Shown here: piece by piece, positions 1-64,000 of the stretch
How positions within the stretch are numbered: the stretch's first letter is position 1
Layout of the letters: each line of letters opens with the position of its first letter
Source: Cupriavidus cauae
Lineage (GTDB): Bacteria > Pseudomonadota > Gammaproteobacteria > Burkholderiales > Burkholderiaceae
Assembly (NCBI RefSeq): GCF_008632125.1
Contig: NZ_VWRN01000031.1
Coordinates: 62,001 to 126,000 of the forward strand
Reading direction: 5' to 3'
DNA: 64,000 nucleotides
Made by a program: the position numbers and the translations under genes
Notes under the pieces: generated by a model
What the model was told of the DNA's origin: nothing
Seen by the model: only the letters and a program-made list of their open reading frames with translations
Databases searched by the model: none

Positions 1-51
1 GCATCGGAGAATCCTCTCAGAAGCAGGGGATTCTACCGGTGCGGACCGAGC

Positions 52-80
52 CTTGCAGGCGGCGTGAAGCCGCCCGCAAG
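52..80 (-). terminator. Hairpin after the TRAP solute-binding gene
   Basis: Inverted repeat just downstream of the dctP-like stop: CTTGC (52-56) and GGCGGC (58-63) pair with GCCGCC (69-74) and GCAAG (76-80) across a 5-nt loop, with one mismatch. No T-run follows on the minus strand, so it may be a factor-assisted terminator or an RNA-stabilising stem. Confidence 0.4.
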
Positions 81-99
81 GAAGACAGCGGAACGCCGA

Positions 100-1245
100 T
101 TACAGCTTGCGGGCGAAGCTGAACTGCGCGAAGCCCTGCTCGGCGACGTTGAACCACGCGGCCTGGTTGTTGCGGAACACGCGCCAGTCGTCGTAGATCT
201 TCTTGAACGACGGGTTCTTGGCGTTCTCCTCGGCGTAGGCGTCCTGGGTCGCCTTGAAGCACGCCTCCATGATCTCGCGCGAGAACGGGCGCAGCTTGAC
301 GCCGTTCTCCAGCAGGCGCGCCAGCGCTTGCGGGTTGACGGTGTCGTACTTGGCCATCATCGTGGTGTGCGCTTCGAAGGTCGCGGTCTCCAGCGCGCGC
401 TTGTACAGCGCCGGCAGCTTCTCGAATTCGCTGGCCGAGGCGTAGAACGACAGCTGCGCACTGCCTTCCCACCAGCCCGGGTAGTAGTAGAACGGCGCGA
501 CCTTGAAGAAGCCCAGCTTCTCGTCGTCATACGGGCCGACCCATTCGGCGGCATCGATGGTGCCCTTCTCCAGCGCCGGATAGATGTCGCCCCCGGCGAT
601 CTGCTGCGGCACCACGCCCAGGCGCGACAGCACCACGCCGGCGAAACCGGCGACGCGGTACTTCAGGCCCTGCAGGTCGGCGACGGTGCGGATCTCCTTG
701 CGGAACCAGCCGCCCATCTGCGCGTTGGTGTTGCCGCCCAGGAAGTTGACGACGTTGTATTCCTTGAAGAACTCGCGCATCAGCTTCATGCCGTTGCCCT
801 GCACCATCCACGCGGTCTGCTGGCGCGCGGTCAGGCCGAACGGGATGGTGGTGTCGAAGCACAGCGTCGGGTTCTTGCCGAAGTAGTAGTAGCCGGCGGT
901 GTGGCCGATCTGCACGGTGTTGTTCTGCACGGCGTCCAGCACCTGCAGGCCCGGCACGATTTCGCCGGCGGCGAACACCTTGATGTTGAACTTGCCGTCG
1001 GTCAGTTCCTTGACCCGGTTGGACAGCGTCTCGGCGCCGCCGTAGATGGTGTCGAGCGATTTCGGAAAGCTCGACGCCAGGCGCCATTCGACGGCCGGAT
1101 TGCTGCCGACCACGGCAGGCGCGGCGGGCGTTCCGGGCGCGCTGGCCGGGGCCGGGGCGGCGGCCTGCTCTTGCTTGCCGCAGGCGGCCAGGGCACCGGT
1201 GGCGGCCACGGCCGACGCTTTCAACAGAAAGGAACGACGTTCCAT
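100..1245 (-). CDS. dctP: TRAP transporter solute-binding protein (DctP family)
   Basis: Predicted extracytoplasmic receptor of a tripartite ATP-independent periplasmic transporter, which passes an organic acid to a DctQM permease. The 381-aa protein starts MERRSFLLKAS and reaches LAACGK, a twin-arginine-like start with a lipobox; an Ala/Pro linker then leads into the DctP fold. Length is normal for the TakP/DctP family. AGGAGAG lies just before the ATG. No DctQ or DctM partner is visible; downstream is a hairpin and then the window edge, so the permease is either outside the window or encoded elsewhere. The substrate cannot be read from sequence. The DctB/DctD pair at 6.8-10.2 kb is a possible regulator, by inference only. 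Confidence 0.88.
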   Translation of the reverse strand: MERRSFLLKASAVAATGALAACGKQEQAAAPAPASAPGTPAAPAVVGSNPAVEWRLASSFPKSLDTIYGGAETLSNRVKELTDGKFNIKVFAAGEIVPGLQVLDAVQNNTVQIGHTAGYYYFGKNPTLCFDTTIPFGLTARQQTAWMVQGNGMKLMREFFKEYNVVNFLGGNTNAQMGGWFRKEIRTVADLQGLKYRVAGFAGVVLSRLGVVPQQIAGGDIYPALEKGTIDAAEWVGPYDDEKLGFFKVAPFYYYPGWWEGSAQLSFYASASEFEKLPALYKRALETATFEAHTTMMAKYDTVNPQALARLLENGVKLRPFSREIMEACFKATQDAYAEENAKNPSFKKIYDDWRVFRNNQAAWFNVAEQGFAQFSFARKL

Positions 1246-1796
1246 CGACTACTCTCCTCGTTTTCGAATTTTGATCCGGCCGAAGGCGAGAGAGTGCGTC
1301 GACTCCAGCGCTGGCCGGGGACGCGCGGCAAGCCGTGGTACGACAGCGCGCAACAACGGGCCTGTTACCGGCGCACCCGCCGACGTGGCAGCTTGCGCCG
1401 ATAACAGGCCCGGATTCACCCCTTGGTTGCCCGCTCATACCCGTTCCAGCAGGCTGATCGATTATAGCGGTGCCCAATTCGCCACGGGGCCGCGCCAGTG
1501 TCCGGGTTTTCGCTAGGAAAGTGCGGTATGACGCGCCCTGGCGGGCCGCGATTCGCGGCTGATTCCCTGCCCCTCCACGACCGATCCGCGCCGGTCCGCC
1601 GTGTTTGCCTCCGTGGCCGACCGTACGCTTTCGTTACCTGGAGTGCACGGCCGATGGATTTTGTAACCTCTCTTGCTGTCCAATCAGGCCGGCTGATAAA
1701 ACCGTCGGTCCGGCACGGCCGAAGCCCGTAGCCTGCCGTTGTACGTTGCCGCTGCACCTCACCGTTGCACTTTTGCCGCTGTCCTGTTGTCACCGC
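1246..1796. other. Divergent intergenic region
   Basis: 551 bp between the oppositely oriented dctP-like and barrel-protein genes. It holds the dctP ribosome-binding site and a strong inverted repeat (separate entry). I see no convincing small gene; frames crossing it are extensions or shadows. I found no confident promoter hexamers. Confidence 0.6.
1357..1412. promoter_or_regulatory. 18-bp inverted repeat upstream of dctP
   Basis: CGGGCCTGTTACCGGCGC (1357-1374) is mirrored by GCGCCGATAACAGGCCCG (1395-1412), matching at 17 of 18 positions around a 20-nt loop. It lies about 110 bp upstream of the dctP start. It could be a leader hairpin, a terminator insulating the two divergent genes, or an operator. 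Function is inferred from position only. Confidence 0.45.
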
Positions 1797-3584
1797 ATGC
1801 CGTTGTCCGCGTCGTCTTCCTCTCGCCGTCGTTCGCTGAACCGGTCCACCCGCCGTTCGTCAGTCCGATCGCCCGTACTGCCGCGTCCGCGCTGGCTGTA
1901 TCTGGCCGGCCTGGCGGCCTGGGGTATCGCCGCCTGCGCGCAGACGCCGCCGGCGCCGGAGCCGATCGCGCCGCCGGTGTTTGCGCCCACCGCCCCGGTG
2001 CCCGCGGTGGCGCAGCTGTCGAGCTGGCCATCGAATCCGGCGCAGCATCCAGCGCGGAACCAGACGCAGCACTCATCGCAGAATCAAACGCAGACCAAAA
2101 CGGACAACCAGCCGGCCGCTGCGGCGCAGGCGGCAAGCCCCGCACCCGGGCAGCCGCCGGCTGAAGCGGACCCGCTGGCGGGCCTGCTTCAGCGGGAAGC
2201 GCAGGCGACCGCCCCGGCCGACGCCGCCACCGAAAAGCTGAACCTGCCGCCCGCCGATACCCCCGAACAGACCGCGCTGGCCGAGCTCGACCCCGGCGTG
2301 GTGGGCCCGCCGGAGCCACTGCCCCCCGCGCCGCCGCCGGTGGTGCTGTTTCCCAACCGGCTGGGCGAGTTCATGCCCGAGGCCATGGCTTCGGCGGGCG
2401 GCGATGCGACGCCGAGCGATGCGCCGCCGGTGTTCGCCTCCAACCTGCCGAGCACCGAGCCGGCCGAGGAGACCGTCTGGAGCCTGTCGTACAGCGGACG
2501 CGCGGCCTACGAGGACAACACCCATGCGATGCGGGCCTGCCCGGGCGGCAGCCTGTCGACTGGCATCGGCCTTGGCGTGGCCTGCCAGAGCAGCGGCGAG
2601 GTCAAGCTGCGCGAGCAGCTGTATACGCTGGACGGCGGCGCTGCGATCGAGGTGGTCGCGCAGGCGCGCGGCACCAACACCACCACCATCGACGGGCGCC
2701 CCGCCCCGGTCGATCCCTATCAGCTGATCCCGCAGTTCTATACCGCGGTCAAGGGCATCGCCGCGCTCGACGGCGCCACCATGTGGGCCGGGCGGCGCGA
2801 TACCTCGCCGTTCCTGATGTCGTCGGGCCTGCTGCCGCCGACCTCCAGCGCGCTGCGTTTCGGCGTCGACGACGCCAAGCTCGCCGGTGTCGGCCTGAGC
2901 TACCAGTACACCGCCCGCAACGACACCAACGGGCAGCATCTGCCCAGCTATCACTCGGTGCGCACCTCACCGATCGGCGTGAACGACAAGGGCACGCTGC
3001 AGCTGGGCTTCACGCGCGTCGAGGCCGACGCGCTGGCCGACGCCGCCGGCAATGCCTGGTGGGCGTCGGCGATGCACGAGCAGAAAGGCGTGCTCGCCGG
3101 CACCAACCGCTTCGGCCTGCAATACGGCACTGGCAGCCGTACCGCGATGACCGGCTACTCGGGCATGGGCGACACGCTGTCGCGCGTGCGGGTCGCCGAA
3201 TCGATGGAATGGAAGGGCCGCTCGGGCCTGATCGGCTCGGTCGAATCGAGCCTGCAATACGACCGCTCGGCGCTGGGCACGCTGCAATGGATGACCACGC
3301 GCGTGCGCCCGGCCTACGCGCCGACCGAGCGCTTCCGCCTGAGCTTCGAGGTCGCGCACGACCAGATCTCGTCGGGCTTCGGCGTCAGCGGCCAGCGCAC
3401 CGCGCTGACGGTGGCGCCGACGCTGACGCTGGGCAAGGCCGCCGGCAACGCCAATCTGCGCGCCTTCTACACCTACAGCCGCGCCAACGACGTCGACGGC
3501 ATCAGTTTCGCGGCGCCGGCCGACGCCTGGGCCTCGCAGGCCTCGGGGTCGATCTTCGGGATCCAGCTCAATCGGCGCTGGTAG
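1797..3584 (+). CDS. Predicted outer-membrane beta-barrel protein
   Basis: 595 aa, no family recognised with confidence. A basic N-terminus precedes a hydrophobic segment (WLYLAGLAAWGIAAC), so it is exported and perhaps lipidated. Residues of about 35-210 are a Pro/Ala/Gln-rich low-complexity linker. The remaining 380 or so residues alternate polar and aromatic/hydrophobic residues as beta-barrel strands do, and the chain ends IQLNRRW, with the terminal aromatic residue typical of BAM substrates. I chose ATG 1797 because the upstream in-frame extension is Cys/Arg-rich and non-gene-like; no clear Shine-Dalgarno sequence is present. Its 3' end overlaps the convergent aquaporin gene by 17 bp. 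Porin-like function is an inference. Confidence 0.7.
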   Translation: MPLSASSSSRRRSLNRSTRRSSVRSPVLPRPRWLYLAGLAAWGIAACAQTPPAPEPIAPPVFAPTAPVPAVAQLSSWPSNPAQHPARNQTQHSSQNQTQTKTDNQPAAAAQAASPAPGQPPAEADPLAGLLQREAQATAPADAATEKLNLPPADTPEQTALAELDPGVVGPPEPLPPAPPPVVLFPNRLGEFMPEAMASAGGDATPSDAPPVFASNLPSTEPAEETVWSLSYSGRAAYEDNTHAMRACPGGSLSTGIGLGVACQSSGEVKLREQLYTLDGGAAIEVVAQARGTNTTTIDGRPAPVDPYQLIPQFYTAVKGIAALDGATMWAGRRDTSPFLMSSGLLPPTSSALRFGVDDAKLAGVGLSYQYTARNDTNGQHLPSYHSVRTSPIGVNDKGTLQLGFTRVEADALADAAGNAWWASAMHEQKGVLAGTNRFGLQYGTGSRTAMTGYSGMGDTLSRVRVAESMEWKGRSGLIGSVESSLQYDRSALGTLQWMTTRVRPAYAPTERFRLSFEVAHDQISSGFGVSGQRTALTVAPTLTLGKAAGNANLRAFYTYSRANDVDGISFAAPADAWASQASGSIFGIQLNRRW

Positions 3585-4545
3585 GGGCGGCGCTGCTGGC
3601 GGGGCTGCCGATGCGGCCGTCGACGGCGCCGCTGACGGGGCGGCGGACGGGACCGCGGACCGGACTGATCTCCGCGCGATCAGCGGCACTCGCGGCGGCA
3701 CTAGCGGCGGCGCAACCGGCCCCGGTTCGGGTCGCACTGCGGCGCGGTGCGGGCCGCAGCAGCCAATGGAACACCAGCGTCGCCGTCAGCGCACCGGCGC
3801 ATTGCGCCAGCACGAAGCCCGGCACATCGATCGCGCGGATACCGGTGAAGGTCGCGGTCAGCGCGCACGCCAGCGTCAGCGCCGGATTGGCGAACGAGGT
3901 CGAGGCGGTGAACCAGTAGCCCGCGGCGATATAGCCGGCGACCGCGAACGGCAGCAGCGCGGGCCGGGCGTGGGCGGTGCCCATCGCCACGCCGATCAGG
4001 CCGAAGGTCGCCAGGAATTCGCTCCACCACAGCGGCGCGCCGGTGCGCGCCTGCTCCGACCAAGCCAGCAGCGGCTCGCCGAACATCAGATGGACCGCCA
4101 CCACGCCGGCGATCGCCCCCACCAGCTGCACGGCGACATAGCGCAACGCCTCGCGCGCCGGCAGCATGCCGCGCAGCCAGGCCGACAGCGTGACCGCCGG
4201 ATTCAGATGGCCGCCCGACATGCCGCCGAAGGCCAGCAGCAGCGCGGCCAGGCCCGCGCCGCTGGCCAGCGAATTGACCAGCAGCGCCAGCGCGACATTG
4301 CCCGCCGCGAGCCGCTCGGCGCGCAGCCCGGAGCCGATCACCACCGCGATCAGCAGCGCCGTGCCGATGCCCTCGGCGACCAGCCTGCGCGCCAGCGGGA
4401 CGGTCGCCTCAACCGGTGCATCAACCCGTGCATCCACCGGTGCATCAACCCGTGCATCCACCGGTGCATCAACTGGTGCATTAACGGGTGCATTAACGGG
4501 TGCATCGGCCCGTGCATCGACGGAGGCGGCATCTGCCGCGGACAT
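3568..4545 (-). CDS. MIP-family aquaporin/glycerol channel
   Basis: Major intrinsic protein, a six-helix channel for water or small neutral solutes in the inner membrane. Both half-helix signatures are visible: GGHLNPAVTL in the first half and FANPALTL in the second. The core is of usual size (about 220 aa), but both tails are odd. The N-terminus is an Ala/Asp/Val/Pro run (DAPVDAPVDARV) encoded by a 12-bp tandem repeat, and the C-terminus is an Arg/Ala/Ser-rich tail running into the neighbouring gene. The start is uncertain: ATG 4545, ATG 4569 and GTG 4593 are all in frame and none has a clear ribosome-binding site. No arsenic genes adjoin it, so an AqpS-like role is unsupported. Confidence 0.82.
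   Translation of the reverse strand: MSAADAASVDARADAPVNAPVNAPVDAPVDARVDAPVDARVDAPVEATVPLARRLVAEGIGTALLIAVVIGSGLRAERLAAGNVALALLVNSLASGAGLAALLLAFGGMSGGHLNPAVTLSAWLRGMLPAREALRYVAVQLVGAIAGVVAVHLMFGEPLLAWSEQARTGAPLWWSEFLATFGLIGVAMGTAHARPALLPFAVAGYIAAGYWFTASTSFANPALTLACALTATFTGIRAIDVPGFVLAQCAGALTATLVFHWLLRPAPRRSATRTGAGCAAASAAASAADRAEISPVRGPVRRPVSGAVDGRIGSPASSAAPTSAD
4415..4522. repeat. 12-bp tandem repeat (9 units) in the aquaporin 5' end
   Basis: Nine consecutive 12-bp units of the form GGTGCATCAACC / CGTGCATCCACC, partly alternating, inside the aquaporin reading frame. Because the unit is a multiple of 3 it encodes repeated tetrapeptides such as DAPV and DARV on the minus strand. Unit-number changes would alter tail length without shifting the frame. 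Confidence 0.9.
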
Positions 4546-4772
4546 GGCGCAAGGACGGCGGGTGGACATCGAACGCGGAGCGAAGGTGGACACGGATCCG
4601 CGCGCGGCACGGTGCGGTCCTGCGCGGAGCGCGCAGTGTTCCGTCCGCCCCGCCCGCCGTCAATGCGCGCCGGCGCAGTTGTGTCCTGACCCGCGGTATC
4701 GAATGCGCGGCGCACCCTCCGTCCTGCGCGGTGCGCCGCGTGTGCGGCCTGCGTGTGCGCCGGGCGTGCGCG

Positions 4773-5897
4773 CTAGCCGAAGCGCACGCAATAGACCGGC
4801 GGCAGATGCGCCGACACGCACGCCCACCGTTCGCCGCCGTTCTCCGAGACCCACAGGCCGCCGGTGGTCGAGCCCATCGCCAGCCGATCGCCGCTGTCGT
4901 CGACCGCCAGGCCGTGGCGATAGATGAGGTCGTAGGCCGGCGGCGTCGGCAGGCCTTCGTCGAAGACCTCGAAGCTGCGGCCGCCGTCGCGCGTGCGGGA
5001 CACCACCAGCCTGCCGTCGACCGGCACGCGGCATTCGTCCTTGGTCGCCGGCGCGAACCACGCGGTCTCGGGATCGCGCGGATGCACCGCGACGGCAAAG
5101 CCGAACTTCGACGGCCCGCCTTCGATGCGCCGCCAGCTGGCGCCGCCATCCTCGGAGCGGAAGATGCCGTCGTGATGCTGCACCCACAGCGCATCGGGCC
5201 GGGCCGGGCATTGCACCATGTAGTGCGGGTCCTGGATGTTGGGGTCCTCGCTGCGCTCGGGCGGCATATAGCCCGCCTTCATGCCGCGCGTGGTGGCCTC
5301 CCAACTGTCGCCCCCGTTGCGGGTCTGCCAGACCCCGCCGCACGAGATCGCGACCGACACATGGCGGCTGTCGCGCGGATCGACGCAGATCGAATGGATG
5401 CCGGGATAGTCGTAGCCGCCGCCGAACCATTCGGCGCGCTCGGGCCGGTCCCACAGCGGCCGGTTCAGCGCCCAGCTTGCGCCGCCATCGCCGGAGCGGA
5501 ACAGGCCGCCCGGAATGGTGCCGGCCCAGAGCACGCCGGGCTCGTCGGCGCCGCCCGCCTCGAGCACCCACAACTGCTGCAGGGACCAGGGCGCGGGCTT
5601 GGGCGCGTCCGGGTCCGTGGGGGCGTTGGCGGCCGCGGCCTGCTCTTCCGGCTGCGGCGGATAGACCGGCACCGCGCAGGCGGTCCACTCGTTCTGGCCG
5701 CGCGCGCGGCGCCACAGCTTGACGCCGAAGTGGCCCAGATTCAATGCGGCATAGAGCGTGCCGTCACGCGGGTCGGACAGCACCATGCTGACCGGCTCGC
5801 CGAGAAAATGCACCTGGGTTTGCTGCCACCGTCCATCGGGCTGGCGTTCGATTTCGAACAGGCCCTTGCGCGTGGCCACGAGGAGTCGGTCGTTCAT
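4773..5897 (-). CDS. WD40/YVTN/BNR-like repeat (sialidase-fold) protein
   Basis: 374 aa, no signal peptide, so probably cytoplasmic. Repeated BNR/Asp-box-like motifs are visible: SGDGGASW, RNGGDSW, SEDGGASW, TRDGGRSF and SENGGERW, spaced 50-80 residues apart, which predicts a six-bladed beta-propeller of the type often annotated exo-alpha-sialidase. Sialidase activity is not implied, since the catalytic Arg triad and FRIP motif are not evident. The gene follows a MoaD/ThiS-like gene on the same strand after 166 bp, suggesting one transcript and a linked function. Enzymatic role unknown. Confidence 0.8.
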   Translation of the reverse strand: MNDRLLVATRKGLFEIERQPDGRWQQTQVHFLGEPVSMVLSDPRDGTLYAALNLGHFGVKLWRRARGQNEWTACAVPVYPPQPEEQAAAANAPTDPDAPKPAPWSLQQLWVLEAGGADEPGVLWAGTIPGGLFRSGDGGASWALNRPLWDRPERAEWFGGGYDYPGIHSICVDPRDSRHVSVAISCGGVWQTRNGGDSWEATTRGMKAGYMPPERSEDPNIQDPHYMVQCPARPDALWVQHHDGIFRSEDGGASWRRIEGGPSKFGFAVAVHPRDPETAWFAPATKDECRVPVDGRLVVSRTRDGGRSFEVFDEGLPTPPAYDLIYRHGLAVDDSGDRLAMGSTTGGLWVSENGGERWACVSAHLPPVYCVRFG

Positions 5898-6063
5898 CGT
5901 TCAGGTCTCCTGGTATCGGCCGCCGGTCGCGTGGCCGTCGGCGCGTTGGCTGCCGGAGCTTGAAGCTCGCGGTGTGAAGCGTCGATGCGTGATGGATTGA
6001 TGCGTGACGTGCCGATGCGCGAAATGTCGACTCGCCTCGGGCCTTGTGCCTGCGCCCCGGCTG

Positions 6064-6333
6064 CTATCCACCGGACAGCGCCTGCACCACGTACACCTTG
6101 CTGTCTCCGCGCAATGCATCGCTGAGCCGTTGCCGGTCGCGGATCATGGTGCCGTCGATGAAGACGGTCACATGGCGGCGCAACTGGTTCTGGTCGTCGA
6201 GGATGTAGCCGCGCAACTCGGGCTGCTCGGCGAACACCGCGTCGAGCGCGGCGCGCACCGAGGCGGCGGACAGGTGACGGTCCGGCGTGGGGACATGGCG
6301 CTGGATCGCCGGCGCGAAGGTGATATGGGCCAT
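6064..6333 (-). CDS. MoaD/ThiS-family sulfur-carrier-like protein
   Basis: 89 aa from ATG 6333 (MAHITFAPAI); an upstream in-frame start would add 12 unconvincing residues. The protein has the size of a beta-grasp ubiquitin-like carrier and ends ALSGG. A C-terminal Gly-Gly is the residue pair adenylated and thiocarboxylated in MoaD and ThiS. No moaE, moeB or thi genes are nearby; the partner is the BNR-propeller gene downstream. It may serve a pathway other than molybdopterin or thiazole synthesis. Family call from fold size and GG end; pathway unknown. Confidence 0.75.
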   Translation of the reverse strand: MAHITFAPAIQRHVPTPDRHLSAASVRAALDAVFAEQPELRGYILDDQNQLRRHVTVFIDGTMIRDRQRLSDALRGDSKVYVVQALSGG

Positions 6334-6826
6334 GGTGCAGCGATGATGGGAGCGCAAAAAAACGGTCACTACAGTGTAGGCGCTCGGCGCTGCGCGGGAA
6401 GGAAGAATGCTGCGAAATGCGGCCCGCTCGAATGTGGACAGCGCCGTCAGAACCGGCGTCTTTGCCGCTGTCGCGACAAAGACGCCGCCTGGCAGTCCTG
6501 TCTTTTTTTCACGTCGTGTTACCGCTGCGACGGCGCCGGCAGACAGCCAGGCCCGGCACCGAAGTGCGCATGGTTTTCAGCCTTCCATCCCCGCGACCCA
6601 TGCGCGCACGCAGTCTAGCAAGACTCGGTCGAACTGGCGACAGGCGAGGCGGAAAGTGGATGTGCTCGATGTGGACATGCGCAATGTGGACAGGTCCGAT
6701 GTGGACGAAGCCAATGTGGACGAAGCCAATGTGGACGAAGGCAATGTGGACGAAGGCAATGTGGACGAAGGCAAGGTGGACGGCCCCGCTGTGAACAGCA
6801 TCGGCGCGTACCGGCGATGCGGCTTC
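6334..6826. other. Intergenic region holding a minisatellite
   Basis: 493 bp between the moaD-like start and the dctD stop. The part next to moaD should hold its promoter. The part next to dctD is the 15-bp tandem array described separately. A long plus-strand frame crosses it but continues antisense through dctD and is a shadow. Confidence 0.6.
6656..6790. repeat. 15-bp tandem repeat, 9 units
   Basis: Nine back-to-back 15-bp units beginning GTGGAC, with the core GTGGACGAAGCCAAT or GTGGACGAAGGCAAT and more diverged units at both edges. It ends about 36 bp from the dctD stop codon. There are no spacers, so it is not a CRISPR array. Confidence 0.93.
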
Positions 6827-8224
6827 TCAGTCGGTGCCCGCTGTCGAGCGGAATGCCTCAAGATTGACGCCGAGCCGCTTGATCTTGTCGTACAGCGTTT
6901 TCTTCGGCACGCGCAGCAGATCGCTCGCCGCCGACATGCGTCCCGACGCGGCACGCAGCGCTTCCTCGATCAGATGCCGTTCGAACACCGCGACCTGCTC
7001 GTCGAGCGAACGCGCCTCGCTGGCGCCGCCATTGCCGGTGCCGTTGCCGCTGCCATGATTGCCCGTGGCGAGCAGGCCCGTGTTGCCGCCCTGCAGTCCC
7101 AGCACGAAGCGGTCGGCGGCATTGCGCAGCTCGCGCACATTGCCCGGCCACGGATGCATCATCAGCTCGCGCATATGTTGCGGCGATACCTCCGGCACCG
7201 GCCGCTCGTAGCGCAGCGCGGCCTGCAGCAGGAAGTGCGAGAACAGCAGCGGAATGTCCTCGCGCCGCTCGCGCAGCGGCGGGATGTCGATCACCGCGAC
7301 GTTGAGGCGATAGTACAGATCGGCGCGGAAGCGCTGCTCCGCCGACAGCGCCAGCAGATCGACCTTGGTGGCCGCGATCACGCGGCAATCCATCGGCAGC
7401 AGCGTGTTCGAGCCCAGCCGTTCGAACTGCCGCTCCTGCAGCGTGCGCAGCAGCTTGATCTGCAGCGACATCGGCATGGTCTCGATCTCGTCGAGAAACA
7501 GCGAGCCGCGCTGCGCGTATTCGATCTTGCCGACACGCCGCCGCGCGGCGCCGGTGAACGCGCCGGACTCGTGGCCGAACACTTCGCTCTCGAACAGGGA
7601 CTCGGGCACGCCGCCGCAATTGAGCGCGGCGAAGTTGCCCTGCCGGCGCGGACCGTATTCATGCAGGCAGCGCGCCACCAGTTCCTTGCCGGTGCCGGTC
7701 TCGCCGAGGATCAGCACGTCGGCATCGGTGCAGGCCAGGTCGAGGATCAGCTTGCGCAGCCGTTCGACCGCCGCCGAGCGGCCGATCACCTTGGCCTCGA
7801 TCGCCTGCGTGTCGGCCAGCTGCCGGCGCAGCGCCTCGACCTCGAGCGTCAGCGCGCGCTTTTCCATCGCGCGTTGCACCACCTCGGTCAGCTCGCCGGG
7901 CGAGTACGGCTTCTCGACGAAATCGTAGGCGCCGCGGCGCATCGCCTGCACTGCCATCGAGATATCGCCGTGGCCGGTGACCAGAATCACCGGCAGCGCG
8001 GCATCGATCTCCAGCGCCCTGTCGAGCAGCGCGAGGCCGTTGATGCCGGGCAGGCGCACATCGGTGACCAGCACGCCGGCAAAGCCGGGCGTGAGGCGAT
8101 GCAGCACCTGTTCGGCCGAGCCGAACGCCTCCACCGACAGCCCGGCGATCTGCAGCGACTGCGTGCTGCCCAGCCGCACCGCGGCATCGTCTTCGACGTA
8201 GAGGACCGACAGGTCAGTTCGCAT
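6827..8224 (-). CDS. dctD: Sigma-54-dependent response regulator, DctD-like
   Basis: 465-aa NtrC-family activator. A receiver domain (about 1-120, DVRLPGING around the phospho-acceptor Asp) leads into an AAA+ domain with Walker A GETGTGKE, the GAFTGA loop that contacts sigma-54 and Walker B SLFLDEIE, then a Fis-type helix-turn-helix at the C-terminus (LLRVPKKTLYDKIKRLGV). It is expected to activate a -24/-12 promoter on a signal from the cognate kinase, whose gene overlaps its start. ATG 8224 is favoured because AGGAGA sits 9 nt upstream; ATG 8230 is an alternative. The call of C4-dicarboxylate control rests on the kinase's sensor type. Confidence 0.9.
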   Translation of the reverse strand: MRTDLSVLYVEDDAAVRLGSTQSLQIAGLSVEAFGSAEQVLHRLTPGFAGVLVTDVRLPGINGLALLDRALEIDAALPVILVTGHGDISMAVQAMRRGAYDFVEKPYSPGELTEVVQRAMEKRALTLEVEALRRQLADTQAIEAKVIGRSAAVERLRKLILDLACTDADVLILGETGTGKELVARCLHEYGPRRQGNFAALNCGGVPESLFESEVFGHESGAFTGAARRRVGKIEYAQRGSLFLDEIETMPMSLQIKLLRTLQERQFERLGSNTLLPMDCRVIAATKVDLLALSAEQRFRADLYYRLNVAVIDIPPLRERREDIPLLFSHFLLQAALRYERPVPEVSPQHMRELMMHPWPGNVRELRNAADRFVLGLQGGNTGLLATGNHGSGNGTGNGGASEARSLDEQVAVFERHLIEEALRAASGRMSAASDLLRVPKKTLYDKIKRLGVNLEAFRSTAGTD

Positions 8225-10220
8225 CGGCATGGGTCTCCTGTGCGGCGGGCAGCTGGATGATGAAGCGGGCGCCGGCGATGTCGTTGTGATCCGCCGCGTG
8301 GCCGGGCACGTTGCCGGACACGTCGGTGGACACGTGGCTGGATACCTCGAAGGCACGGCGATTCTCCGCGCGCAGCGTGCCGCCGAACTCGCGCACGATG
8401 CCGGCCGAGATGGCCAGCCCGAGGCCGAGCCCCACGCCTTGCTCCTTGGTGGTGAAGAACGGTTCGAACAGCCGCGGCATCACGTCGTCGTCGATGCCGC
8501 AGCCGCGGTCGGCCACCTCGATCGTGACCCACTGCGGGTCGGCGTGCGTGCGGATTTCCAGCACGCGCGCGGCCGGGTCCTCAGCGGCGTCCGCGTTGGC
8601 GTCCTTCATCGCATCGAGCGCGTTCGACAGCAGATTGACCAGCACCTGCTCGAGCCGATTGCCCTCGCACAGCGCCAGCGGCGACGGCTCGGGCACCGAC
8701 ACCACCAGCTCCGCGCCCTCGGCGCGAATGCGCGAATCGAGCAGGAACAGCGCGTCGGCGATCACCGTGCCGACCGGCGTGGGCACCGACTGCACCGGCG
8801 TCTTGCGCGCGAATTTCTTCAGCTGCGCGGTGATCTTGCCCATCCGCTCGACCATCTGGCAGATCACGTTCAGGTTGGTCTCGACCGCCTCGGTCTGGCC
8901 GCGGCGAAAAAACACGATGGTGTTGGCCGACAGCGTGCGCAGCGCCGCCAGCGGCTGGTTCAGCTCGTGCGTGATGCCGGTCGACATCTGCCCGAGCGCG
9001 GCCATCTTGCTGGCCTGCACCAGCTCGTCCATCGCCGCCTTCAGCACCTGCTCGGCGCGCTTGCGCTCGGCGATCTCCTTCTGCAGCTTCAGGTTCGAGC
9101 CGGACAGCGCCTGCGTGCGCATCGCGACCTTGCGTTCGAGCTCGTCGTGCGCGCGCTGCAGCGCCTCCTTGGCGGCACGGTTCTGCGCGGCCGCGCGGCG
9201 GCGCTGCAGCACGTAGAGGATCAGCAGCAGCAGAAAGCCCAGCGCGAAGGCGCCGATCACCGCGCTGTTGCGCGCCAGCGTGCGGATCGGCTCCATGTCC
9301 GACAGCACGATCAGCCGCCAGTCGGTATCGGGAATGCGGCGGCTCTGCGCGAGGAATTCGTCGCCGTCCGGCATCTGCACCACGCTGATGTCGGGAGCGA
9401 AGCGGCGCTGTTCGCGAAAGCCGATCGGCTCCAGCGAATCGACGGTCGAGTACTGCCGCGTCGAGGCGAGCTGCCAGCGCGTCTCGCTGGGCAGTTCGCG
9501 CAGCGACTTGAAGCGCCAGTCGGGCTGCGAGCTCAGGAACACGATGCCGTTGGCGTCGACCACCAGGATGCGGTCGTCGTTGGCGAGCCAGGGCTCGTCG
9601 ATCTTGTCGAGATTGACCTTGACCGCGGCCACGCCGAGCAGCGCGCCCTCGCGCACGATCGGCTGCGAGAAGTAGTAGCCCGGCTCGCGGCTGACGGTGC
9701 CGATGCCATAGAAGCGGCCCGGCTTGCCCTGCATCGCGTCGCGGAAATACGGCCGGTACGAGAAGTTGATGCCGACGAAGCTGGCCGCCTCGTTCCAGTT
9801 GCTGGCGGCCAGCGTCAGGCCGTGGGCGTCCATCACGTAGATCGCGGTCGATTTGGCGGCGGCATTGACCTCGGCCAGGAAGCGGTTGGCCGCCATCGGC
9901 AGGCCCGGTGTATCGGGTTCGCGCAGCAGGCGCTGCACGTCGTGATTCAGCGCGACCACCGCGGGCAGATATTCGTAGCGGCGCATCTCGCTGCGCAGTC
10001 CGCCGATATAGGCCTCGATGCGGTGCGCGGTGCCATCGCGCTGCGCGCGGATGCCGACGCGCTCGCCCCACAGATAGGCGATCGTGACACCGGCCGCCAT
10101 CACCGCGCAGACGGCGGCGATCGTGGCCGCGCGGCGTGCCCGTCCGCGCGGCCATGCCGAAGGCGGCATCGCTTGTGCGGTGGCCGGCGGCGCAGCGGAA
10201 GTCGCGGAGGGGTCGGTCAT
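8214..10220 (-). CDS. dctB: C4-dicarboxylate-type sensor histidine kinase, DctB-like
   Basis: 668 aa, inner membrane. A first membrane helix lies at about 30-50; a periplasmic double-Cache sensor region follows (YVMDAHGLTLAASNW, SYRPYFRDAMQG, GYYFSQPIV are typical of DctB); a second helix lies near 350 (FALGFLLLLILYVL); then a coiled coil, the H-box GITHELNQPLAALR and an ATPase domain ending GVGLGLGLAISAGIV. It overlaps dctD by 11 nt. The start is uncertain: ATG 10220 gives a compact N-terminus, ATG 10295 adds 25 residues. The C-terminal region has a short 12-bp-periodic insertion (8304-8351, VSTDVSGNVPG) absent from typical relatives. Confidence 0.9.
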   Translation of the reverse strand: MTDPSATSAAPPATAQAMPPSAWPRGRARRAATIAAVCAVMAAGVTIAYLWGERVGIRAQRDGTAHRIEAYIGGLRSEMRRYEYLPAVVALNHDVQRLLREPDTPGLPMAANRFLAEVNAAAKSTAIYVMDAHGLTLAASNWNEAASFVGINFSYRPYFRDAMQGKPGRFYGIGTVSREPGYYFSQPIVREGALLGVAAVKVNLDKIDEPWLANDDRILVVDANGIVFLSSQPDWRFKSLRELPSETRWQLASTRQYSTVDSLEPIGFREQRRFAPDISVVQMPDGDEFLAQSRRIPDTDWRLIVLSDMEPIRTLARNSAVIGAFALGFLLLLILYVLQRRRAAAQNRAAKEALQRAHDELERKVAMRTQALSGSNLKLQKEIAERKRAEQVLKAAMDELVQASKMAALGQMSTGITHELNQPLAALRTLSANTIVFFRRGQTEAVETNLNVICQMVERMGKITAQLKKFARKTPVQSVPTPVGTVIADALFLLDSRIRAEGAELVVSVPEPSPLALCEGNRLEQVLVNLLSNALDAMKDANADAAEDPAARVLEIRTHADPQWVTIEVADRGCGIDDDVMPRLFEPFFTTKEQGVGLGLGLAISAGIVREFGGTLRAENRRAFEVSSHVSTDVSGNVPGHAADHNDIAGARFIIQLPAAQETHADAN
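8304..8351. repeat. Degenerate 12-bp tandem repeat in dctB 3' end
   Basis: Four 12-bp units (GGGCACGTTGCC, GGACACGTCGGT, GGACACGTGGCT, GGATACCTCGAA) in frame inside the kinase C-terminal region. Confidence 0.65.
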
Positions 10221-10465
10221 ATCGTGCGCGAGAATCGGCACCGGCGGCGGTGCCAATGGAGGGGCGCCAACAGCGCGGCGCCGACGACCGGCCATTAGGC
10301 AAAGCCGCGGCTTGACGCGTCAATCGGCGTAAACACCGGCCCGGCGAAATGCCGGCACCGGCGTGCAAGGCAGGCGTGCAGGACAGGCGTGAACGGAAGG
10401 CCAAGGCCCGAAGGCAAAGGCCCGCAGCCGGTCTCTCCGTCCGCGGGCCGATGCGCGCATCGTTG

Positions 10466-10493
10466 GCCGATGCATCGTCATCGATGCATCGGC
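10466..10493 (-). terminator. Hairpin downstream of the DUF6351 gene
   Basis: Perfect 12-bp stem GCCGATGCATCG (10466-10477) with CGATGCATCGGC (10482-10493) and a TCAT loop, 10 nt past the stop codon. There is no U-tract on the minus strand; the position argues for a terminator or a 3'-end stabiliser. Confidence 0.5.
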
Positions 10494-10503
10494 GCGAGCG
10501 CCA

Positions 10504-12717
10504 TCAGGGCTGCGTTACATCGAACAGCAGATTGACCGGCGACGGACCGAACGACAGCCACGTCCCCTTCAACGGCTGCTGCTCGACGCCCGGCCGCGAC
10601 CAGTCGCAGACCCCGGTCGTGAAGATCGATTGCAGCCGCGCCAGTTGCGCCGGCGTCATCATCACCTTGTAGTCCGCGGGATCGACCGGCTTGAGCTGGC
10701 ACTTGACGATATCGTCGGCCAGCGGGCCGCCGGCGACCATGCGCGGCGTGGTGCCGGCCGGATACAAGGTATTGCACTGGCCCGGGCCGTGCGCGGTCTG
10801 CGGCTCGATGATCTTGTTGCCGCCCGCGTCCCAGCACGCATCGACCAGGTCGGCCGGCTTGTTGCGCACCACCTTCTCGGCCTTGCTGCCCGGGCCGGTG
10901 TCGCGCAGCATCGCCGTCAGCCAGCGGTCCATCTGGTCGAAGTTGTCGTCACGGATGGTGCCCGGTCCGACGATGACCTGGTTGTCCGCATGCCCGTTGG
11001 CCGCGATCAGCCGCGCGCGCACCGAGTAGCTGTGGATCTTGTTGTGGATGTCGCCGTTGACGCGGTCGTCGTAGTAGTCGCGCTGATCGATGATCGGCGT
11101 GGTCGCCAGGCCTCCGCCGGTCGACGTGATGCGGCCCGACTGGTAGGCGCGTGCGATCGCGTCGAGGTCACCGGCCGTGCGCTGCGCGATCTTCTTGAAG
11201 TCGACGTCGACGCCGCCGATCTTCTCGTTCAGGTCGATGAACTGGTCCGGCGTGATCATGCCGTCGTTCAGCGCCTTCAGGCCGTACTGCACGCCGACAT
11301 TGTCGATCGGCCGCTTGGCGAAGCCGCGCGCGTCCTTGCCGTAGACGTTGACCGTGTGGTCGTAGACGGTGGCGCGCACCCCGGTCGGGTTGTTGACCGG
11401 ATGGTATTTCTGGTCGGCCGGGAAGCCTGCCGGGAACGACACCACCGGATCGAGACGGCCCGCGCTGCTGCTCATCGCGGCGATGTTGCCCGGCTTCAGG
11501 TAGCCGGAGATCGCCGAGCGCTGGGCGTCGCTGTATTGCCCTGGCGCGGTCTGCGTGAAGTACAGGTGCAGCAGCCGCGAATCGTGCAGCTTGAAGATCG
11601 TCGACGAGGTCACGTCCGGGAACACCGAGGTCACGATGATGCCGTCGAACAGGCCCGGATAGTTGTCGCCGGTCTGGTGGCTCTGGTAGGCGCCGCCCGA
11701 GCCGCCGGTGCCGATCGTGAAGAACGGCGTGCCGTAGTTTTCGATCAGCCGTTCCTTGACCATCGCGATGGTCTCGGACGACAGCAGGTCGTTGCAGTTG
11801 TTGCCGAAGGTATTGAGCGAGGCGCTGGCCACCGCGTAGCCCTTGCGCAGGTAGTTGTGGTTCAGCACCGCGACCGGCGTGCCCTGCATGTACCAGCCGC
11901 CCTGGCAGCCGCCGCCGAGCGGATAGATGACCTTGCGGTTCCAGCCGGACGGTGGCGCCAGCGGCGTCGGTTCGGCGTCCTTCAACGGGTCGTGCAGGAT
12001 CGCGGTCTGGTAGATCGCGCGATTGATCGTGCCGGTCTCGACGCGGACGATGTAGGGCACGGTCGCGCCGGCGTTGTTGGTGGTGCTGGCCACATCCGCC
12101 GGATAGGCGGCGACCGGCGTCGGCAACGGCTTGAAGCTGTTGGCGGTCGAGCGGTAGACGTAGTGCACGCGGCGTTCGACCGAGCAGTTCTCGTCGAGCG
12201 GCGCGCCGAGCTTGCTGCCGTCCGGCAGCGTGAAGTTCTGCGTCGCGCAGATGTAGGGATGCTCGTGCGGGCCGGAGAAGACCGGGCCGGTGATCGGATA
12301 GTTGGTCAGCGTCACCGTGGTGCGCGCGGGGCCGTGCTTGACCTCGAGCGTGTTCTCGCCGAGCTTGAGCCCGCTGACGATGCCGAGCGCCTCACGGTCG
12401 GCGGTCGGCGTGAAGGCGTCGCTGACATCGACGCCGTTGAGGCTGACCTTGAATTTCTTGCCCGGTGCGCGCTCGCTGGCGCTCAGGCGGATCAGCGCAT
12501 CGCCGCCCGTCACGCGTTCGGGCGCGGAGGACAGCACGGTCGCCTCGACCGTCGCCCGATGTCCCAGGCCCAGGCCGGGCGCGTTCTCGGCGCTCTGCGG
12601 CTGCAGGTTGCCGCCACCCCCATCGTCACCGCCGCCGCATCCGGCGACCAGCAATGCCGCCACCATCGCGCCAGTCCCCAAGGACGGCCGCTTCCACCGA
12701 GCTGCTGTTTGCCGCAT
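10504..12717 (-). CDS. DUF6351-type secreted lipoprotein, putative hydrolase
   Basis: 737 aa. The N-terminus has a basic start, a hydrophobic segment and a lipobox (LLVAGCGGG), followed by a Gly/Asp-rich linker, so it is an exported lipoprotein. The core resembles the DUF6351 family of betaproteobacteria. It contains TGGSGGAYQSHQ, a GxSGG nucleophile-elbow-like motif, consistent with an alpha/beta-hydrolase acting on an ester or polymer in the periplasm. ATG 12717 is chosen because AGGAG lies 6 nt upstream. It stands alone between a hairpin and a toxin-antitoxin locus. The substrate is unknown; tannase-like and hydroxyalkanoate-oligomer hydrolase roles are possible but unproven. Confidence 0.75.
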   Translation of the reverse strand: MRQTAARWKRPSLGTGAMVAALLVAGCGGGDDGGGGNLQPQSAENAPGLGLGHRATVEATVLSSAPERVTGGDALIRLSASERAPGKKFKVSLNGVDVSDAFTPTADREALGIVSGLKLGENTLEVKHGPARTTVTLTNYPITGPVFSGPHEHPYICATQNFTLPDGSKLGAPLDENCSVERRVHYVYRSTANSFKPLPTPVAAYPADVASTTNNAGATVPYIVRVETGTINRAIYQTAILHDPLKDAEPTPLAPPSGWNRKVIYPLGGGCQGGWYMQGTPVAVLNHNYLRKGYAVASASLNTFGNNCNDLLSSETIAMVKERLIENYGTPFFTIGTGGSGGAYQSHQTGDNYPGLFDGIIVTSVFPDVTSSTIFKLHDSRLLHLYFTQTAPGQYSDAQRSAISGYLKPGNIAAMSSSAGRLDPVVSFPAGFPADQKYHPVNNPTGVRATVYDHTVNVYGKDARGFAKRPIDNVGVQYGLKALNDGMITPDQFIDLNEKIGGVDVDFKKIAQRTAGDLDAIARAYQSGRITSTGGGLATTPIIDQRDYYDDRVNGDIHNKIHSYSVRARLIAANGHADNQVIVGPGTIRDDNFDQMDRWLTAMLRDTGPGSKAEKVVRNKPADLVDACWDAGGNKIIEPQTAHGPGQCNTLYPAGTTPRMVAGGPLADDIVKCQLKPVDPADYKVMMTPAQLARLQSIFTTGVCDWSRPGVEQQPLKGTWLSFGPSPVNLLFDVTQP

Positions 12718-13030
12718 CGTTGTCTCCTGTTTGGCCGGCCTCGCCGGCATTGCCTTTTCCACGCTCCGCACGGGAGCGGTCAGCGCGTCTGCCGTCTGTC
12801 GCGGCAGCTTGCGAGGCGCCAGCGTTGCAATGGGCGTGCCACTGCACGCCTCGGTCGGTGGCGGAGACTAAGCCTCTGAAACACAAGCGCTTTTGCGCGG
12901 GGGCAATGTCTGCATCGGGGCAGACATGGATGGGAATCCGCACAGCCGCGAGCGGGCGGCGTGCGGAAAGTCGCGTCGGTGGGGTTGTTGCGGTGCGGTT
13001 CGAAGGAGGTCCGGCACGGGTGTGCAGCGA
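12718..13030. other. Region between the DUF6351 gene and the toxin-antitoxin locus
   Basis: 313 bp with the DUF6351 ribosome-binding site at its left edge. The rest is crossed only by the abnormal 3' extension of the toxin reading frame, which stops at 12780. I see no independent gene here. Confidence 0.5.
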
Positions 13031-13595
13031 TCAAAAGTCGAGTTGTTGTGGCTGAATGCCCAGCGCCACGGCAATCTTTTCTCGCGTCGATTTGCGTAGA
13101 CGCTCGCTGCGCTCCTGCTGCGCGTAGGCCGACTGGGAGATGCCGATACGCGCCGCGACGTCGGCCTGGGTCAGTCCGAGATGTTCGCGCCAGGCTCGCG
13201 CGGGCGTTGCGCCCTCGACCGTGCGCTGAATCACGGCATGCGGAATCAGACTCCGTTCCTCGGCGTGGCGAGCGATGTAGTCCTGATAGGGGATGACGAC
13301 AAAGGCCGGCTTGCCATCGGGGTTCAGCAGGACCTGGATGCTGGTAGGTGCGTTCATCGCGCTTCCTCACTTCTTGAATCTCGACGATCCTGATGCGGCC
13401 ATCCCAATCGAACAGCACGCGATGGTTGCCCACGCGCAATCGGTAGCCGTAGGTATGGTTGTTCAGGGCTTTGACGTTCTGGCATTGGGGCATCGCATGC
13501 AGTGCGCCGACCGCTTCCACAATGGCCCGTTGCTGGAGCTTGTCCATTTTGCGCAGCTGTTTGGCCGCCTTGCAGGTCCAGTTGATCGCGTTCAT
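12780..13595 (-). CDS. RelE/ParE-family toxin with runaway C-terminal extension
   Basis: The first ~84 residues (to position 13344) are a RelE/ParE-type mRNA-interferase/gyrase-toxin fold: AAKQLRKMDK near the start, then YGYRLRVGNHRVLFDWD and IVEIQEVRKRDERTY. Family members normally stop after RDERTY, where the antitoxin ATG overlaps. Here no stop occurs; the frame runs on through the whole antitoxin gene in another register to 12780, giving 271 aa whose last ~187 residues look non-biological. Either a stop was lost by mutation or there is a sequence error. The toxin may be unstable or inactive. Start ATG 13595 fits the family N-terminus. Confidence 0.7.
   Translation of the reverse strand: MNAINWTCKAAKQLRKMDKLQQRAIVEAVGALHAMPQCQNVKALNNHTYGYRLRVGNHRVLFDWDGRIRIVEIQEVRKRDERTYQHPGPAEPRWQAGLCRHPLSGLHRSPRRGTESDSACRDSAHGRGRNARASLARTSRTDPGRRRGAYRHLPVGLRAAGAQRASTQIDARKDCRGAGHSATTTRLLIAAHPCRTSFEPHRNNPTDATFRTPPARGCADSHPCLPRCRHCPRAKALVFQRLSLRHRPRRAVARPLQRWRLASCRDRRQTR
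13031..13357 (-). CDS. XRE-type antitoxin of the RelE/ParE pair
   Basis: 108 aa. The C-terminal half is a helix-turn-helix (LGLTQADVAARIGISQSAYA), which should bind the operator and autoregulate the pair. The N-terminal part (PAFVVIPYQDYIA) looks like the toxin-binding region. The start codon overlaps the codons for the conserved end of the toxin, the toxin-first arrangement of HigBA-like systems. It is expected to neutralise the upstream toxin. The frame is intact even though the toxin frame is not normally terminated. Confidence 0.82.
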   Translation of the reverse strand: MNAPTSIQVLLNPDGKPAFVVIPYQDYIARHAEERSLIPHAVIQRTVEGATPARAWREHLGLTQADVAARIGISQSAYAQQERSERLRKSTREKIAVALGIQPQQLDF

Positions 13596-13619
13596 CCACG
13601 CGATTGTTCCGATCCTGCA

Positions 13620-13653
13620 TTATAAGTCGATTATAAGTTTTAAGCGACTATAG
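13620..13653 (-). promoter_or_regulatory. AT-rich promoter/operator of the toxin-antitoxin operon
   Basis: A 34-bp AT-rich patch in GC-rich surroundings, about 25 bp upstream of the toxin ATG. TTATAAGT occurs twice in direct orientation (13620-13627, 13631-13638), and TATAAGTCG is partly mirrored by CGACTATA (13645-13652). This fits an autoregulated promoter; no experiment supports it. Confidence 0.45.
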
Positions 13654-13702
13654 CTTCTGAACTGTCGACGTCGATGAGACCGTGTGCGGACACGCGATCG
13701 CG

Positions 13703-14530
13703 CTAACGAACCCACGCGGAACACCCCGCCGGCGCCATCGTCCCGCTGACGTACATGGCGCCATGCCGGTACAGACGCAGGCGGTCCACCGCTTCGGCGC
13801 CGGTCAGCACCCACACGCCGCCGCGCGCGTCGGTCCACAGGATGCGGGCATCGGTGCCCTCGAGCGCGGCGAACAATTGCGATGGGGCAGCGCCGGGACG
13901 CAGCACCACGGTGGTGCTGTCGTTGGGCGCGGCGCGTACCGGGAACAGGTTCAGCGCGGCGCCGAGCAGCGCGCCGCCGACCAGGATGGCGGCGACCCAG
14001 CTGGCCGCGATGCCTGGGCCGCGCGGGCCGGCGCCGGGGCTCGCCGCGGTCCCCGTCCGTCGCATGCGGATGCCGACCAGCACCGGGATCACGCCGAACA
14101 GGAACAGCCAGATCAGATCCCACAGCAGCGGAGTGGGCGAGTCCATGCGGATGCGGTGGATGCCGGTGATCCAGTGCGACAGCACCGCGTCGACGACGTG
14201 CCAGACGCCGAAGCCGATCCAGAAGTCCGCCAGCAGGCGGCGAGGCGCATGGGGAATCGCGAAGGCCTCGCGCGTTCGATACAGCAGCCACAGCCCGATC
14301 GCGGCGATCACGTACATCAGCGCGTGGAACAGCCCGTCGGCCATCACCTGCACGCGCAGGTCGCCGAGCGCGCCGCGTTCGATCCCGGACAGCAGGTGGT
14401 GCCACTGCAGGACCTGATGCAGCAGGATGCCGTCGAAGAAGCCGCTCATCGCGAAGCCCAGCGCATAGCCAGCCCATGCGAAGGCGCGGGGGTGGACGGT
14501 ATCGGCGGAGACGACGTGGGCGGTCGGCAT
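13703..14530 (-). CDS. DUF2243 family membrane protein
   Basis: 275 aa integral membrane protein with about five hydrophobic helices (AGYALGFAMSGFFDG, GLFHALMYVIAAIGLWLLY, LLWDLIWLFLFGVIPVLVG and others). The family-type FFDGILLHQVLQWHH and FGVWHVVDAVLSHW, rich in His, suggest a buried metal or haem site in DUF2243. AAGGAG lies 8 nt before the ATG. The C-terminal ~110 residues after the last helix are less conserved and look periplasmic. Function is unknown; relatives are sometimes near cytochrome-oxidase genes, which are not seen here. Confidence 0.82.
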   Translation of the reverse strand: MPTAHVVSADTVHPRAFAWAGYALGFAMSGFFDGILLHQVLQWHHLLSGIERGALGDLRVQVMADGLFHALMYVIAAIGLWLLYRTREAFAIPHAPRRLLADFWIGFGVWHVVDAVLSHWITGIHRIRMDSPTPLLWDLIWLFLFGVIPVLVGIRMRRTGTAASPGAGPRGPGIAASWVAAILVGGALLGAALNLFPVRAAPNDSTTVVLRPGAAPSQLFAALEGTDARILWTDARGGVWVLTGAEAVDRLRLYRHGAMYVSGTMAPAGCSAWVR

Positions 14531-14649
14531 GGCAACGCTCCTTCGAATCGAGTCGGACGCGGTGGCGGCTCAAAGCCAAGCGGGCCGCACCGACGTCAGC
14601 CGATGGGGCCCGCTTGAAGCGACTTGTCGTCGCGGATGGACAGCGGCGT

Positions 14650-14880
14650 TCAGCGGGTGCCGCTCGTACCCGTGGCGGATCCGCTCGAGGTGCCCGACGA
14701 GCTGCCGCTCGTGCTGGTTCCCGTGCCGGTGCCCGTCCGTGACGTGTCTGTCGGCGTCACGGCTCCCGAGCCGGAAACGGAGCCGGATCCCGACCCGGTG
14801 CCGCTGCCGGCGGCCGTACAGCCGGCGAGTCCGCATGCCATGGCAACAGCCAGGGCGGTGATGGATGCCATTGTTTTCAT
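14650..14880 (-). CDS. Small Gly/Ser/Thr-rich lipoprotein
   Basis: 76 aa. A signal sequence MKTMASITALAVAMACGLAGC ends in a lipobox (L-A-G-C, Cys21); the mature part is almost wholly Gly, Ser and Thr (GTGTGTSTSGSSSG), so it is a short flexible lipid-anchored peptide. GGAGG stands 7-8 nt before ATG 14880, giving good translational evidence, while the longer frame upstream has none. It lies in line with the DUF2243 gene on the same strand, 119 bp upstream. Function unknown. Confidence 0.65.
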   Translation of the reverse strand: MKTMASITALAVAMACGLAGCTAAGSGTGSGSGSVSGSGAVTPTDTSRTGTGTGTSTSGSSSGTSSGSATGTSGTR

Positions 14881-15231
14881 GTTGTTTTCCTCCAGCGGTG
14901 CGCTAAGTCCCCGTAGCGCTGACATGAACCCCGCGGTCGGGGGCCGTCCGTCAATATGCAATCGGCGTTCCCATGCGATGGCCAATGGCCTGGAGCGCTG
15001 CGATGGGTACGGGTCCGTCGGTGTCGCGGGAGGAAACGTTGCCGGCAGGGTAAGACATACCAACGCTTGTAAGCTTTGCCAGCGGACGTGGTGATCGTGA
15101 TGCACGTGGCTGCCCAGCACGAAGCGCGAGCATTGCAGCGCAGGAGCGGGGCCGGGATGGTGAGCGCAGGCGGCTTGACGCTGGAACGCCGCGGCCACAT
15201 TGCATGGCCCCGGGAAGCCGGAAAAAGCGAA

Positions 15232-15306
15232 GCACCAAAGATCAGGGCACCAAAGACCAGGGCACCAAAGACCAGGGCACCAAAGACCAGGGCACCAAAG
15301 ACCAGG
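15232..15306. repeat. 15-bp tandem repeat, 5 units
   Basis: Five consecutive copies of GCACCAAAGACCAGG (the first has one change), followed by a partial copy. Intergenic, immediately before the terminator. Confidence 0.93.
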
Positions 15307-15315
15307 GCACCAATG

Positions 15316-15343
15316 AAAAACGGACGCCGAAGCGTCCGTTTTT
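15316..15343 (-). terminator. Displaced native tRNA-Phe terminator
   Basis: Perfect 12-bp inverted repeat AAAAACGGACGC / GCGTCCGTTTTT with a CGAA loop, so it works in both directions. On the minus strand it lies 9 nt beyond the 3' end of the tRNA-Phe fragment, exactly where the terminator of the uninterrupted tRNA gene would be. Confidence 0.88.
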
Positions 15344-15352
15344 CCTTTCAAC

Positions 15353-15403
15353 CTGGTGGCCTGGGACGGAATCGAACCGCCGACACAAGGATTTTCAATC
15401 CTC
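15353..15403 (-). repeat. Left attachment-site repeat (tRNA-Phe 3' fragment)
   Basis: 51 bp identical to the 3' part of tRNA-Phe from the CCA end through the T-arm, variable loop and anticodon stem-loop. After 15403 the sequence diverges from the tRNA, so this is not a functional tRNA gene. Confidence 0.93.
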
Positions 15404-15475
15404 GCATCGGAGGAATTTTTCCTAGCGCTGCATAGAAAAATGCTTGTTCTGCCCCAATACATCGCTGATTCGCTG

Positions 15476-15505
15476 TTGTACATGGTGATCTGGGTGGTTT
15501 AAAGT
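15476..15505 (+). promoter_or_regulatory. Possible integrase promoter
   Basis: TTGTAC (15476-15481) and TAAAGT (15500-15505) separated by 18 bp, 70 bp before the integrase ATG. Moderate match to a housekeeping promoter. Confidence 0.35.
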
Positions 15506-15525
15506 GCAAATAGATACCCGTGTGG

Positions 15526-15547
15526 CGCTTACATGGCGGTTACACGG
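15526..15547 (+). repeat. Left copy of a 22-bp terminal direct repeat
   Basis: Begins CGCTTACA and ends TTACACGG. It matches 31101-31122 near the other end at 19 of 22 positions in the same orientation. Position near both attachment sites suggests integrase arm-type binding sites. Confidence 0.6.
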
Positions 15548-15574
15548 ACGACCACCAACATTGGGGAGGCAACC

Positions 15575-16900
15575 ATGGCACGGGTCACGCTGACCGCCGG
15601 CCGCGTTCAATCGTTCCAGTGCGCGGAGGGCGCCAGTCAGTCGTTCTTGTGGGACAACGACCCGCCCCAACTCGCAGTCCGGGCGACGGCCAATGGCGCC
15701 AAGGCGTTCGTGTTCCAGGGCAAGATTCGCGGCCGCACGGTGCGCCTGACCATTGGCGGCGTGCGTATCTGGGGCATCGACGAGGCGCGCAAGGAGGCGC
15801 GCCGCCTGCAGCAGCTGATCGACGACGGCAAGGACCCCCGCCAGGTCAAGGCCGATGCCATTGCCGCCGAGCAGGCCCGGCGCGAGGCCGAGGAGGCGGC
15901 CCGTGCCGCCGAACTGGGCCGGCAGCAGCGCGAGTCGGTGACGCTGGGCGATGCCTGGACTGACTATGTAAAGGAGCGCACGCCGCATTGGTCCGAACTC
16001 CATCTGCGCGACCATCAGCGCATCATTCAGGCCGGCGGCGAGAAGCGCAAGCGTAGCGCCAAGCTGACCGAGCCGGGACCGTTGGCCTCGCTGGCCGGGC
16101 TACGCCTCGTGGACCTGACGCCGGCACGGCTCGAGGCGTGGGCGCGGCTGGAGGGCAAGCGCCGGCCGGCGCGCGCCCGACTGGCGCTGCGCCTTCTGAA
16201 AGCCTGCTTGGGCTGGTGCGCCGCGCACCCGGTCTACGCCGAAGTTGCTCGCGTTGACGTCGTCCGCAGCAAGAAGGCCCGTGAGTGCCTGGGCAAGCCG
16301 CAGAAGAAGGAAAACGTGCTACAGCGCGAGCAACTCGAGGCGTGGTTCGTCGCCGTGCGCCAGATCGACAACCCTATCATCAGCGCCTATCTGCAGGTCC
16401 TGTTGCTGACAGGCGCTCGCCGCGAGGAACTGGCCGGGTTGCGCTGGCAGGACGTGGATTTCCGTTGGAAGAGCATACGCATGGCGGACAAGATTGAGGG
16501 CCTGCGGATGGTGCCGCTGACGCCGTACGTGGCACGCCTGCTTGACACTCTCCCGCGCCGCAATGAGTGGGTCTTCAGCAGTCTGACATCGAAGTCTGGG
16601 CGCCTGACCGAGCCCAGCATCGCGCACCGCAAAGCCTGCGCGGTGGCGGGTCTCGATGTGTCGTTGCACGACCTGCGGCGCAGCTTCGCCACGTTGAGCG
16701 AGTGGATCGAGACGCCGGCCGGCATCGCCGCGCAGATTCAGGGACATGCTCCACAGGGGGTGCGGGAGCAGAACTACATACGCCGCCCGCTGGACCTGCT
16801 GCGCATGTGGCATTCCAAGATCGAAGCATGGCTGTTGGCGCAGGCAAGAGTAGCGTTCGACCCGGCGCAGAGTGACATGCGGTTGAGCGTGGTTGCCTGA
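15575..16900 (+). CDS. int: Tyrosine-recombinase integrase
   Basis: 441 aa site-specific recombinase expected to integrate and excise the element at tRNA-Phe. An N-terminal arm-binding domain of the P4-integrase type (LTIGGVRIWGIDEARKEARR) is followed by a core-binding region and the catalytic domain. The catalytic residues fit: R282 (TGARREEL), H365 and R368 (LHDLRRSF), H391 (QGHAPQ), Tyr401 (EQNYIRR). ATG 15575 is chosen because GGGGAGG precedes it by about 6 nt; an upstream in-frame ATG at 15533 falls in the terminal repeat. It reads inward from the left attachment site. All catalytic residues are intact, so the element may still be mobile. Confidence 0.93.
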   Translation: MARVTLTAGRVQSFQCAEGASQSFLWDNDPPQLAVRATANGAKAFVFQGKIRGRTVRLTIGGVRIWGIDEARKEARRLQQLIDDGKDPRQVKADAIAAEQARREAEEAARAAELGRQQRESVTLGDAWTDYVKERTPHWSELHLRDHQRIIQAGGEKRKRSAKLTEPGPLASLAGLRLVDLTPARLEAWARLEGKRRPARARLALRLLKACLGWCAAHPVYAEVARVDVVRSKKARECLGKPQKKENVLQREQLEAWFVAVRQIDNPIISAYLQVLLLTGARREELAGLRWQDVDFRWKSIRMADKIEGLRMVPLTPYVARLLDTLPRRNEWVFSSLTSKSGRLTEPSIAHRKACAVAGLDVSLHDLRRSFATLSEWIETPAGIAAQIQGHAPQGVREQNYIRRPLDLLRMWHSKIEAWLLAQARVAFDPAQSDMRLSVVA

Positions 16901-17159
16901 CTTTGCATGAGTGAGAGCGGCAGAACGTCGCCAGCGATACTGCCGGTTCGCTCGGACGGCGAGGCTACGGGCCGAGGGCCGTAGGTGTCGGCTCGGGCTT
17001 CGTCACCGCGTCCTCGGTTGCCCTATTCCGTCAGGTCGGCCATTGGTCAGACGAGCTGGCATGGTCGACCAGGGCCGTTTGGCCCGGCTGGCCGGCAGCC
17101 GTGCAGCATGCTTTAGGCGACCCGCCGCGCTCAGGTCCTCGATAAGGAGTAATCCGGCA

Positions 17160-17924
17160 ATGGCTTTGGATGACTGGACGTCTCGCGATTCGCAGCGCAT
17201 CACCATTCGCGAGCTGCTGGAAAGTGTCAGCGAGGCGAAATTCGCCCTTCTCGATCGCCGCTCAGGCGACGAGGATGAGCGGAGTGCCCTCAGATTCGAC
17301 ATGGCGGTTGCCCACGACGACTGGGAGCGACTGCTCCGGGCGCTCTGCGCATCGAGGCAAATCGTCGTTCGGGACGCGATGTCCGGCGTGCCGATCGGCG
17401 CTGTGCCTGTCGAGTCGGAGCGATGGTCGCGGTGCCTGGTGACGCTGGATGACGCTAACAAGTTCTGGCGCGAGCTGGGCCATGATGAAGACCTGTTCCA
17501 GGATTCCGCCGCGCACCGCGACGCCATGGTCACGCTTGAAGCTGAGCGGGGAGAGGCGATGCCGGAGGGACTTTCCACTCAAGAAGTGGCGGCAGTCTTT
17601 GACAACGTGGGTGGCTGGCAGGAATCGCACTGGAAAAACAACCTTGGCAAGTGCGGCAAGAAAGGGGGCGGGCAGTGGCTGCTGGACGCCCGGATGTCCG
17701 CTGGCTCTCGTGGCAAATATGCGGCTACGTGGAACCCGGTCCGGCTGGCTCAGCTGCTGCTGAGCAAAAAGCGCGCGAGCATGACGCAACTGAAGAAGTT
17801 GTTCGGAGAGCAAGCGTTGCTGCAGTCTTGGGACGCCGAGTGGAAAACGTTCCTCCAACACGATGAGTACTTCAACGACCCGACCTGGCGGTCAAGCATG
17901 CGCTCGTCGAAACGCGGCGCTTAA
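17160..17924 (+). CDS. Unknown protein of the element
   Basis: 254 aa from ATG 17160, with AAGGAG 10 nt upstream; the longer upstream frame is Arg-rich and non-coding in character. No signal peptide or membrane segment. The protein is charged and soluble, with a Trp/Lys-rich central region (GGWQESHWKNNLGKCGKKGGG) and a basic C-terminus, so nucleic-acid binding is possible. I recognise no family. It sits between the integrase and the replication module; a control role is a guess. Confidence 0.7.
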   Translation: MALDDWTSRDSQRITIRELLESVSEAKFALLDRRSGDEDERSALRFDMAVAHDDWERLLRALCASRQIVVRDAMSGVPIGAVPVESERWSRCLVTLDDANKFWRELGHDEDLFQDSAAHRDAMVTLEAERGEAMPEGLSTQEVAAVFDNVGGWQESHWKNNLGKCGKKGGGQWLLDARMSAGSRGKYAATWNPVRLAQLLLSKKRASMTQLKKLFGEQALLQSWDAEWKTFLQHDEYFNDPTWRSSMRSSKRGA

Positions 17925-17939
17925 TTAATTGCCTTCGAA

Positions 17940-18050
17940 AACTCTGCCCGAAGACTCTGGTTTCATAGCTTCGGAGAGCCTTCACCCCGCATAAAGACGG
18001 GGTTCTAAAACTCTCCCGAGAACTCTGACAGACACCGAGTTTCCAGAGTT
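17940..18050. repeat. Cluster of AACTCTG-like repeats before the replication operon
   Basis: Five copies of a 7-bp motif: AACTCTG (17940), GACTCTG (17953), AACTCTC (18009), AACTCTG (18021) and the inverse CAGAGTT (18044). They lie 110-220 bp upstream of the AlpA-like gene, so they could be operators or short iterons for the replication protein. Confidence 0.4.
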
Positions 18051-18160
18051 GGCCCAAGCGATTCGCATGGAAGCGCGGGGCAACGCGGTGATTGGCAACG
18101 CCAGCCCGACTCCATGCAGCGCGAAACCGTCGTCCTGTTTCGCTCACTTGGAGTCATCAC

Positions 18161-18370
18161 ATGAAAGCGAACAAAGCCGTGGCAGCCATCCCCGGCGCCA
18201 CGTCGCTGTCCACGGAAGAACTGGCCGTGGAACTGAAATGCTTGCCCCATTCGATCCGCAAGCGCTACAGCCAGACCGGCACCTACTGGGGCGTGCGGCC
18301 CATCAAGCTGCCTAATGGCCGCCTGTTGTGGCCCGCCGATACCGTCCAGCGCATCACGGAGGGGCGGTGA
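18161..18370 (+). CDS. AlpA/excisionase-like small DNA-binding protein
   Basis: 69 aa from ATG 18161, with TTGGAG about 8 nt upstream. The core LSTEELAVELKCLPHSIRKR followed by LPNGRLLWPADTV is the winged helix-turn-helix pattern of MerR/AlpA/excisionase-type proteins that bind DNA at element control regions. Its stop overlaps the start of the next gene (TGATG), so it begins a three-gene operon with the primase-helicase. Probable role: transcriptional control of the replication or excision functions. Family-level inference. Confidence 0.75.
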   Translation: MKANKAVAAIPGATSLSTEELAVELKCLPHSIRKRYSQTGTYWGVRPIKLPNGRLLWPADTVQRITEGR

Positions 18371-18834
18371 TGAAGAAAGACCGCCACCACAACAAACCGG
18401 ACGCAAGCGAGGCGCCCGCCCGCCATTCCGGCAACGTCTTCTTGAAGCGTACGAATACCGTCCGTGCCGGCGTGCTTGCGTGGATGCTGAAAGGTGAAGA
18501 GGTGACCGGCTTGGAGGCCGTCTTCAAACAGAGCACCACTCGCCTTGCCGCACATATTCATGCCCTCAGGAACAAGTACGGTTGGCACATTCATAGCCGG
18601 GATGTAGCGAAAGGTACCAAGGACGGTCGCGTTACCTGGGTGAAAGCCTACTCGCTGTCGGCGGCCACTCGTGAGGCTGCTTTTGCCGCTGGCGCGCGCG
18701 CATGGATCGAGGTGGTGGAGGCCGCCGCCGCCCACCGTCGTACGCAGGTCGGCGCCGCCAGGGCGAAAGCTCGTCGTCTCAATGCCAAGCGCGTGGACCC
18801 GCGTCAAGGTGACTTCTTTGGCGGGGTGGCCTGA
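18370..18834 (+). CDS. Replication-operon protein, unknown
   Basis: 154 aa, basic and soluble. The middle (VFLKRTNTVRAGVLAWMLKGEEVTG...) resembles a helix-turn-helix module, and the C-terminus is Arg/Lys/Ala-rich (RAKARRLNAKRVDP), suggesting DNA binding. Both ends overlap the neighbours by one base (TGATG), showing translational coupling between the AlpA-like protein and the primase-helicase. Similar small genes occur in front of RepA-type helicases in integrative elements. No precise function can be assigned. Confidence 0.72.
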   Translation: MKKDRHHNKPDASEAPARHSGNVFLKRTNTVRAGVLAWMLKGEEVTGLEAVFKQSTTRLAAHIHALRNKYGWHIHSRDVAKGTKDGRVTWVKAYSLSAATREAAFAAGARAWIEVVEAAAAHRRTQVGAARAKARRLNAKRVDPRQGDFFGGVA

Positions 18835-20819
18835 TGCAGGATGAAGTCGAGCGCGCCCGGTCCGCGCTGTTCTCGCTCGATCCCGGCTGCGCCCGGGCTG
18901 AATGGGTTCGCTATGGCATGGCAGCCAAGCAAGCAGGGTTGTCGTTTGACGATTTTCACTCTTGGAGTGCTCAAGCGCCCAATTACCGGGGCGAGTGCGA
19001 CTGCCGGAAGGCGTGGGCGTCGTTTGGCGATGGTGCGGTAAAGACTGCCACGCTCTACCATGCTGCTCGCAGCTCGGGGTGGCAGCCAGGAAAAGGGGAG
19101 TCCCTCGGCTCGCAACTCGCTCGTACGCTGAACGTACATCCGCCGGTCTGCAGGGATGGGTCCAGCTTGCGGCGGCAGCGTAACAGCCTCGCATCGACGT
19201 TCGACAGCTACCCGCCTGCTGATGCAACCCATCCCTACATTGTGGCCAAGCGCGGCACCGCGGATGGTCTGCGTGTGGTTCCTATTGATGACCCGCTGAC
19301 CATCAATGGGCATCGCGTCGCCGGTTGCCTGGCCGTGCCGGTCCGCTCTCTGGACGGCGCGCTGCTGACCATTCAGTACATCCCCGCGCCGGGCGGCGGC
19401 AAGAAGCTGAATGCGCCCGGCGCTTCGTTCGACGAGGGCATGTTGGTACTCGGTGAGGTGGTACCGGACGGCCGCGCCTATGTCTGCGAGGGCATCGGCA
19501 CGGCATGGGCAGTGTTACGGGCCGACCCTGGTGCGGCTGCCGTGGTTGCCTTCGGGGCGGGCCGGTTCCGTATCGTGGCACTCGCCTTGCGGCGGCGTTA
19601 CCCGCTTGCCAGCATTGTTCTGCTACCCGACCGTGGGAAGGAAGCCGAGGCACAGGCCATCGCGCGGGAAGTGCGTGGGGCCTGGGTCGAGATGCCGGCT
19701 GACAAGCCGCTGAACTACGACGCCAACGACTACGAGGCTGAGCACGATAGTGACACGCTGAAGCGGCTGCTGGCGGTAGTGAAGACACCGCCTATGCGGT
19801 ATCGCTTGCAAGCGGGCGAGGAGCTGCTGACCGCGGCGCCGCTGCGCTGGCTGGTCCGGGGCGTCCTTCCAGCTGAGGGATTGGGAGCCTTGTATGGCCC
19901 GTCCGGCTCCGGCAAGTCGTTTCTGGCGCTGGACCTGTGCGCTGCCATTGCGGCCGGTGCGCCGGCGTGGTTCGGCCACCGTGTCAGCGCCGCGCCCGTT
20001 ACGTATTGCGCGCTCGAAGGCGAGCGCGGCATGGGGAAGCGCGCGCGGGCATGGAGTACGCACTATCGGCAACCATTGTCCGGACGTCTTCGGTTCATCA
20101 CGCAGGGCATTGATTTGCGCCAGCACACCGATACTAGCGACCTTGCGGCAGCCGTCCATGCTGCGGGCGGGCATGATGGGCTGTTGGTGATCGATACCTT
20201 GAATCGCGCTGCGCCGGGAGCGGATGAGAACGCCAGCAAGGACATGGGGCAACTCATCGAAGCCTGCAAGGATTTGCAGCGCCGTATCGGCGGTCTGGTT
20301 CTGTTGGTTCACCACACGGGCAAAGACGGCACGAAGGGCCTGCGCGGGCATAGCAGTCTGTACGCCGCCTTGGATGCTGCCATCGAAGTCACCCGCGCGG
20401 ACAACCGCCGGGAATGGTTTGTCGCCAAGAGCAAGGACGACGAGGATGGGGAGCGTCATGCCTTCCTGCTTCGCGTCATGGAGCTGGACTGTGACGAGCA
20501 CGGCGACCCGGTCACGTCTTGCGTTGTGACGGCGGACGAGGGGGTGGCGAAGGTCTGCCGCGTAAAGGTGCCGCAAGGGGGCAATCAACGGATTGCGCTC
20601 GACGCCTTGGCCCAGCCGCTGCGCGAGTCCAAGGTGTTTGGCCAGGGCGACGCGCCGCCGGGGCAGCCGTGCCTGAAGCTGGAGGAGGCGGTAGTAATTG
20701 TGGCCGGCGGCCTCACCTGCGACCCCAAGCGAAAGACCGAACGCGCCCGGCAAGCCATTGCCGGCCTCGTAACGCGCGGTATTTATGGGGTTAAGGACGG
20801 CTGGCTCTGGCGGCGGTAG
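18834..20819 (+). CDS. Primase-helicase (PriCT-Toprim-RepA type)
   Basis: 661 aa replication protein of the element. The first ~80 residues (WVRYGMAAKQAGLSFDDF, CRKAWASFG) match a primase C-terminal-2-like helical domain; residues of about 130-300 look like a Toprim catalytic region (CEGIGTAWAVL, IVLLPDRG); from about 340 a RecA-like hexameric helicase domain follows with Walker A GPSGSGKS near residue 355, Walker B LLVIDTLNRA and LVLLVHHTGKD. The tail (600-661) looks like a winged helix. The element can thus probably prime and unwind its own origin, as P4-type satellites and integrated plasmids do. Translationally coupled to the gene before it. Confidence 0.87.
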   Translation: MQDEVERARSALFSLDPGCARAEWVRYGMAAKQAGLSFDDFHSWSAQAPNYRGECDCRKAWASFGDGAVKTATLYHAARSSGWQPGKGESLGSQLARTLNVHPPVCRDGSSLRRQRNSLASTFDSYPPADATHPYIVAKRGTADGLRVVPIDDPLTINGHRVAGCLAVPVRSLDGALLTIQYIPAPGGGKKLNAPGASFDEGMLVLGEVVPDGRAYVCEGIGTAWAVLRADPGAAAVVAFGAGRFRIVALALRRRYPLASIVLLPDRGKEAEAQAIAREVRGAWVEMPADKPLNYDANDYEAEHDSDTLKRLLAVVKTPPMRYRLQAGEELLTAAPLRWLVRGVLPAEGLGALYGPSGSGKSFLALDLCAAIAAGAPAWFGHRVSAAPVTYCALEGERGMGKRARAWSTHYRQPLSGRLRFITQGIDLRQHTDTSDLAAAVHAAGGHDGLLVIDTLNRAAPGADENASKDMGQLIEACKDLQRRIGGLVLLVHHTGKDGTKGLRGHSSLYAALDAAIEVTRADNRREWFVAKSKDDEDGERHAFLLRVMELDCDEHGDPVTSCVVTADEGVAKVCRVKVPQGGNQRIALDALAQPLRESKVFGQGDAPPGQPCLKLEEAVVIVAGGLTCDPKRKTERARQAIAGLVTRGIYGVKDGWLWRR

Positions 20820-21388
20820 TCCCAGCCTTCCCGTTCTCGCCCCCTATCTCTCTATAGGGGGCGGGAAAAAACGGGGAAGCGTGGGTCATCCCGAGAATCC
20901 CCATTTCGGAAAAAGCGGGAAAGAACGGGAATGAAGAGGGACGATCGGCTACGAGCACTGTCGGGGACGAGCCGAGTCGCCCTCCGTGAACGTGCAATCG
21001 GTACGCAACGTGGTACGCATGTAATGAGGCGTTTCGCGTGTTCGCAGTCAAGGCAGAAGCGCCTCCTGCCAGGTGCGGGCATTTTCGACATTCATCCAAT
21101 AACGGCAGAGCAGCAGCTGGTCGCACGCCATCTCACGCCGACCATATTCCGGTAGCTAACGCCGACATCCCACCTACCGCGACGGCGCCTCTGATCTATA
21201 CCCGCGGAGGTCAGCGCGTTCGTGCACATTTCGCGCTCGCCGCCCTCAAATCGCGTGTAAGCGAAGCCGTTGTCCAGCTTATGCCGCCTTCGTTGTGATG
21301 AGCGGAACGTGTCGGTCTGTGACGGCCAGGCCCGTTGGGCAGTATTATTCGCAAGTTTTCTTTACGTCTGACCCCTTTTTTACAGCGC
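20820..21388. other. Non-coding stretch between replication and restriction modules
   Basis: 569 bp. The first 60 bp hold a terminator hairpin; the next 60 bp repeat a GCGGGAAA / ACGGGAA word several times. No convincing gene in any frame; an origin of replication could lie here. The hsdM promoter must be in the right half, but I see no clear hexamers. Confidence 0.5.
20838..20863 (+). terminator. Hairpin after the primase-helicase
   Basis: CGCCCCCTAT (20838-20847) pairs with ATAGGGGGCG (20854-20863), 19 nt past the stop codon. The stem may extend outward through CCCGTT and AACGGG. No long T-run follows. Confidence 0.6.
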
Positions 21389-22975
21389 ATGAATCAAGAC
21401 CTCAAAAAGACCTTGTGGGCCGCGGCCGACAAGCTGCGCGCTTCCATGGACGCTGCCGAGTACAAGCATATTGTCCTCGGCCTGATTTTCTTGAAGTACA
21501 TCTCGGACGCCTTCGACGAGCGCCGGGCCCAGTTGCTGACCGCGTTCAAGGACGAAACGAACGACCTTTATCTGCCCGACGAGGCCGACCACGCTGACGC
21601 GCTGGAAGAGCGCGACTACTACACGATGGCAAACGTCTTCTGGGTGCCCGCCGCGGCACGCTGGGAGGCGCTTCGGGCCCAGGCCAAGCAGGCGGACATT
21701 GGTGTCCGGATTGACGCGGCGCTCGAAGTTATCGAAGCCGACAACCCGCGCCTCAAGGGCATCCTCGACAAGCGGTTCGGCCGCACGCAGTTGGAACCCG
21801 GGAAGCTCGGCGAGCTGGTGGACCTGATTTCGAAGATCGGCTTTGGCGAGGGGCACCACGCAAAGGACTTGTTAGGGGAAGTGTACGAATACTTCCTGGG
21901 GCAGTTCGCCACGGCCGAAGGGAAGAAGGGCGGACAGTTCTACACGCCTGCGTCAGTGGTCCGCGTCTTGGTCGAGGTGCTGGCGCCCCACCAGGGCCGC
22001 GTCTATGACCCGTGCTGCGGGTCGGGTGGCATGTTCGTCCAGAGCGAGAAGTTCATCGAATCGCACGGTGGCCGGGCCGATGACATCAGCATTTACGGCC
22101 AGGAAGCGAATCCGACGACTTGGCGCCTGGTTGCCATGAATTTGGCGATTCGTGGTTTGGCCGCTGACTTAGGTAAAGAGCCCGCGGATACGTTTCATCG
22201 TGACCAGCATCCCGACTTGCGGGCCGACTACGTACTCGCGAACCCGCCGTTCAATATCAGCGATTGGGGTGCCGAGCGGCTGGCTGATGACCGTCGCTGG
22301 GCGTACGGTACACCGCCCGCTGGCAATGCGAACTATGCTTGGCTCCAGCACATCCTGCATCATCTGAGTCCACGGGGTCAGGCGGGTGTGGTGCTCGCCA
22401 ATGGCAGCATGAGCAGCAACCAAAACAGCGAAGGGGCTATCCGTCGCGCCATGGTCGAGGCCGATCTGGTTGATGTCATGGTCGCCCTGCCGCCGCAACT
22501 GTTCCTCAACACGCAGATTCCTGCGTGCCTGTGGTTCCTGGCCAAAGACAAGAGCGGGGCCTCCATCGCTGGTGCCAAGCCGGGTCGCGACCGGCGTGGC
22601 GAGGTCTTGTTCATTGACGCGCGGAAGCTCGGTCGCATGCAATCTCGCGTGGTCCGCGTATTCGATGACGAGGATATAGCCCGAATTGCCAAGACCGTAC
22701 ATCAGTGGCGTGCCGATGGGGAGGACGGCGCGGAGCAGCCGTATGCGGATGTGCCCGGCTTCTGCCGGTCAGTGAGGCAAGCCGAGATTGCGGAGCACGG
22801 CTATGTGCTCACGCCGGGCCGCTACGTCGGAGCCGAAGTAGCAGAGGACAACGACGAGGTTTTTAGTGAGGCGATGGACCGGCTAACAGCGCAACTTGCC
22901 GAGCAGATTGCAAAGTGCGCGGACCTCGACGCCGTGATTCGTGAAAAGCTCGGGAGGCTCGGATATGCAGTCTGA
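21389..22975 (+). CDS. hsdM: Type I restriction-modification methyltransferase subunit
   Basis: 529 aa adenine-N6 methyltransferase subunit of a type I system. An N-terminal helical HsdM domain ([25 protein letters not shown]) precedes the catalytic domain: SAM-binding motif [11 protein letters not shown] at residue 207 and catalytic NPPF at residue 285. ATG 21389 is chosen because homologues begin near [10 protein letters not shown]; an upstream start at 21335 is possible. No good Shine-Dalgarno sequence is visible. It overlaps hsdS by 11 bp, so M, S and R form one operon. It protects the element's host DNA and, with HsdR, restricts unmodified DNA. Confidence 0.95.
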
Positions 22976-24278
22976 AGTCCGCCCACTTCGAGAGTTATGT
23001 AGCCTCATCGCGGATTGCCCGCACAGCACGCCAGTATGGACGGATGCGGGCTATATTGTCATCCGTAACCAGAACATCAAGAACGGACGGTTGGATTTGT
23101 CGTCGTCATCATTCACCGATGCACAGCATTTTGAGCAGCGGATTCGCCGCGCAAAACCCCGTGGAGGGGACATAATCTTTACCCGCGAAGCCCCGATGGG
23201 GCAGGTTTGCATGATTCCCAAGGGGCTGGAATGCTGTCTTGGACAGCGGCAAGTATTGCTAAGGCCCAACCCGGCGGTCGTTGATAGTCGATTCTTGTTG
23301 TATGCGCTGCAATCTCCTCAGGTACAGCACGAGATAGGATGGAATGAAGGCACTGGCTCGACGGTCAGTAATGTGCGCATTCCGGTTCTGGAATCGTTGA
23401 ACATTCCGACCCCTTGCCTTAAGGTGCAGAAAGAAATCGCTGCCGTACTCGGTGCTATAGACGATCGGATAGATGTGCTTTGCGAAACGAATATAACACT
23501 AGAAGCTATCGCACAAACAGTCTTCAAAAGCTGGTTCATCGACTTTGACCCGGTACGCGCGAAGACTGAAGGCCGAGAGCCGGAAGGAATGGATGCAAAA
23601 ATGGCGGAGTTGTTTCCGCATACATTTGCCAATTCCGCGCTTGGCGCTATTCCAGCCGGATGGAGAGTATCTCACGTCGGCCAAGAAATAAATTGTGTCG
23701 GAGGGGGCACGCCTAGCACGCAGGAAGGCAAGTACTGGGAACCCGCTATTCATTACTGGACGACGCCAAAAGATTTATCCCGCAACACATCCCCTGTGTT
23801 GTTAAGCACGGAGCGGCGCCTATCGGACGCGGGACTCGCGAAGGTCAGCAGTGGATTGCTCCCGGCTGGCACCTTGCTAATGTCATCGCGGGCGCCGATC
23901 GGCTATTTAGCTATTGCGCAGATTCCTCTCGCTGTGAATCAAGGCTACATCGCGATGCTTCCGGATGGAAATCTGCCCCCGCAGTATCTGTATTTTTGGT
24001 GCAAGGAAAATATGGATTCCATAAAGCAAAAAGCCAACGGCTCGACCTTCATGGAAATCAGTAAATCTATATTTCGGCAAATTCCTTTGATAGTTCCACC
24101 TCGCGGCATTGTCGAGTGCTTCATGGAGTTATCTGGCAGTGTGTTCGACCGCATTACAGCGGGGGAAAAACAACGGCTATCGCTGCAGGAATTGCGCGAC
24201 TCGCTCCTCCCCCGTCTGATATCCGGCGAAGTTCGCGTCCCAGAAGGGGAGGCGCAACTGAACGAGGCATTGGCATGA
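22965..24278 (+). CDS. hsdS: Type I restriction-modification specificity subunit
   Basis: 437 aa. Two target-recognition halves, each followed by a helical spacer: the first TRD spans about 1-150 (ending [16 protein letters not shown]), the spacer includes [25 protein letters not shown], and the second TRD starts near [14 protein letters not shown] and ends [10 protein letters not shown] before the final helix. They read two half-sites of a bipartite recognition sequence, which cannot be predicted from sequence alone. GGGAGG lies 7 nt before ATG 22965. The gene is clearly richer in A and T than hsdM and hsdR, consistent with specificity-domain exchange. Both halves are intact. Confidence 0.94.
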
Positions 24279-27200
24279 GGGGTATCACGGAGGACGCAGT
24301 TGAACAGGCATTGGTTGAGTGGCTGGCCGCACTCGGCTGGCAGACCGCCCATGGACCTCATATATCGCCCCCAGACTCCAAGACGCCAGGCACGGAACGC
24401 GACACCTATCGTGATGTAGCACTGCGCCACCGGCTGGCTGCCGCCATTGCGAAGCTGAATCCGCACGTTCCCGCCGTCGCACGCGACGATGCGTTGCGCC
24501 AGGTGCTGAGCCCAAATGTGGTGGGCCTTGTCAACGTCAATCGTCAGCTCTACCGCTGGCTTGTAGACGGCGTGCCTGTCCAGTTCCAGAAGGACGGCGA
24601 AACGCGCGGGGACCGCGTCCGCCTCGTAGATTTCACCGACGTCGCCGCCAATGACTGGCTCGCCGTCAACCAGCTGTACATCCAAGGCCCGAAACGGCCT
24701 CGTCGACCGGATGTCGTGCTGTACCTCAACGGCCTGCCGATTGTCGTAATTGAACTGAAGAACCCCGGCGATGAGAACGCCGACATTTGGGCCGCCTGGA
24801 ACCAGCTGCAGGCTTACCATCAGGACATCCCGGACCTGTTCAACACCAATGCCATCGAGGTCATCTCCGACGGCACCACCGCTCGTATGGGTTCCCTAAC
24901 GTCGAACAAGGAGCGCTTCCTGGCCTGGCGCACCATCGACGGTCAAGAGACGGACCCGCTCGGCGCGATGCGGGAGCTCGAGACGCTGACGCGCGGCTTG
25001 TTCCGCCGGGACTACGTGCTTGAGTACCTGCGCCACTTCATCCTCTTCGAGGACGAGGGCCAACTTGTCAAGAAGGTCGCGGCATATCACCAATTCCATG
25101 CTGTACGCGCGGTCGTGCAGAGCGTGCTGCAAGCCTCCGCCCCGGGTGGGTCGCGCAAGGGGGGCGTCGTTTGGCATACGCAGGGTGCGGGCAAGAGCAT
25201 TGAAATGACATGCCTGGCCGGTGCCCTGATGGCCCACGAGGGCATGGGCAACCCGACGCTCGTGGTCGTGACGGACCGCAATGACCTCGACAACCAGCTA
25301 TTTGGGGTGTTTGCAGGCGCGAATGAACTGCTGCGTGAAACCCCCGTACAGGCCGACACCCGGCCCGAGCTACGCCGCCTACTGGCGAACCGTCCATCGG
25401 GCGGCATCATCTTCACCACTATCCAGAAGTTTACTCCCGGCGCAGACGAGGACACGTTCCCCGTGCTGTCCGACCGTCGCAATATCGTCGTGATTTGCGA
25501 CGAGGCTCACCGAAGCCAATACGGCTTCGACGCGCGGCTGCCCAATACGAACAGCAAGGGTGAAAGCACGGCGGTCCGCTATGGCTACGCGCAATATTTG
25601 CGCGACGCGCTGCCAGAGGCCACTTTCGTTGCATTCACCGGCACGCCGGTATCGCTCGATGACCGTGACACTCGGGCCGTGTTCGGCGACTACGTCCACA
25701 TCTACGACATCGAGCAGGCGGTAAAGGATGGGGCTACGGTGCCCATCTACTACGAGAGCCGCCTCGCTAGCCTGGAGCTGAAAGAGGAAGATGCCAGCGC
25801 ACTCGATGACGAAGTGGACGAACTGACTGAGGACGAGGAAAGCGATGAGGCCAAGGTCGCGACGTTGCGCCGCTGGGCTGCGCTGGAGAGAATCGTCGGC
25901 GCACCGCCGCGTATCCAGAAGATCGCCGCCGACATCGTCTGCCACTTGGAGAACCGCCAATCCGTGATGGACGGCAAGGCGATGATTGTCGCGATGAGCC
26001 GCGACATCTGCGTGCATCTCTACAATGCGATTACGCAGCTTCGCCCGGAATGGCACAGCGACGACCCAACACAGGGTGCCATCAAGATTGTGATGACCGG
26101 CTCCGCATCCGACAAGGCAATGCTCAAGCCGCACATCTATCCCAAGAAGGTGCGCGACGACTTGGAAAAGCGCTTCAAGGACCCCCACGACCCCTTCAAG
26201 CTGGTGATTGTGCGGGATATGTGGTTGACCGGGTTCGATGCCCCGTGCATGCACACGATGTACATCGACAAGCCGATGCGCGGTCATAACCTGATGCAAG
26301 CCATCGCCCGCGTGAACCGGGTATTCAAGGACAAACCGGGTGGCCTGGTAGTCGATTACATCGGTATCGCCAACGAGCTGAAAGCGGCGCTGGCTACATA
26401 TACGCAAGCCCGTGGGCGAGGCAAGCCGACTATCGACGCGCACGACGCATTGGCCGTCCTGATCGAAAAGATGGACGTGCTGCACGACATGCTCCATGGC
26501 GTCGATTACACGGCGTTTCGGACCCAGGCGTGGCAACTGTTGCCCGCTGTGGCCGACCATTTGCTGGGCCAGGATGATGGCAAGAAGCGCTTCGCCGACA
26601 CGGTGCTGGCGGCGAGCAAGGCATTCGCCTTGTGTTGCACGCTCGAAGATGCGCTAGCCTATCGTGATGAATTGGCATTCCTGCAAGCCGTCAAGGCAGC
26701 GCTCATCAAGCATAGTGGTGCCGACAAGGCCCTGACGGACGAGCAGAAGGAACATGCTGTACGGCAGATTATCAGCCGGGCGGTGGTCAGCGACCAGGTC
26801 ATCGATATCTTCTCTGCGGCCGGTCTGCAACGTCCGGACATCAGCGTCCTCTCCGACGACTTTTTGGAAGACGTGCGGCACATGCAGCAACGTAACCTGG
26901 CTGTGGAGTTGCTGGAACGCCTGCTGAAAGACCAGATCAAGTCCCGCTTCAAGGCCAACGTCGTGCAGAGCGCGAAGTTCTCAGAGCTCCTGCAGCAGAG
27001 CCTGACCCGCTACCGCAATCGCGCCGTTGAGACGGCCCAGGTCATCGAGGAGCTCATCGCCATGGCGAAGAAGTTCCAAGCTGAGGCAATGCGGGGCATG
27101 GAGTTGGGCCTGAGCCCCGACGAGATGGCGTTCTACGATGCGCTAGCCACTAACGAAGCCGCCGTGCGCGAGTTAGGCGACGAGACGTTGAAAAAAATCG

Positions 27201-27397
27201 CGGTGGAGCTGGTCGTGAAACTGCGCGGCTCCGTCACGGTAGACTGGGCGAAGCGGGAAGCTGTCCGGGCGAAGCTCCGCGTGATGGTGAAAACTCTGCT
27301 CAAGCGCTACAAGTATCCGCCAGACCGGCAGGAGGAAGCGACGAACGTCGTCATGAGACAGGCGGAGACGTTGTCGGCGGAGTGGGTTGCGGCGTAG
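24275..27397 (+). CDS. hsdR: Type I restriction endonuclease subunit
   Basis: 1040 aa translocase-nuclease. A PD-(D/E)xK nuclease domain is seen near the N-terminus ([19 protein letters not shown]160 and K162), followed by SF2 helicase motor domains with QGAGKS at about 303 and DEAH at 409, motif III (FTGTP) and motif VI (QAIARVNR), and a helical C-terminal region that contacts HsdM. Its ATG overlaps the hsdS stop (ATGA), so it is translationally coupled. Length is normal. It cuts DNA that lacks the HsdM methyl marks after ATP-driven translocation. All key residues seen are present, so the system is probably active. Confidence 0.95.
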
Positions 27398-27828
27398 ACT
27401 CGCTCGACAAGTATCGGTATGGCAAGTAGCGCCCCCCCCCCCATTTACGAGACGAGTCACGATGACCCTTACCCGCGCAGTCGTTGACGGCATGGGAACA
27501 GATTAATGAGCCGAATTTCCCACGGCGTCATCCGGAGGATTGCTGATTTAAGGAGCGCTTCATGCCTATCGGTATCGTAAGCGCTTATTGCTTTTTCGCT
27601 TGGAGCCAAATCGCTTCGCCGCAGCGCATGCGGATTCGTCCTTGTGCTAACTATTCGCGACCGCCGTTCGGTAAAGCTGGGTGGATGACGGCTTCTCACG
27701 ATTCGAAGGTTGCCATGTGAACACGGCCGAACGGCCTTCGAACTCAGATGAAAACATCTTGGCAACTGGTGCCACCTCAAAGCGAATAGTACGTAGGCGG
27801 TAGCGTATGCGCTGGCCCATCCGGTGAG
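27398..27828. other. Intergenic stretch between hsdR and the minus-strand block
   Basis: 431 bp between convergent genes. It contains a run of 11 C residues (27432-27442) about 35 bp past hsdR. No hairpin with a U-tract was found and no frame looks like a gene. Confidence 0.5.
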
Positions 27829-28542
27829 TCAAGATCCCGGTGGATATGGAAGGCGAAGCTCCGCAAAGGTGGGTTGCTTCAATCGTGGGATTTCTGTGCG
27901 AGCAAAGTGGGTCGCGTATGTCTTGCCGTCGAAGCCGAGCGGAACAAGCTCTTTGGAGGCGAGCCATTTAGCGACTCGCGCGACAGCGCAAATGAAGACG
28001 GGGATTACGTTGACATAGATCTGATCTTGCGGATAGCGTCGTTGGGCTCCGTGGGAGGCAATGGAGACGAATGAAAGGTCTTCGTCCCACAGAGCGCGCA
28101 GCTTCTCGGGGTCTCGGATGGAAGCGTGTTCCAATCTCTTCGAAAAATCTTTGAGGAGCAGGAAATAATTCGAGGTGCCAGTCGCCACTCCACCATAGTT
28201 GGCAAGCAAGAACGCAGCCCCAGCCATTTTGACCAAGCCACCATTCATGTGCATTGCCTTGTTCCAACTGACGAAAAGGCTGTGGTCGCGATGATGGAGA
28301 GCATTGCGAAGGACGATCAATAGCGACGTATCGCCGTAGCCAAAATAGTCGAAGCCGGCAATCTTTTTCGTGACGTCGTAGAGGGTGTGAAAGGCCTCCA
28401 GCTTCGATTCGAAAGCACGATCAAGGTTGTTGATGGCCTCTTCCGGATCCACGGCGAATAGTCTATTGAAAGACACGCTTGCCTCAGCGTAAAGACGCAT
28501 GCTGTTTGAAAGCGTTTCCCAAGCGTGCTGAGCGGGCTCCAT
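27829..28542 (-). CDS. HEPN-like protein, candidate RNase effector
   Basis: 237 aa, predicted largely alpha-helical, soluble, no signal peptide. Residues 79-84 read RNALHH, an R-N-x3-H arrangement that matches the catalytic Rx4-6H motif of HEPN ribonucleases, in a helix preceded by a conserved-looking GDTSLLIVL and followed by RDHSLFVSWN. HEPN proteins are common effectors in toxin-antitoxin and abortive-infection systems. The gene has its own 160-bp upstream region with an inverted repeat, behind a terminator, so it is a separate transcript from the two genes upstream on the same strand. Family assignment rests on one motif and helical character. Confidence 0.6.
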   Translation of the reverse strand: MEPAQHAWETLSNSMRLYAEASVSFNRLFAVDPEEAINNLDRAFESKLEAFHTLYDVTKKIAGFDYFGYGDTSLLIVLRNALHHRDHSLFVSWNKAMHMNGGLVKMAGAAFLLANYGGVATGTSNYFLLLKDFSKRLEHASIRDPEKLRALWDEDLSFVSIASHGAQRRYPQDQIYVNVIPVFICAVARVAKWLASKELVPLGFDGKTYATHFARTEIPRLKQPTFAELRLPYPPGS

Positions 28543-28568
28543 TGCATCCCATAGTTTTTCTACGTCCT

Positions 28569-28590
28569 GTACATGCTACCAGGTATGTAC
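28569..28590. promoter_or_regulatory. Inverted repeat upstream of the HEPN-like gene
   Basis: GTACAT (28569-28574) and ATGTAC (28585-28590) face each other across 10 bp, 27 bp upstream of the HEPN-like start codon. Possible operator. Confidence 0.35.
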
Positions 28591-28671
28591 TTGCAAACCC
28601 ACGCCCGTGCATGTGATCTACCTAGAGGTCGAGGGTGCCAATGCGTTACAACTGTTCCCGGCTCATGAATG

Positions 28672-28695
28672 AAAAAGCCGCCTTGTAGGCGGCTT
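28672..28695 (-). terminator. Intrinsic terminator of the nucleotidyltransferase operon
   Basis: On the minus strand AAGCCGCC pairs with GGCGGCTT (28675-28682 and 28688-28695) around a 5-nt loop, followed by a T5 run. It starts 6 nt after the stop of the 324-aa gene. Confidence 0.85.
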
Positions 28696-28700
28696 CCATT

Positions 28701-29675
28701 TCATTGGTCGTTGCCCGGCTCCGGCCGCACAAGCCGTTGCAGCGTATGCACTTGCCTTGGCGCTCGGTTACGCTCGCGCAGCTCACGGGTCTTAAGTTCG
28801 ACGACCCACGGTGTTCGGGTGATGGCGCGCGGGTCGACTGGCGGATGCTCTTCGTCGCCTTGGCCATGAATCTGACGGAACACGGATGAGCTAAGTGTTC
28901 CCTTGAGGACCGCCTGCTGGCCGTCGACCATGGTGATGAGATCGAACCGTTTCGACTCGGGCAACACGAAAAGCGTGCCCGTCATTTCCACGTCGCGCTC
29001 TACGATTTCTATCGCTTGGGTACGCTCGCGCGCGCGCGATACCGCATGGCGATCGAGCAGGAAATCCCGCGTGCCATCGACGACCCGCATCGTTGCGCCG
29101 AAGTCGTCGAGACGTTGGAAAAATTGCCGAAGTGTGACCAGGAGTCGCTCATCCAGTTCAGATGCCGCTTCCTCAAACACAGCCTCATCGTCGGCACCAA
29201 CTCGCGAAAGAATGTCAGCCACTTCGTCGACCGCTTCTTTCAGTGGCGTTTCGACTAGCTGGGCATCGTTGCCCGATTCCTCAAGCACAAAACCCACGGA
29301 GCCCCGCACGATGTTCGTTACGAGCATTTGTGAGGTATCGCCACCCGGCACAGGTCCGCGTTGGGCCAGTCGACCAAACTCACGACCAGAGTAACGCTTC
29401 GAAATTAGCGCCTGTAAATCCTCTAGTGCCTTGCCCGCGAAGTCAGCATTGATGCCGCGGGAGCCTTGGACGGGGCGCCCACCGAAAAACACGCCAAGCT
29501 CGGCGTGCGTGACCGGACGTGAGACAATCTGATCCAGTGCGTGTTTGATTTCTTCCTTGCGGGCGCTGAACTGATACCAGCCGATTGGGTCCTCTTCCTC
29601 GGTGAAGGACGTAAGCAATGCATCGACGGCAGAGAGATCGGCCTTGAGTGCGTCAACTTCGAGCTTCCTAAGCAT
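28701..29675 (-). CDS. Unknown protein coupled to the nucleotidyltransferase-like gene
   Basis: 324 aa, acidic and soluble; no family recognised. The first 60 residues are helical and charged (ALKADLSAVDALLTS, FSARKEEIKHALDQI) and could form a coiled coil; the middle has acidic helical stretches (DEAVFEEAASELDERLL), and residues of about 225-270 form a beta-rich segment (TGTLFVLPESKRFDLI). ATG 29675 overlaps the stop region of the upstream gene by 8 bp and has AGGGGG 5 nt before it; a longer start at 29693 exists. A strong terminator follows the gene. The obligate-looking coupling suggests it acts with the nucleotidyltransferase, as partner, target or effector. Confidence 0.7.
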   Translation of the reverse strand: MLRKLEVDALKADLSAVDALLTSFTEEEDPIGWYQFSARKEEIKHALDQIVSRPVTHAELGVFFGGRPVQGSRGINADFAGKALEDLQALISKRYSGREFGRLAQRGPVPGGDTSQMLVTNIVRGSVGFVLEESGNDAQLVETPLKEAVDEVADILSRVGADDEAVFEEAASELDERLLVTLRQFFQRLDDFGATMRVVDGTRDFLLDRHAVSRARERTQAIEIVERDVEMTGTLFVLPESKRFDLITMVDGQQAVLKGTLSSSVFRQIHGQGDEEHPPVDPRAITRTPWVVELKTRELRERNRAPRQVHTLQRLVRPEPGNDQ

Positions 29676-30342
29676 CGTTGCCCCCCTGGTCATCAAACTG
29701 GAGGTTCTGCAGCATTATCCTCGCCTGTATGTCGTCAGACACCAGTGGCACCTGTACGATTCCCTTCCACAAGGCTGTTGCTCTTTGATGTGAGAACAGC
29801 CCAAACCAGTACCGCGTACGGTCAACAAGAAGTTCGGGACGCAGTTGCCTCATGTCGACAAAGAACGCATCACATTTATGTAGCCGTTTGGTCTCGCGAG
29901 GGTCGAACAACGCTTGGTTCTGCAAGACCCATGCGCGATAAGCGAGCGGGTCGGCGGATGGCGGCCCATAGGCAAAGGTGACGACGTCGATGTCGGCAGG
30001 CGGTCGCCCCCTCGAATGCTCCACGTCTTCGACAAAACTTCCATCAAACCATTGAAACCCTTGAGTAATGCCGATATTTCGCAGCGCTTCGCGGTAGGCG
30101 ATTAGCCCATCAAGAAGATCGGCGCGATGCCGGGATGTTGCAAACTGCTGCGCAAACTCCAAAAACTCGGCCCGGTACGGCGACATAGTTGCCGACTGAG
30201 TGGGGTCGGCGCCAGTGTATGGCGGCAGGACCATCGAGGCATTGAATCGAGGTAGCACGCTGTTCCCATGATCAATTTTGGGATGGCAATTATCGCAAAA
30301 AGCGGTCGGATGCAGCCATTTACAGGGGTTACATTTGGTCAT
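29668..30342 (-). CDS. Nucleotidyltransferase-like protein with four-cysteine N-terminus
   Basis: 224 aa. Residues 99-119 read FDGSFVED...PPADIDVV: the GS helix-cap motif (G101-S102) and D-x-D metal-binding pair (D117, D119) of the polymerase-beta-like nucleotidyltransferase fold, of the DUF6932 kind. The N-terminus CNPC-x8-CDNC (C4, C7, C16, C19) looks like a small zinc-binding knuckle, unusual ahead of this domain. A shorter start at residue 37 would remove it; I keep ATG 30342 because the cysteine spacing looks real. It is the first gene of a two-gene operon. Probable role: nucleotidylation of a partner or RNA, as in MNT-type antitoxins. Inference. Confidence 0.65.
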   Translation of the reverse strand: MTKCNPCKWLHPTAFCDNCHPKIDHGNSVLPRFNASMVLPPYTGADPTQSATMSPYRAEFLEFAQQFATSRHRADLLDGLIAYREALRNIGITQGFQWFDGSFVEDVEHSRGRPPADIDVVTFAYGPPSADPLAYRAWVLQNQALFDPRETKRLHKCDAFFVDMRQLRPELLVDRTRYWFGLFSHQRATALWKGIVQVPLVSDDIQARIMLQNLQFDDQGGNDA

Positions 30343-30552
30343 CTACGGTGCGCTGGCCCTGTCTCCGGCATCGAGCTGCCCCTAGCGCGCCTCTTCAGCC
30401 GTCATCAAGCGTGCCAGCCACCTCATCAACGTCCTTGATGACGACCATCGGCAGAGCGGCGTCCGCTTACGGTGCTCCGGGATAGCCATCACCCGCCAAA
30501 GGCGGGATAGCGCCCATGAAATGGTTAGGCGGTGATTCCCGCCCCTCGCGCG

Positions 30553-30804
30553 CTATTTTCGCAGGAATTCTGGTACTTCGGTGTCAACTGCCGAGGCGCG
30601 GAATTCCGAAGCTGCGCGACGTACGACCCAGTGGGTGCCATCAGGGCCGTGCTTGCACATGGTGATATACCCAGACCTTTCTCGCGCGGTCGCCTCTCGC
30701 CGGCGCTGCCGCTGGTCTACCAGGCACCACACCCGCACGATCAACCATAGGCCCGCCGCCCCAAATAGGATGGTGCCGAGAACAACAGCTGCAGTACTGT
30801 GCAT
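30553..30804 (-). CDS. Small single-pass membrane protein
   Basis: 83 aa. One hydrophobic helix near the N-terminus (AAVVLGTILFGAAGLWLIV) is followed by a basic patch (DQRQRRREATARER), predicting an inner-membrane anchor with a cytoplasmic C-terminal domain. GGAGGAG lies 8 nt before ATG 30804, which argues strongly for translation. It is the last gene before the right attachment site and reads away from it. No family recognised; small membrane proteins of this type can be regulators or effectors in defence loci, but nothing here proves it. Confidence 0.6.
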   Translation of the reverse strand: MHSTAAVVLGTILFGAAGLWLIVRVWCLVDQRQRRREATARERSGYITMCKHGPDGTHWVVRRAASEFRASAVDTEVPEFLRK

Positions 30805-31100
30805 GGGCGTCTCCTCCGGTCAATCAATCGATTGTAGGCGGAACCAGGTCGTCAGTAGCCGCCGAGCACCCTATTCGCCTTCTCGACTGGGCAGGCGCTG
30901 GGCTAGGTAAGTGGTGACAGCCAAGAGGAGCGGGCGGCGCCCCTCACCATGCCCGTTGCAGACGCGGGAGGCACCTCTGAGAGGCGCGGTGTCGTACCGC
31001 TGAACGCGCGGAGTGTCCCATCGGGGCGATGGTCGCCATTCCGCTATGCCACTAAGGGTTTTTTCAATGCCATGAGCTTGGAGGGAACCGTTGCCGCAAC

Positions 31101-31122
31101 CGCTTACAAGGGGATTACACGG
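31101..31122 (+). repeat. Right copy of a 22-bp terminal direct repeat
   Basis: Begins CGCTTACA and ends TTACACGG; 19 of 22 positions match 15526-15547 in the same orientation. It lies 55 bp inside the right attachment repeat. Confidence 0.6.
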
Positions 31123-31136
31123 GACTACAAACGAAC

Positions 31137-31169
31137 AAGGGGTTACAACGCGACGCGCTGTAACCCCTT
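31137..31169 (-). terminator. Element-supplied hairpin beyond tRNA-Phe
   Basis: Perfect 11-bp stem AAGGGGTTACA (31137-31147) with TGTAACCCCTT (31159-31169) around an 11-nt loop, 8 bp past the tRNA 3' end. It may replace the displaced native terminator or be an integrase-binding inverted repeat; the stem word GGTTACA also appears in the terminal repeats. Confidence 0.55.
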
Positions 31170-31176
31170 GATAATA

Positions 31177-31227
31177 CTGGTGGCCTGGGACGGAATCGAA
31201 CCGCCGACACAAGGATTTTCAATCCTC
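31177..31227 (-). repeat. Right attachment-site repeat
   Basis: 51 bp identical to 15353-15403, forming the 3' part of the intact tRNA-Phe gene. On integration the element restored the tRNA with its own copy of this segment. Confidence 0.93.
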
Positions 31228-31253
31228 TGCTCTACCGACTGAGCTACCGGGCC
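31178..31253 (-). tRNA. tRNA-Phe (GAA)
   Basis: 76-nt gene with encoded CCA. The acceptor stem starts GGCCCGG, the D-arm is GCTCAGTCGGTAGAGC, the anticodon loop TTGAAAA carries GAA, and the T-arm is GGCGGTTCGATTCCGTC. The 3' half is shared with the left attachment repeat. A near-consensus promoter lies 11 bp upstream. Probably the target and only functional copy at this locus. Confidence 0.96.
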
Positions 31254-31264
31254 AAAGAAGCGAA

Positions 31265-31293
31265 ACTATAACAGCGGGCATGGGACTGGTCAA
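31265..31293 (-). promoter_or_regulatory. tRNA-Phe promoter
   Basis: On the minus strand TTGACC (31288-31293) and TATAGT (31265-31270) are separated by exactly 17 bp, with the -10 element ending 11 bp before the tRNA. Close to the sigma-70 consensus. Confidence 0.8.
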
Positions 31294-31319
31294 CCCCCCG
31301 CCGCGCCGAATCGTCATCC

Positions 31320-32012
31320 TTACTGCTCGGCCGGCTCCGGCTTGTTGCGGCTCAGCTCGACGCCGAGCTGCTTGAGCTTGCGATACAGGTGGGTACGCTC
31401 CAGGCCGGTCTTCTCGGCCACGCGCGTCATGCTGCCGTGCTCGCGCAGCAGGTGGTATTCGAAGTAGGCGCGCTCGAACATGTCGCGCGCCTCGCGCAGC
31501 GGCATGTCGAAGGAGAACTGCATTTCGGCTTCGGGTACGCGCTGCGGCGTGCCGTTGGCGGACGCTTCCGTGGGCGCGGTCTCGGCGGCGCGGGCGGCGG
31601 GCTCGGCGGCCGGGGCCGCGGGCGCGGCTGCCGCGCGCGGACGTTCCTGGCCGCGTGCCAGGCCCTGCTCGACCGCGGACAGCAGCTTCTGCAGCGCGAT
31701 CGGTTTCTCCAGGAAATTGAGCGCGCCGATCTTGGTCGCTTCCACCGCGGTATCGATGGTCGCGTGCCCGGACATCATGATCACGGGCATCGTCAGCTGG
31801 CCTTGCGAGGACCATTCCTTGAGCAGCGTCACACCGTCGGTGTCCGGCATCCAGATGTCGAGCAGCACCAGGTCGGGCGTATTGCCGGCACGGTATTCAC
31901 GGGCTTGTTGCGCGTTTTCGGCTACTTCGACTACATGGCCTTCGTCGCTGAGGATTTCCGAGAGCAGTTCACGGATACCCATTTCGTCGTCGACTACGAG
32001 GATGGTTGCCAT
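31320..32012 (-). CDS. ntrX: NtrX-like response regulator lacking the AAA+ domain
   Basis: 230 aa. A receiver domain (1-120; VVDDE, LLDIWMPDTDG with the acceptor Asp, and MMSGHAT, EKP) is joined by an Ala/Pro/Glu-rich linker to a Fis-type helix-turn-helix (MTRVAEKTGLERTHLYRKL). The sigma-54-interacting AAA+ domain of classical NtrX is absent, so it cannot activate sigma-54 promoters itself. The kinase gene lies 56 bp upstream on the same strand, in an operon with DUF4390 and rsmB. Betaproteobacterial NtrYX-like systems have this short architecture; the regulated process (nitrogen, redox or membrane homeostasis) is not certain. Confidence 0.85.
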   Translation of the reverse strand: MATILVVDDEMGIRELLSEILSDEGHVVEVAENAQQAREYRAGNTPDLVLLDIWMPDTDGVTLLKEWSSQGQLTMPVIMMSGHATIDTAVEATKIGALNFLEKPIALQKLLSAVEQGLARGQERPRAAAAPAAPAAEPAARAAETAPTEASANGTPQRVPEAEMQFSFDMPLREARDMFERAYFEYHLLREHGSMTRVAEKTGLERTHLYRKLKQLGVELSRNKPEPAEQ

Positions 32013-32068
32013 ACTTTCCTCTTAACCCCTCCGCGGCGTTCCGGGTCGGACCGCATCATCATGCATCG

Positions 32069-34528
32069 CTATGCCAGCTTGGCGAACAGGATGGATATCT
32101 GGGCGCCGGCGACTTCGGTGCCCTCCATGCGATTGCGCAGCTCGATGCGCGCCCCATGTTCGTCAATGATCTTCTTCACCATCGCAAGACCCAGACCGGT
32201 CCCCTTCGCCTTGGTCGTCACGTATGGCTCGAACGCGCGGCTGAGGATGCGTGGGGCGAACCCCGGACCATTGTCGGCGATGGTCAGCTTGACAGCCTGG
32301 CGGCTTTCGCCGGAGGCATCTTTGTATTCTACAGTCTCGGTGTGCAGAGCGATACAAGGCGCCGGACGGCCCGCCGCCACGTTCTCCGCCACCGCATCCT
32401 GCGCATTCTGCAGCAGATTGTGTATCACCTGCCGAAGCTGGGTCGGGTCACCCTTGATGTCGGGCAGATCGTCGGCCAGCGACGGATGAATCACGGGATG
32501 CTCGTGCAGGCCGGGATCGTCGATGCCGTACAGATGCAGGACCTCGGCCACCAGCCCATTGAGCTGCAGCGTCTGCAGCATCGCCGGCGGCGTGCGCGCG
32601 TAGTCGCGGAAATCGTCGACCATGCGCTTCATCGCCGCTACCTGGTTAACGATCGTGGTGGCGCCGCGCTTTAGCACGTCCGCGTCATTGCCTTCGAGCT
32701 TGGGCGCGAGCTTCATCTGCAGTCGCTCGGCCGACAGCTGGATCGGCGTCAGCGGGTTCTTGATTTCATGCGCGAGGCGCCGGGCCACTTCGCCCCATGC
32801 GACCGACCGTTGAGCCGAAATCACATCGGAAATATCGTCGAACACGACCACGTAGCCAGGCTCGGCATGGTCGGTGATAGCGTCGCCGCCCGGCAGCCGC
32901 GCGCCGCGCACCAGCAGCGTCAGCGGCTGTTCCTCGTCGCCGTGCGGCAGTTCGATCTGCTTCTGCCAGTGCGCGGCGCCGCCGAGCACCTCGCTGGTGC
33001 TCTGCTCCGAGAAGGCCTGCCGCACAATCTCGCCGAACGCCGCCATGCCGGGAATCGCCTCGACGGGATGGCCGATGGTCGGCCCGAGCGGCTGCCCGAA
33101 GATGCGCTCGGCACCGGGATTGGCGGTCACCAGCGAGAAGCGCCGGTCCATCACCAGCACGCCGGCAGTCAGGTTCTGGAGCACGCTTTCGAGGAAGGCC
33201 TTCGATTGCTCGAGCGCGGCGCGATTCTGCTCGACCGCCAGGCGCGCCTCGGCCAGCTGACGCGTCATCATGTTGAACTGCTGGGTCAGCATGCCCAGTT
33301 CATCGCGGCTCTTGAGCTCGCGCTTGGGCGACAGATCGCCTTCGGCGACTTCCTTGGTTCCCTGCAGCAGCATCAGCAGCGGCCGCGCCAGCTGGCCGCC
33401 GAGCAGCAGCGCCAGCATCACGGCGATGAAGACCGCGAGGAACAGCGTCAGCGTCAGCGTGCCGATATACATCTTGCGCAGGCCGGTGCGGCCCAGCGCC
33501 TTTTCCTGATAGTCCTGGTAGGCGCGCTGGACTTCGTCGGCATTGCGCGCAAGCACGGCGGGGACCGGATGCACGATCTGCAGATAGCGTTCCTCGCGTA
33601 CCGTATCGCCGATCAGGCCGAAGCCCGACGAAGGATAGTCCTCGGCGCGCCGCTCCAGCGACAGCCCCGAGCCCGCCCAGCGATCCTTGCCGGCGGGACG
33701 TGGCGCCGCGCCCAGCGACGATTCGTCGGCCGGCGTCGCGGGGCCGAGCGGAATGATCACGCGCAGCCGGTACAGGTGATTGGCGTCGGCGCGCTCGGCC
33801 TGCGGATGGCCATCGCTGCCGCCGTCGGTGCCCGGATCGGTGCCGCCCTCCACCGCCGCATAGCCGCCCGCGAGCCGCGCCTGCTCGACCAGCACGCCGG
33901 ACGGCAGGCTCGGCACCAGCATCGCGTAGTTGCTCGACGCGGAAGCGATCACGCGCCCGCCGCCGGTGAAGATCGAGGCCTCCTGCACGCCGTACTGCTC
34001 GCGCAGCCGGTTCAGCTGCAGCGAGTTGGTGGGCTCGCTGGCGCTGATGATCTGGTCGCTCATCTGCCGCGCCTTGGCCTGCAGATCGGCCAGCGCGCTG
34101 TCGATGGTAGAGCGGCCCAGATTCAGGCCCGCCTCGAGCGCGGTTTCGACACGCACGTCGAACCACGACTCGATGCTGCGCGAGACGAATTGCAGCGACA
34201 CCAGATAGATCAGCACGCCCGGCAGCACGCCGACGATGCCGAAGAACAGCGCCAGCTTGGTCATCAGCCGCGTGCCGAACTTGCCGCGGCGATAGCGCAC
34301 CCACAGCGCCACGGCGAGCGCGCCGATGATCAGCACCATCAGCACGCCGATCACCAGATTGATCTTGTACAGCAGCGTGAAATAGCGGTCGAAGAATTCG
34401 GTGTTGGCCGACGCGGCCGCCAGCAGCATCACCAGCACCAGCGCCAGGAAGACGATGGTGCCGGCGACCACGCGGCTCAGTACGCGGCGGAGCCGGCTGT
34501 CGAGCACGCTGTTCAGCGGGGAGATCAT
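32069..34528 (-). CDS. ntrY: NtrY-like sensor histidine kinase
   Basis: 819 aa inner-membrane kinase. Membrane helices lie near 18-40, 53-75 and 90-112 (FLALVLVMLLAAAS, LVIGVLMVLIIGALAVAL, LALFFGIVGVLPGVLIYL); a periplasmic region of about 230 residues and another helix near 360 precede HAMP, PAS (VLVMDRRFSLVTANPGAERIFG), the H-box RRLAHEIKNPLTPIQLSAERL and an ATPase domain (DNGPGF, GTGLGLAMVKKI). Its ATG overlaps the DUF4390 stop (ATGA). It should phosphorylate the NtrX-like regulator downstream. Domain order matches NtrY; the signal is unknown. Confidence 0.9.
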   Translation of the reverse strand: MISPLNSVLDSRLRRVLSRVVAGTIVFLALVLVMLLAAASANTEFFDRYFTLLYKINLVIGVLMVLIIGALAVALWVRYRRGKFGTRLMTKLALFFGIVGVLPGVLIYLVSLQFVSRSIESWFDVRVETALEAGLNLGRSTIDSALADLQAKARQMSDQIISASEPTNSLQLNRLREQYGVQEASIFTGGGRVIASASSNYAMLVPSLPSGVLVEQARLAGGYAAVEGGTDPGTDGGSDGHPQAERADANHLYRLRVIIPLGPATPADESSLGAAPRPAGKDRWAGSGLSLERRAEDYPSSGFGLIGDTVREERYLQIVHPVPAVLARNADEVQRAYQDYQEKALGRTGLRKMYIGTLTLTLFLAVFIAVMLALLLGGQLARPLLMLLQGTKEVAEGDLSPKRELKSRDELGMLTQQFNMMTRQLAEARLAVEQNRAALEQSKAFLESVLQNLTAGVLVMDRRFSLVTANPGAERIFGQPLGPTIGHPVEAIPGMAAFGEIVRQAFSEQSTSEVLGGAAHWQKQIELPHGDEEQPLTLLVRGARLPGGDAITDHAEPGYVVVFDDISDVISAQRSVAWGEVARRLAHEIKNPLTPIQLSAERLQMKLAPKLEGNDADVLKRGATTIVNQVAAMKRMVDDFRDYARTPPAMLQTLQLNGLVAEVLHLYGIDDPGLHEHPVIHPSLADDLPDIKGDPTQLRQVIHNLLQNAQDAVAENVAAGRPAPCIALHTETVEYKDASGESRQAVKLTIADNGPGFAPRILSRAFEPYVTTKAKGTGLGLAMVKKIIDEHGARIELRNRMEGTEVAGAQISILFAKLA

Positions 34529-35538
34529 GACCTGGCGGCCGGCGACGACAGCGAGCCCGGCGCCAGCATGCCGGCGACCGGGCGCCCGAAAGCCGGCGAC
34601 GGACGGACGTTACCGATGCCCGGGGCCGAGGCCGGCGCAGCATTGGGCGTGGAGGCAGGACCTGGTGCGCTGGCCGGAGCGTTGCCCGGCGCGGCACCCG
34701 GTGCGGACGGCGGCATCGACGCCGGAGCCGAGGCCTGTCCCGTTGCAGCCGCGGCCGGCGAAGCGTTCGCGGGCGAGGCCGCATGTCCGTTTGCCGGTGC
34801 GGGCGTTGGCGCGGCGGGCGAAGCGGGGGCAGCGGGTGCAGGCGGCGCGGCGGGTGCGGGCGGCGGTGCCGGCGGGGCTTCGGCCACCGGCGTATAAGCG
34901 AAGCGCCGCCAGTCGGACGACAGATTCCAGTCGCGCGTATTGACCGCGTTGATCTGGAACGGCTTGGGCAATTGCGACAGGTCGAGGCGCATGCGGACCT
35001 CGGCCTGGTAGGGCACGCCGAGCTTGACGTCGCCGCGCTCGAACACGCGCCAGCCACGCACCTGCTTGATGAAATCGAGCGCGCCCTTCAGGCGCATGAA
35101 CGGCAGCTGCAGTCCGCCGGTCGAGACCCGGTACTGCCGCGTCAGCGGATGGAAGGTCAGCCTGACGCTGCGGCTGGTGCTGACCGGCTTTTCGTCGAAC
35201 CAGTACCAGCGCGGGCGGCTCAACTGGAAATCCACCGCGAAATACAGAGGGATGCCCTTGTGCAAGGCGTCCTCCAATGCCGGCGACAATTCGAAGTCGA
35301 AGGCGGCGTTCAGTTCGAAGCCGCCGTCCTGATATTCGACGCGCGCCTCGCGGATGTCGATGTTCTGTGCGTGCCCGGCGCGGGGCGACAACGCGCTCGC
35401 GCACAGGACCAGCACCATCAGCAGCAGCCACGCCAGCCGGCGCAGCGCGGCCACGCCGATACCGGCATGGTCTGCTGCGGATCCGCACGCCTTGTCGTCA
35501 TGGGCACGGAGGACGGACAAGCGAAGCGGTGCGAGCAT
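34525..35538 (-). CDS. DUF4390 domain protein
   Basis: 337 aa exported protein. A signal sequence (RLAWLLLMVLVLCASALSPRAGHAQ) leads into the DUF4390 domain of about 170 residues (IDIREARVEYQDGGFELNA, KGIPLYFAVDFQLSRPRWYW, RQYRVSTGGL). The last ~110 residues are a Pro/Ala/Gly/Ser-rich low-complexity tail. ATG 35538 lies 4 nt after the rsmB stop, and the stop overlaps the ntrY start, so it is coupled on both sides. This order is conserved in the group and hints at a periplasmic input to NtrY, but no function is established. Confidence 0.8.
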   Translation of the reverse strand: MLAPLRLSVLRAHDDKACGSAADHAGIGVAALRRLAWLLLMVLVLCASALSPRAGHAQNIDIREARVEYQDGGFELNAAFDFELSPALEDALHKGIPLYFAVDFQLSRPRWYWFDEKPVSTSRSVRLTFHPLTRQYRVSTGGLQLPFMRLKGALDFIKQVRGWRVFERGDVKLGVPYQAEVRMRLDLSQLPKPFQINAVNTRDWNLSSDWRRFAYTPVAEAPPAPPPAPAAPPAPAAPASPAAPTPAPANGHAASPANASPAAAATGQASAPASMPPSAPGAAPGNAPASAPGPASTPNAAPASAPGIGNVRPSPAFGRPVAGMLAPGSLSSPAARS

Positions 35539-35542
35539 CGGA

Positions 35543-36928
35543 TCAGAGGCGTTTCTGGAAGCGGGCGTAGAAGAAACCGTCGTGGTCCGACGGCAGGCCA
35601 TCGTGGCTGCCAGTCCCGCCATCAGCCACGCCATTTGGGATACTGCCGGGCAGCAGCTGGCCGGGCGCCTGCAATCGTATCGCATCTGGTAGCTGGGCAC
35701 CAAACCACTGCGCCTGCTCCTCGCCCTCCGTTGGGAAAATAGAACAAGTCACATACACCAGAATGCCGCCCGGTTTCAGCAGCGGCCACAGCTGCGAGAC
35801 GATGCGGCGCTGCTCGTTGACGAGCTTGCCCAGATCGCTCTCGCGGCGCAGCCAGCGGATATCGGGATGGCGGCGCACGATGCCCGAGGCCGAGCATGGA
35901 ACATCGGCGAGGATGCGATCGTACGGCTTGCCATCCCACCAGGCCTGCGGCCGGCTCGCGTCGCCGATCACCACCTGCGCGCGCTGGTGCAGCCGCGCGA
36001 GATTCTCGTCGATGCGCTGGGCGCGCGCGGCATCGCTCTCGACCGCGGTCAGTTCCACGTCGGCCAGTTCGAGCAGATGGCCGGTCTTGCCGCCGGGCGC
36101 GGCGCAGGCATCGAGCACGCGCTGGCCATCGGCGATCTCGAGCAGCGGCGCGGCGAGCTGCGCGCCGGCGTCCTGCACCGAGACCTCGCCGCTGTCGAAG
36201 CCGGGCACCTGCGCCACCGGCAGCGCGCGCGCCAGGCGCACCGCCTGCGGGCCGACGCGTTCGGCCGCGATGCCCGCGGCGGCGAGGCGGGCCAGATAGT
36301 CGTCGAGCGCAACGCGCGCGGTATTGACCCGCAGCGTCATCGGCGGCCGCTCGCTCGCACTGCCCGCCAGCGCCTGCCAGCGGTCGGGATAGGCCTCGCG
36401 CAGCAGGCGCAGCCACCATGCCGGGAGGTTCCAGCGTGCCTCCTCGTCGCGGCGCACCTCGGCCAGCAGCGCCTCGCGCTCGCGCAGGAAGCGGCGCAGT
36501 ACCGCATTGACCATGCCGCGCGCATGCGCGGACTTCGGATCGGAAGCGGCGGCGTTGACGGCCTGGTCCACCACGGTGAAGGCCGCATAGCCGCCCTGTC
36601 CTCCGCCCTGCGCGCCATCTTGCCCCTGTTCCTTGTCGCCCTCGATCAGCAGCGTCAGCGCGACCGCGAGCAGCGAATCGACCAGCGCGCCCGGCGGGCG
36701 CGACACCATGCGCGTGACCAGCGCACGCACGGTGCCGAACTGCCGCATGGTGCGATAGGCCAGGTCCTGCAGTGCGCCGCGCGCGCTCGCGTCACGCGTA
36801 CGCTCGAGCCGGTACTGCGCGCAGGCGGCTTCGATCGCCTGCGGCAGCGCGCTGCCCTCGTTGACGCCACGCACCGCGGCCGCGGCGGCGAGCATCTGGA
36901 AGGCAAGGGAATCGGGAGGCAAACGCAT
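35543..36928 (-). CDS. rsmB: 16S rRNA (cytosine-967-C5) methyltransferase
   Basis: 461 aa. The N-terminal third is a NusB-like RNA-binding domain (ALQDLAYRTMRQFGTVRALV); the C-terminal SAM domain shows motif I LDACAAPGGKTGHLLEL and the catalytic Cys motif DVPCSASG, and ends DHDGFFYARFQKRL as family members do. It methylates C967 of 16S rRNA. ATG 36928 is chosen because homologues begin near here; a frame extending ~300 bp further upstream is low-complexity. A Gln/Gly/Asp-rich insertion (DKEQGQDGAQGGGQGG) interrupts the NusB-like part, longer than usual. First gene of the rsmB-DUF4390-ntrY-ntrX operon. Confidence 0.93.
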   Translation of the reverse strand: MRLPPDSLAFQMLAAAAAVRGVNEGSALPQAIEAACAQYRLERTRDASARGALQDLAYRTMRQFGTVRALVTRMVSRPPGALVDSLLAVALTLLIEGDKEQGQDGAQGGGQGGYAAFTVVDQAVNAAASDPKSAHARGMVNAVLRRFLREREALLAEVRRDEEARWNLPAWWLRLLREAYPDRWQALAGSASERPPMTLRVNTARVALDDYLARLAAAGIAAERVGPQAVRLARALPVAQVPGFDSGEVSVQDAGAQLAAPLLEIADGQRVLDACAAPGGKTGHLLELADVELTAVESDAARAQRIDENLARLHQRAQVVIGDASRPQAWWDGKPYDRILADVPCSASGIVRRHPDIRWLRRESDLGKLVNEQRRIVSQLWPLLKPGGILVYVTCSIFPTEGEEQAQWFGAQLPDAIRLQAPGQLLPGSIPNGVADGGTGSHDGLPSDHDGFFYARFQKRL

Positions 36929-37287
36929 GGATCGGACACCGTGAGGAAACGAACAAATAAAGGGCACTGCGGGCAAAACCGCGGGCACAACGGCGGGCGG
37001 CACTACGCGCAGAACTCGCGCGTGGAAATACCCGCGGAAACCGCGGCCGGGGCGCGCCGCGGATCGGCATCGCGCCGCGCGTGCGGGCATCGCCCGCGCA
37101 TCAAAAAGCCCGCCGGCTCGCGAGGAGCAAGGCGGGCAGTTTACCCTGTCGGCGCGGACCGGCCGCCGTGGCGGCCGGCGCGCGGCTCCGAACGGATCCT
37201 CGAACAGGCCTTCTAACAGGCCCTTGATCACGCTCTTGATCAGGCCGTCAATGAGGCCGTCAACGAGGCCGCCGATCGGCGCTTCGA
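36929..37287. other. Intergenic region with 12-bp repeats
   Basis: 359 bp between the rsmB start and the htpX stop. The rsmB promoter must be here. The half next to htpX is the degenerate 12-bp array (separate entry). No gene seen. Confidence 0.55.
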
Positions 37288-37295
37288 TCAGACCG
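37200..37295. repeat. Degenerate 12-bp tandem repeat, 8 units
   Basis: Eight consecutive 12-bp units related to TTGATCAGGCCG / TCAACGAGGCCG, running from intergenic DNA into the last codons of htpX. Confidence 0.7.
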
Positions 37296-38148
37296 GATAC
37301 GTACCGGTCTGCGCCATCTGCATCAGCCGCGCGACGCGCTCCTCGGTGGAAGGGTGCGTCGAGAACAGATTGGCGATGCCGCCGCCCGACAGCGGGTTCA
37401 GGATCATCATCTGCGCGGTGGCCGGATGCTGCTCGGCCGCCTGGAACGGAATGCCGCGCGCATAGCGGTCGATCTTGTCCAGCGCCATCGCAAGTGCCTG
37501 CGGATCGCCGCTGATCTCGGCACCGCCGCGGTCCGCCTCGAATTCGCGGGCGCGCGAGATCGCCATCTGGATCAGCGAGGCGGCCAGGGGCGCCAGGATC
37601 GCCATCGCGATGCTGGCGATCGGATTGGCCGGACGGCCTTCCTCGTCGCGTCCGCCGAAGAACATCGCGAAGTTGGCCAGCGCAGCGATCGCACCGGCCA
37701 TCGTGGCCGCGATCGTCGAGATCAGGATGTCGCGATGCCGGACGTGCGCCAGTTCGTGCGCCATCACGCCGCGCAGTTCGCGGTTGCTCAGCACGCGCAG
37801 GATGCCGGTGGTCGCCGCGACCGCCGCGTTCTCGGGATTGCGGCCGGTGGCGAAAGCGTTGGGCGCGTCCTCGTCGATCAGGTAGACGCGCGGCATCGGC
37901 AGGCCGGCACGCTGCGCCAGTTCCTGCACCATGCCGTAGAACTGCGGGGCACTGGCCGCATCGACTTCCCGCGCGTTGTACATGCGCAGGACCATCTTGT
38001 CCGAGAACCAGTACGAGAAGAAATTCATGCCGAGCGCCATCAGCAGCGCGAACATCATGCCGCTGCGGCCGCCGATCATGCCTCCGATGACGATGAACAG
38101 CGCCGTGATGGCCGCCATCAGCATGAAGGTCTTGACCCAGTTGAACAT
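37288..38148 (-). CDS. htpX: Membrane zinc metalloprotease HtpX
   Basis: 286 aa M48 protease of the inner membrane, active site facing the cytoplasm, degrading misfolded membrane proteins. Membrane helices at about 4-20 and 28-45 precede the catalytic motif [10 protein letters not shown] (HExxH), two further helices ([40 protein letters not shown]) and the third zinc ligand in [11 protein letters not shown]. Family-typical [17 protein letters not shown] and [13 protein letters not shown] are present. ATG 38148 gives the usual N-terminus MFNWVKT. The last codons lie in a 12-bp repeat array. It stands between the lysE-like and rsmB genes on the same strand. Confidence 0.95.
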
Positions 38149-38333
38149 TGCCGTGGTCTCCGTGGTGACGCCGTCGCGCGCCCGGGCGCCCTGCCTGCGC
38201 GGCCGCATTGCGACCCTGTTGTCGCAGTATCAGCCGCCGTATCGGGGCGTCCGCGCGCGATCGTGCGGTGACGGTTAGATAGGGGCCGGGCCGCTAAATT
38301 CAATGCCGGCAAGGGTTTTTGCCGGCCGCGGCG

Positions 38334-38984
38334 CTAGCGCTGCGTCATCGCCAGGCGCGCGCCCAGGCCGATGAAGGCGGCGCCGATCACGCGGTCGAGC
38401 CAGCACTTCAGGCGCGGCGCTTCGCTGGCCCGCCGCGTCAGCGTGCCGGCCATCCACGCCACCATCGAGTTCCAGACCGTCGACATCGCCACCATGATCG
38501 CGCCCAGCGCGAGGAAGGCCAGTGCCTGCTGGCCGGCGCGCGGATCGACGAATTGCGGGAAGAACGACACGAAGAACAGGATCACCTTCGGGTTCAGCAC
38601 GTTGGTCAGGAAGCCCTGCATGAACAGCGCGCGCAGGCTGCGGCGGTCGGTGGCGGGCGCTTGGGCCGTCGCCTGGGTGCCGCCTGCCGGCGTGCGCCAG
38701 CTCGACGACAGCAGCCGCAGGCCCAGCCAGGCCAGATAGGCGCCGCCCGCGTACTTGATCACCGTGAAGGCCACCGGCGAGGCGGCCAGCACCGCGGTCA
38801 GGCCGAACGCGGTCGCCAGCGCGTGCACGCAGCAGCCGGCGCTGACGCCCAGCGAGGACATCACGCCAGCGGCGCGGCCCTGTGCCACGCTGCGGCCGAC
38901 GATATAGGCGGTATCGGGCCCCGGTGTCACGTTCAGCAGAAACACGGCGCCGATGAAGAGCGGCAGGTCGACGATGCCCAGCAT
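38334..38984 (-). CDS. LysE/RhtB-family exporter
   Basis: 216 aa inner-membrane exporter with about six helices. The N-terminal FLLNVTPGPDTAYIVGRSVAQG with its conserved PGPD, the first-repeat YAGGAYLAWLG and FLTNVLNPKVILFFVSFFPQFV are diagnostic of LysE/RhtB translocators, which export amino acids and related compounds by proton antiport. A short Ala/Thr/Gln-rich loop (GGTQATAQAPATD) sits between helices 3 and 4. It lies 82 bp downstream of fmt on the same strand and may be cotranscribed with def-fmt. The exported amino acid cannot be told from sequence. Confidence 0.9.
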   Translation of the reverse strand: MLGIVDLPLFIGAVFLLNVTPGPDTAYIVGRSVAQGRAAGVMSSLGVSAGCCVHALATAFGLTAVLAASPVAFTVIKYAGGAYLAWLGLRLLSSSWRTPAGGTQATAQAPATDRRSLRALFMQGFLTNVLNPKVILFFVSFFPQFVDPRAGQQALAFLALGAIMVAMSTVWNSMVAWMAGTLTRRASEAPRLKCWLDRVIGAAFIGLGARLAMTQR

Positions 38985-39066
38985 GATGGTCGGTCCTCGC
39001 GGAAATGGGTTCGACTTGACGAGCGGGGCGTGAGTCGCGCGCCCACCGCCCGGACGATCGCCGCGA

Positions 39067-40071
39067 TTATGCCGCGCCGCCGGGCACCGCGCAGCGCGTG
39101 CCGGCCGGCAGCGGCGTGCCCTGCAGGAAGGCCTGCGCGGGCAGGCGCCGGCCGCCGGCCTTCTGCAGTTCGGTGATGCGCAGCGCGCCTTCGCCGCAGG
39201 CGATCACCACGCCCTGCGCGTCGGCGGCGAGCACCGTACCGGGTGCAGCGTCGCCATGCTCGGGCGCGCGAGCCAGCGGCTGCGCCTGCCAGCACTTGAT
39301 CGCCGCGTCGCCGATCTGCACGCTGGCGCCCGGGAAGGGATTGAAGGCGCGGATCTGCCGGGCGAGTTCCACCGCGGCGCGGCGCAGATCGAGCCTGGCC
39401 TCGTCCTTGCCGATCTTCTCGGCATAGGTGACGCCCTGCTCCGGCTGCGGCTCGGCCGGCAGCGCGCCGTCGGCCGCCAGCCGCCGCAGCGCCTGCACGA
39501 TCATGCGGCCGCCGAGCGCCGCCAGCGTGTCGTGCAGCGTGCCGGTGGTAGTGTCCTCGCCGATCGGCACCGCTTCGCGCGCGATCATCGCGCCGGTATC
39601 GAGGCCCTCGTCCATCTGCATCAGCGTGATGCCGGTCTGCGCGTCGCCCGCCTCGATGGCCCGGTGAATCGGCGCGGCGCCGCGCCAGCGCGGCAGCAGC
39701 GAGGCGTGGATGTTCAGGCAGCCATGGCGCGGCAGCGTCAGTACCTCGGCCGGCAGGATCAGGCCATAGGCGGCGACCACCATCACGTCGGGCGCCTGCG
39801 CGGCGAGCGCGTCGATCGCGGCGACCGCTTCCTCGGGATACTTGCCATGGCGGCGCAGCGAGCGCGGCTGCAGGATCGGACCGAGCCCCTGCGCCAGCGC
39901 ATGCTGCTTGACCGGACTGGCCTGCAGCTGCATGCCGCGTCCCGCCGGCCGGTCCGGCTGCGTCAGCACCGCCACCACCGGAAAGCCGGCCTCGACGATG
40001 GCCGCGAGCGCGACGCGCGCGAATTCGGGCGTGCCGGCAAAGGCGACGCGCAAGGGGGCGGGGCTGGTCAT
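39067..40071 (-). CDS. fmt: Methionyl-tRNA formyltransferase
   Basis: 334 aa cytosolic enzyme that formylates Met-tRNA(fMet) from 10-formyl-tetrahydrofolate. The N-terminal Rossmann domain begins [15 protein letters not shown] and carries [14 protein letters not shown], the family signature with the formyl-binding loop, then [14 protein letters not shown]. The C-terminal tRNA-binding OB-like domain follows from about residue 210 ([10 protein letters not shown]). It lies 141 bp downstream of def on the same strand, the standard def-fmt pair for adding and removing the initiator formyl group. Confidence 0.96.
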
Positions 40072-40212
40072 GGAACGCTCCGGCTGGACGGTTGGACTCT
40101 GAAAGGCAACACCGGCCGCGAGGGCGGCCGGTGCGGAGACTGCAAGGGAGGCATCAGCATAGCAAACCCGCTGGCGCGGGCTGCCGCTGGATTGCGCGTG
40201 ACTGGTGCGCGC

Positions 40213-40719
40213 TTACATCCGGGTACGCGCGCGCTTCTGCAGCTTGGACTTGATGCGGTTCAGCTTCAGCGGCGACAGGTATTCGACGAAGACCTTGCCC
40301 TTCAGGTGGTCCATCTCGTGCTGGATGCAGACCGCCAGCAGATCGTCGGCCTCGAGCTCGAAGGTCTCGCCGTTCTCGTCGAGCGCGCGCACGCGCACGC
40401 GGTCGGGGCGCTCGACGCGGTCGTAGACCTCGGGCACCGACAGGCAGCCCTCTTCCCAGACCTTGCGGTTGTCGCTGGCCCAGACGATCTCGGGATTGAT
40501 GAAGACGCGCAGCTCGTCGCGGGTCTCCGAGATGTCGATCACGATGACCTGCTCATGCACGTCGACCTGCGTCGCCGCCAGGCCGATGCCGGGGGCTTCG
40601 TACATGGTTTCCGCCATGTCCTTGACCAGTTGGCGGATGCGGTCGTCCACCTGCGCGACGGGCTTGGCCACGATGTGCAGGCGGGGGTCCGGGTAGGTGA
40701 GGATGTCGAGTTTGGCCAT
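40213..40719 (-). CDS. def: Peptide deformylase
   Basis: 168 aa iron-dependent hydrolase that removes the N-formyl group from nascent proteins. All three active-site motifs are present: [16 protein letters not shown] (metal-ligand Cys) and QHEMDHLKG (two His ligands and the catalytic Glu). ATG 40719 gives [14 protein letters not shown], the family N-terminus; the 28 codons upstream in frame are not conserved in type. It heads the def-fmt pair and is divergent from dprA and its preceding gene. Confidence 0.96.
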
Positions 40720-40940
40720 GGTGCTGATGCGCGACGCCGATGCCGCCGTTGCTTGCCGCTGCTGTCGAATGGGCCGTTGTCGCATTGTCGCGGCAGGGGC
40801 CATGTCAGCAAAATCGGGGCGCGAATGGAAAAAATCAAGGCGCGCCGGCGGTCGCTGCGCGCTGTTGAGGTACCCGCTGTTGGGTACCCCGCTGTTCGGA
40901 ACCCGTCAATCCGGCCAGGACATCCAACCGGCTCAACAAA

Positions 40941-41459
40941 GTGCGCGATCTTACCAAAGAACCTCAGGCGGCGCCGGTGTGGCGGTTGCGGCGGCAATGG
41001 CCTCTGTGGTGTCTGTGCCGTCTGTGGCGGCGGTGGTGGCTGTGGTGGCCGGCACGCCGGCCTGCGCGGAGCCTCGCACTCGCGGGGTTGATGGTCGCCC
41101 TGCCCTGCGTCGCGGGTCCCAGCATCGTGGCGCTACCCGATGGCCGGCAGTTCGGCGCCGACGGCGATGTTGCGTATGTGATCGGTATGCCGCTCGACGC
41201 CACGGTTGGGAGCCGCTGGCAGGGGTACGCACCGTCCGCCGCCGACCCGCGCGACCGGCGAGGCGGTGAGGTCTTGCCGCGGCTGCCGCCCGATGTGCCG
41301 GCGCAGAACCTGGTCGAATTGGTGTCGGGTTCCGTCGGCCTGGGCGGTATCGCCGTCGTGAACATCGTGTCTTCCGTCCGCGAGTTGATGCCGGGCAGCG
41401 TGCTGGTGCCGTTGCCCGCCGGTCGATCCGAAGCCGAACCGATCGCAGAAGTGGAATGA
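40941..41459 (+). CDS. Hypothetical exported protein upstream of dprA
   Basis: 172 aa if GTG 40941 is used; an alternative ATG at 41091 gives about 122 aa. The frame shows a hydrophobic stretch (SLALAGLMVALPCVAG) that could be a signal sequence, followed by a plausible soluble region (VALPDGRQFGADGDVAYVIGM). The first 45 residues are Trp/Arg/Cys-rich and look like noise, so the true start is probably internal. The stop lies 22 bp before dprA, which is compatible with an operon. Relatives of this region in other Burkholderiaceae may carry a LysM gene here, but no LysM motif is visible. Uncertain gene. Confidence 0.4.
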   Translation: MRDLTKEPQAAPVWRLRRQWPLWCLCRLWRRWWLWWPARRPARSLALAGLMVALPCVAGPSIVALPDGRQFGADGDVAYVIGMPLDATVGSRWQGYAPSAADPRDRRGGEVLPRLPPDVPAQNLVELVSGSVGLGGIAVVNIVSSVRELMPGSVLVPLPAGRSEAEPIAEVE

Positions 41460-41480
41460 ACAGCATATAGAACGCCGCCT

Positions 41481-42677
41481 ATGCCGGAACCCTGCTCTGC
41501 TCCCGAAGCGTGCGCCGCCATGATCGACCCGGACGAGGTCGCGGCCTGGCTGCGCCTGGAGGCCGTGCCGGGCCTTGGGCGCCGGACCGCCCGGCTGCTG
41601 CTGGACAAGTTCGGGCTGCCGCAACAGGTGCTGGCGGCGGGGGAAGCGCAGCTTGCGCGCTGGCTGCCGGGCCCCGTGGCCAGGGACGTCCGGGCGCGGC
41701 CGGATGCGGCCCTGTCGGCCAGGATCGGCCGCACCGTGGCGTGGCTGCGCGAACCCGGCCACCACCTGCTGACACTGGCGGACGCCGCCTACCCCCGCCC
41801 CCTGCTCGACCTCGCCGACCCGCCGCTGCTGCTGTACGCTCGCGGCCGGCTCGAGATACTGCAAAGGCCGGCGCTGGCGGTGGTCGGCGCGCGCAGCGCC
41901 ACCGTGCAAGGGGTGCGGGACGCCGAACTATTCGCCTCCACGTTTTCCAGCGCCGGAATCACGGTCGTGTCCGGCCTCGCGCTCGGCATCGACGCGGCGG
42001 CGCATGCGGGCGGGCTAGCCGGCCCGGGCGGCACCATCGCCGTGGTGGGGACCGGGCTGGACCGCTGCTATCCGGCCTGCCATCGCGCCCTGGGGCAGCG
42101 GATTGCCGCCGAAGGGCTGCTGCTCAGCGAATTCCCGCTGGGTACGCCGGCGCGCAGCCAGCATTTTCCGCAGCGCAACCGGCTGATCGCGGCGCTGGCC
42201 CGCGGCGTGCTGGTGGTCGAGGCGGCGCTGCGTTCGGGTTCGCTGATCACCGCGCGGCTGGCGGCCGAGCTCGGCCGGGAGGTGTTCGCGGTGCCCGGCT
42301 CGATCCACGCGCCGCTGGCGGCGGGCTGCCACCGGCTGATCCAGCAGGGGGCCAAGCTGGTGGCGTCGCCACAGGATGTGTTCGAGGAACCGGGTTTGTT
42401 TGCAGGTCCGTGGGCAGGTTCGCAGGGAGGTTCGAGGGCAGATTCGTGGGCGGGAGGCTCGCGTGCCGCCGGCAAGCCGGAGACCGCGGCGCGGTCGTCC
42501 GCCGCCGCCGATGCGCTGGGCACCGCGCTGGCGTACGATCCGGTCGATCCCGACACGCTGTGCATCCGTACCGGGCTGCCGCCGGAGGCAGTTGCCGCGG
42601 CGCTGCTGCAACTGGAATTGACCGGTGCGGTCGAGCGGATGCCGGGCAATCTGTACCGGCGTCTGGCCCAGGCGTAA
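41481..42677 (+). CDS. dprA: DNA-processing protein DprA (Smf)
   Basis: 398 aa. Binds incoming single-stranded DNA and loads RecA during natural transformation. A helix-hairpin-helix/SAM-like N-terminus (VAAWLRLEAVPGLGRRTARLLL) leads into the DprA Rossmann fold (VVGARSATVQGVRDAELFA, TVVSGLALGIDAAAHAGGL, FPQRNRLIAALARGVLVVEA, SGSLITARLAAELGREVFAVPG) and a C-terminal winged-helix DprA-WH domain (DTLCIRTGLPPEAVAAALLQLELTG). Between fold and tail lies a 12-bp repeat-encoded Gly/Ser/Trp insert near residue 310. Followed by a thioredoxin-like gene and topB. Confidence 0.94.
   Translation: MPEPCSAPEACAAMIDPDEVAAWLRLEAVPGLGRRTARLLLDKFGLPQQVLAAGEAQLARWLPGPVARDVRARPDAALSARIGRTVAWLREPGHHLLTLADAAYPRPLLDLADPPLLLYARGRLEILQRPALAVVGARSATVQGVRDAELFASTFSSAGITVVSGLALGIDAAAHAGGLAGPGGTIAVVGTGLDRCYPACHRALGQRIAAEGLLLSEFPLGTPARSQHFPQRNRLIAALARGVLVVEAALRSGSLITARLAAELGREVFAVPGSIHAPLAAGCHRLIQQGAKLVASPQDVFEEPGLFAGPWAGSQGGSRADSWAGGSRAAGKPETAARSSAAADALGTALAYDPVDPDTLCIRTGLPPEAVAAALLQLELTGAVERMPGNLYRRLAQA
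42402..42449. repeat. 12-bp repeats inside dprA
   Basis: Four 12-bp units (GCAGGTCCGTGG, GCAGGTTCGCAG, GGAGGTTCGAGG, GCAGATTCGTGG) in frame within the linker of dprA, encoding AGPW/AGSQ/GGSR/ADSW. Confidence 0.75.
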
Positions 42678-42815
42678 ACGCCGCCCAGCACGTCAGGCGG
42701 CCGGAGTCGCTACAATCGCCGTTCCTCGTGCCCGATCAGGCGCTTGTCACCGTGTCTGTCACGGCGTTGGTCACGTGCTCGATCAATCGCATGAAGGCTC
42801 ATGTTTGGATGACCG

Positions 42816-43241
42816 ATGGCCGTTTACTTTCCCGAACGCGATGCGGCCGCGATAGCGGCGGCGTTGCGGGCCCACCCCGAGGGTCGCCTGGTGGCGTGCC
42901 TGTGCGCCGAGTGGTGCGGCACCTGCCGCGACTATCTGACGGTCTGGCGCGAGCAGGCGGCGCGCCATCCGGGCGATTGCTTCGTCTGGATCGATATCGA
43001 GACGCATGCCGACGCGCTGGGCGACATCGACATCGAGAACTTCCCGACCGTGCTGGTGCAGGATGCCGCCGGCGGGGCGCCCCAGTTCTATGGCACATTG
43101 CTGCCCCACGCCGACACGCTGGCCCGGCTGCTGGGCCGCGGCGCGGCCATGCCGGCCGGCGCGGAACCGCCGCCGGATCTGCTCGGCTGGTTGAATCCTG
43201 ACGGATCGGGCCGGTCACAGCAGGGAGAAAGCGGCGTTTGA
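42816..43241 (+). CDS. Thioredoxin-like protein
   Basis: 141 aa, no signal sequence, so cytoplasmic. CAEWCGTCRDYL holds the redox-active CxxC (Cys-Gly-Thr-Cys), and IENFPTVLVQD with its Pro before the strand matches the cis-proline loop of the thioredoxin fold; WIDIETHADALGDIDIENFPT is the region between. Slightly longer than thioredoxin at the C-terminus. It lies 138 bp after dprA and 202 bp before topB on the same strand. Probably a thiol-disulfide exchange protein; the partner is unknown. Confidence 0.88.
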   Translation: MAVYFPERDAAAIAAALRAHPEGRLVACLCAEWCGTCRDYLTVWREQAARHPGDCFVWIDIETHADALGDIDIENFPTVLVQDAAGGAPQFYGTLLPHADTLARLLGRGAAMPAGAEPPPDLLGWLNPDGSGRSQQGESGV

Positions 43242-43443
43242 AGCCCGCAGGGGCTGGGTCTGGAACGAGTCCGGCCCAAGGATGAGGCGCGAAGGCGGGG
43301 ATGGAACTCGCCTTGCACCGTTGTCAATACCCCGCTTATTATTGGCGCCTCATGGCCCCCGGGGGGCCTCAAGTGTGCTGTTTACATATTAGTGCTGTGC
43401 CAAACGCGGTCCGCCAAGGGGCGGCCGGCAAGGATTCCCACCC

Positions 43444-46137
43444 ATGTCCAAAGCTCTCATCATCGCGGAAAAGCCATCGGTCGCGGCCGATATCGCCCGT
43501 GCGCTCGGGGGCTTTACCAAGCATGACGAGTATTACGAGAGCGACGAATATGTGCTCTCGTCGGCGGTTGGCCACCTAGTGGAAATCGCCGCACCGGACG
43601 AATACGAGGTCAAGCGCGGCAAGTGGAGCTTCGCCAACCTGCCCGTGATCCCGCCGCACTTCGACCTGCGCCCGATCGCCAAGACCGAGTCGCGCCTGAA
43701 GGTGCTGAACCGGCTGATCAAGCGCAAGGACGTCACCCGCCTGATCAACGCCTGTGACGCGGGGCGCGAGGGTGAGCTGATCTTCCGGCTGATCGTGCAG
43801 CAGGCCAAGGCCAGGCAGCCGGTGCAGCGCCTGTGGCTGCAGTCGATGACGCCGCAGGCGATCCGCGACGGCTTCGCCAGCCTGCGCGAGGACGCCGAGA
43901 TGCTGCCGCTGGCCGACGCCGCGCGCTGCCGCTCGGAGGCGGACTGGCTGGTCGGCATCAACGGCACCCGTGCGATGACGGCCTTCAACAGCAAGGGCGG
44001 CGGTTTCTTCCTGACGACCGTAGGCCGGGTGCAGACTCCGACGCTCTCGATCGTGGTCGAGCGCGAGGAGAAGATCAAACACTTCGTGCCGCGCGACTAC
44101 TGGGAAGTGCGCGCCGAATTCATCGCCGCGGCCGGCCTGTACGAGGGCCGCTGGTTCGACCCGAAGTTCAAGAAGAACGAGTTCGATCCCGAGGCGCGCG
44201 AGTCGCGGCTGTGGAGCGAGGCCGAGGCCAAGAGCATCGTCGCCGCGTGCCGCGACAAGCCGGGCACCGTCACCGAGGAATCCAAGCCGTCGACCCAGCT
44301 GTCGCCGGCGCTGTTCGACCTGACCAGCCTGCAGCGCGAGGCCAACTCGCGCTTCGGCTTCTCGGCCAAGAACACGCTGGGCCTGGCGCAGGCGCTGTAT
44401 GAAAAGCACAAGGTGCTGACCTACCCGCGTACCGATTCACGCGCGCTGCCCGAGGACTATATGGGCACGGTCCAGCAGACGATGGACATGCTGGCCGACA
44501 GCTCGCCGAACTATCTGCCGCATGCCAGGAAGATCCTGTCCAGCGGCTGGATCAAGCCGAACAAGCGGATCTTCGACAACAGCAAGATCAGCGATCACTT
44601 CGCCATCATCCCGACGCTGCAGGCGCCGAAGAACCTGTCCGAGCCCGAGCAGAAGCTGTACGACCTGGTCGTGCGCCGCTTCCTGTCGGTGTTCTTCCCG
44701 GCCGCCGAATACCAGGTGACCACGCGGATCACCGAGGTCGCCGGCCACCACTTCAAGACCGAAGGCAAGGTACTGGTCAATCCGGGCTGGCTGGTGGTCT
44801 ACGGCCGCGAGGCGCAGGGCGACGACGCCAACCTGGTGCCGGTGGGCAAGGATGAGAAGGTCCGCACCGACAAGGTCGAGCCGGTCGGGCTGACCACCAA
44901 GCCGCCGGCGCGCTACAACGAAGCGACGCTGCTGTCGGCGATGGAAGGCGCGGGCAAGCTGGTCGACGACGACGCGCTGCGCGAGGCGATGGCCGGCAAG
45001 GGCCTGGGCACGCCGGCGACGCGCGCGGCCATCATCGAAGGGCTGCTGACCGAGAAATACCTGGTGCGCGAGGGCCGCGAGCTGATTCCGACCGCCAAGG
45101 CGTTCCAGCTGATGACGCTGCTGCGCGGTCTCGGGGTCCAGGAACTGACGCAGGCCGAGCTGACCGGCGAGTGGGAGCACAAGCTGGCGCAGATCGAGCG
45201 CGGCCGCCTCAAGCGCGACGAATTCATGCGCGAGATCGCGCAGATGACGCAGCAGATCGTCAAGCGCGCCAAGGAATACGACAGCGACACGATCCCGGGC
45301 GACTACGCGACGCTGCAGACGCCGTGTCCGCAGTGCGGGGGTCAGGTCAAGGAGAACTACCGCCGCTTCGCCTGCACGGCGTGCGACTTCTCGATCAGCA
45401 AGATCCCCGGCGGGCGGCAGTTCGAGATCGACGAGGTCGAGACGCTGCTGCGCGACAAGGAGATCGGGCCGCTGCAGGGCTTCCGCAGCAAGATGGGCCG
45501 CCCCTTCGCCGCGATCCTGAAGCTGGCGCGCGACGACGACGGCAACTACAAGATGGAGTTCGACTTCGGCCAGAACGAGGACGAGAACGACGGCGAGCCG
45601 GTCGATTTCAGCGGCCAGGAGCCGGTCGGCACCTGCCCGAAGTGCAGCGGCTCGGTGTTCGAGCACGGCATGAAGTACGTCTGTGAGAACGCGGTCGGGT
45701 CGCCCAAGTCGTGCGACTTCACCACCGGCAAGATCATCCTGCAGCAGGAGATTTCGCGCGAGCAGATCGGCAAGCTGCTGGACCAGGGCCGCACGGACCT
45801 GCTGACCGGCTTCAAGTCCTCGCGTACCGGCCGCAACTTCAAGGCCTATCTGGTCAAGCAGCCGGACGGCAAGATCGGTTTCGAGTTCGAGGTGCGCGAG
45901 CCGAAGCCCGGCGCCAAGACCGCGGCAGGCAAGGCCGCGGCCAAGTCCGCCGCGAAGACCGCCGAATCCGCCGGCGAAGCCGGCGCGGCGGCCGGCAAGC
46001 CGGCGAGCAAGACCGCCGTCAAGGCTGCGGCCAAGACCGCCGCCAAGACCGGCACCAAGGTCGCGGCCAAGGCGGCCAGCAAGACCCCCTCCAAGAAGAC
46101 CGCCCGCGCCAAGACGGCGGCCAGCGCCAGCGAATAA
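43444..46137 (+). CDS. topB: DNA topoisomerase III
   Basis: 897 aa type IA topoisomerase that decatenates and relaxes negatively supercoiled DNA. Toprim domain at the N-terminus (LIIAEKPSVAADIARALGG, acidic DAGREGELIFR); active-site Tyr327 in TYPRTDSRALP; gate domains follow. Two Cys4 zinc motifs occur in the C-terminal third (CPQCGGQV...CTACDF and CPKCSGSV...KSCDF). The last ~70 residues are a Lys/Ala-rich tail (AAKTAAKTGTKVAAKAASKT), longer than in TopB of E. coli and probably DNA-binding. Start ATG 43444 gives the family N-terminus MSKALIIAEKPSVA. Confidence 0.95.
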   Translation: MSKALIIAEKPSVAADIARALGGFTKHDEYYESDEYVLSSAVGHLVEIAAPDEYEVKRGKWSFANLPVIPPHFDLRPIAKTESRLKVLNRLIKRKDVTRLINACDAGREGELIFRLIVQQAKARQPVQRLWLQSMTPQAIRDGFASLREDAEMLPLADAARCRSEADWLVGINGTRAMTAFNSKGGGFFLTTVGRVQTPTLSIVVEREEKIKHFVPRDYWEVRAEFIAAAGLYEGRWFDPKFKKNEFDPEARESRLWSEAEAKSIVAACRDKPGTVTEESKPSTQLSPALFDLTSLQREANSRFGFSAKNTLGLAQALYEKHKVLTYPRTDSRALPEDYMGTVQQTMDMLADSSPNYLPHARKILSSGWIKPNKRIFDNSKISDHFAIIPTLQAPKNLSEPEQKLYDLVVRRFLSVFFPAAEYQVTTRITEVAGHHFKTEGKVLVNPGWLVVYGREAQGDDANLVPVGKDEKVRTDKVEPVGLTTKPPARYNEATLLSAMEGAGKLVDDDALREAMAGKGLGTPATRAAIIEGLLTEKYLVREGRELIPTAKAFQLMTLLRGLGVQELTQAELTGEWEHKLAQIERGRLKRDEFMREIAQMTQQIVKRAKEYDSDTIPGDYATLQTPCPQCGGQVKENYRRFACTACDFSISKIPGGRQFEIDEVETLLRDKEIGPLQGFRSKMGRPFAAILKLARDDDGNYKMEFDFGQNEDENDGEPVDFSGQEPVGTCPKCSGSVFEHGMKYVCENAVGSPKSCDFTTGKIILQQEISREQIGKLLDQGRTDLLTGFKSSRTGRNFKAYLVKQPDGKIGFEFEVREPKPGAKTAAGKAAAKSAAKTAESAGEAGAAAGKPASKTAVKAAAKTAAKTGTKVAAKAASKTPSKKTARAKTAASASE

Positions 46138-46190
46138 GACGTACGAGCGAGGGACCGGCCGAGGCAGGCACACGCCGGCCTCGGTTGCTG

Positions 46191-46270
46191 GCGTTCTTCC
46201 GGGTCGGTCTGGGTTCTTCTGCGTTCTTCCGCGTTCTTCCGGGTTCTTCGGCGTTCCTTCGGGCTCTTCG
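46191..46270. repeat. 10-bp tandem repeat, 8 units
   Basis: Eight 10-bp units of the GCGTTCTTCC / GGGTTCTTCG type exactly fill 46191-46270, the gap between the convergent topB and lysR-type genes. Confidence 0.85.
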
Positions 46271-46271
46271 G

Positions 46272-47228
46272 CTAGCTCGCCGCGTGATGGTCCGCGGCGA
46301 CGGCCGCGGCTGCCGCCGCCCCACCCGCTCCGTCCGCGCTCTTCTTCTTCCCCTCTTCCAGCAGGAAGTCGATGAAGGCCCGCGCCTTGGTCGGCAGGAA
46401 TTTGCGGCTCGGATACACCACGCTGATGTCGCGGCGCGGCAGCTGGTATTGCGGCAGGATGTGCTCCAGCAGTCCGGCTTCGATGCTGGGCCGGGCCAGA
46501 TACGACGACAGCATCGCGATGCCGAGATCGGCCAGCGCCGCCTGGTGCGCCAGTTCGGCATTGCTGCAGACCAGCCCAGGCCGGATCGGCACGGTCACCT
46601 CGCCTTCGGGACCGGACAGCGTCCAGGCGTGCTCGGCATTGGTCAGCCGCATGGCGATGCAGCGGTGCTGGGTCAGTTCATGGGCATGGCGCAGCGGCGC
46701 GTGGGCGCGCAGATAGCCGGGCGAGGCACACAGGATCACTTCGGCCGACAGCAGCGGCCGCGCCACCAGATGCGAGCCCAGTCCGAGGTCGGACAGCACG
46801 ATGCCGACGTCGCGGCCTTCCTCGACGATATCGATGCTGCGGTCCGACAGCAGCACATCGAATACCACGTCGGGATACATCTGCTGGAAGCGGGCCAGCA
46901 TGTCGGGCAGCAGATGTAATCCGAACATCACTGGCGTGACGATCCGCAGCGTGCCGGACAGCGACTGGCTGCGTGCGGTGACCACCGATTCGGCCTCCTC
47001 GACGTCTTCCAGGATCTGCTGGCAGCGCTGCAGATAGGTTTCGCCGGCATCGGTCAGCGACAGGCTGCGGGTGGTCCGGTTCAGCAGCCGCGTGCCCAGA
47101 TGGCTCTCCAGGTCCGCGACATAGCGGGTCACCACCGCGTTGGACATTTCCAGTTGCTGCGCCGCACGGGCGAAGCTGCCGAGTTCGACCACCTTGGCGA
47201 ACACGCGCATCGATTGCAGCCGATCCAT
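46272..47228 (-). CDS. LysR-type transcriptional regulator
   Basis: 318 aa. N-terminal winged helix-turn-helix (FAKVVELGSFARAAQQLEMSNAVVTRYVADLESHLGTRLL) and a C-terminal periplasmic-binding-protein-like effector domain (VTPVMFGLHLLPDMLARFQQMYPDV, VGIVLSDLGLGSHLVARPL). ATG 47228 has GGGAGA about 8 nt upstream. The C-terminal ~20 residues are Ala/Asp/His-rich and beyond the family's usual end, next to the 10-bp array. It is divergent from the repeat-protein gene at 47421, so it may control that promoter; the effector is unknown. Confidence 0.92.
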   Translation of the reverse strand: MDRLQSMRVFAKVVELGSFARAAQQLEMSNAVVTRYVADLESHLGTRLLNRTTRSLSLTDAGETYLQRCQQILEDVEEAESVVTARSQSLSGTLRIVTPVMFGLHLLPDMLARFQQMYPDVVFDVLLSDRSIDIVEEGRDVGIVLSDLGLGSHLVARPLLSAEVILCASPGYLRAHAPLRHAHELTQHRCIAMRLTNAEHAWTLSGPEGEVTVPIRPGLVCSNAELAHQAALADLGIAMLSSYLARPSIEAGLLEHILPQYQLPRRDISVVYPSRKFLPTKARAFIDFLLEEGKKKSADGAGGAAAAAAVAADHHAAS

Positions 47229-47301
47229 TGCACAGTCTCCCTTTTTTCTTCCCCATTTTTCCACAGCTTGGGGTTTTTGTTGTTCTTTATAGAACTAATC
47301 A

Positions 47302-47330
47302 TTGTGTGCGGTAATGTTTATTCATATAAG
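47302..47330 (+). promoter_or_regulatory. Probable promoter of the repeat-protein gene
   Basis: TTGTGT (47302-47307) and TATAAG (47325-47330) separated by 17 bp, 90 bp before the ATG, in an AT-rich patch between two divergent genes. The lysR-type promoter and operator should overlap this region. Confidence 0.5.
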
Positions 47331-47420
47331 GGAAATGCCTAATATGCAGCCATCGGATGCCGCACTGCAGCGAAACCCCGCCGGCGCGGACGTCCTCCCA
47401 AACAGAAGAAAGGACACATC

Positions 47421-47687
47421 ATGACGATCTCCCGCTTTGCCCTGACCGCCGCCGCCACCGCCCTCGTTGCCACCCTGACCGCCGCTCCGGCGTTCGCCAA
47501 GGCCGGCAAGTTCGACCCGTACACCGACGGCGCGAAGGTCGGCCAGACCGACGTATTTACCGAAGGCTCCCGCCAGGGCCAGTTCGACGTGTTCAGCGAA
47601 GGCGCCCGCCAAGGCAAGTTCGACGTGTTCAGCGAAGGTGCCCGCCAAGGCAAGTTCGACGTCTTCACCGAAGGCGCCGCGAAGTAA
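47421..47687 (+). CDS. Small secreted protein of 12-residue repeats
   Basis: 88 aa. A clear signal peptide (ISRFALTAAATALVATLTAAPAFA) leaves a mature ~62-aa peptide that is almost entirely repeats of the form xRQGKFDVFSEGA: KFDPYTDGAKVG, QTDVFTEGSRQG, QFDVFSEGARQG, KFDVFSEGARQG, KFDVFTEGAAK. The register is exact at 12 residues (36 bp). AAAGGA lies about 8 nt before the ATG. It is divergent from a LysR regulator. The family, with conserved Phe, Asp and Gly, is of unknown function; Ca2+ or metal binding by the Asp residues is conceivable but unproven. Confidence 0.82.
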   Translation: MTISRFALTAAATALVATLTAAPAFAKAGKFDPYTDGAKVGQTDVFTEGSRQGQFDVFSEGARQGKFDVFSEGARQGKFDVFTEGAAK

Positions 47688-48221
<534 letters not shown>

Positions 48222-48704
48222 TCAATCGTCCCAGTCACGATGGCCGCGGCGGTGGTAGCGGTGCTTGTTCTTGTACTTGCTCTTCTTGTAGTGGCGATCG
48301 CGGTAGTAGCGGTCGCGGTCGTCGGCGTACGAATTGCTGCGCGAGATGTTGCCGCCCAGCGCCGCGCCTGCGCCGCCGCCCAGGGCCGCGCCGACGAGGC
48401 CGCCGGTCCGGCCGCCCATCGCGTTGCCCGCCGCCGTACCCGCACCGCCGCCCAGCGCGCCGCCCAGGATGGCACCGGTACGCTCGCGGCGATTCGAGCT
48501 GATCGCGCCGCCGGCGCCACCGCCCACCGCGCCGCCGATCACGGCACCGGTGGAGCCGCCCAGCGCGCCTCCGACGGCTGCACCGGCGACGCCGCCGAGG
48601 GCGCCACCCAGTGCGTTATTCATGTCGCTCGCGAATGCAGGCAGCGTCGTCGATGCCGCCAGGGCGAGGGCCACGGTCATATTGCGAACGAGTCGGCGAG
48701 ACAT
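48222..48704 (-). CDS. Glycine-zipper surface/outer-membrane protein
   Basis: 160 aa. A signal peptide (LVRNMTVALALAASTTLPAFA) is followed by a long Gly/Ala region with GxxxG periodicity (GGALGGVAGAAVGGALGG, then GAVIGGAVGGGAGGA), the glycine-zipper pattern of membrane-inserting helices such as SlyB/YMGG-type proteins. The C-terminal ~35 residues are Arg/Tyr/Lys/His-rich and very basic (YKNKHRYHRRGHRDW). AGAGGAAAA lies upstream of ATG 48704. Probably an envelope protein; function unknown. Stands alone. Confidence 0.82.
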   Translation of the reverse strand: MSRRLVRNMTVALALAASTTLPAFASDMNNALGGALGGVAGAAVGGALGGSTGAVIGGAVGGGAGGAISSNRRERTGAILGGALGGGAGTAAGNAMGGRTGGLVGAALGGGAGAALGGNISRSNSYADDRDRYYRDRHYKKSKYKNKHRYHRRGHRDWDD

Positions 48705-48984
48705 AGTGTTTTTCCTCTGGTTGCCAAACTGTGATGCAAGTGTAGATTTTGGGCACGGACATTGCTGTAACTGCCTGTAAGCCTTTATTAATGCTGCAGA
48801 AACGCAACAAAGGCTGCCCGTGGGCAGCCTTTGGCATGTTGACAGCTTGTCGTCTTCCCCAAGGTGGGGAACCCGGCGATCCCGTCAGGACAACGACACA
48901 CCGGATCCCCCGCCCGGGAGCCTCGGCAGCTCGGCAGCTGCGGCTCAGGCGCTCAGTAGCTCGCGGGGTCAGCAGCTCAGCAGC

Positions 48985-49188
48985 TCAGCAGCACTTGCCC
49001 TGCCCGCCGCCGTAACGCGCCTCCTGCCGCTCGCGGAAGAACTCCTCGTAGCTCATCGGCTCGCGGTCCGGATGCGTGCTTTCCATATGGGCCACATAGG
49101 TCTGGTAGTCGGGCAGCCCGACCATCAGCCGCAGCGACTGGCCCAGGTAGCGGCCCATTTGGCCCATCTTGTTCAGCGGATCCAGCAT
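48985..49188 (-). CDS. ybdD: YbdD/YjiX family small protein
   Basis: 67 aa, no signal peptide. [49 protein letters not shown] is typical of YbdD/YjiX (DUF466), a Cys-ending small protein always found after CstA-type carriers; here it ends KCC. It lies 58 bp downstream of cstA on the same strand, and the pair is likely cotranscribed. It is probably an accessory subunit of the pyruvate/peptide carrier; mechanism unknown. The end of the gene and the DNA beyond it carry a short 9-bp-like GCAGCTCAG repeat. Confidence 0.9.
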
Positions 49189-49246
49189 GGCGTTCCTTCT
49201 GCGTGGGGTTTGACGTTACGGCGTCGGCATCGGCTTCACGCCTGAC

Positions 49247-51319
49247 TCAGCGCTGCGCCGAAGCGGCCGCCGGCAGCGGCTCGAACGGCGTCTCGTGCGC
49301 GGTCGGCCGTGCCTGGGCGCCGGCGCGCAGGCCGGTACGCAGGCCGTAATAGACGATCGACAGCACCACCGCCATGAACAGCGCGCACAGGCCCGCGTCC
49401 AGGTAGTCGTTGAACACGATGCGGTGCATCTGCTCCATCGTCTTGGCCGGCGCCAGCACCGTACCCTGGGCGATCGCGTCGCTGAACTTGCTGGCGTGCG
49501 ACAGGAAGCCGATCTTCGGGTCGGCATGGAACAGCTTCTGCCAGCCGGCGGTCAGCGTGCAGATCAGCAGCCAGACGGTCGGCAGCAGCGTGACCCACGC
49601 ATAGCGGCCGCGCTTCATCTTGACCAGCACGCAGGTGCCCAGCACCAGCGCCACAGCGGCCAGCATCTGGTTCGAGATGCCGAACAGCGGCCACAGCGTG
49701 TTGATGCCGCCCAGCGGATCGACCACGCCCTGGTACAGGAAGTAGCCCCAGGCGCCGACGCACAGTGCCGTCGCGATCAGGTTGGCCGGCAGCGAGTCGG
49801 TACGGCGCATCGACGGCACGAAGCTGCCCAGCAGGTCCTGCAGCATGAAGCGGCCGGCGCGGGTGCCCGCGTCGACGGCGGTCAGGATGAACAGCGCCTC
49901 GAACAGGATCGCGAAGTGGTACCAGAACGCCATCATGGCCTGGCCGCCGACCACCTGGTGCAGGATGTGGGCGATGCCGACCGCCAGCGTCGGCGCGCCG
50001 CCGGCGCGCGAGATGATGGTGTTTTCGCCGACGTCCCTGGCGGTCTGCACCAGCACGTCGGGCGTGATCACGAAGCCCCAGTTCGACACCGCCTGGGCCA
50101 CCGCCTCCGGCGTGGTGCCGATTGCCGCGGCCGGGCTGTTCATCGCGAAGTAGACGCCCGGCTCGATCACCGAGGCGGCCACCAGCGCCATGATCGCGAC
50201 GAAGGACTCGGCCAGCATCGCGCCGTAGCCGATGAAGCGCGCGTGGGTCTCGTTCTCCAGCAGCTTGGGCGTGGTGCCCGACGAGATCAGCGCGTGGAAG
50301 CCCGACACCGCGCCGCAGGCGATGGTGATGAACAGGAACGGGAACAGGTTGCCCGACCAGACCGGACCGCCGCCTTCGGCGAACTGCGTGAAGGCCGGCA
50401 TCTTCAGTTCCGGCGCGACGATCAGGATGCCGACCGCCAGCGCGATGATGGTGCCGATCTTCAGGAAGGTCGACAGGTAGTCGCGCGGAGCCAGCAGCAG
50501 CCACACCGGCAGCACCGCGGCGACGAAGCCGTAGCCGATCAGCATCCAGGTCAGTGCCTTGCCGTCGAAGGTGAACAGCGGCGCCAGCGTGGCGCTCTCG
50601 TGCACGTACTGGCCGCCGACGATGGCGAGCATCAGCAGCACGAAGCCGATCACCGACACCTCGCCGATGCGGCCCGGGCGGATGTAGCGGGTGTAGACCC
50701 CCATGAACAGCGCGATCGGGATCGTCACCGCCACCGTGAAGGTGCCCCACGGCGAATCGGCCAGCGCCTTGACGACGATCAGCGCCAGCACGGCGAGGAT
50801 GATGATCATGATCATGAAGCAGCCGAACAGCGCGATCATGCCGGGCACCGTGCCCATCTCGGCCTTTACCAGGTCGCCCAGCGAGCGGCCGTCGCGGCGG
50901 GTCGAGATGAACAGCACCATGAAGTCCTGCACCGCGCCGGCGAACACCACGCCGGCCAGGATCCACAGCATGCCGGGCATGTAGCCCATCTGCGCGGCGA
51001 GCACCGGTCCGACCAGCGGTCCGGCGCCGGCGATCGCGGCGAAGTGGTGGCCGAACAGCACCGCCTTGTTGGTCGGCACGTAGTCCAGGCCGTCGTTATG
51101 GCGCCAGGCCGGCGTCATCCGTTTCGGGTCCAGCTGCATCACCTTGTCGGCGATGAAGCGGCTGTAGTAGCGGTAAGCGATCAGATAGATGCAGATCGCG
51201 GCGACCACGATCCACAAGGCACTGACGGCTTCGCCGCGCGACAGTGCAACGGTGGCGAAGGCAAACGCGCCGAGCACGGCGACGGCCAGCCACATCAGGT
51301 GTTGCCCGATGCGATTCAT
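49247..51319 (-). CDS. cstA: Carbon-starvation protein CstA
   Basis: 690 aa inner-membrane carrier with about 16-18 helices, of the CstA/BtsT family that takes up pyruvate and peptides. Start: ATG 51319 with AGGAGA about 10 nt before it; a frame extending 300 bp upstream is unsupported. Conserved segments GHHFAAIAGAGPLVGPVLAAQMGY, GAVQDFMVLFISTRRDGRSLG and HAMISSGTT-like HALISSGTTPK are visible. Followed by ybdD, and divergent from a two-component system that probably controls it. A classical family member; substrate choice between pyruvate and peptides is not decidable here. Confidence 0.95.
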   Translation of the reverse strand: MNRIGQHLMWLAVAVLGAFAFATVALSRGEAVSALWIVVAAICIYLIAYRYYSRFIADKVMQLDPKRMTPAWRHNDGLDYVPTNKAVLFGHHFAAIAGAGPLVGPVLAAQMGYMPGMLWILAGVVFAGAVQDFMVLFISTRRDGRSLGDLVKAEMGTVPGMIALFGCFMIMIIILAVLALIVVKALADSPWGTFTVAVTIPIALFMGVYTRYIRPGRIGEVSVIGFVLLMLAIVGGQYVHESATLAPLFTFDGKALTWMLIGYGFVAAVLPVWLLLAPRDYLSTFLKIGTIIALAVGILIVAPELKMPAFTQFAEGGGPVWSGNLFPFLFITIACGAVSGFHALISSGTTPKLLENETHARFIGYGAMLAESFVAIMALVAASVIEPGVYFAMNSPAAAIGTTPEAVAQAVSNWGFVITPDVLVQTARDVGENTIISRAGGAPTLAVGIAHILHQVVGGQAMMAFWYHFAILFEALFILTAVDAGTRAGRFMLQDLLGSFVPSMRRTDSLPANLIATALCVGAWGYFLYQGVVDPLGGINTLWPLFGISNQMLAAVALVLGTCVLVKMKRGRYAWVTLLPTVWLLICTLTAGWQKLFHADPKIGFLSHASKFSDAIAQGTVLAPAKTMEQMHRIVFNDYLDAGLCALFMAVVLSIVYYGLRTGLRAGAQARPTAHETPFEPLPAAASAQR

Positions 51320-51710
51320 AGTGAAGGTCTCCTCAGACCACATGGAACAAAGCCCGCAGAGCGACAAGGGCCGGTGGACCGCTCGGCGCGCACGGTGGCA
51401 CGCGCGCCGTCGGGCGGCGAATGGCGGGGGATCGGGGGCAAGCTGTCTCCAGATTTCAGCGGCGCCCGGTCCCTCGACTTCCGGTCCGGATCTTGTCTGG
51501 CAGGCGGGGCGATACGCCGGTGCGGGGCACTGGCGCATCCCGTTGCGAATGACGCCGCGCCTGGCCTGGCGGCCGGTCGCGCGTCGGCGTGTAGTATTGA
51601 CACCCGCCAATCGAGGCACAAGCGCGTAACTACGCAGCGATCCTGCGTAGTACTACGCAACGGGACGGTGAGACGCCGCTTCCCAGGCATCCGTGTTTAC
51701 CCTGGTCACG
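51320..51710. other. Divergent control region of cstA and the two-component genes
   Basis: 391 bp. The cstA leader is at the left; a TTGACA hexamer at 51597-51602 and a triple operator-like motif at 51629-51659 lie near the kinase gene. No gene seen. Confidence 0.6.
51629..51659. promoter_or_regulatory. Operator-like ACTACGCAG triplet
   Basis: ACTACGCAG (51629-51637) is mirrored by CTGCGTAGT (51643-51651) with 5 bp between, and ACTACGCA follows directly (51652-51659). Two faced half-sites and a third direct copy in the region between cstA and the kinase gene suit a dimeric NarL/LuxR-type response regulator binding here. Confidence 0.6.
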
Positions 51711-53150
51711 ATGAAACTCCGCCAGAAGATTCTGCTGCTCGCGGTGGCGCCGCTGGCGATCGCCATGCTTGGCATCGCGCTGGCTGTGCACTATCAGGCC
51801 ACCGCGCTGGTCCGCCACGAGCGCGCGCTGGTCGAGGCCGCCTATCTGCAGAGCAAGGAAACCGAACTGCGCCACTACGTGCAGCTGGCCCAGAGCGCGA
51901 TCGCGCCGCTGGTCAAGTCGGGCCGCAACGACGAGGCCACGCGCCAGGCCGCGATGCAGGCGCTGGCGGGGCTGGACTACGGCCCGGACGGCTACTTCTT
52001 CCTGTACGACCTGAACGGCCGCAACCTGATGCACCCGCGCCAGCCGGACCTGATCGGCAGGAACCTGTGGGACCTGCGCGATCCCGAGGGCGCGCTGCCG
52101 ATCCAGCAATTGATCGCGGCGGCACGCGCGGGCGGCGGCGCGGTGCGCTATCGCTGGGAGAAGCCGTCGACGCGGCAGATGGCGCCCAAGCTCGGCTATG
52201 TGGTCGCGGTGCCGGAATGGGGCTGGATGCTCGGCACCGGCATCTACCTGGACGATGTCGAACGCACGCTGCGCGAGCTCGACAAGCGCGCCGAGACCGA
52301 TATCCGCGCCACGCTGGCGTGGATCGGCGCGATCGCCGCGATCAGCATCCTGCTGGTCGGCGCGGGCGGGCTGGCGTTGAACATCAGCGAGCATCGCGAG
52401 GCCGACGCCAAGCTGCGGCAGCTGGCGCAGCGCGTGGTGCGCTCGCAGGAGGACGAACGGGCGCGACTGTCGCGCGAGCTGCATGACGGCGTCAGCCAGC
52501 TGCTGGTGTCGGTCAAGCTGGTGCTCGAAACCGCGCTGAACCGGCTCGCGCAGGCGCCCACCGACGGCGGTGCGGTGACGCCCGTGCTGGGCATGGCGCT
52601 GAACCGGCTGGAGACGGTGTTCAACGAGGTGCGGCGCGTTGCCCGCAATCTGCGTCCGGCGCTGCTCGACGATCTGGGCCTGCAGGCCGCGTTGCAGCAT
52701 CTGGCGCGCGAGATGCAGGGCGCGAGCGGACTGAAGATCGATATCGACTGCCACGGCGTGCCGCGGCCGCTGTCGGATGAAGCGGCCACCGCGCTGTACC
52801 GCATCGCGCAGGAGGCGCTGACCAATGTCGAGCGCCACGCCAATGCGCGGCGGGTCCAGCTGACGCTGTCGTATGCCGAGTCCGGCGTCGCGCTGGTGGT
52901 GCAGGACGACGGCAGCGGCTTCGATCTCGAGCGCGTGCAGCGCGACCCGCGCGGCGGCATCGGACTGCGCAATCTGCGCGAGCGCATCGCCAGCCTCGGC
53001 GGCGAATTCGATATCCAGTCCGCCCCGGGCGGCACGCGCCTGCGGGCGTATCTGCCGGCCTCGGCGTTCGTGCCCGACACGCGGGCGCTCGCCAGGACGG
53101 CGGACGCGCCGCCGGGCGCCCCGTCCCACTCTTCCCCGCTGTCCCGATGA
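51711..53150 (+). CDS. NarX/DegS-type sensor histidine kinase with Cache domain
   Basis: 479 aa inner-membrane kinase. A signal-anchor helix (ILLLAVAPLAIAMLGIALAV) precedes a periplasmic single-Cache domain (DYGPDGYFFLYDLNGRNLMHP, PEWGWMLGTGIYLDD), a second helix (IGAIAAISILLVGAGGLAL), the HisKA_3 H-box SRELHDGVSQLLVSVKL and a HATPase domain (DDGSGFDLERV, GGIGLRNLRERI). ATG 51711 is preferred to GTG 51693. The stop overlaps the regulator ATG (ATGA). By position it probably senses a small organic acid that controls cstA; this is inference. Confidence 0.9.
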   Translation: MKLRQKILLLAVAPLAIAMLGIALAVHYQATALVRHERALVEAAYLQSKETELRHYVQLAQSAIAPLVKSGRNDEATRQAAMQALAGLDYGPDGYFFLYDLNGRNLMHPRQPDLIGRNLWDLRDPEGALPIQQLIAAARAGGGAVRYRWEKPSTRQMAPKLGYVVAVPEWGWMLGTGIYLDDVERTLRELDKRAETDIRATLAWIGAIAAISILLVGAGGLALNISEHREADAKLRQLAQRVVRSQEDERARLSRELHDGVSQLLVSVKLVLETALNRLAQAPTDGGAVTPVLGMALNRLETVFNEVRRVARNLRPALLDDLGLQAALQHLAREMQGASGLKIDIDCHGVPRPLSDEAATALYRIAQEALTNVERHANARRVQLTLSYAESGVALVVQDDGSGFDLERVQRDPRGGIGLRNLRERIASLGGEFDIQSAPGGTRLRAYLPASAFVPDTRALARTADAPPGAPSHSSPLSR

Positions 53151-53821
53151 GTTCCTTCTCCGAACCCTACCGTCCCGCGCGCGTGCTGCTGGTCGACGAC
53201 CACACGCTGGTGCGCGACGGCATGCGCATGCATCTGGCCCTGCAGCCGAGTGTGACCGTGGTCGGCGAGGCCGACGACGGTGAAGCGGCGCTGGCCTGGC
53301 TGGCGCGCCGCCAGCCGGATGCGCTGCCCGACCTGCTGATCACCGATATCGGCATGCGCGGCATGGGCGGTATCGCGCTGGCGGACGCGCTGCACCAGCG
53401 CTATCCCGAGATCGCGGTGCTGATGCTGTCGATGCACGACAACCTCGAATACGTCCGCCAGGCGATGCGCGCCGGCGCGCGCGGCTACGTGCTCAAGGAC
53501 GCCCCGGCCGACGAACTGCTGGCCGCGATCGACGCCGTGCTGGCCGGCCGCGTGTTCTACAGCGCCCGCATCGCGCGCCGCATGATCGAGGAAGGTCCGG
53601 CTCCGCATCCGCTCGATGCACTGACCCCGCGCGAACGCGACATCCTGAACGGCATCGGCCGGGGCCTCGCCAACAAGGAGATCGCGGCGTCCCTCGGCGT
53701 GTCGGTGCGCACGGTGGAGACGCATCGGCTGAACCTCAAGCGCAAGCTCGGCATCGAGGGGCGCGCGGGCTTGGTCAAGTATGCGGTGGAGCAGTTGGGG
53801 GGCGAAGCGAATGGCGGGTGA
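53147..53821 (+). CDS. NarL/LuxR-type response regulator
   Basis: 224 aa. Receiver domain (RVLLVDDHTLVRDGMRMHL, LLITDIGMRGMGG with acceptor Asp, YVLKDAPADEL) and a C-terminal LuxR helix-turn-helix (LTPRERDILNGIGRGLANKEIAASLGVSVRTVETHRLNLKRKLG). The ATG overlaps the kinase stop by 4 bp, so the pair is translationally coupled. It is likely phosphorylated by that kinase and to bind the ACTACGCAG-type repeats in front of cstA and its own operon. Regulon unknown beyond that. Confidence 0.93.
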   Translation: MSSFSEPYRPARVLLVDDHTLVRDGMRMHLALQPSVTVVGEADDGEAALAWLARRQPDALPDLLITDIGMRGMGGIALADALHQRYPEIAVLMLSMHDNLEYVRQAMRAGARGYVLKDAPADELLAAIDAVLAGRVFYSARIARRMIEEGPAPHPLDALTPRERDILNGIGRGLANKEIAASLGVSVRTVETHRLNLKRKLGIEGRAGLVKYAVEQLGGEANGG

Positions 53822-53879
53822 GGCGAAGGCGAAGCGTTGATGGCGCCCAGGCTGGCCTGTCGAGCAAAAACGCCGGACG

Positions 53880-53921
53880 AAAAAAAACCCTCGCTCACAA
53901 GATCGCGAGGGCTTCGTTTTT
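53880..53921. terminator. Bidirectional intrinsic terminator
   Basis: CCCTCGC (53888-53894) pairs with GCGAGGG (53905-53911) around 10 nt. An A8 run precedes the stem and a T6 run follows it, so it can end both the response-regulator transcript and the convergent pckG transcript. Confidence 0.88.
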
Positions 53922-53968
53922 TGCCGTCGCGCTTGCCGATGGCAAGCGCGACGTGCGGCACTACCGCA

Positions 53969-55825
<1,857 letters not shown>

Positions 55826-56539
55826 GGTGGTACTCCAAAGCAAAAAGAAATCTTTGGCAAAGCCTGGCCCGGGGCCGCGCTCTGAATATCGTCAAACAGC
55901 CGGGTGAAACGCGGAGCCGACGAGAACGCGTGCCATGGCCGCATGCTTGAGGGACCACTTCTTGTGGAAGCGGTTCCGCATGTGGGGCGGGCGTTGTGCC
56001 CGCATGGCGACCGCATGGTGGCCGGTCCTCGACCACGCTCGCTCGGGACCGTCACATCCCGTTACAAGTCCGGCGCGATCCTGTGGTGAATCGATCGCGG
56101 GGGTCCTTGCGGCTGCGCTACAGTGGCGGTTTTCCCGCGGACGTGTCGCAGCGGGTGCCAGTCAAGCTTTGTCCGGCGACAAACCGGCTGCGGGAGCGAA
56201 GCTCGACCGACAATCCGGGACGTCACCGAAGGCGGCAAGGATACCACCGCTGTCGTCCTCCGTTTTTTGCTCTGCAGCAAGCGGCGGGCGCGGAAATCGG
56301 TCGGAACGCCCTGTCGCCATGGCTTGTCGCAGCACTTTGGTGGCCCACCTTACTGGCCGCGGGCATGCCGGTCTGTGGGTACGCGTACCAACCGGATTGC
56401 TGGGTCAATTGCACCGCAATCGGGCATCCGGCCGCTCACCGCAGCGGACCGAGCCGCCCCGCCGGAACCGCCTTACCGAACCGCTTCACCGAATCGCCTC
56501 ACCGAACCGCCTCACCGAACCGCCTCACCGAATCCGACG
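55826..56539. other. Long divergent intergenic region
   Basis: 714 bp between pckG and the D-2-hydroxyacid dehydrogenase gene. Promoters of both genes must lie here, but I found no clear hexamers. The last 65 bp are the 13-bp array. Frames crossing it are Arg/Pro/Ser-rich and not gene-like; I see nothing else. Confidence 0.5.
56465..56529. repeat. 13-bp tandem repeat, 5 units, in a 5' leader
   Basis: Five units of GAACCGCCTCACC (with one-base variants) end 10 bp before the dehydrogenase ATG. The array replaces the usual Shine-Dalgarno position. Confidence 0.9.
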
Positions 56540-57562
56540 ATGAAAATTGCCGTTCTCGACGACTACCAGGATGCCGTGCGCAAGCTGGCCTGCTTCCAGC
56601 TGCTGCAGGGGCATGACGTCAAGGTGTTCAACAACACCGTCAAGGGCGTGGGCCAGCTGGCGGCGCGCCTGTCCGATGTCGAAGCCGTGGTGCTGATCCG
56701 CGAGCGCACCCGCATCACGCGCCAGCTGCTGGAGAAGCTGCCGAAGCTCAAGATCATCAGCCAGACCGGCCGGGTCGGCGGCGCCGGCAGCCATATCGAC
56801 GTCGACGCCTGCACCGACCGCGGCGTGGTGGTGCTCGAAGGCGTCGGTTCGCCGGTCGCCCCGGCCGAGCTGACCTGGGCGCTGATCATGGCGGCGCAGC
56901 GGCGGATCCCGCAGTACGTCGCCAGCCTGAAGCACGGCGCCTGGCAGCAGTCGGGTCTGAAATCGACCACGATGCCGCCCAATTTCGGGCTTGGCCAGGT
57001 GCTCAAGGGGCAGACGCTGGGCATCTGGGGCTACGGCAAGATCGGCCGCCTGGTGGCCGGCTATGGCCGCGCCTTCGGCATGAACGTGCTGGTGTGGGGC
57101 CGCGAGGGCTCGCAGACGGCCGCGCGCGAGGACGGCTTCGCGGTGGCCGAGTCCAGGGAGCAGCTGTTCGCCGACAGCGACGTGCTGTCGCTGCTGCTGC
57201 GGCTGAACGACGAGACGCGCCATATCGTCAAGCTGGCCGACCTGACCTCGATGAAGCCGACTGCACTGTTCGTCAACACCAGCCGCGCCGAGCTGGTCGA
57301 GGAAAACGCGCTGGTGGCGGCGCTGAACCGGGGCCGGCCCGGCATGGCGGCGGTCGACGTGTTCGAGTCGGAGCCCATCCTGCAGGGCCACGCACTGCTG
57401 CGCATGGAGAACTGCATCTGCACGCCGCATCTGGGCTACGTCGAGCGCGACAGCTACGAGCTGTACTTCCGCACCGCGTTCCAGAACATCCTCGACGTGC
57501 TGTCCGGCGAGCACGGCAGCGTGGTCAATCCCAAGGCGCTGAGCCCCGCCTTGACGCGCTAG
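56540..57562 (+). CDS. D-2-hydroxyacid dehydrogenase
   Basis: 340 aa NAD(P)-dependent oxidoreductase of the D-isomer-specific dehydrogenase family, related to phosphoglycerate and glyoxylate/hydroxypyruvate reductases. Nucleotide-binding motif GIWGYGKIGRLVAGYG; catalytic Arg in NTSRAELV, Glu in DVFESEP and His in TPHLGYVERDSYE. ATG 56540 (MKIAVLDDYQDAV) is the family start. No ribosome-binding site can be seen because a 13-bp repeat array runs up to 10 bp from the ATG, which may alter translation. Substrate unknown. Confidence 0.9.
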   Translation: MKIAVLDDYQDAVRKLACFQLLQGHDVKVFNNTVKGVGQLAARLSDVEAVVLIRERTRITRQLLEKLPKLKIISQTGRVGGAGSHIDVDACTDRGVVVLEGVGSPVAPAELTWALIMAAQRRIPQYVASLKHGAWQQSGLKSTTMPPNFGLGQVLKGQTLGIWGYGKIGRLVAGYGRAFGMNVLVWGREGSQTAAREDGFAVAESREQLFADSDVLSLLLRLNDETRHIVKLADLTSMKPTALFVNTSRAELVEENALVAALNRGRPGMAAVDVFESEPILQGHALLRMENCICTPHLGYVERDSYELYFRTAFQNILDVLSGEHGSVVNPKALSPALTR

Positions 57563-57722
57563 GGGCAGCCCGCCGGGGCGGACCGGCCCGCCCGTCCCCC
57601 GCGCGCGCGGCCGCGGCGGCGCCCGACCCGATTGGCGCAAAACCGCTACACTGCCGGGATTTCGCGGGCAGCCCCCGCGACCGCCCGCGCCCCGCGGGCC
57701 GACTCCCCGCACGCGCCCCATC

Positions 57723-58895
57723 ATGGACCCCAGGCTTCTGACGCTTTGCGTCGGCAATTTCGTCATCGGCACCGGTGCGATGATCGTCACCGGCATGCTG
57801 AACGACATCGCCGGCGATTTCCATTTGAGCGCCGCCACCGCCGGCCAGCTGATCTCCGCCTTCGCGCTGGCCTGCTGCGTCGGCGCGCCGCTGTTTGCCA
57901 CGATCGGTTCGCGCATCGACCGCCGGCTGCTGCTGGCCGGCGCCCTCGCGCTCTATGGCGTGCTGCATCTGGCCTCGGCGCTGGCGCCGAACTTCGGCAC
58001 GCTGGTGGTGCTGCGCTTCGTCACGGCAATCGGCGCCGCGATCTATACCCCGCAGGCCGCCGCCACGCTGCCGCTGCTGGTCGACGCCAGGCTGCGCGGC
58101 CGGGCGATCAGCTTCGTGTTCCTCGGCTGGAGCGTGGCCAGCGTGGTCGGCGTGCCGATGGGCACCTGGATCAGCACCACGCTGGGCTGGCGCGTCAGCA
58201 TGGGCGTGGTCGGCGTGATGGCGCTGGGCGTCGCGCTCGCGCTGTGGCGGGTGCTGCCGCGCGGGCTGATGGTGGCGCCGGTGGGCCGCGCGGCCTGGGG
58301 CGCGGTGCTGCGCCATACGCCGCTGCTGATGGTGGTCGGCGTCACCATGGTGTCGTCGGCCGGCATGTTCACGATGTTCACCTATATCGCGCCGATGCTG
58401 CGGGACGTCCATGGCGTCAGCGGCGGCGCGCTGAGCCTGATGTTCCTGGCCTACGGGGCCTGCGGCGTGCTCGGCAACGTCGTCGCCGCGGCGCGCATGG
58501 ACCGCGCCACGCCGGCCCGCGTGGTGCACGTCGCGCTGGGCACCTCGCTGGCGGCGATGCTGCTGTGGCCGCTGACCGGCGTCGGCGCGGTCGCGCTGGT
58601 GCTGATCTTCATGCTGTGGGGCGTGGGCGGCTTCGCCACCAACAGCGCGCAGCAGGCGCGGCTGGTGGCGCTCGCGCCGGAGCGGGCGGCGGTGTCGATC
58701 TCGCTCAATTCCTCCTCGATCTATCTGGGCCAGGCGATCGGCGCGATGGTCGGCGCGGCGATCTACGCCACTGCGGGCGCGCACGCGCTGCACTGGGGCG
58801 CGGCCGCCCTGATGCTCGGCGCCTTGCTGCTGTCCGGGCGAGCCCGCGCCCTCGGCTGCCGCTGGCTGCGCCGGCAGGCGCCGCAGCAGGCCTGA
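57723..58895 (+). CDS. Major facilitator superfamily transporter
   Basis: 390 aa inner-membrane antiporter with 12 hydrophobic helices (FVIGTGAMIVTGMLNDIAG near the start; GALALYGVLHLASALAP; LMVVGVTMVSSAGMFTMFTYIAPML). The DHA1-type motif A is in GSRIDRRLLLAGAL. The family includes drug and arabinose/sugar efflux pumps; the substrate cannot be read. It follows the dehydrogenase gene by 160 bp on the same strand, so a shared transcript is possible. Confidence 0.9.
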   Translation: MDPRLLTLCVGNFVIGTGAMIVTGMLNDIAGDFHLSAATAGQLISAFALACCVGAPLFATIGSRIDRRLLLAGALALYGVLHLASALAPNFGTLVVLRFVTAIGAAIYTPQAAATLPLLVDARLRGRAISFVFLGWSVASVVGVPMGTWISTTLGWRVSMGVVGVMALGVALALWRVLPRGLMVAPVGRAAWGAVLRHTPLLMVVGVTMVSSAGMFTMFTYIAPMLRDVHGVSGGALSLMFLAYGACGVLGNVVAAARMDRATPARVVHVALGTSLAAMLLWPLTGVGAVALVLIFMLWGVGGFATNSAQQARLVALAPERAAVSISLNSSSIYLGQAIGAMVGAAIYATAGAHALHWGAAALMLGALLLSGRARALGCRWLRRQAPQQA

Positions 58896-59272
58896 AGGCG
58901 CTGGCCTGAGCGTCGGCCAGAGCGCGCCGGCCTGGCGCGCGGTCCTTGCGTACCCGGTCGCGTACCCGTTTCACGTACCTCTTCGGTGCCGCGGCGCACG
59001 GCCCGCAGCCACCCGTGCCCCTGGCGGCCGGCCCGGCAGGTCCGTTTTCTGCTAATGTTTGATCCCTGATACAAAGACGGCCCCTCCCCTGTAATCGTTT
59101 GTAATACGGACGCGTCTGCCAACGCTTGCCAGATACGGCGCCATGGCGGTACCACTGGGGGCGGCCGGCCGCCCACCGGTTCCCAGAAGCCGGCGGCGGC
59201 CGTCCGGATGGGCACGGCGACAACGGGAGCGAACACGCGCATCAACAGCGCGGCGCAGCAGAGGGTCCTCGC
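58896..59272. other. Intergenic region before the RND operon
   Basis: 377 bp. At 58943-58980 a 12-bp period (CGTACCCG words) is seen. An AT-richer patch with two TTGTAAT-like words (59090-59108) may hold the RND-operon promoter or a repressor site. No gene seen and no regulator gene adjoins. Confidence 0.5.
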
Positions 59273-60490
59273 ATGAAATCGAAGGGTATCGACCAGGCCA
59301 AGGGCTTCGTCGAAAGCAACTGGAGCCAGGCCATGGGTACCGGCAGAAGTCGTGTGTCGCCCTGGCTGGCGCTGGCATTGGTCGTCCTGCTGGCGGGGGC
59401 CGGCTGGTTCGGCTGGAAGACATGGTTCGCCCCGAAGCCGCAGGCACAGGGACCGGCCCCGGTGGCGGTGACCACCGCGCTGGCGCGCCAGGGCGACGTG
59501 CCGCTGCAGGTCAGCGTCAACGGCAACGTGACGGCGCTGTCCACCGTCGAGGTGCGTCCGCAGGTCTCCAGCACCGTCCGCACCGTCCATATCCGCGAAG
59601 GCCAGACCGTCAAGCCCGGCGATCTGCTGTTCTCGCTCGACACCCGCATGGACGAGGCCAACCTGGCCCGCGCCCGCGCACAGCTGCTGCGCGACCAGGC
59701 CGATCTGGCCGACGCCCGCCGCTCGCTGGCGCGCAGCGAGGAACTGGTCGCGCGCAACTTCATCTCGCGCAGCGCCGTCGATACCGCGCGCGCCAAGGTC
59801 GATGCGCTGGAGGCCACGGTACGCGCCGACCAGGCCGCGATCGAGGCCAGCCGCGTCGCGGTCAGCTACGGCGCGATCCGCGCCACCATCAGCGGCCGCA
59901 CCGGCGTGATCAACGTCTTCCCCGGTTCGCTGGTGCTGCCGACCGCGGCCCAGCCGATGGTGACCATCGCCCAGATCCAACCGATCGCCGTCACCTTCAC
60001 GCTGCCCGAGCGCCAGCTCGCCGCGCTGCGCGACGCGCTGCGCAGCGGCCCGGTGCCGGTGAAAGCGCAGCCCAACGACGGCAATCCCGAACCGGTGCAG
60101 GGCCGCATCACCTTCGTCGACAACACCGTCGACCCGCAATACGGCACCATCCGCGTCAAGGCGCAGTTCGACAACGAGGCCCAGCGCCTGTGGCCCGGCA
60201 CCTATGCGCGCGTCGAGGCGGTGGTGCAGACGCTGACCGGCGTGGTGTCGGTGCCGCCGCAGTCGGTGGTGACCGGACCCGAAGGCCGCTTCGTCTATGC
60301 GGTGCAGGCCGACGGCAAGGTCCGCGCGATGCCGGTGAAGATGCTGGCGGCGACCGCCGCCGCGGCAGTGGTCGAGGGCGTGCCGGCCGGCACGCGCGTG
60401 GTGGTCGAGGGTGTGCAGAACCTGCGCCCGGGCAGCGCCGTGCGCGAGGCCAGCGCCGCCGCCCCGGCGCCGGCCCCCGGGAAGCACTGA
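59273..60490 (+). CDS. RND efflux periplasmic adaptor
   Basis: 405 aa membrane-fusion protein that links an RND pump to an outer-membrane channel. An N-terminal anchor helix (WLALALVVLLAGAGWFGW) is followed by the lipoyl half-motif (VRTVHIREGQTVKPGDLLFSLD), a helical hairpin of about 80 residues, the second lipoyl half (ATISGRTGVINVFPGSLV), and beta-barrel/membrane-proximal domains (GTIRVKAQFDNEAQRLWPGTYARVEA). ATG 59273 follows a 49-codon noise extension. The pump gene starts 4 bp after its stop. Resembles MdtA/MuxA. Confidence 0.92.
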   Translation: MKSKGIDQAKGFVESNWSQAMGTGRSRVSPWLALALVVLLAGAGWFGWKTWFAPKPQAQGPAPVAVTTALARQGDVPLQVSVNGNVTALSTVEVRPQVSSTVRTVHIREGQTVKPGDLLFSLDTRMDEANLARARAQLLRDQADLADARRSLARSEELVARNFISRSAVDTARAKVDALEATVRADQAAIEASRVAVSYGAIRATISGRTGVINVFPGSLVLPTAAQPMVTIAQIQPIAVTFTLPERQLAALRDALRSGPVPVKAQPNDGNPEPVQGRITFVDNTVDPQYGTIRVKAQFDNEAQRLWPGTYARVEAVVQTLTGVVSVPPQSVVTGPEGRFVYAVQADGKVRAMPVKMLAATAAAAVVEGVPAGTRVVVEGVQNLRPGSAVREASAAAPAPAPGKH

Positions 60491-60494
60491 CGCC

Positions 60495-63400
60495 ATGACG
60501 CTGTCCGAACTCTGCATCCGCCGGCCCGTGATGACGGTGCTGCTGGCGATCGCGATCGTGGTCACCGGCATTGTGCTGTACCCGACCATCCCGATCGCCG
60601 CGCTGCCCAGCTTCAATTCGCCGGTGATCCAGGTCACCGCGCGGCTGCCCGGGGCGAGCCCCGAGACGATGGCCGCGTCGGTGGCCACGCCGCTGGAGAA
60701 GCAGTTCGCCACCATCCCGGGCGTGTCGGTGATCAGCTCGGCCAACACGCTGGGCAATTCCAGCATCACGATCGAGTTCAACAACGACCGCGACATCGAT
60801 GCCGCGGCGGTCGACGTGCAATCGGCGCTGTTCCGCGCCCAGCGCTCGCTGCCGACCGAGATGAACGAGCCGCCGTCGTACCGCAAGGTCAATCCGGCCG
60901 ACGCGGCGGTGATCCTGCTGGCGATCAATTCGCCGGCGATGAGCCTGGCCGAGCTGAACGCCTTCGGCGACAACCTGATCGCGCCGACGCTGTCGACGCT
61001 GCCCGGCGTCGCGCAGGTGCTGGTCTACGGCCAGAAGCGGTTCGCGGTGCGGGTGCGCGCGCGTCCCGATGCGCTGGCCGCGCGCGGCATGACGCTCGAC
61101 GAGCTGGCCGGCGCAATCTCGCGCGCCAACGCCAACACGCCGGTGGGCACGCTCGACGGCGCGCGCCAGATGCTGACGATCCAGGCCAACCGCCAGCTGG
61201 CCGATGCCGACGCCTTCCGCAACATCATCGTCGCCAGCCAGCCCAACGGCTCGCTGGTGCGGCTCTCCGACGTGGCCGAGGTCGAGGACAGCGTCGAGAC
61301 GCTGAAGACCGGCAGCTGGCTGAACAACGAACGCTCGATCGTGCTGGCGGTGCAGCGCCAGCCCGACGCCAACACGGTGGCGGTGGTCGACGCGATCCGC
61401 GCGGCGCTGCCGCGGCTGGTGCAGCAGATGCCGGCCTCGGTCAACGTCAACGTGGTCAATGACCGTTCCCGCTCGGTGCGCGAGTCGATCCACGACGTGC
61501 AGTTCACGCTGGCGCTGACCGCGGCGCTGGTGGTGATGGTGATCTTCCTGTTCCTGCGCCGCGCCGCGGCCACGCTGATCCCGACGGTGTCGCTGCCGAT
61601 CTCGCTGATCGGCACGGTCGCGCTGATGAAGGCGTTCGGCTACAGCCTGGACAACGTGTCGCTGCTGGCGATCACGCTGGCGGTGGGCCTGGTGGTGGAC
61701 GACGCCATCGTGATGCTGGAGAACATCGTCCGCCATATCGAGGAAGGCATGGCGCCGTTGAAGGCGGCGCTGGTCGGCTCGCGCGAGATGGGCTTCACCA
61801 TCGTGTCGATCTCCGTGTCGCTGGTGGCGGTGTTCATCCCGATCTTCTTCATGCCGGGCGTGATCGGCCTGCTGTTCCACGAGTTCGCCGCGGTGGTGTC
61901 GCTGTCGATCCTGGTCTCGGCGCTGGTGTCGCTGACGCTGATCCCGATGCTGTGCGCGCGCTTCCTGTCGGCCGAGAACGTGCCGGTCGACGAATCGCAG
62001 CACGCCTACGGTGATGCGCCCCGCCATGCGCCCGCCCACGCCGCCGCGCCCGCCCAGCGGCAGAGCATCGGCCTGCGTTCGACGCAGTGGTTCGAGAACC
62101 TGTTCGAATACACGCTGCACCGCTATGCGCGCGGGCTCGACTGGTGCCTGGCGCATCGCCGCACCGTGCTGGCCGCGGCCGGCATGACCTTCGTGCTGAC
62201 CGCGGTGCTGTTCGTGCTGATCCCCAAGGGCTTCTTCCCCGAAGAGGACATCGGCCAGATTCAGGTCAATGCCGACGGCCCGCAGGACATCTCGTTCGAC
62301 GCGATGTCGACGCTGATGCGCGACGCGGCCGAGCGGATGCGCGCGAATCCGGCGGTCAAGAGCATCGTGGTGGCGATCGGCGGCGGCCCCTCGCCCGCCA
62401 TCAATACCGGCCGCATGTTCATCGAACTGAAGCCCGGCGGCGAGCGGCCGAAGATGCCGCAGGTGGTCGAGTCGCTGCGCCGCGACGTGGCCGGCATTCC
62501 GGGGCTCAACGTCTATTTCCGTCCGGTGCAGAACCTGCAGCTGGGCGGCCGCGTCAGCAAGGCGCGCTATCAATACACGCTGCAGAGCGTGCAGTCGGGC
62601 AATCTGCAGACCGCCGCCGACAAGCTGATGGCCCGCATGCGCGCCGATCCGCTGTTCCGCGACGTCACCAGCGATTCGCAGCAGGCCGGCCTCGAGGCGC
62701 AGCTGGCGATCGACCGCGACAAGGCCAACTCGCTGGGCGTGCAGATGCAGGACGTGCGCACCGCGCTCTATACCGCGTTCGGCGAGCGCCAGGTGTCGAC
62801 GATCTATACCTCGATCGACAGCTATTACGTGATCCTGCAGGCCGCGGACGTCGACCGCGTCGACGAGACCGCGTTCTCGAAGATCTATGTGCGCAGCACC
62901 AACGGCACGCTGGTGCCGCTGTCGGCGTTCGCGACCACCGAGCGCCGCGTCGGTCCGATCGCGGTCAATCACCAGGGCCAGCTGCCGTCGGTCACGGTGT
63001 CGTTCAACCTGGCCCCGGGCGCGGCGCTGGGCGACGCGTCGGCGCGCATCGACCGCTTCAAGCAGGAAACCGCGATGCCGCAGGAGATCTTCACCAGCTG
63101 GGGCGGCGATGCGGCGGTGTTCCAGTCGTCGCAGGCGACACAGGTGATCCTGCTGATTGCGGCGATCGCGGTGATCTACGTGCTGCTTGGCGTGCTGTAC
63201 GAAAGCTATATCCACCCGCTGACGATCCTCGCTGGGCTGCCCTCGGCGGCGGTTGGCGCGCTGCTGACGCTGTTCCTGTTCCGCGTCGAGCTGTCGCTGA
63301 TCGCGATCATCGGTGTGCTGATGCTGATCGGCATCGTCAAGAAGAACGCCATCATGATGATCGACTTCGCACTGGCCGCGCAGCGCGAGCAGGGCATGCC

Positions 63401-63698
63401 GCCGGCGAAGGCGATTCGCCAGGCCTGCCTGCTGCGCTTCCGTCCGATCATGATGACCACGCTGGCCGCCATCATGGGTGCGCTGCCGATCGCGCTCGGC
63501 CTCGGTGCCGGCGCCGAGCTGCGCCAGCCACTGGGCCTGGCCGTGGTCGGCGGGCTGCTGTTCTCGCAGGTCATCACGCTGTTCATCACGCCGGTGATCT
63601 ACCTGGCGCTGGACCGCTTCTCCGGCAGCGGCCCGCTGGAGATCGACGCGGACGGCAATCGCGTGCCGGCGACGGTGGGAGCGGATGCGGGCCGCTGA
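60495..63698 (+). CDS. RND multidrug efflux pump, MdtB/MuxB-like
   Basis: 1067 aa proton-driven HAE-1 transporter. Helix 1 is VLLAIAIVVTGIVLYPTIPI; large periplasmic loops follow, with the MdtB/C-like QVTARLPGASPETMAASVATPLEKQF; the helix 4 proton-relay Asp pair is in VGLVVDDAIVMLENIVRHIEEG; the second half repeats the topology (FPEEDIGQIQVNADGPQ; KKNAIMMIDFALAAQREQG). A His/Ala/Pro-rich cytoplasmic loop (GDAPRHAPAHAAAPAQRQS, about 510-530) is longer than in relatives. ATG 60495 is 4 bp past the adaptor stop. No second RND subunit (MdtC-type) or outer-membrane channel follows. Confidence 0.93.
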   Translation: MTLSELCIRRPVMTVLLAIAIVVTGIVLYPTIPIAALPSFNSPVIQVTARLPGASPETMAASVATPLEKQFATIPGVSVISSANTLGNSSITIEFNNDRDIDAAAVDVQSALFRAQRSLPTEMNEPPSYRKVNPADAAVILLAINSPAMSLAELNAFGDNLIAPTLSTLPGVAQVLVYGQKRFAVRVRARPDALAARGMTLDELAGAISRANANTPVGTLDGARQMLTIQANRQLADADAFRNIIVASQPNGSLVRLSDVAEVEDSVETLKTGSWLNNERSIVLAVQRQPDANTVAVVDAIRAALPRLVQQMPASVNVNVVNDRSRSVRESIHDVQFTLALTAALVVMVIFLFLRRAAATLIPTVSLPISLIGTVALMKAFGYSLDNVSLLAITLAVGLVVDDAIVMLENIVRHIEEGMAPLKAALVGSREMGFTIVSISVSLVAVFIPIFFMPGVIGLLFHEFAAVVSLSILVSALVSLTLIPMLCARFLSAENVPVDESQHAYGDAPRHAPAHAAAPAQRQSIGLRSTQWFENLFEYTLHRYARGLDWCLAHRRTVLAAAGMTFVLTAVLFVLIPKGFFPEEDIGQIQVNADGPQDISFDAMSTLMRDAAERMRANPAVKSIVVAIGGGPSPAINTGRMFIELKPGGERPKMPQVVESLRRDVAGIPGLNVYFRPVQNLQLGGRVSKARYQYTLQSVQSGNLQTAADKLMARMRADPLFRDVTSDSQQAGLEAQLAIDRDKANSLGVQMQDVRTALYTAFGERQVSTIYTSIDSYYVILQAADVDRVDETAFSKIYVRSTNGTLVPLSAFATTERRVGPIAVNHQGQLPSVTVSFNLAPGAALGDASARIDRFKQETAMPQEIFTSWGGDAAVFQSSQATQVILLIAAIAVIYVLLGVLYESYIHPLTILAGLPSAAVGALLTLFLFRVELSLIAIIGVLMLIGIVKKNAIMMIDFALAAQREQGMPPAKAIRQACLLRFRPIMMTTLAAIMGALPIALGLGAGAELRQPLGLAVVGGLLFSQVITLFITPVIYLALDRFSGSGPLEIDADGNRVPATVGADAGR

Positions 63699-63714
63699 CG
63701 GCGGACCCCGCGGC

Positions 63715-64000
63715 ATGGCGAAGGTCGCCGCCATGGCGGCCGCGCTGGCCCTGCTTGCCGGCTGCGCCACGGCGCCCGCGCATCCCGAGGGCGATGCGCA
63801 TGGCTACGCGCATGACGGCGCGCATGTCGGCGCGCACGACGGCACGCATCGGCTCGCAGCGTTCCGCTATGTCTTGCTGGGCGAGGTCCACGACAACCCC
63901 GAAGGGCATCGGCGCCGGCTCGCGTCGCTGACCGAGGCGATCGACGCGGGCTGGCGGCCCGCCATCGCGATGGAGCAATTCGATCGCGAGCGGCAGGCGG
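63715..64000 (+). CDS. ChaN-family lipoprotein (partial, cut by window end)
   Basis: First 95 codons only. The lipobox LLAGC in a signal sequence (AAMAAALALLAGCATAP) marks an outer-membrane lipoprotein. The family segment FRYVLLGEVHDNPEGHRRRL and IAMEQFDRERQ is the start of the ChaN/haem-binding (PF04187, Tiki-like) fold. Between signal and domain is a His-rich insert (HGYAHDGAHVGAHDGTH) encoded by a 12-bp repeat. The start is 16 bp after the RND-pump stop, so cotranscription is likely; a link with iron/haem handling is known for ChaN, but function is inferred. Confidence 0.75.
   Translation, partial: MAKVAAMAAALALLAGCATAPAHPEGDAHGYAHDGAHVGAHDGTHRLAAFRYVLLGEVHDNPEGHRRRLASLTEAIDAGWRPAIAMEQFDRERQA
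63790..63849. repeat. 12-bp tandem repeat, 5 units, in the ChaN-like gene
   Basis: Five 12-bp units ending in GCGCAT/GCGCAC/GCACGCAT, encoding a His at every fourth residue. Confidence 0.82.

Follow-up and report, generated by a model that had tools for sequence, protein, structure and literature searches.

A CopQ-like, predicted secreted repeat protein encoded divergently from a LysR-type regulator at a fixed locus of Cupriavidus

The closest described relatives of the protein analysed here form the CopQ-like family, the products of which carry a signal sequence followed by RDXXTDG or similar domains, repeated three to four times with spacers of defined length, and which is described as restricted to Cupriavidus and Ralstonia (PMC2864759). 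In Cupriavidus metallidurans strain CH34 the members CopQ, CzcJ, MmrQ, MmmQ, MmtQ and MmsQ are reported to be metal-induced, with the data not shown (PMC2864759), and there are 21 copQ homologues, many of them metal-induced and referred to as “still poorly characterized” (PMC7563307); neither CzcJ nor CopQ is listed as detected in the accessible part of a proteome study of this strain (PMC11647595). Two further members are linked to silver, since prsQ1 and prsQ2 deletants of the mutant NA4S lost silver resistance, and according to the same source AgrR does not bind at prsQ1, the expression of which was unchanged (PMC7380067).

Within the window, a stretch of 64,000 nucleotides from Cupriavidus cauae, the open reading frame at 47421..47687 (+) codes for a protein of 88 aa and is preceded by a Shine-Dalgarno-like AAGGA (47410..47414, +). 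Residues 1-26 (47421..47498, +) read MTISRFALTAAATALVATLTAAPAFA, a predicted signal peptide that by inspection ends in an A-F-A cleavage site and lacks a lipobox Cys; by inspection and pattern search, a site of the AxA-K type falls at residue 22-26 of all 59 orthologues, which bears out the signal peptide proposed in the first-pass annotation. Tandem-repeat analysis and an alignment of 11 orthologues divide the mature chain of 62 residues into five units (47508..47684, +), which are in order KFDPYTDGAKVG, QTDVFTEGSRQG, QFDVFSEGARQG, KFDVFSEGARQG and KFDVFTEGAAK (47508-47543, 47544-47579, 47580-47615, 47616-47651 and 47652-47684, +) and which follow roughly the consensus [KQ]-F-D-x-[FY]-[TS]-[DE]-G-A-[KR]-x-G. 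The repeat recurs strictly every 36 nt (spacing 36, 36, 36), and TRF finds in this gene a period of 36 with 3.6 copies, 89% matches and a score of 197. Of the “exact 12-residue repeats” that had been annotated, the five units and the exact period therefore stand, but the units are not identical, near-identity being confined to units 3-5. Across the 11 aligned orthologues all five units keep an invariant Gly, and conservation of their first Asp reaches 90% or more in every unit, whereas the 100% D and G in a unit profile of 58 orthologues are unusable as evidence, because the search pattern itself demanded D, an aromatic residue or Val, D/E/N and G. The dN/dS values of the 13 orthologue pairs tested range from 0.02 to 0.20, indicating a real, constrained protein. 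No clear signal of homogenisation of the units within genes by concerted evolution was seen, the unit similarity being 0.789 within genes, and between genes 0.809 for the same and 0.785 for different positions. Neither a Pfam nor an NCBIfam model matches the window protein at cut-off, in line with the earlier statement that the mature protein has no other domain, and no relative was found among solved structures (best match E 0.11). Matches to an antiholin, the TrbC pilin and FliH fell below cut-offs, so that these identities were rejected, as was a phage origin of the gene, for which the phage collection gave no match.

The similarity to CzcJ of pMOL30 (51% identity over 55 aa; E 5e-19 for a single comparison) and, by profile, to CopQ (97.4%, E 1.1e-11) identifies the window protein as a member of the CopQ-like family. 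These were the two named members compared by sequence; CzcJ was located between czcE and a porin gene and CopQ next to copH, following a published gene order (PMC11647585). Common to the window protein and the family are the signal peptide, units of the type D-x-[FY]-[TS]-[DE]-G with a period of about 12 residues, and no other domain seen. The RDXXTDG-type motif is found as five units at a 12-residue period, in which FD/TD replaces RD and T/S as well as D/E vary. Differences are that the units start with KF or QF instead of the R of RDXXTDG, that the window protein has no His whereas CopQ has three and CzcJ one, and that the partner is a LysR instead of CopRS, CzcRS or AgrRS. The function, first given as unknown, can thus be narrowed to a named family tied to metal resistance, though not to a molecular action, and the match to a characterised family with a known role, which by the first-pass annotation's own standard would refute it, is half found. 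Its hint at metal or envelope stress holds up through the metal link of the family, as far as the accessible parts of the sources go (PMC2864759, PMC7380067).

The search for other proteins of the KFDxFxEGA type that had been proposed returned relatives across Cupriavidus and 13 further loci in the window genome, which in its 5.75 Mb holds 14 family loci including the repeat gene, ranging from ~80 to ~260 aa, some with just two or three degenerate units, and this rules out an orphan repeat protein. Two candidates were discarded, one lacking the motif (C25:243477) and the other being a low-complexity EGAREGAS frame without it (C8:20945). All 24 Cupriavidus genomes of a first set match the family, compared with none of 16 genomes from other families of the order. 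Among 398 genomes sampled at the family level 77 match, namely 59 of Cupriavidus, 16 of one other genus (g40) and two (G273 and G274) in which the repeat motif is absent and the match spurious, while the genomes without a match may include further ones of Cupriavidus or g40; order and phylum samples contain three matches each (3/399 and 3/398), all in Cupriavidus.

The neighbour of the repeat gene is a LysR-type regulator of 318 aa (46272..47228, −; PF03466 3.4e-42, PF00126 1.4e-20), the frame of which extends to GTG 47264, the ATG at 47228 being conserved in relatives. The divergent LysR gene described at first is thereby confirmed, and the family gene lies divergent from LysR in 59 of the 60 Cupriavidus genomes examined, which were chosen for holding some family member. 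At these 59 loci the distance to LysR is 175-201 bp and the orthologues have two to six units by motif count, short ones being present in G271 (L113, two units) and G184 (L131, three units). The flanks are shared as well: in the 60 stretches fetched around the locus, LysR is found in 60, a protein that we take to be TopB-like (43444..46137, +; outside the mechanism proposed below) in 55, a predicted secreted glycine-zipper protein downstream (48222..48704, −; PF05433 1.5e-6) in 56, YbdD in 51 and CstA in 24, where misses include early-ending stretches, as most are ~3 kb long and the window's own misses YbdD and CstA although both are present in the window. The repeat gene is thus a fixed chromosomal CopQ-like member of Cupriavidus. 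In the single exception (G005, L130) LysR and the glycine-zipper gene are kept and the repeat gene is absent. In the other genus a LysR orthologue is present in 15 of 16 genomes, with TopB alongside in 14 of the 15 stretches, and the repeat motif is absent from all 15 (at most 1.5 kb either side of LysR); in the three genomes inspected, the adjacent gene there resembles by eye an acyl-CoA synthetase gene. The repeat gene was therefore either acquired beside LysR by the Cupriavidus lineage or lost by the other genus. The family and its metal link are already published, whereas the LysR pairing and the conserved promoter block described below are new here: the accessible CopQ-like literature, for which the searches were not aimed at LysR and subscription papers were mostly outside scope, yielded no mention of a LysR pairing or a shared operator.

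Several repetitive elements lie around these genes. The gap between the repeat and glycine-zipper genes contains at 47905-48154 arrays with periods of 6, 8 and 9 bp (CGAGCC, CCGAGCAC, CCGATGCAC), the 9-bp unit occurring in ~24 copies, and a 10-bp tandem repeat GTTCTTCCGG occupies 46190-46269 between the ends of the TopB-like and LysR genes. The TopB-like protein has a long Ala/Lys-rich C-terminal tail (45850-46137), which we would liken to histone H1.

Counted from the conserved LysR ATG at 47228, if this is the start, the gap to the repeat gene measures 192 bp, so that the shared intergenic region first given as 193 bp is confirmed with a corrected length. A “good promoter” had also been claimed; a sigma-70 consensus scan of the window region gave no promoter match for the repeat gene, but alignments across the genus reveal a conserved block facing it, CATTGT...TTTATTCATATAAGGGAAATGCCTAATAT (47300..47345, +), with a -10-like TAATAT at 47340-47345. 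Abutting this block, an imperfect inverted repeat at 47275..47299 (no strand assigned) is probably a LysR box, since it aligns in register with a better inverted repeat, ATTTGTTGTCAAAAATAGAACAAAT, in front of the LysR orthologue of g40 and with ATTTATTGTTGAAATCACAATCAAT of G005; the putative box is weaker in the window than in relatives. With at most three mismatches, a pattern combining operator and promoter occurs in 58 of 60 Cupriavidus genomes, in none of the 16 g40 genomes and in neither of the two others, and it is single-copy in each genome except G216, which has two. The two misses are G005, which keeps the LysR box but has lost the repeat gene and has a worn -10 element (TAATAT to TAATAC), and G402, in which the pattern has suffered a one-base deletion and a substitution and the repeat gene is present. 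The second copy in G216 (C2:568623-568979, two mismatches) lies ~100 bp before another family match, where the gene may have been copied together with its promoter. The conservation of the combined pattern supports a dedicated pair of LysR and repeat gene, in which LysR would, judged from position and conservation, control the latter. That the two are mere neighbours, and that LysR acts on its own gene or on a target elsewhere, would fit with the LysR gene and box that persist in the other genus and in G005, where the repeat gene is absent, and which imply that LysR must have another role too. Such chance proximity appears unlikely, however, given that 58 of 60 genomes retain, with at most three mismatches, the gene-facing block next to the LysR box and that the combined pattern is found nowhere else in those genomes, bar the one site in G216.

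Control of the repeat gene by the LysR encoded beside it, remains our preferred reading, and the repeat gene probably corresponds to prsQ1. In CH34 (G297) the orthologue encodes 82 aa from position 3874515 of the chromosome onward; relative to a P-type ATPase gene at 3815547-3817988 it lies on the cupC side, at a distance of 47 crude genes. This ATPase is taken as cupA, as it is flanked by a MerR-like gene and, on the opposite side and divergent, by the gene of a small GMSCNHC protein, a chaperone, in the order cupR-cupA-cupC. In NA4 cupRAC corresponds to v2_0763-0765 and prsQ1 to v2_0815 (PMC7380067), so that the distance from cupA is 51 locus tags, compared with the 47 crude genes in CH34, on the same side. 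A scan of 240 kb turned up a single further ORF with at least two motifs, on the opposite side and with 71 crude genes separating it from cupA. From this position relative to cupRAC, that is, by counting genes across two strains, PrsQ1 (CmetNA4_v2_0815) is probably the orthologue of the window gene, although it stems from another species and was compared by gene position. The AgrR box ATKACANNNNTGTMAT has no convincing counterpart in the window intergenic region, the best site having five mismatches and being no better than those in 500 shuffles of this region (mostly 3-5), and across the orthologue regions at least four mismatches are found in 58 of 59 and three in one. This is as expected if AgrR does not bind prsQ1. 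No papers were found on Rmet_3570-3575, tags guessed to lie near the CH34 orthologue.

The other members of the family in the window genome lie in varied surroundings. From crude gene calls around the 13 other loci, nine neighbour proteins were identified. One paralogue is located inside a czc cluster and is the CzcJ of this genome, identical to CzcJ of pMOL30 and placed beside CzcR/S/E-like genes. Another is near htpX and, at ~1.3 kb, a CadR/PbrR-like MerR gene that scored just under its cut-off; a third adjoins a gene for an Ohr peroxiredoxin, and a fourth (L018) lies beside another LysR. This variety suggests, as does the varied induction reported in the accessible literature (PMC2864759), that individual CopQ-like members may be under the control of different regulators. 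One and the same CzcJ of 92 aa is found at L012, L052 and L256, which belong to the window genome, pMOL30 and a g40 genome, respectively, which suggests that the czc cluster or a czcJ-type gene was transferred recently.

Periplasmic proteins such as CpxP and ZraP act as signalling partners of stress responses. By binding to a sensor of the envelope or to some other protein, the repeat protein could likewise tune such a response, and the regulators near some members (czcRS, the MerR gene ~1.3 kb away, LysR here and at L018) would agree with this. We consider this role improbable, as the LysR of this locus has no adjoining sensor kinase, and no partner common to all 13 paralogue loci was seen within the limits of the crude calls and the nine identified proteins.

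Signalling apart, the composition of the protein narrows down how it could handle metals. The mature part of the window protein is devoid of Cys, His and Met, and among the mature chains of 58 orthologues Cys or His occurs in none and Met in seven, with a net charge of -2 to +1; G402, whose C-terminus has the look of a frameshifted sequence, was excluded here. AlphaFold, run as had been suggested on shallow alignments, predicted a fold with confidence neither for the window protein (pLDDT 51, pTM 0.16, 35 rows) nor for a long relative (pLDDT 45, pTM 0.14, 11 rows), and in a charge-hydropathy comparison the mature chain falls on the boundary between order and disorder (0.415 versus 0.419). The mature chain is likely disordered according to these predictions. 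Because it lacks Cys and His, carries a net charge near zero and has no predicted fold, a classical soft-metal chelator is unlikely.

A binder of divalent cations through carboxylates, in which a D-x-x-x-[DE]-G loop takes up Ca2+, Zn2+ or a similar ion and folds on binding, would explain the invariant Gly and the conserved first Asp of the five units. Against it, the third position, which is a ligand in EF-hand-like loops, is aromatic in the repeat units, and neither the Pfam search nor the best solved-structure match points to such a family. The metal induction of relatives is compatible with it (PMC2864759), but on balance we regard a cation-binding loop as doubtful.

SilE-type silver-binding proteins are disordered and carry His/Met ligand motifs. 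The repeat protein is likewise small, has a signal peptide, lacks a predicted fold and, if it is PrsQ1, is linked to silver, but it differs in its ligands. A metal sponge of the SilE kind, buffering Ag+ or Cu+ in the periplasm through His and Met, is therefore very unlikely despite the repetitive, probably exported chain, the three His and two Met in the mature part of CopQ and the tie of the family to Ag and Cu in the accessible sources (PMC7380067, PMC7563307, PMC2864759), since the residues it would need are absent from the window protein and all but Met, in seven, from the 58 orthologues.

The best explanation, to which we assign a probability of about 60%, is that the repeat protein is a LysR-controlled, disordered periplasmic accessory of metal or envelope tolerance. 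The signal peptide would export the protein, and its cleavage would leave a 62-residue chain in the periplasm, or outside the cell, made of charge-balanced units without a predicted stable fold. The divergent LysR would control the gene from the putative shared operator in answer to some signal. As for the named relatives, the product would support tolerance of metal ions or envelope stress, with silver at least among the tolerated ions if it is PrsQ1. As a disordered polyampholyte it would act through numerous weak contacts of its carboxylate and aromatic groups, made either to cations or to a partner in the envelope, and metal sites of Cys, His or Met would play no part. Such weak multivalent contacts are favoured over a divalent-cation loop or partner binding. 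Against this explanation stand G005, a Cupriavidus that lives without the repeat gene, the LysR and box of g40 that occur in its absence, the charge-hydropathy value on the order/disorder boundary together with the shallow AlphaFold alignments, and, for the relatives, metal induction reported with the data not shown (PMC2864759) and the missing detection of CzcJ and CopQ in the CH34 proteome study (PMC11647595). Carried further, the locus might represent a principle of metal tolerance without metal ligands, in which a genus-wide, LysR-wired disordered polyampholyte with charge-balanced repeats that bear aromatic residues makes multivalent weak contacts and, perhaps as a condensate or gel in the periplasm, shields the envelope from silver and other cations, with its paralogues wired to different metal regulators; this extension is speculative and we would not expect it to hold.

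In the model metal-resistant bacterium several CopQ-like genes are reported to be strongly metal-induced and two to be needed for the silver resistance of a mutant, and the family is described as poorly characterized (PMC7563307, PMC7380067). The locus described here offers a clean handle on this family, being fixed in position in 59 of 60 genomes and equipped with a probable regulator of its own, a mapped promoter block, and natural variants that range from two to six units and include one natural deletion (G005). Chelation, the obvious model, is disfavoured by mature chains that in 58 orthologues contain neither Cys nor His, and this absence brings the competing models within reach of experiments.
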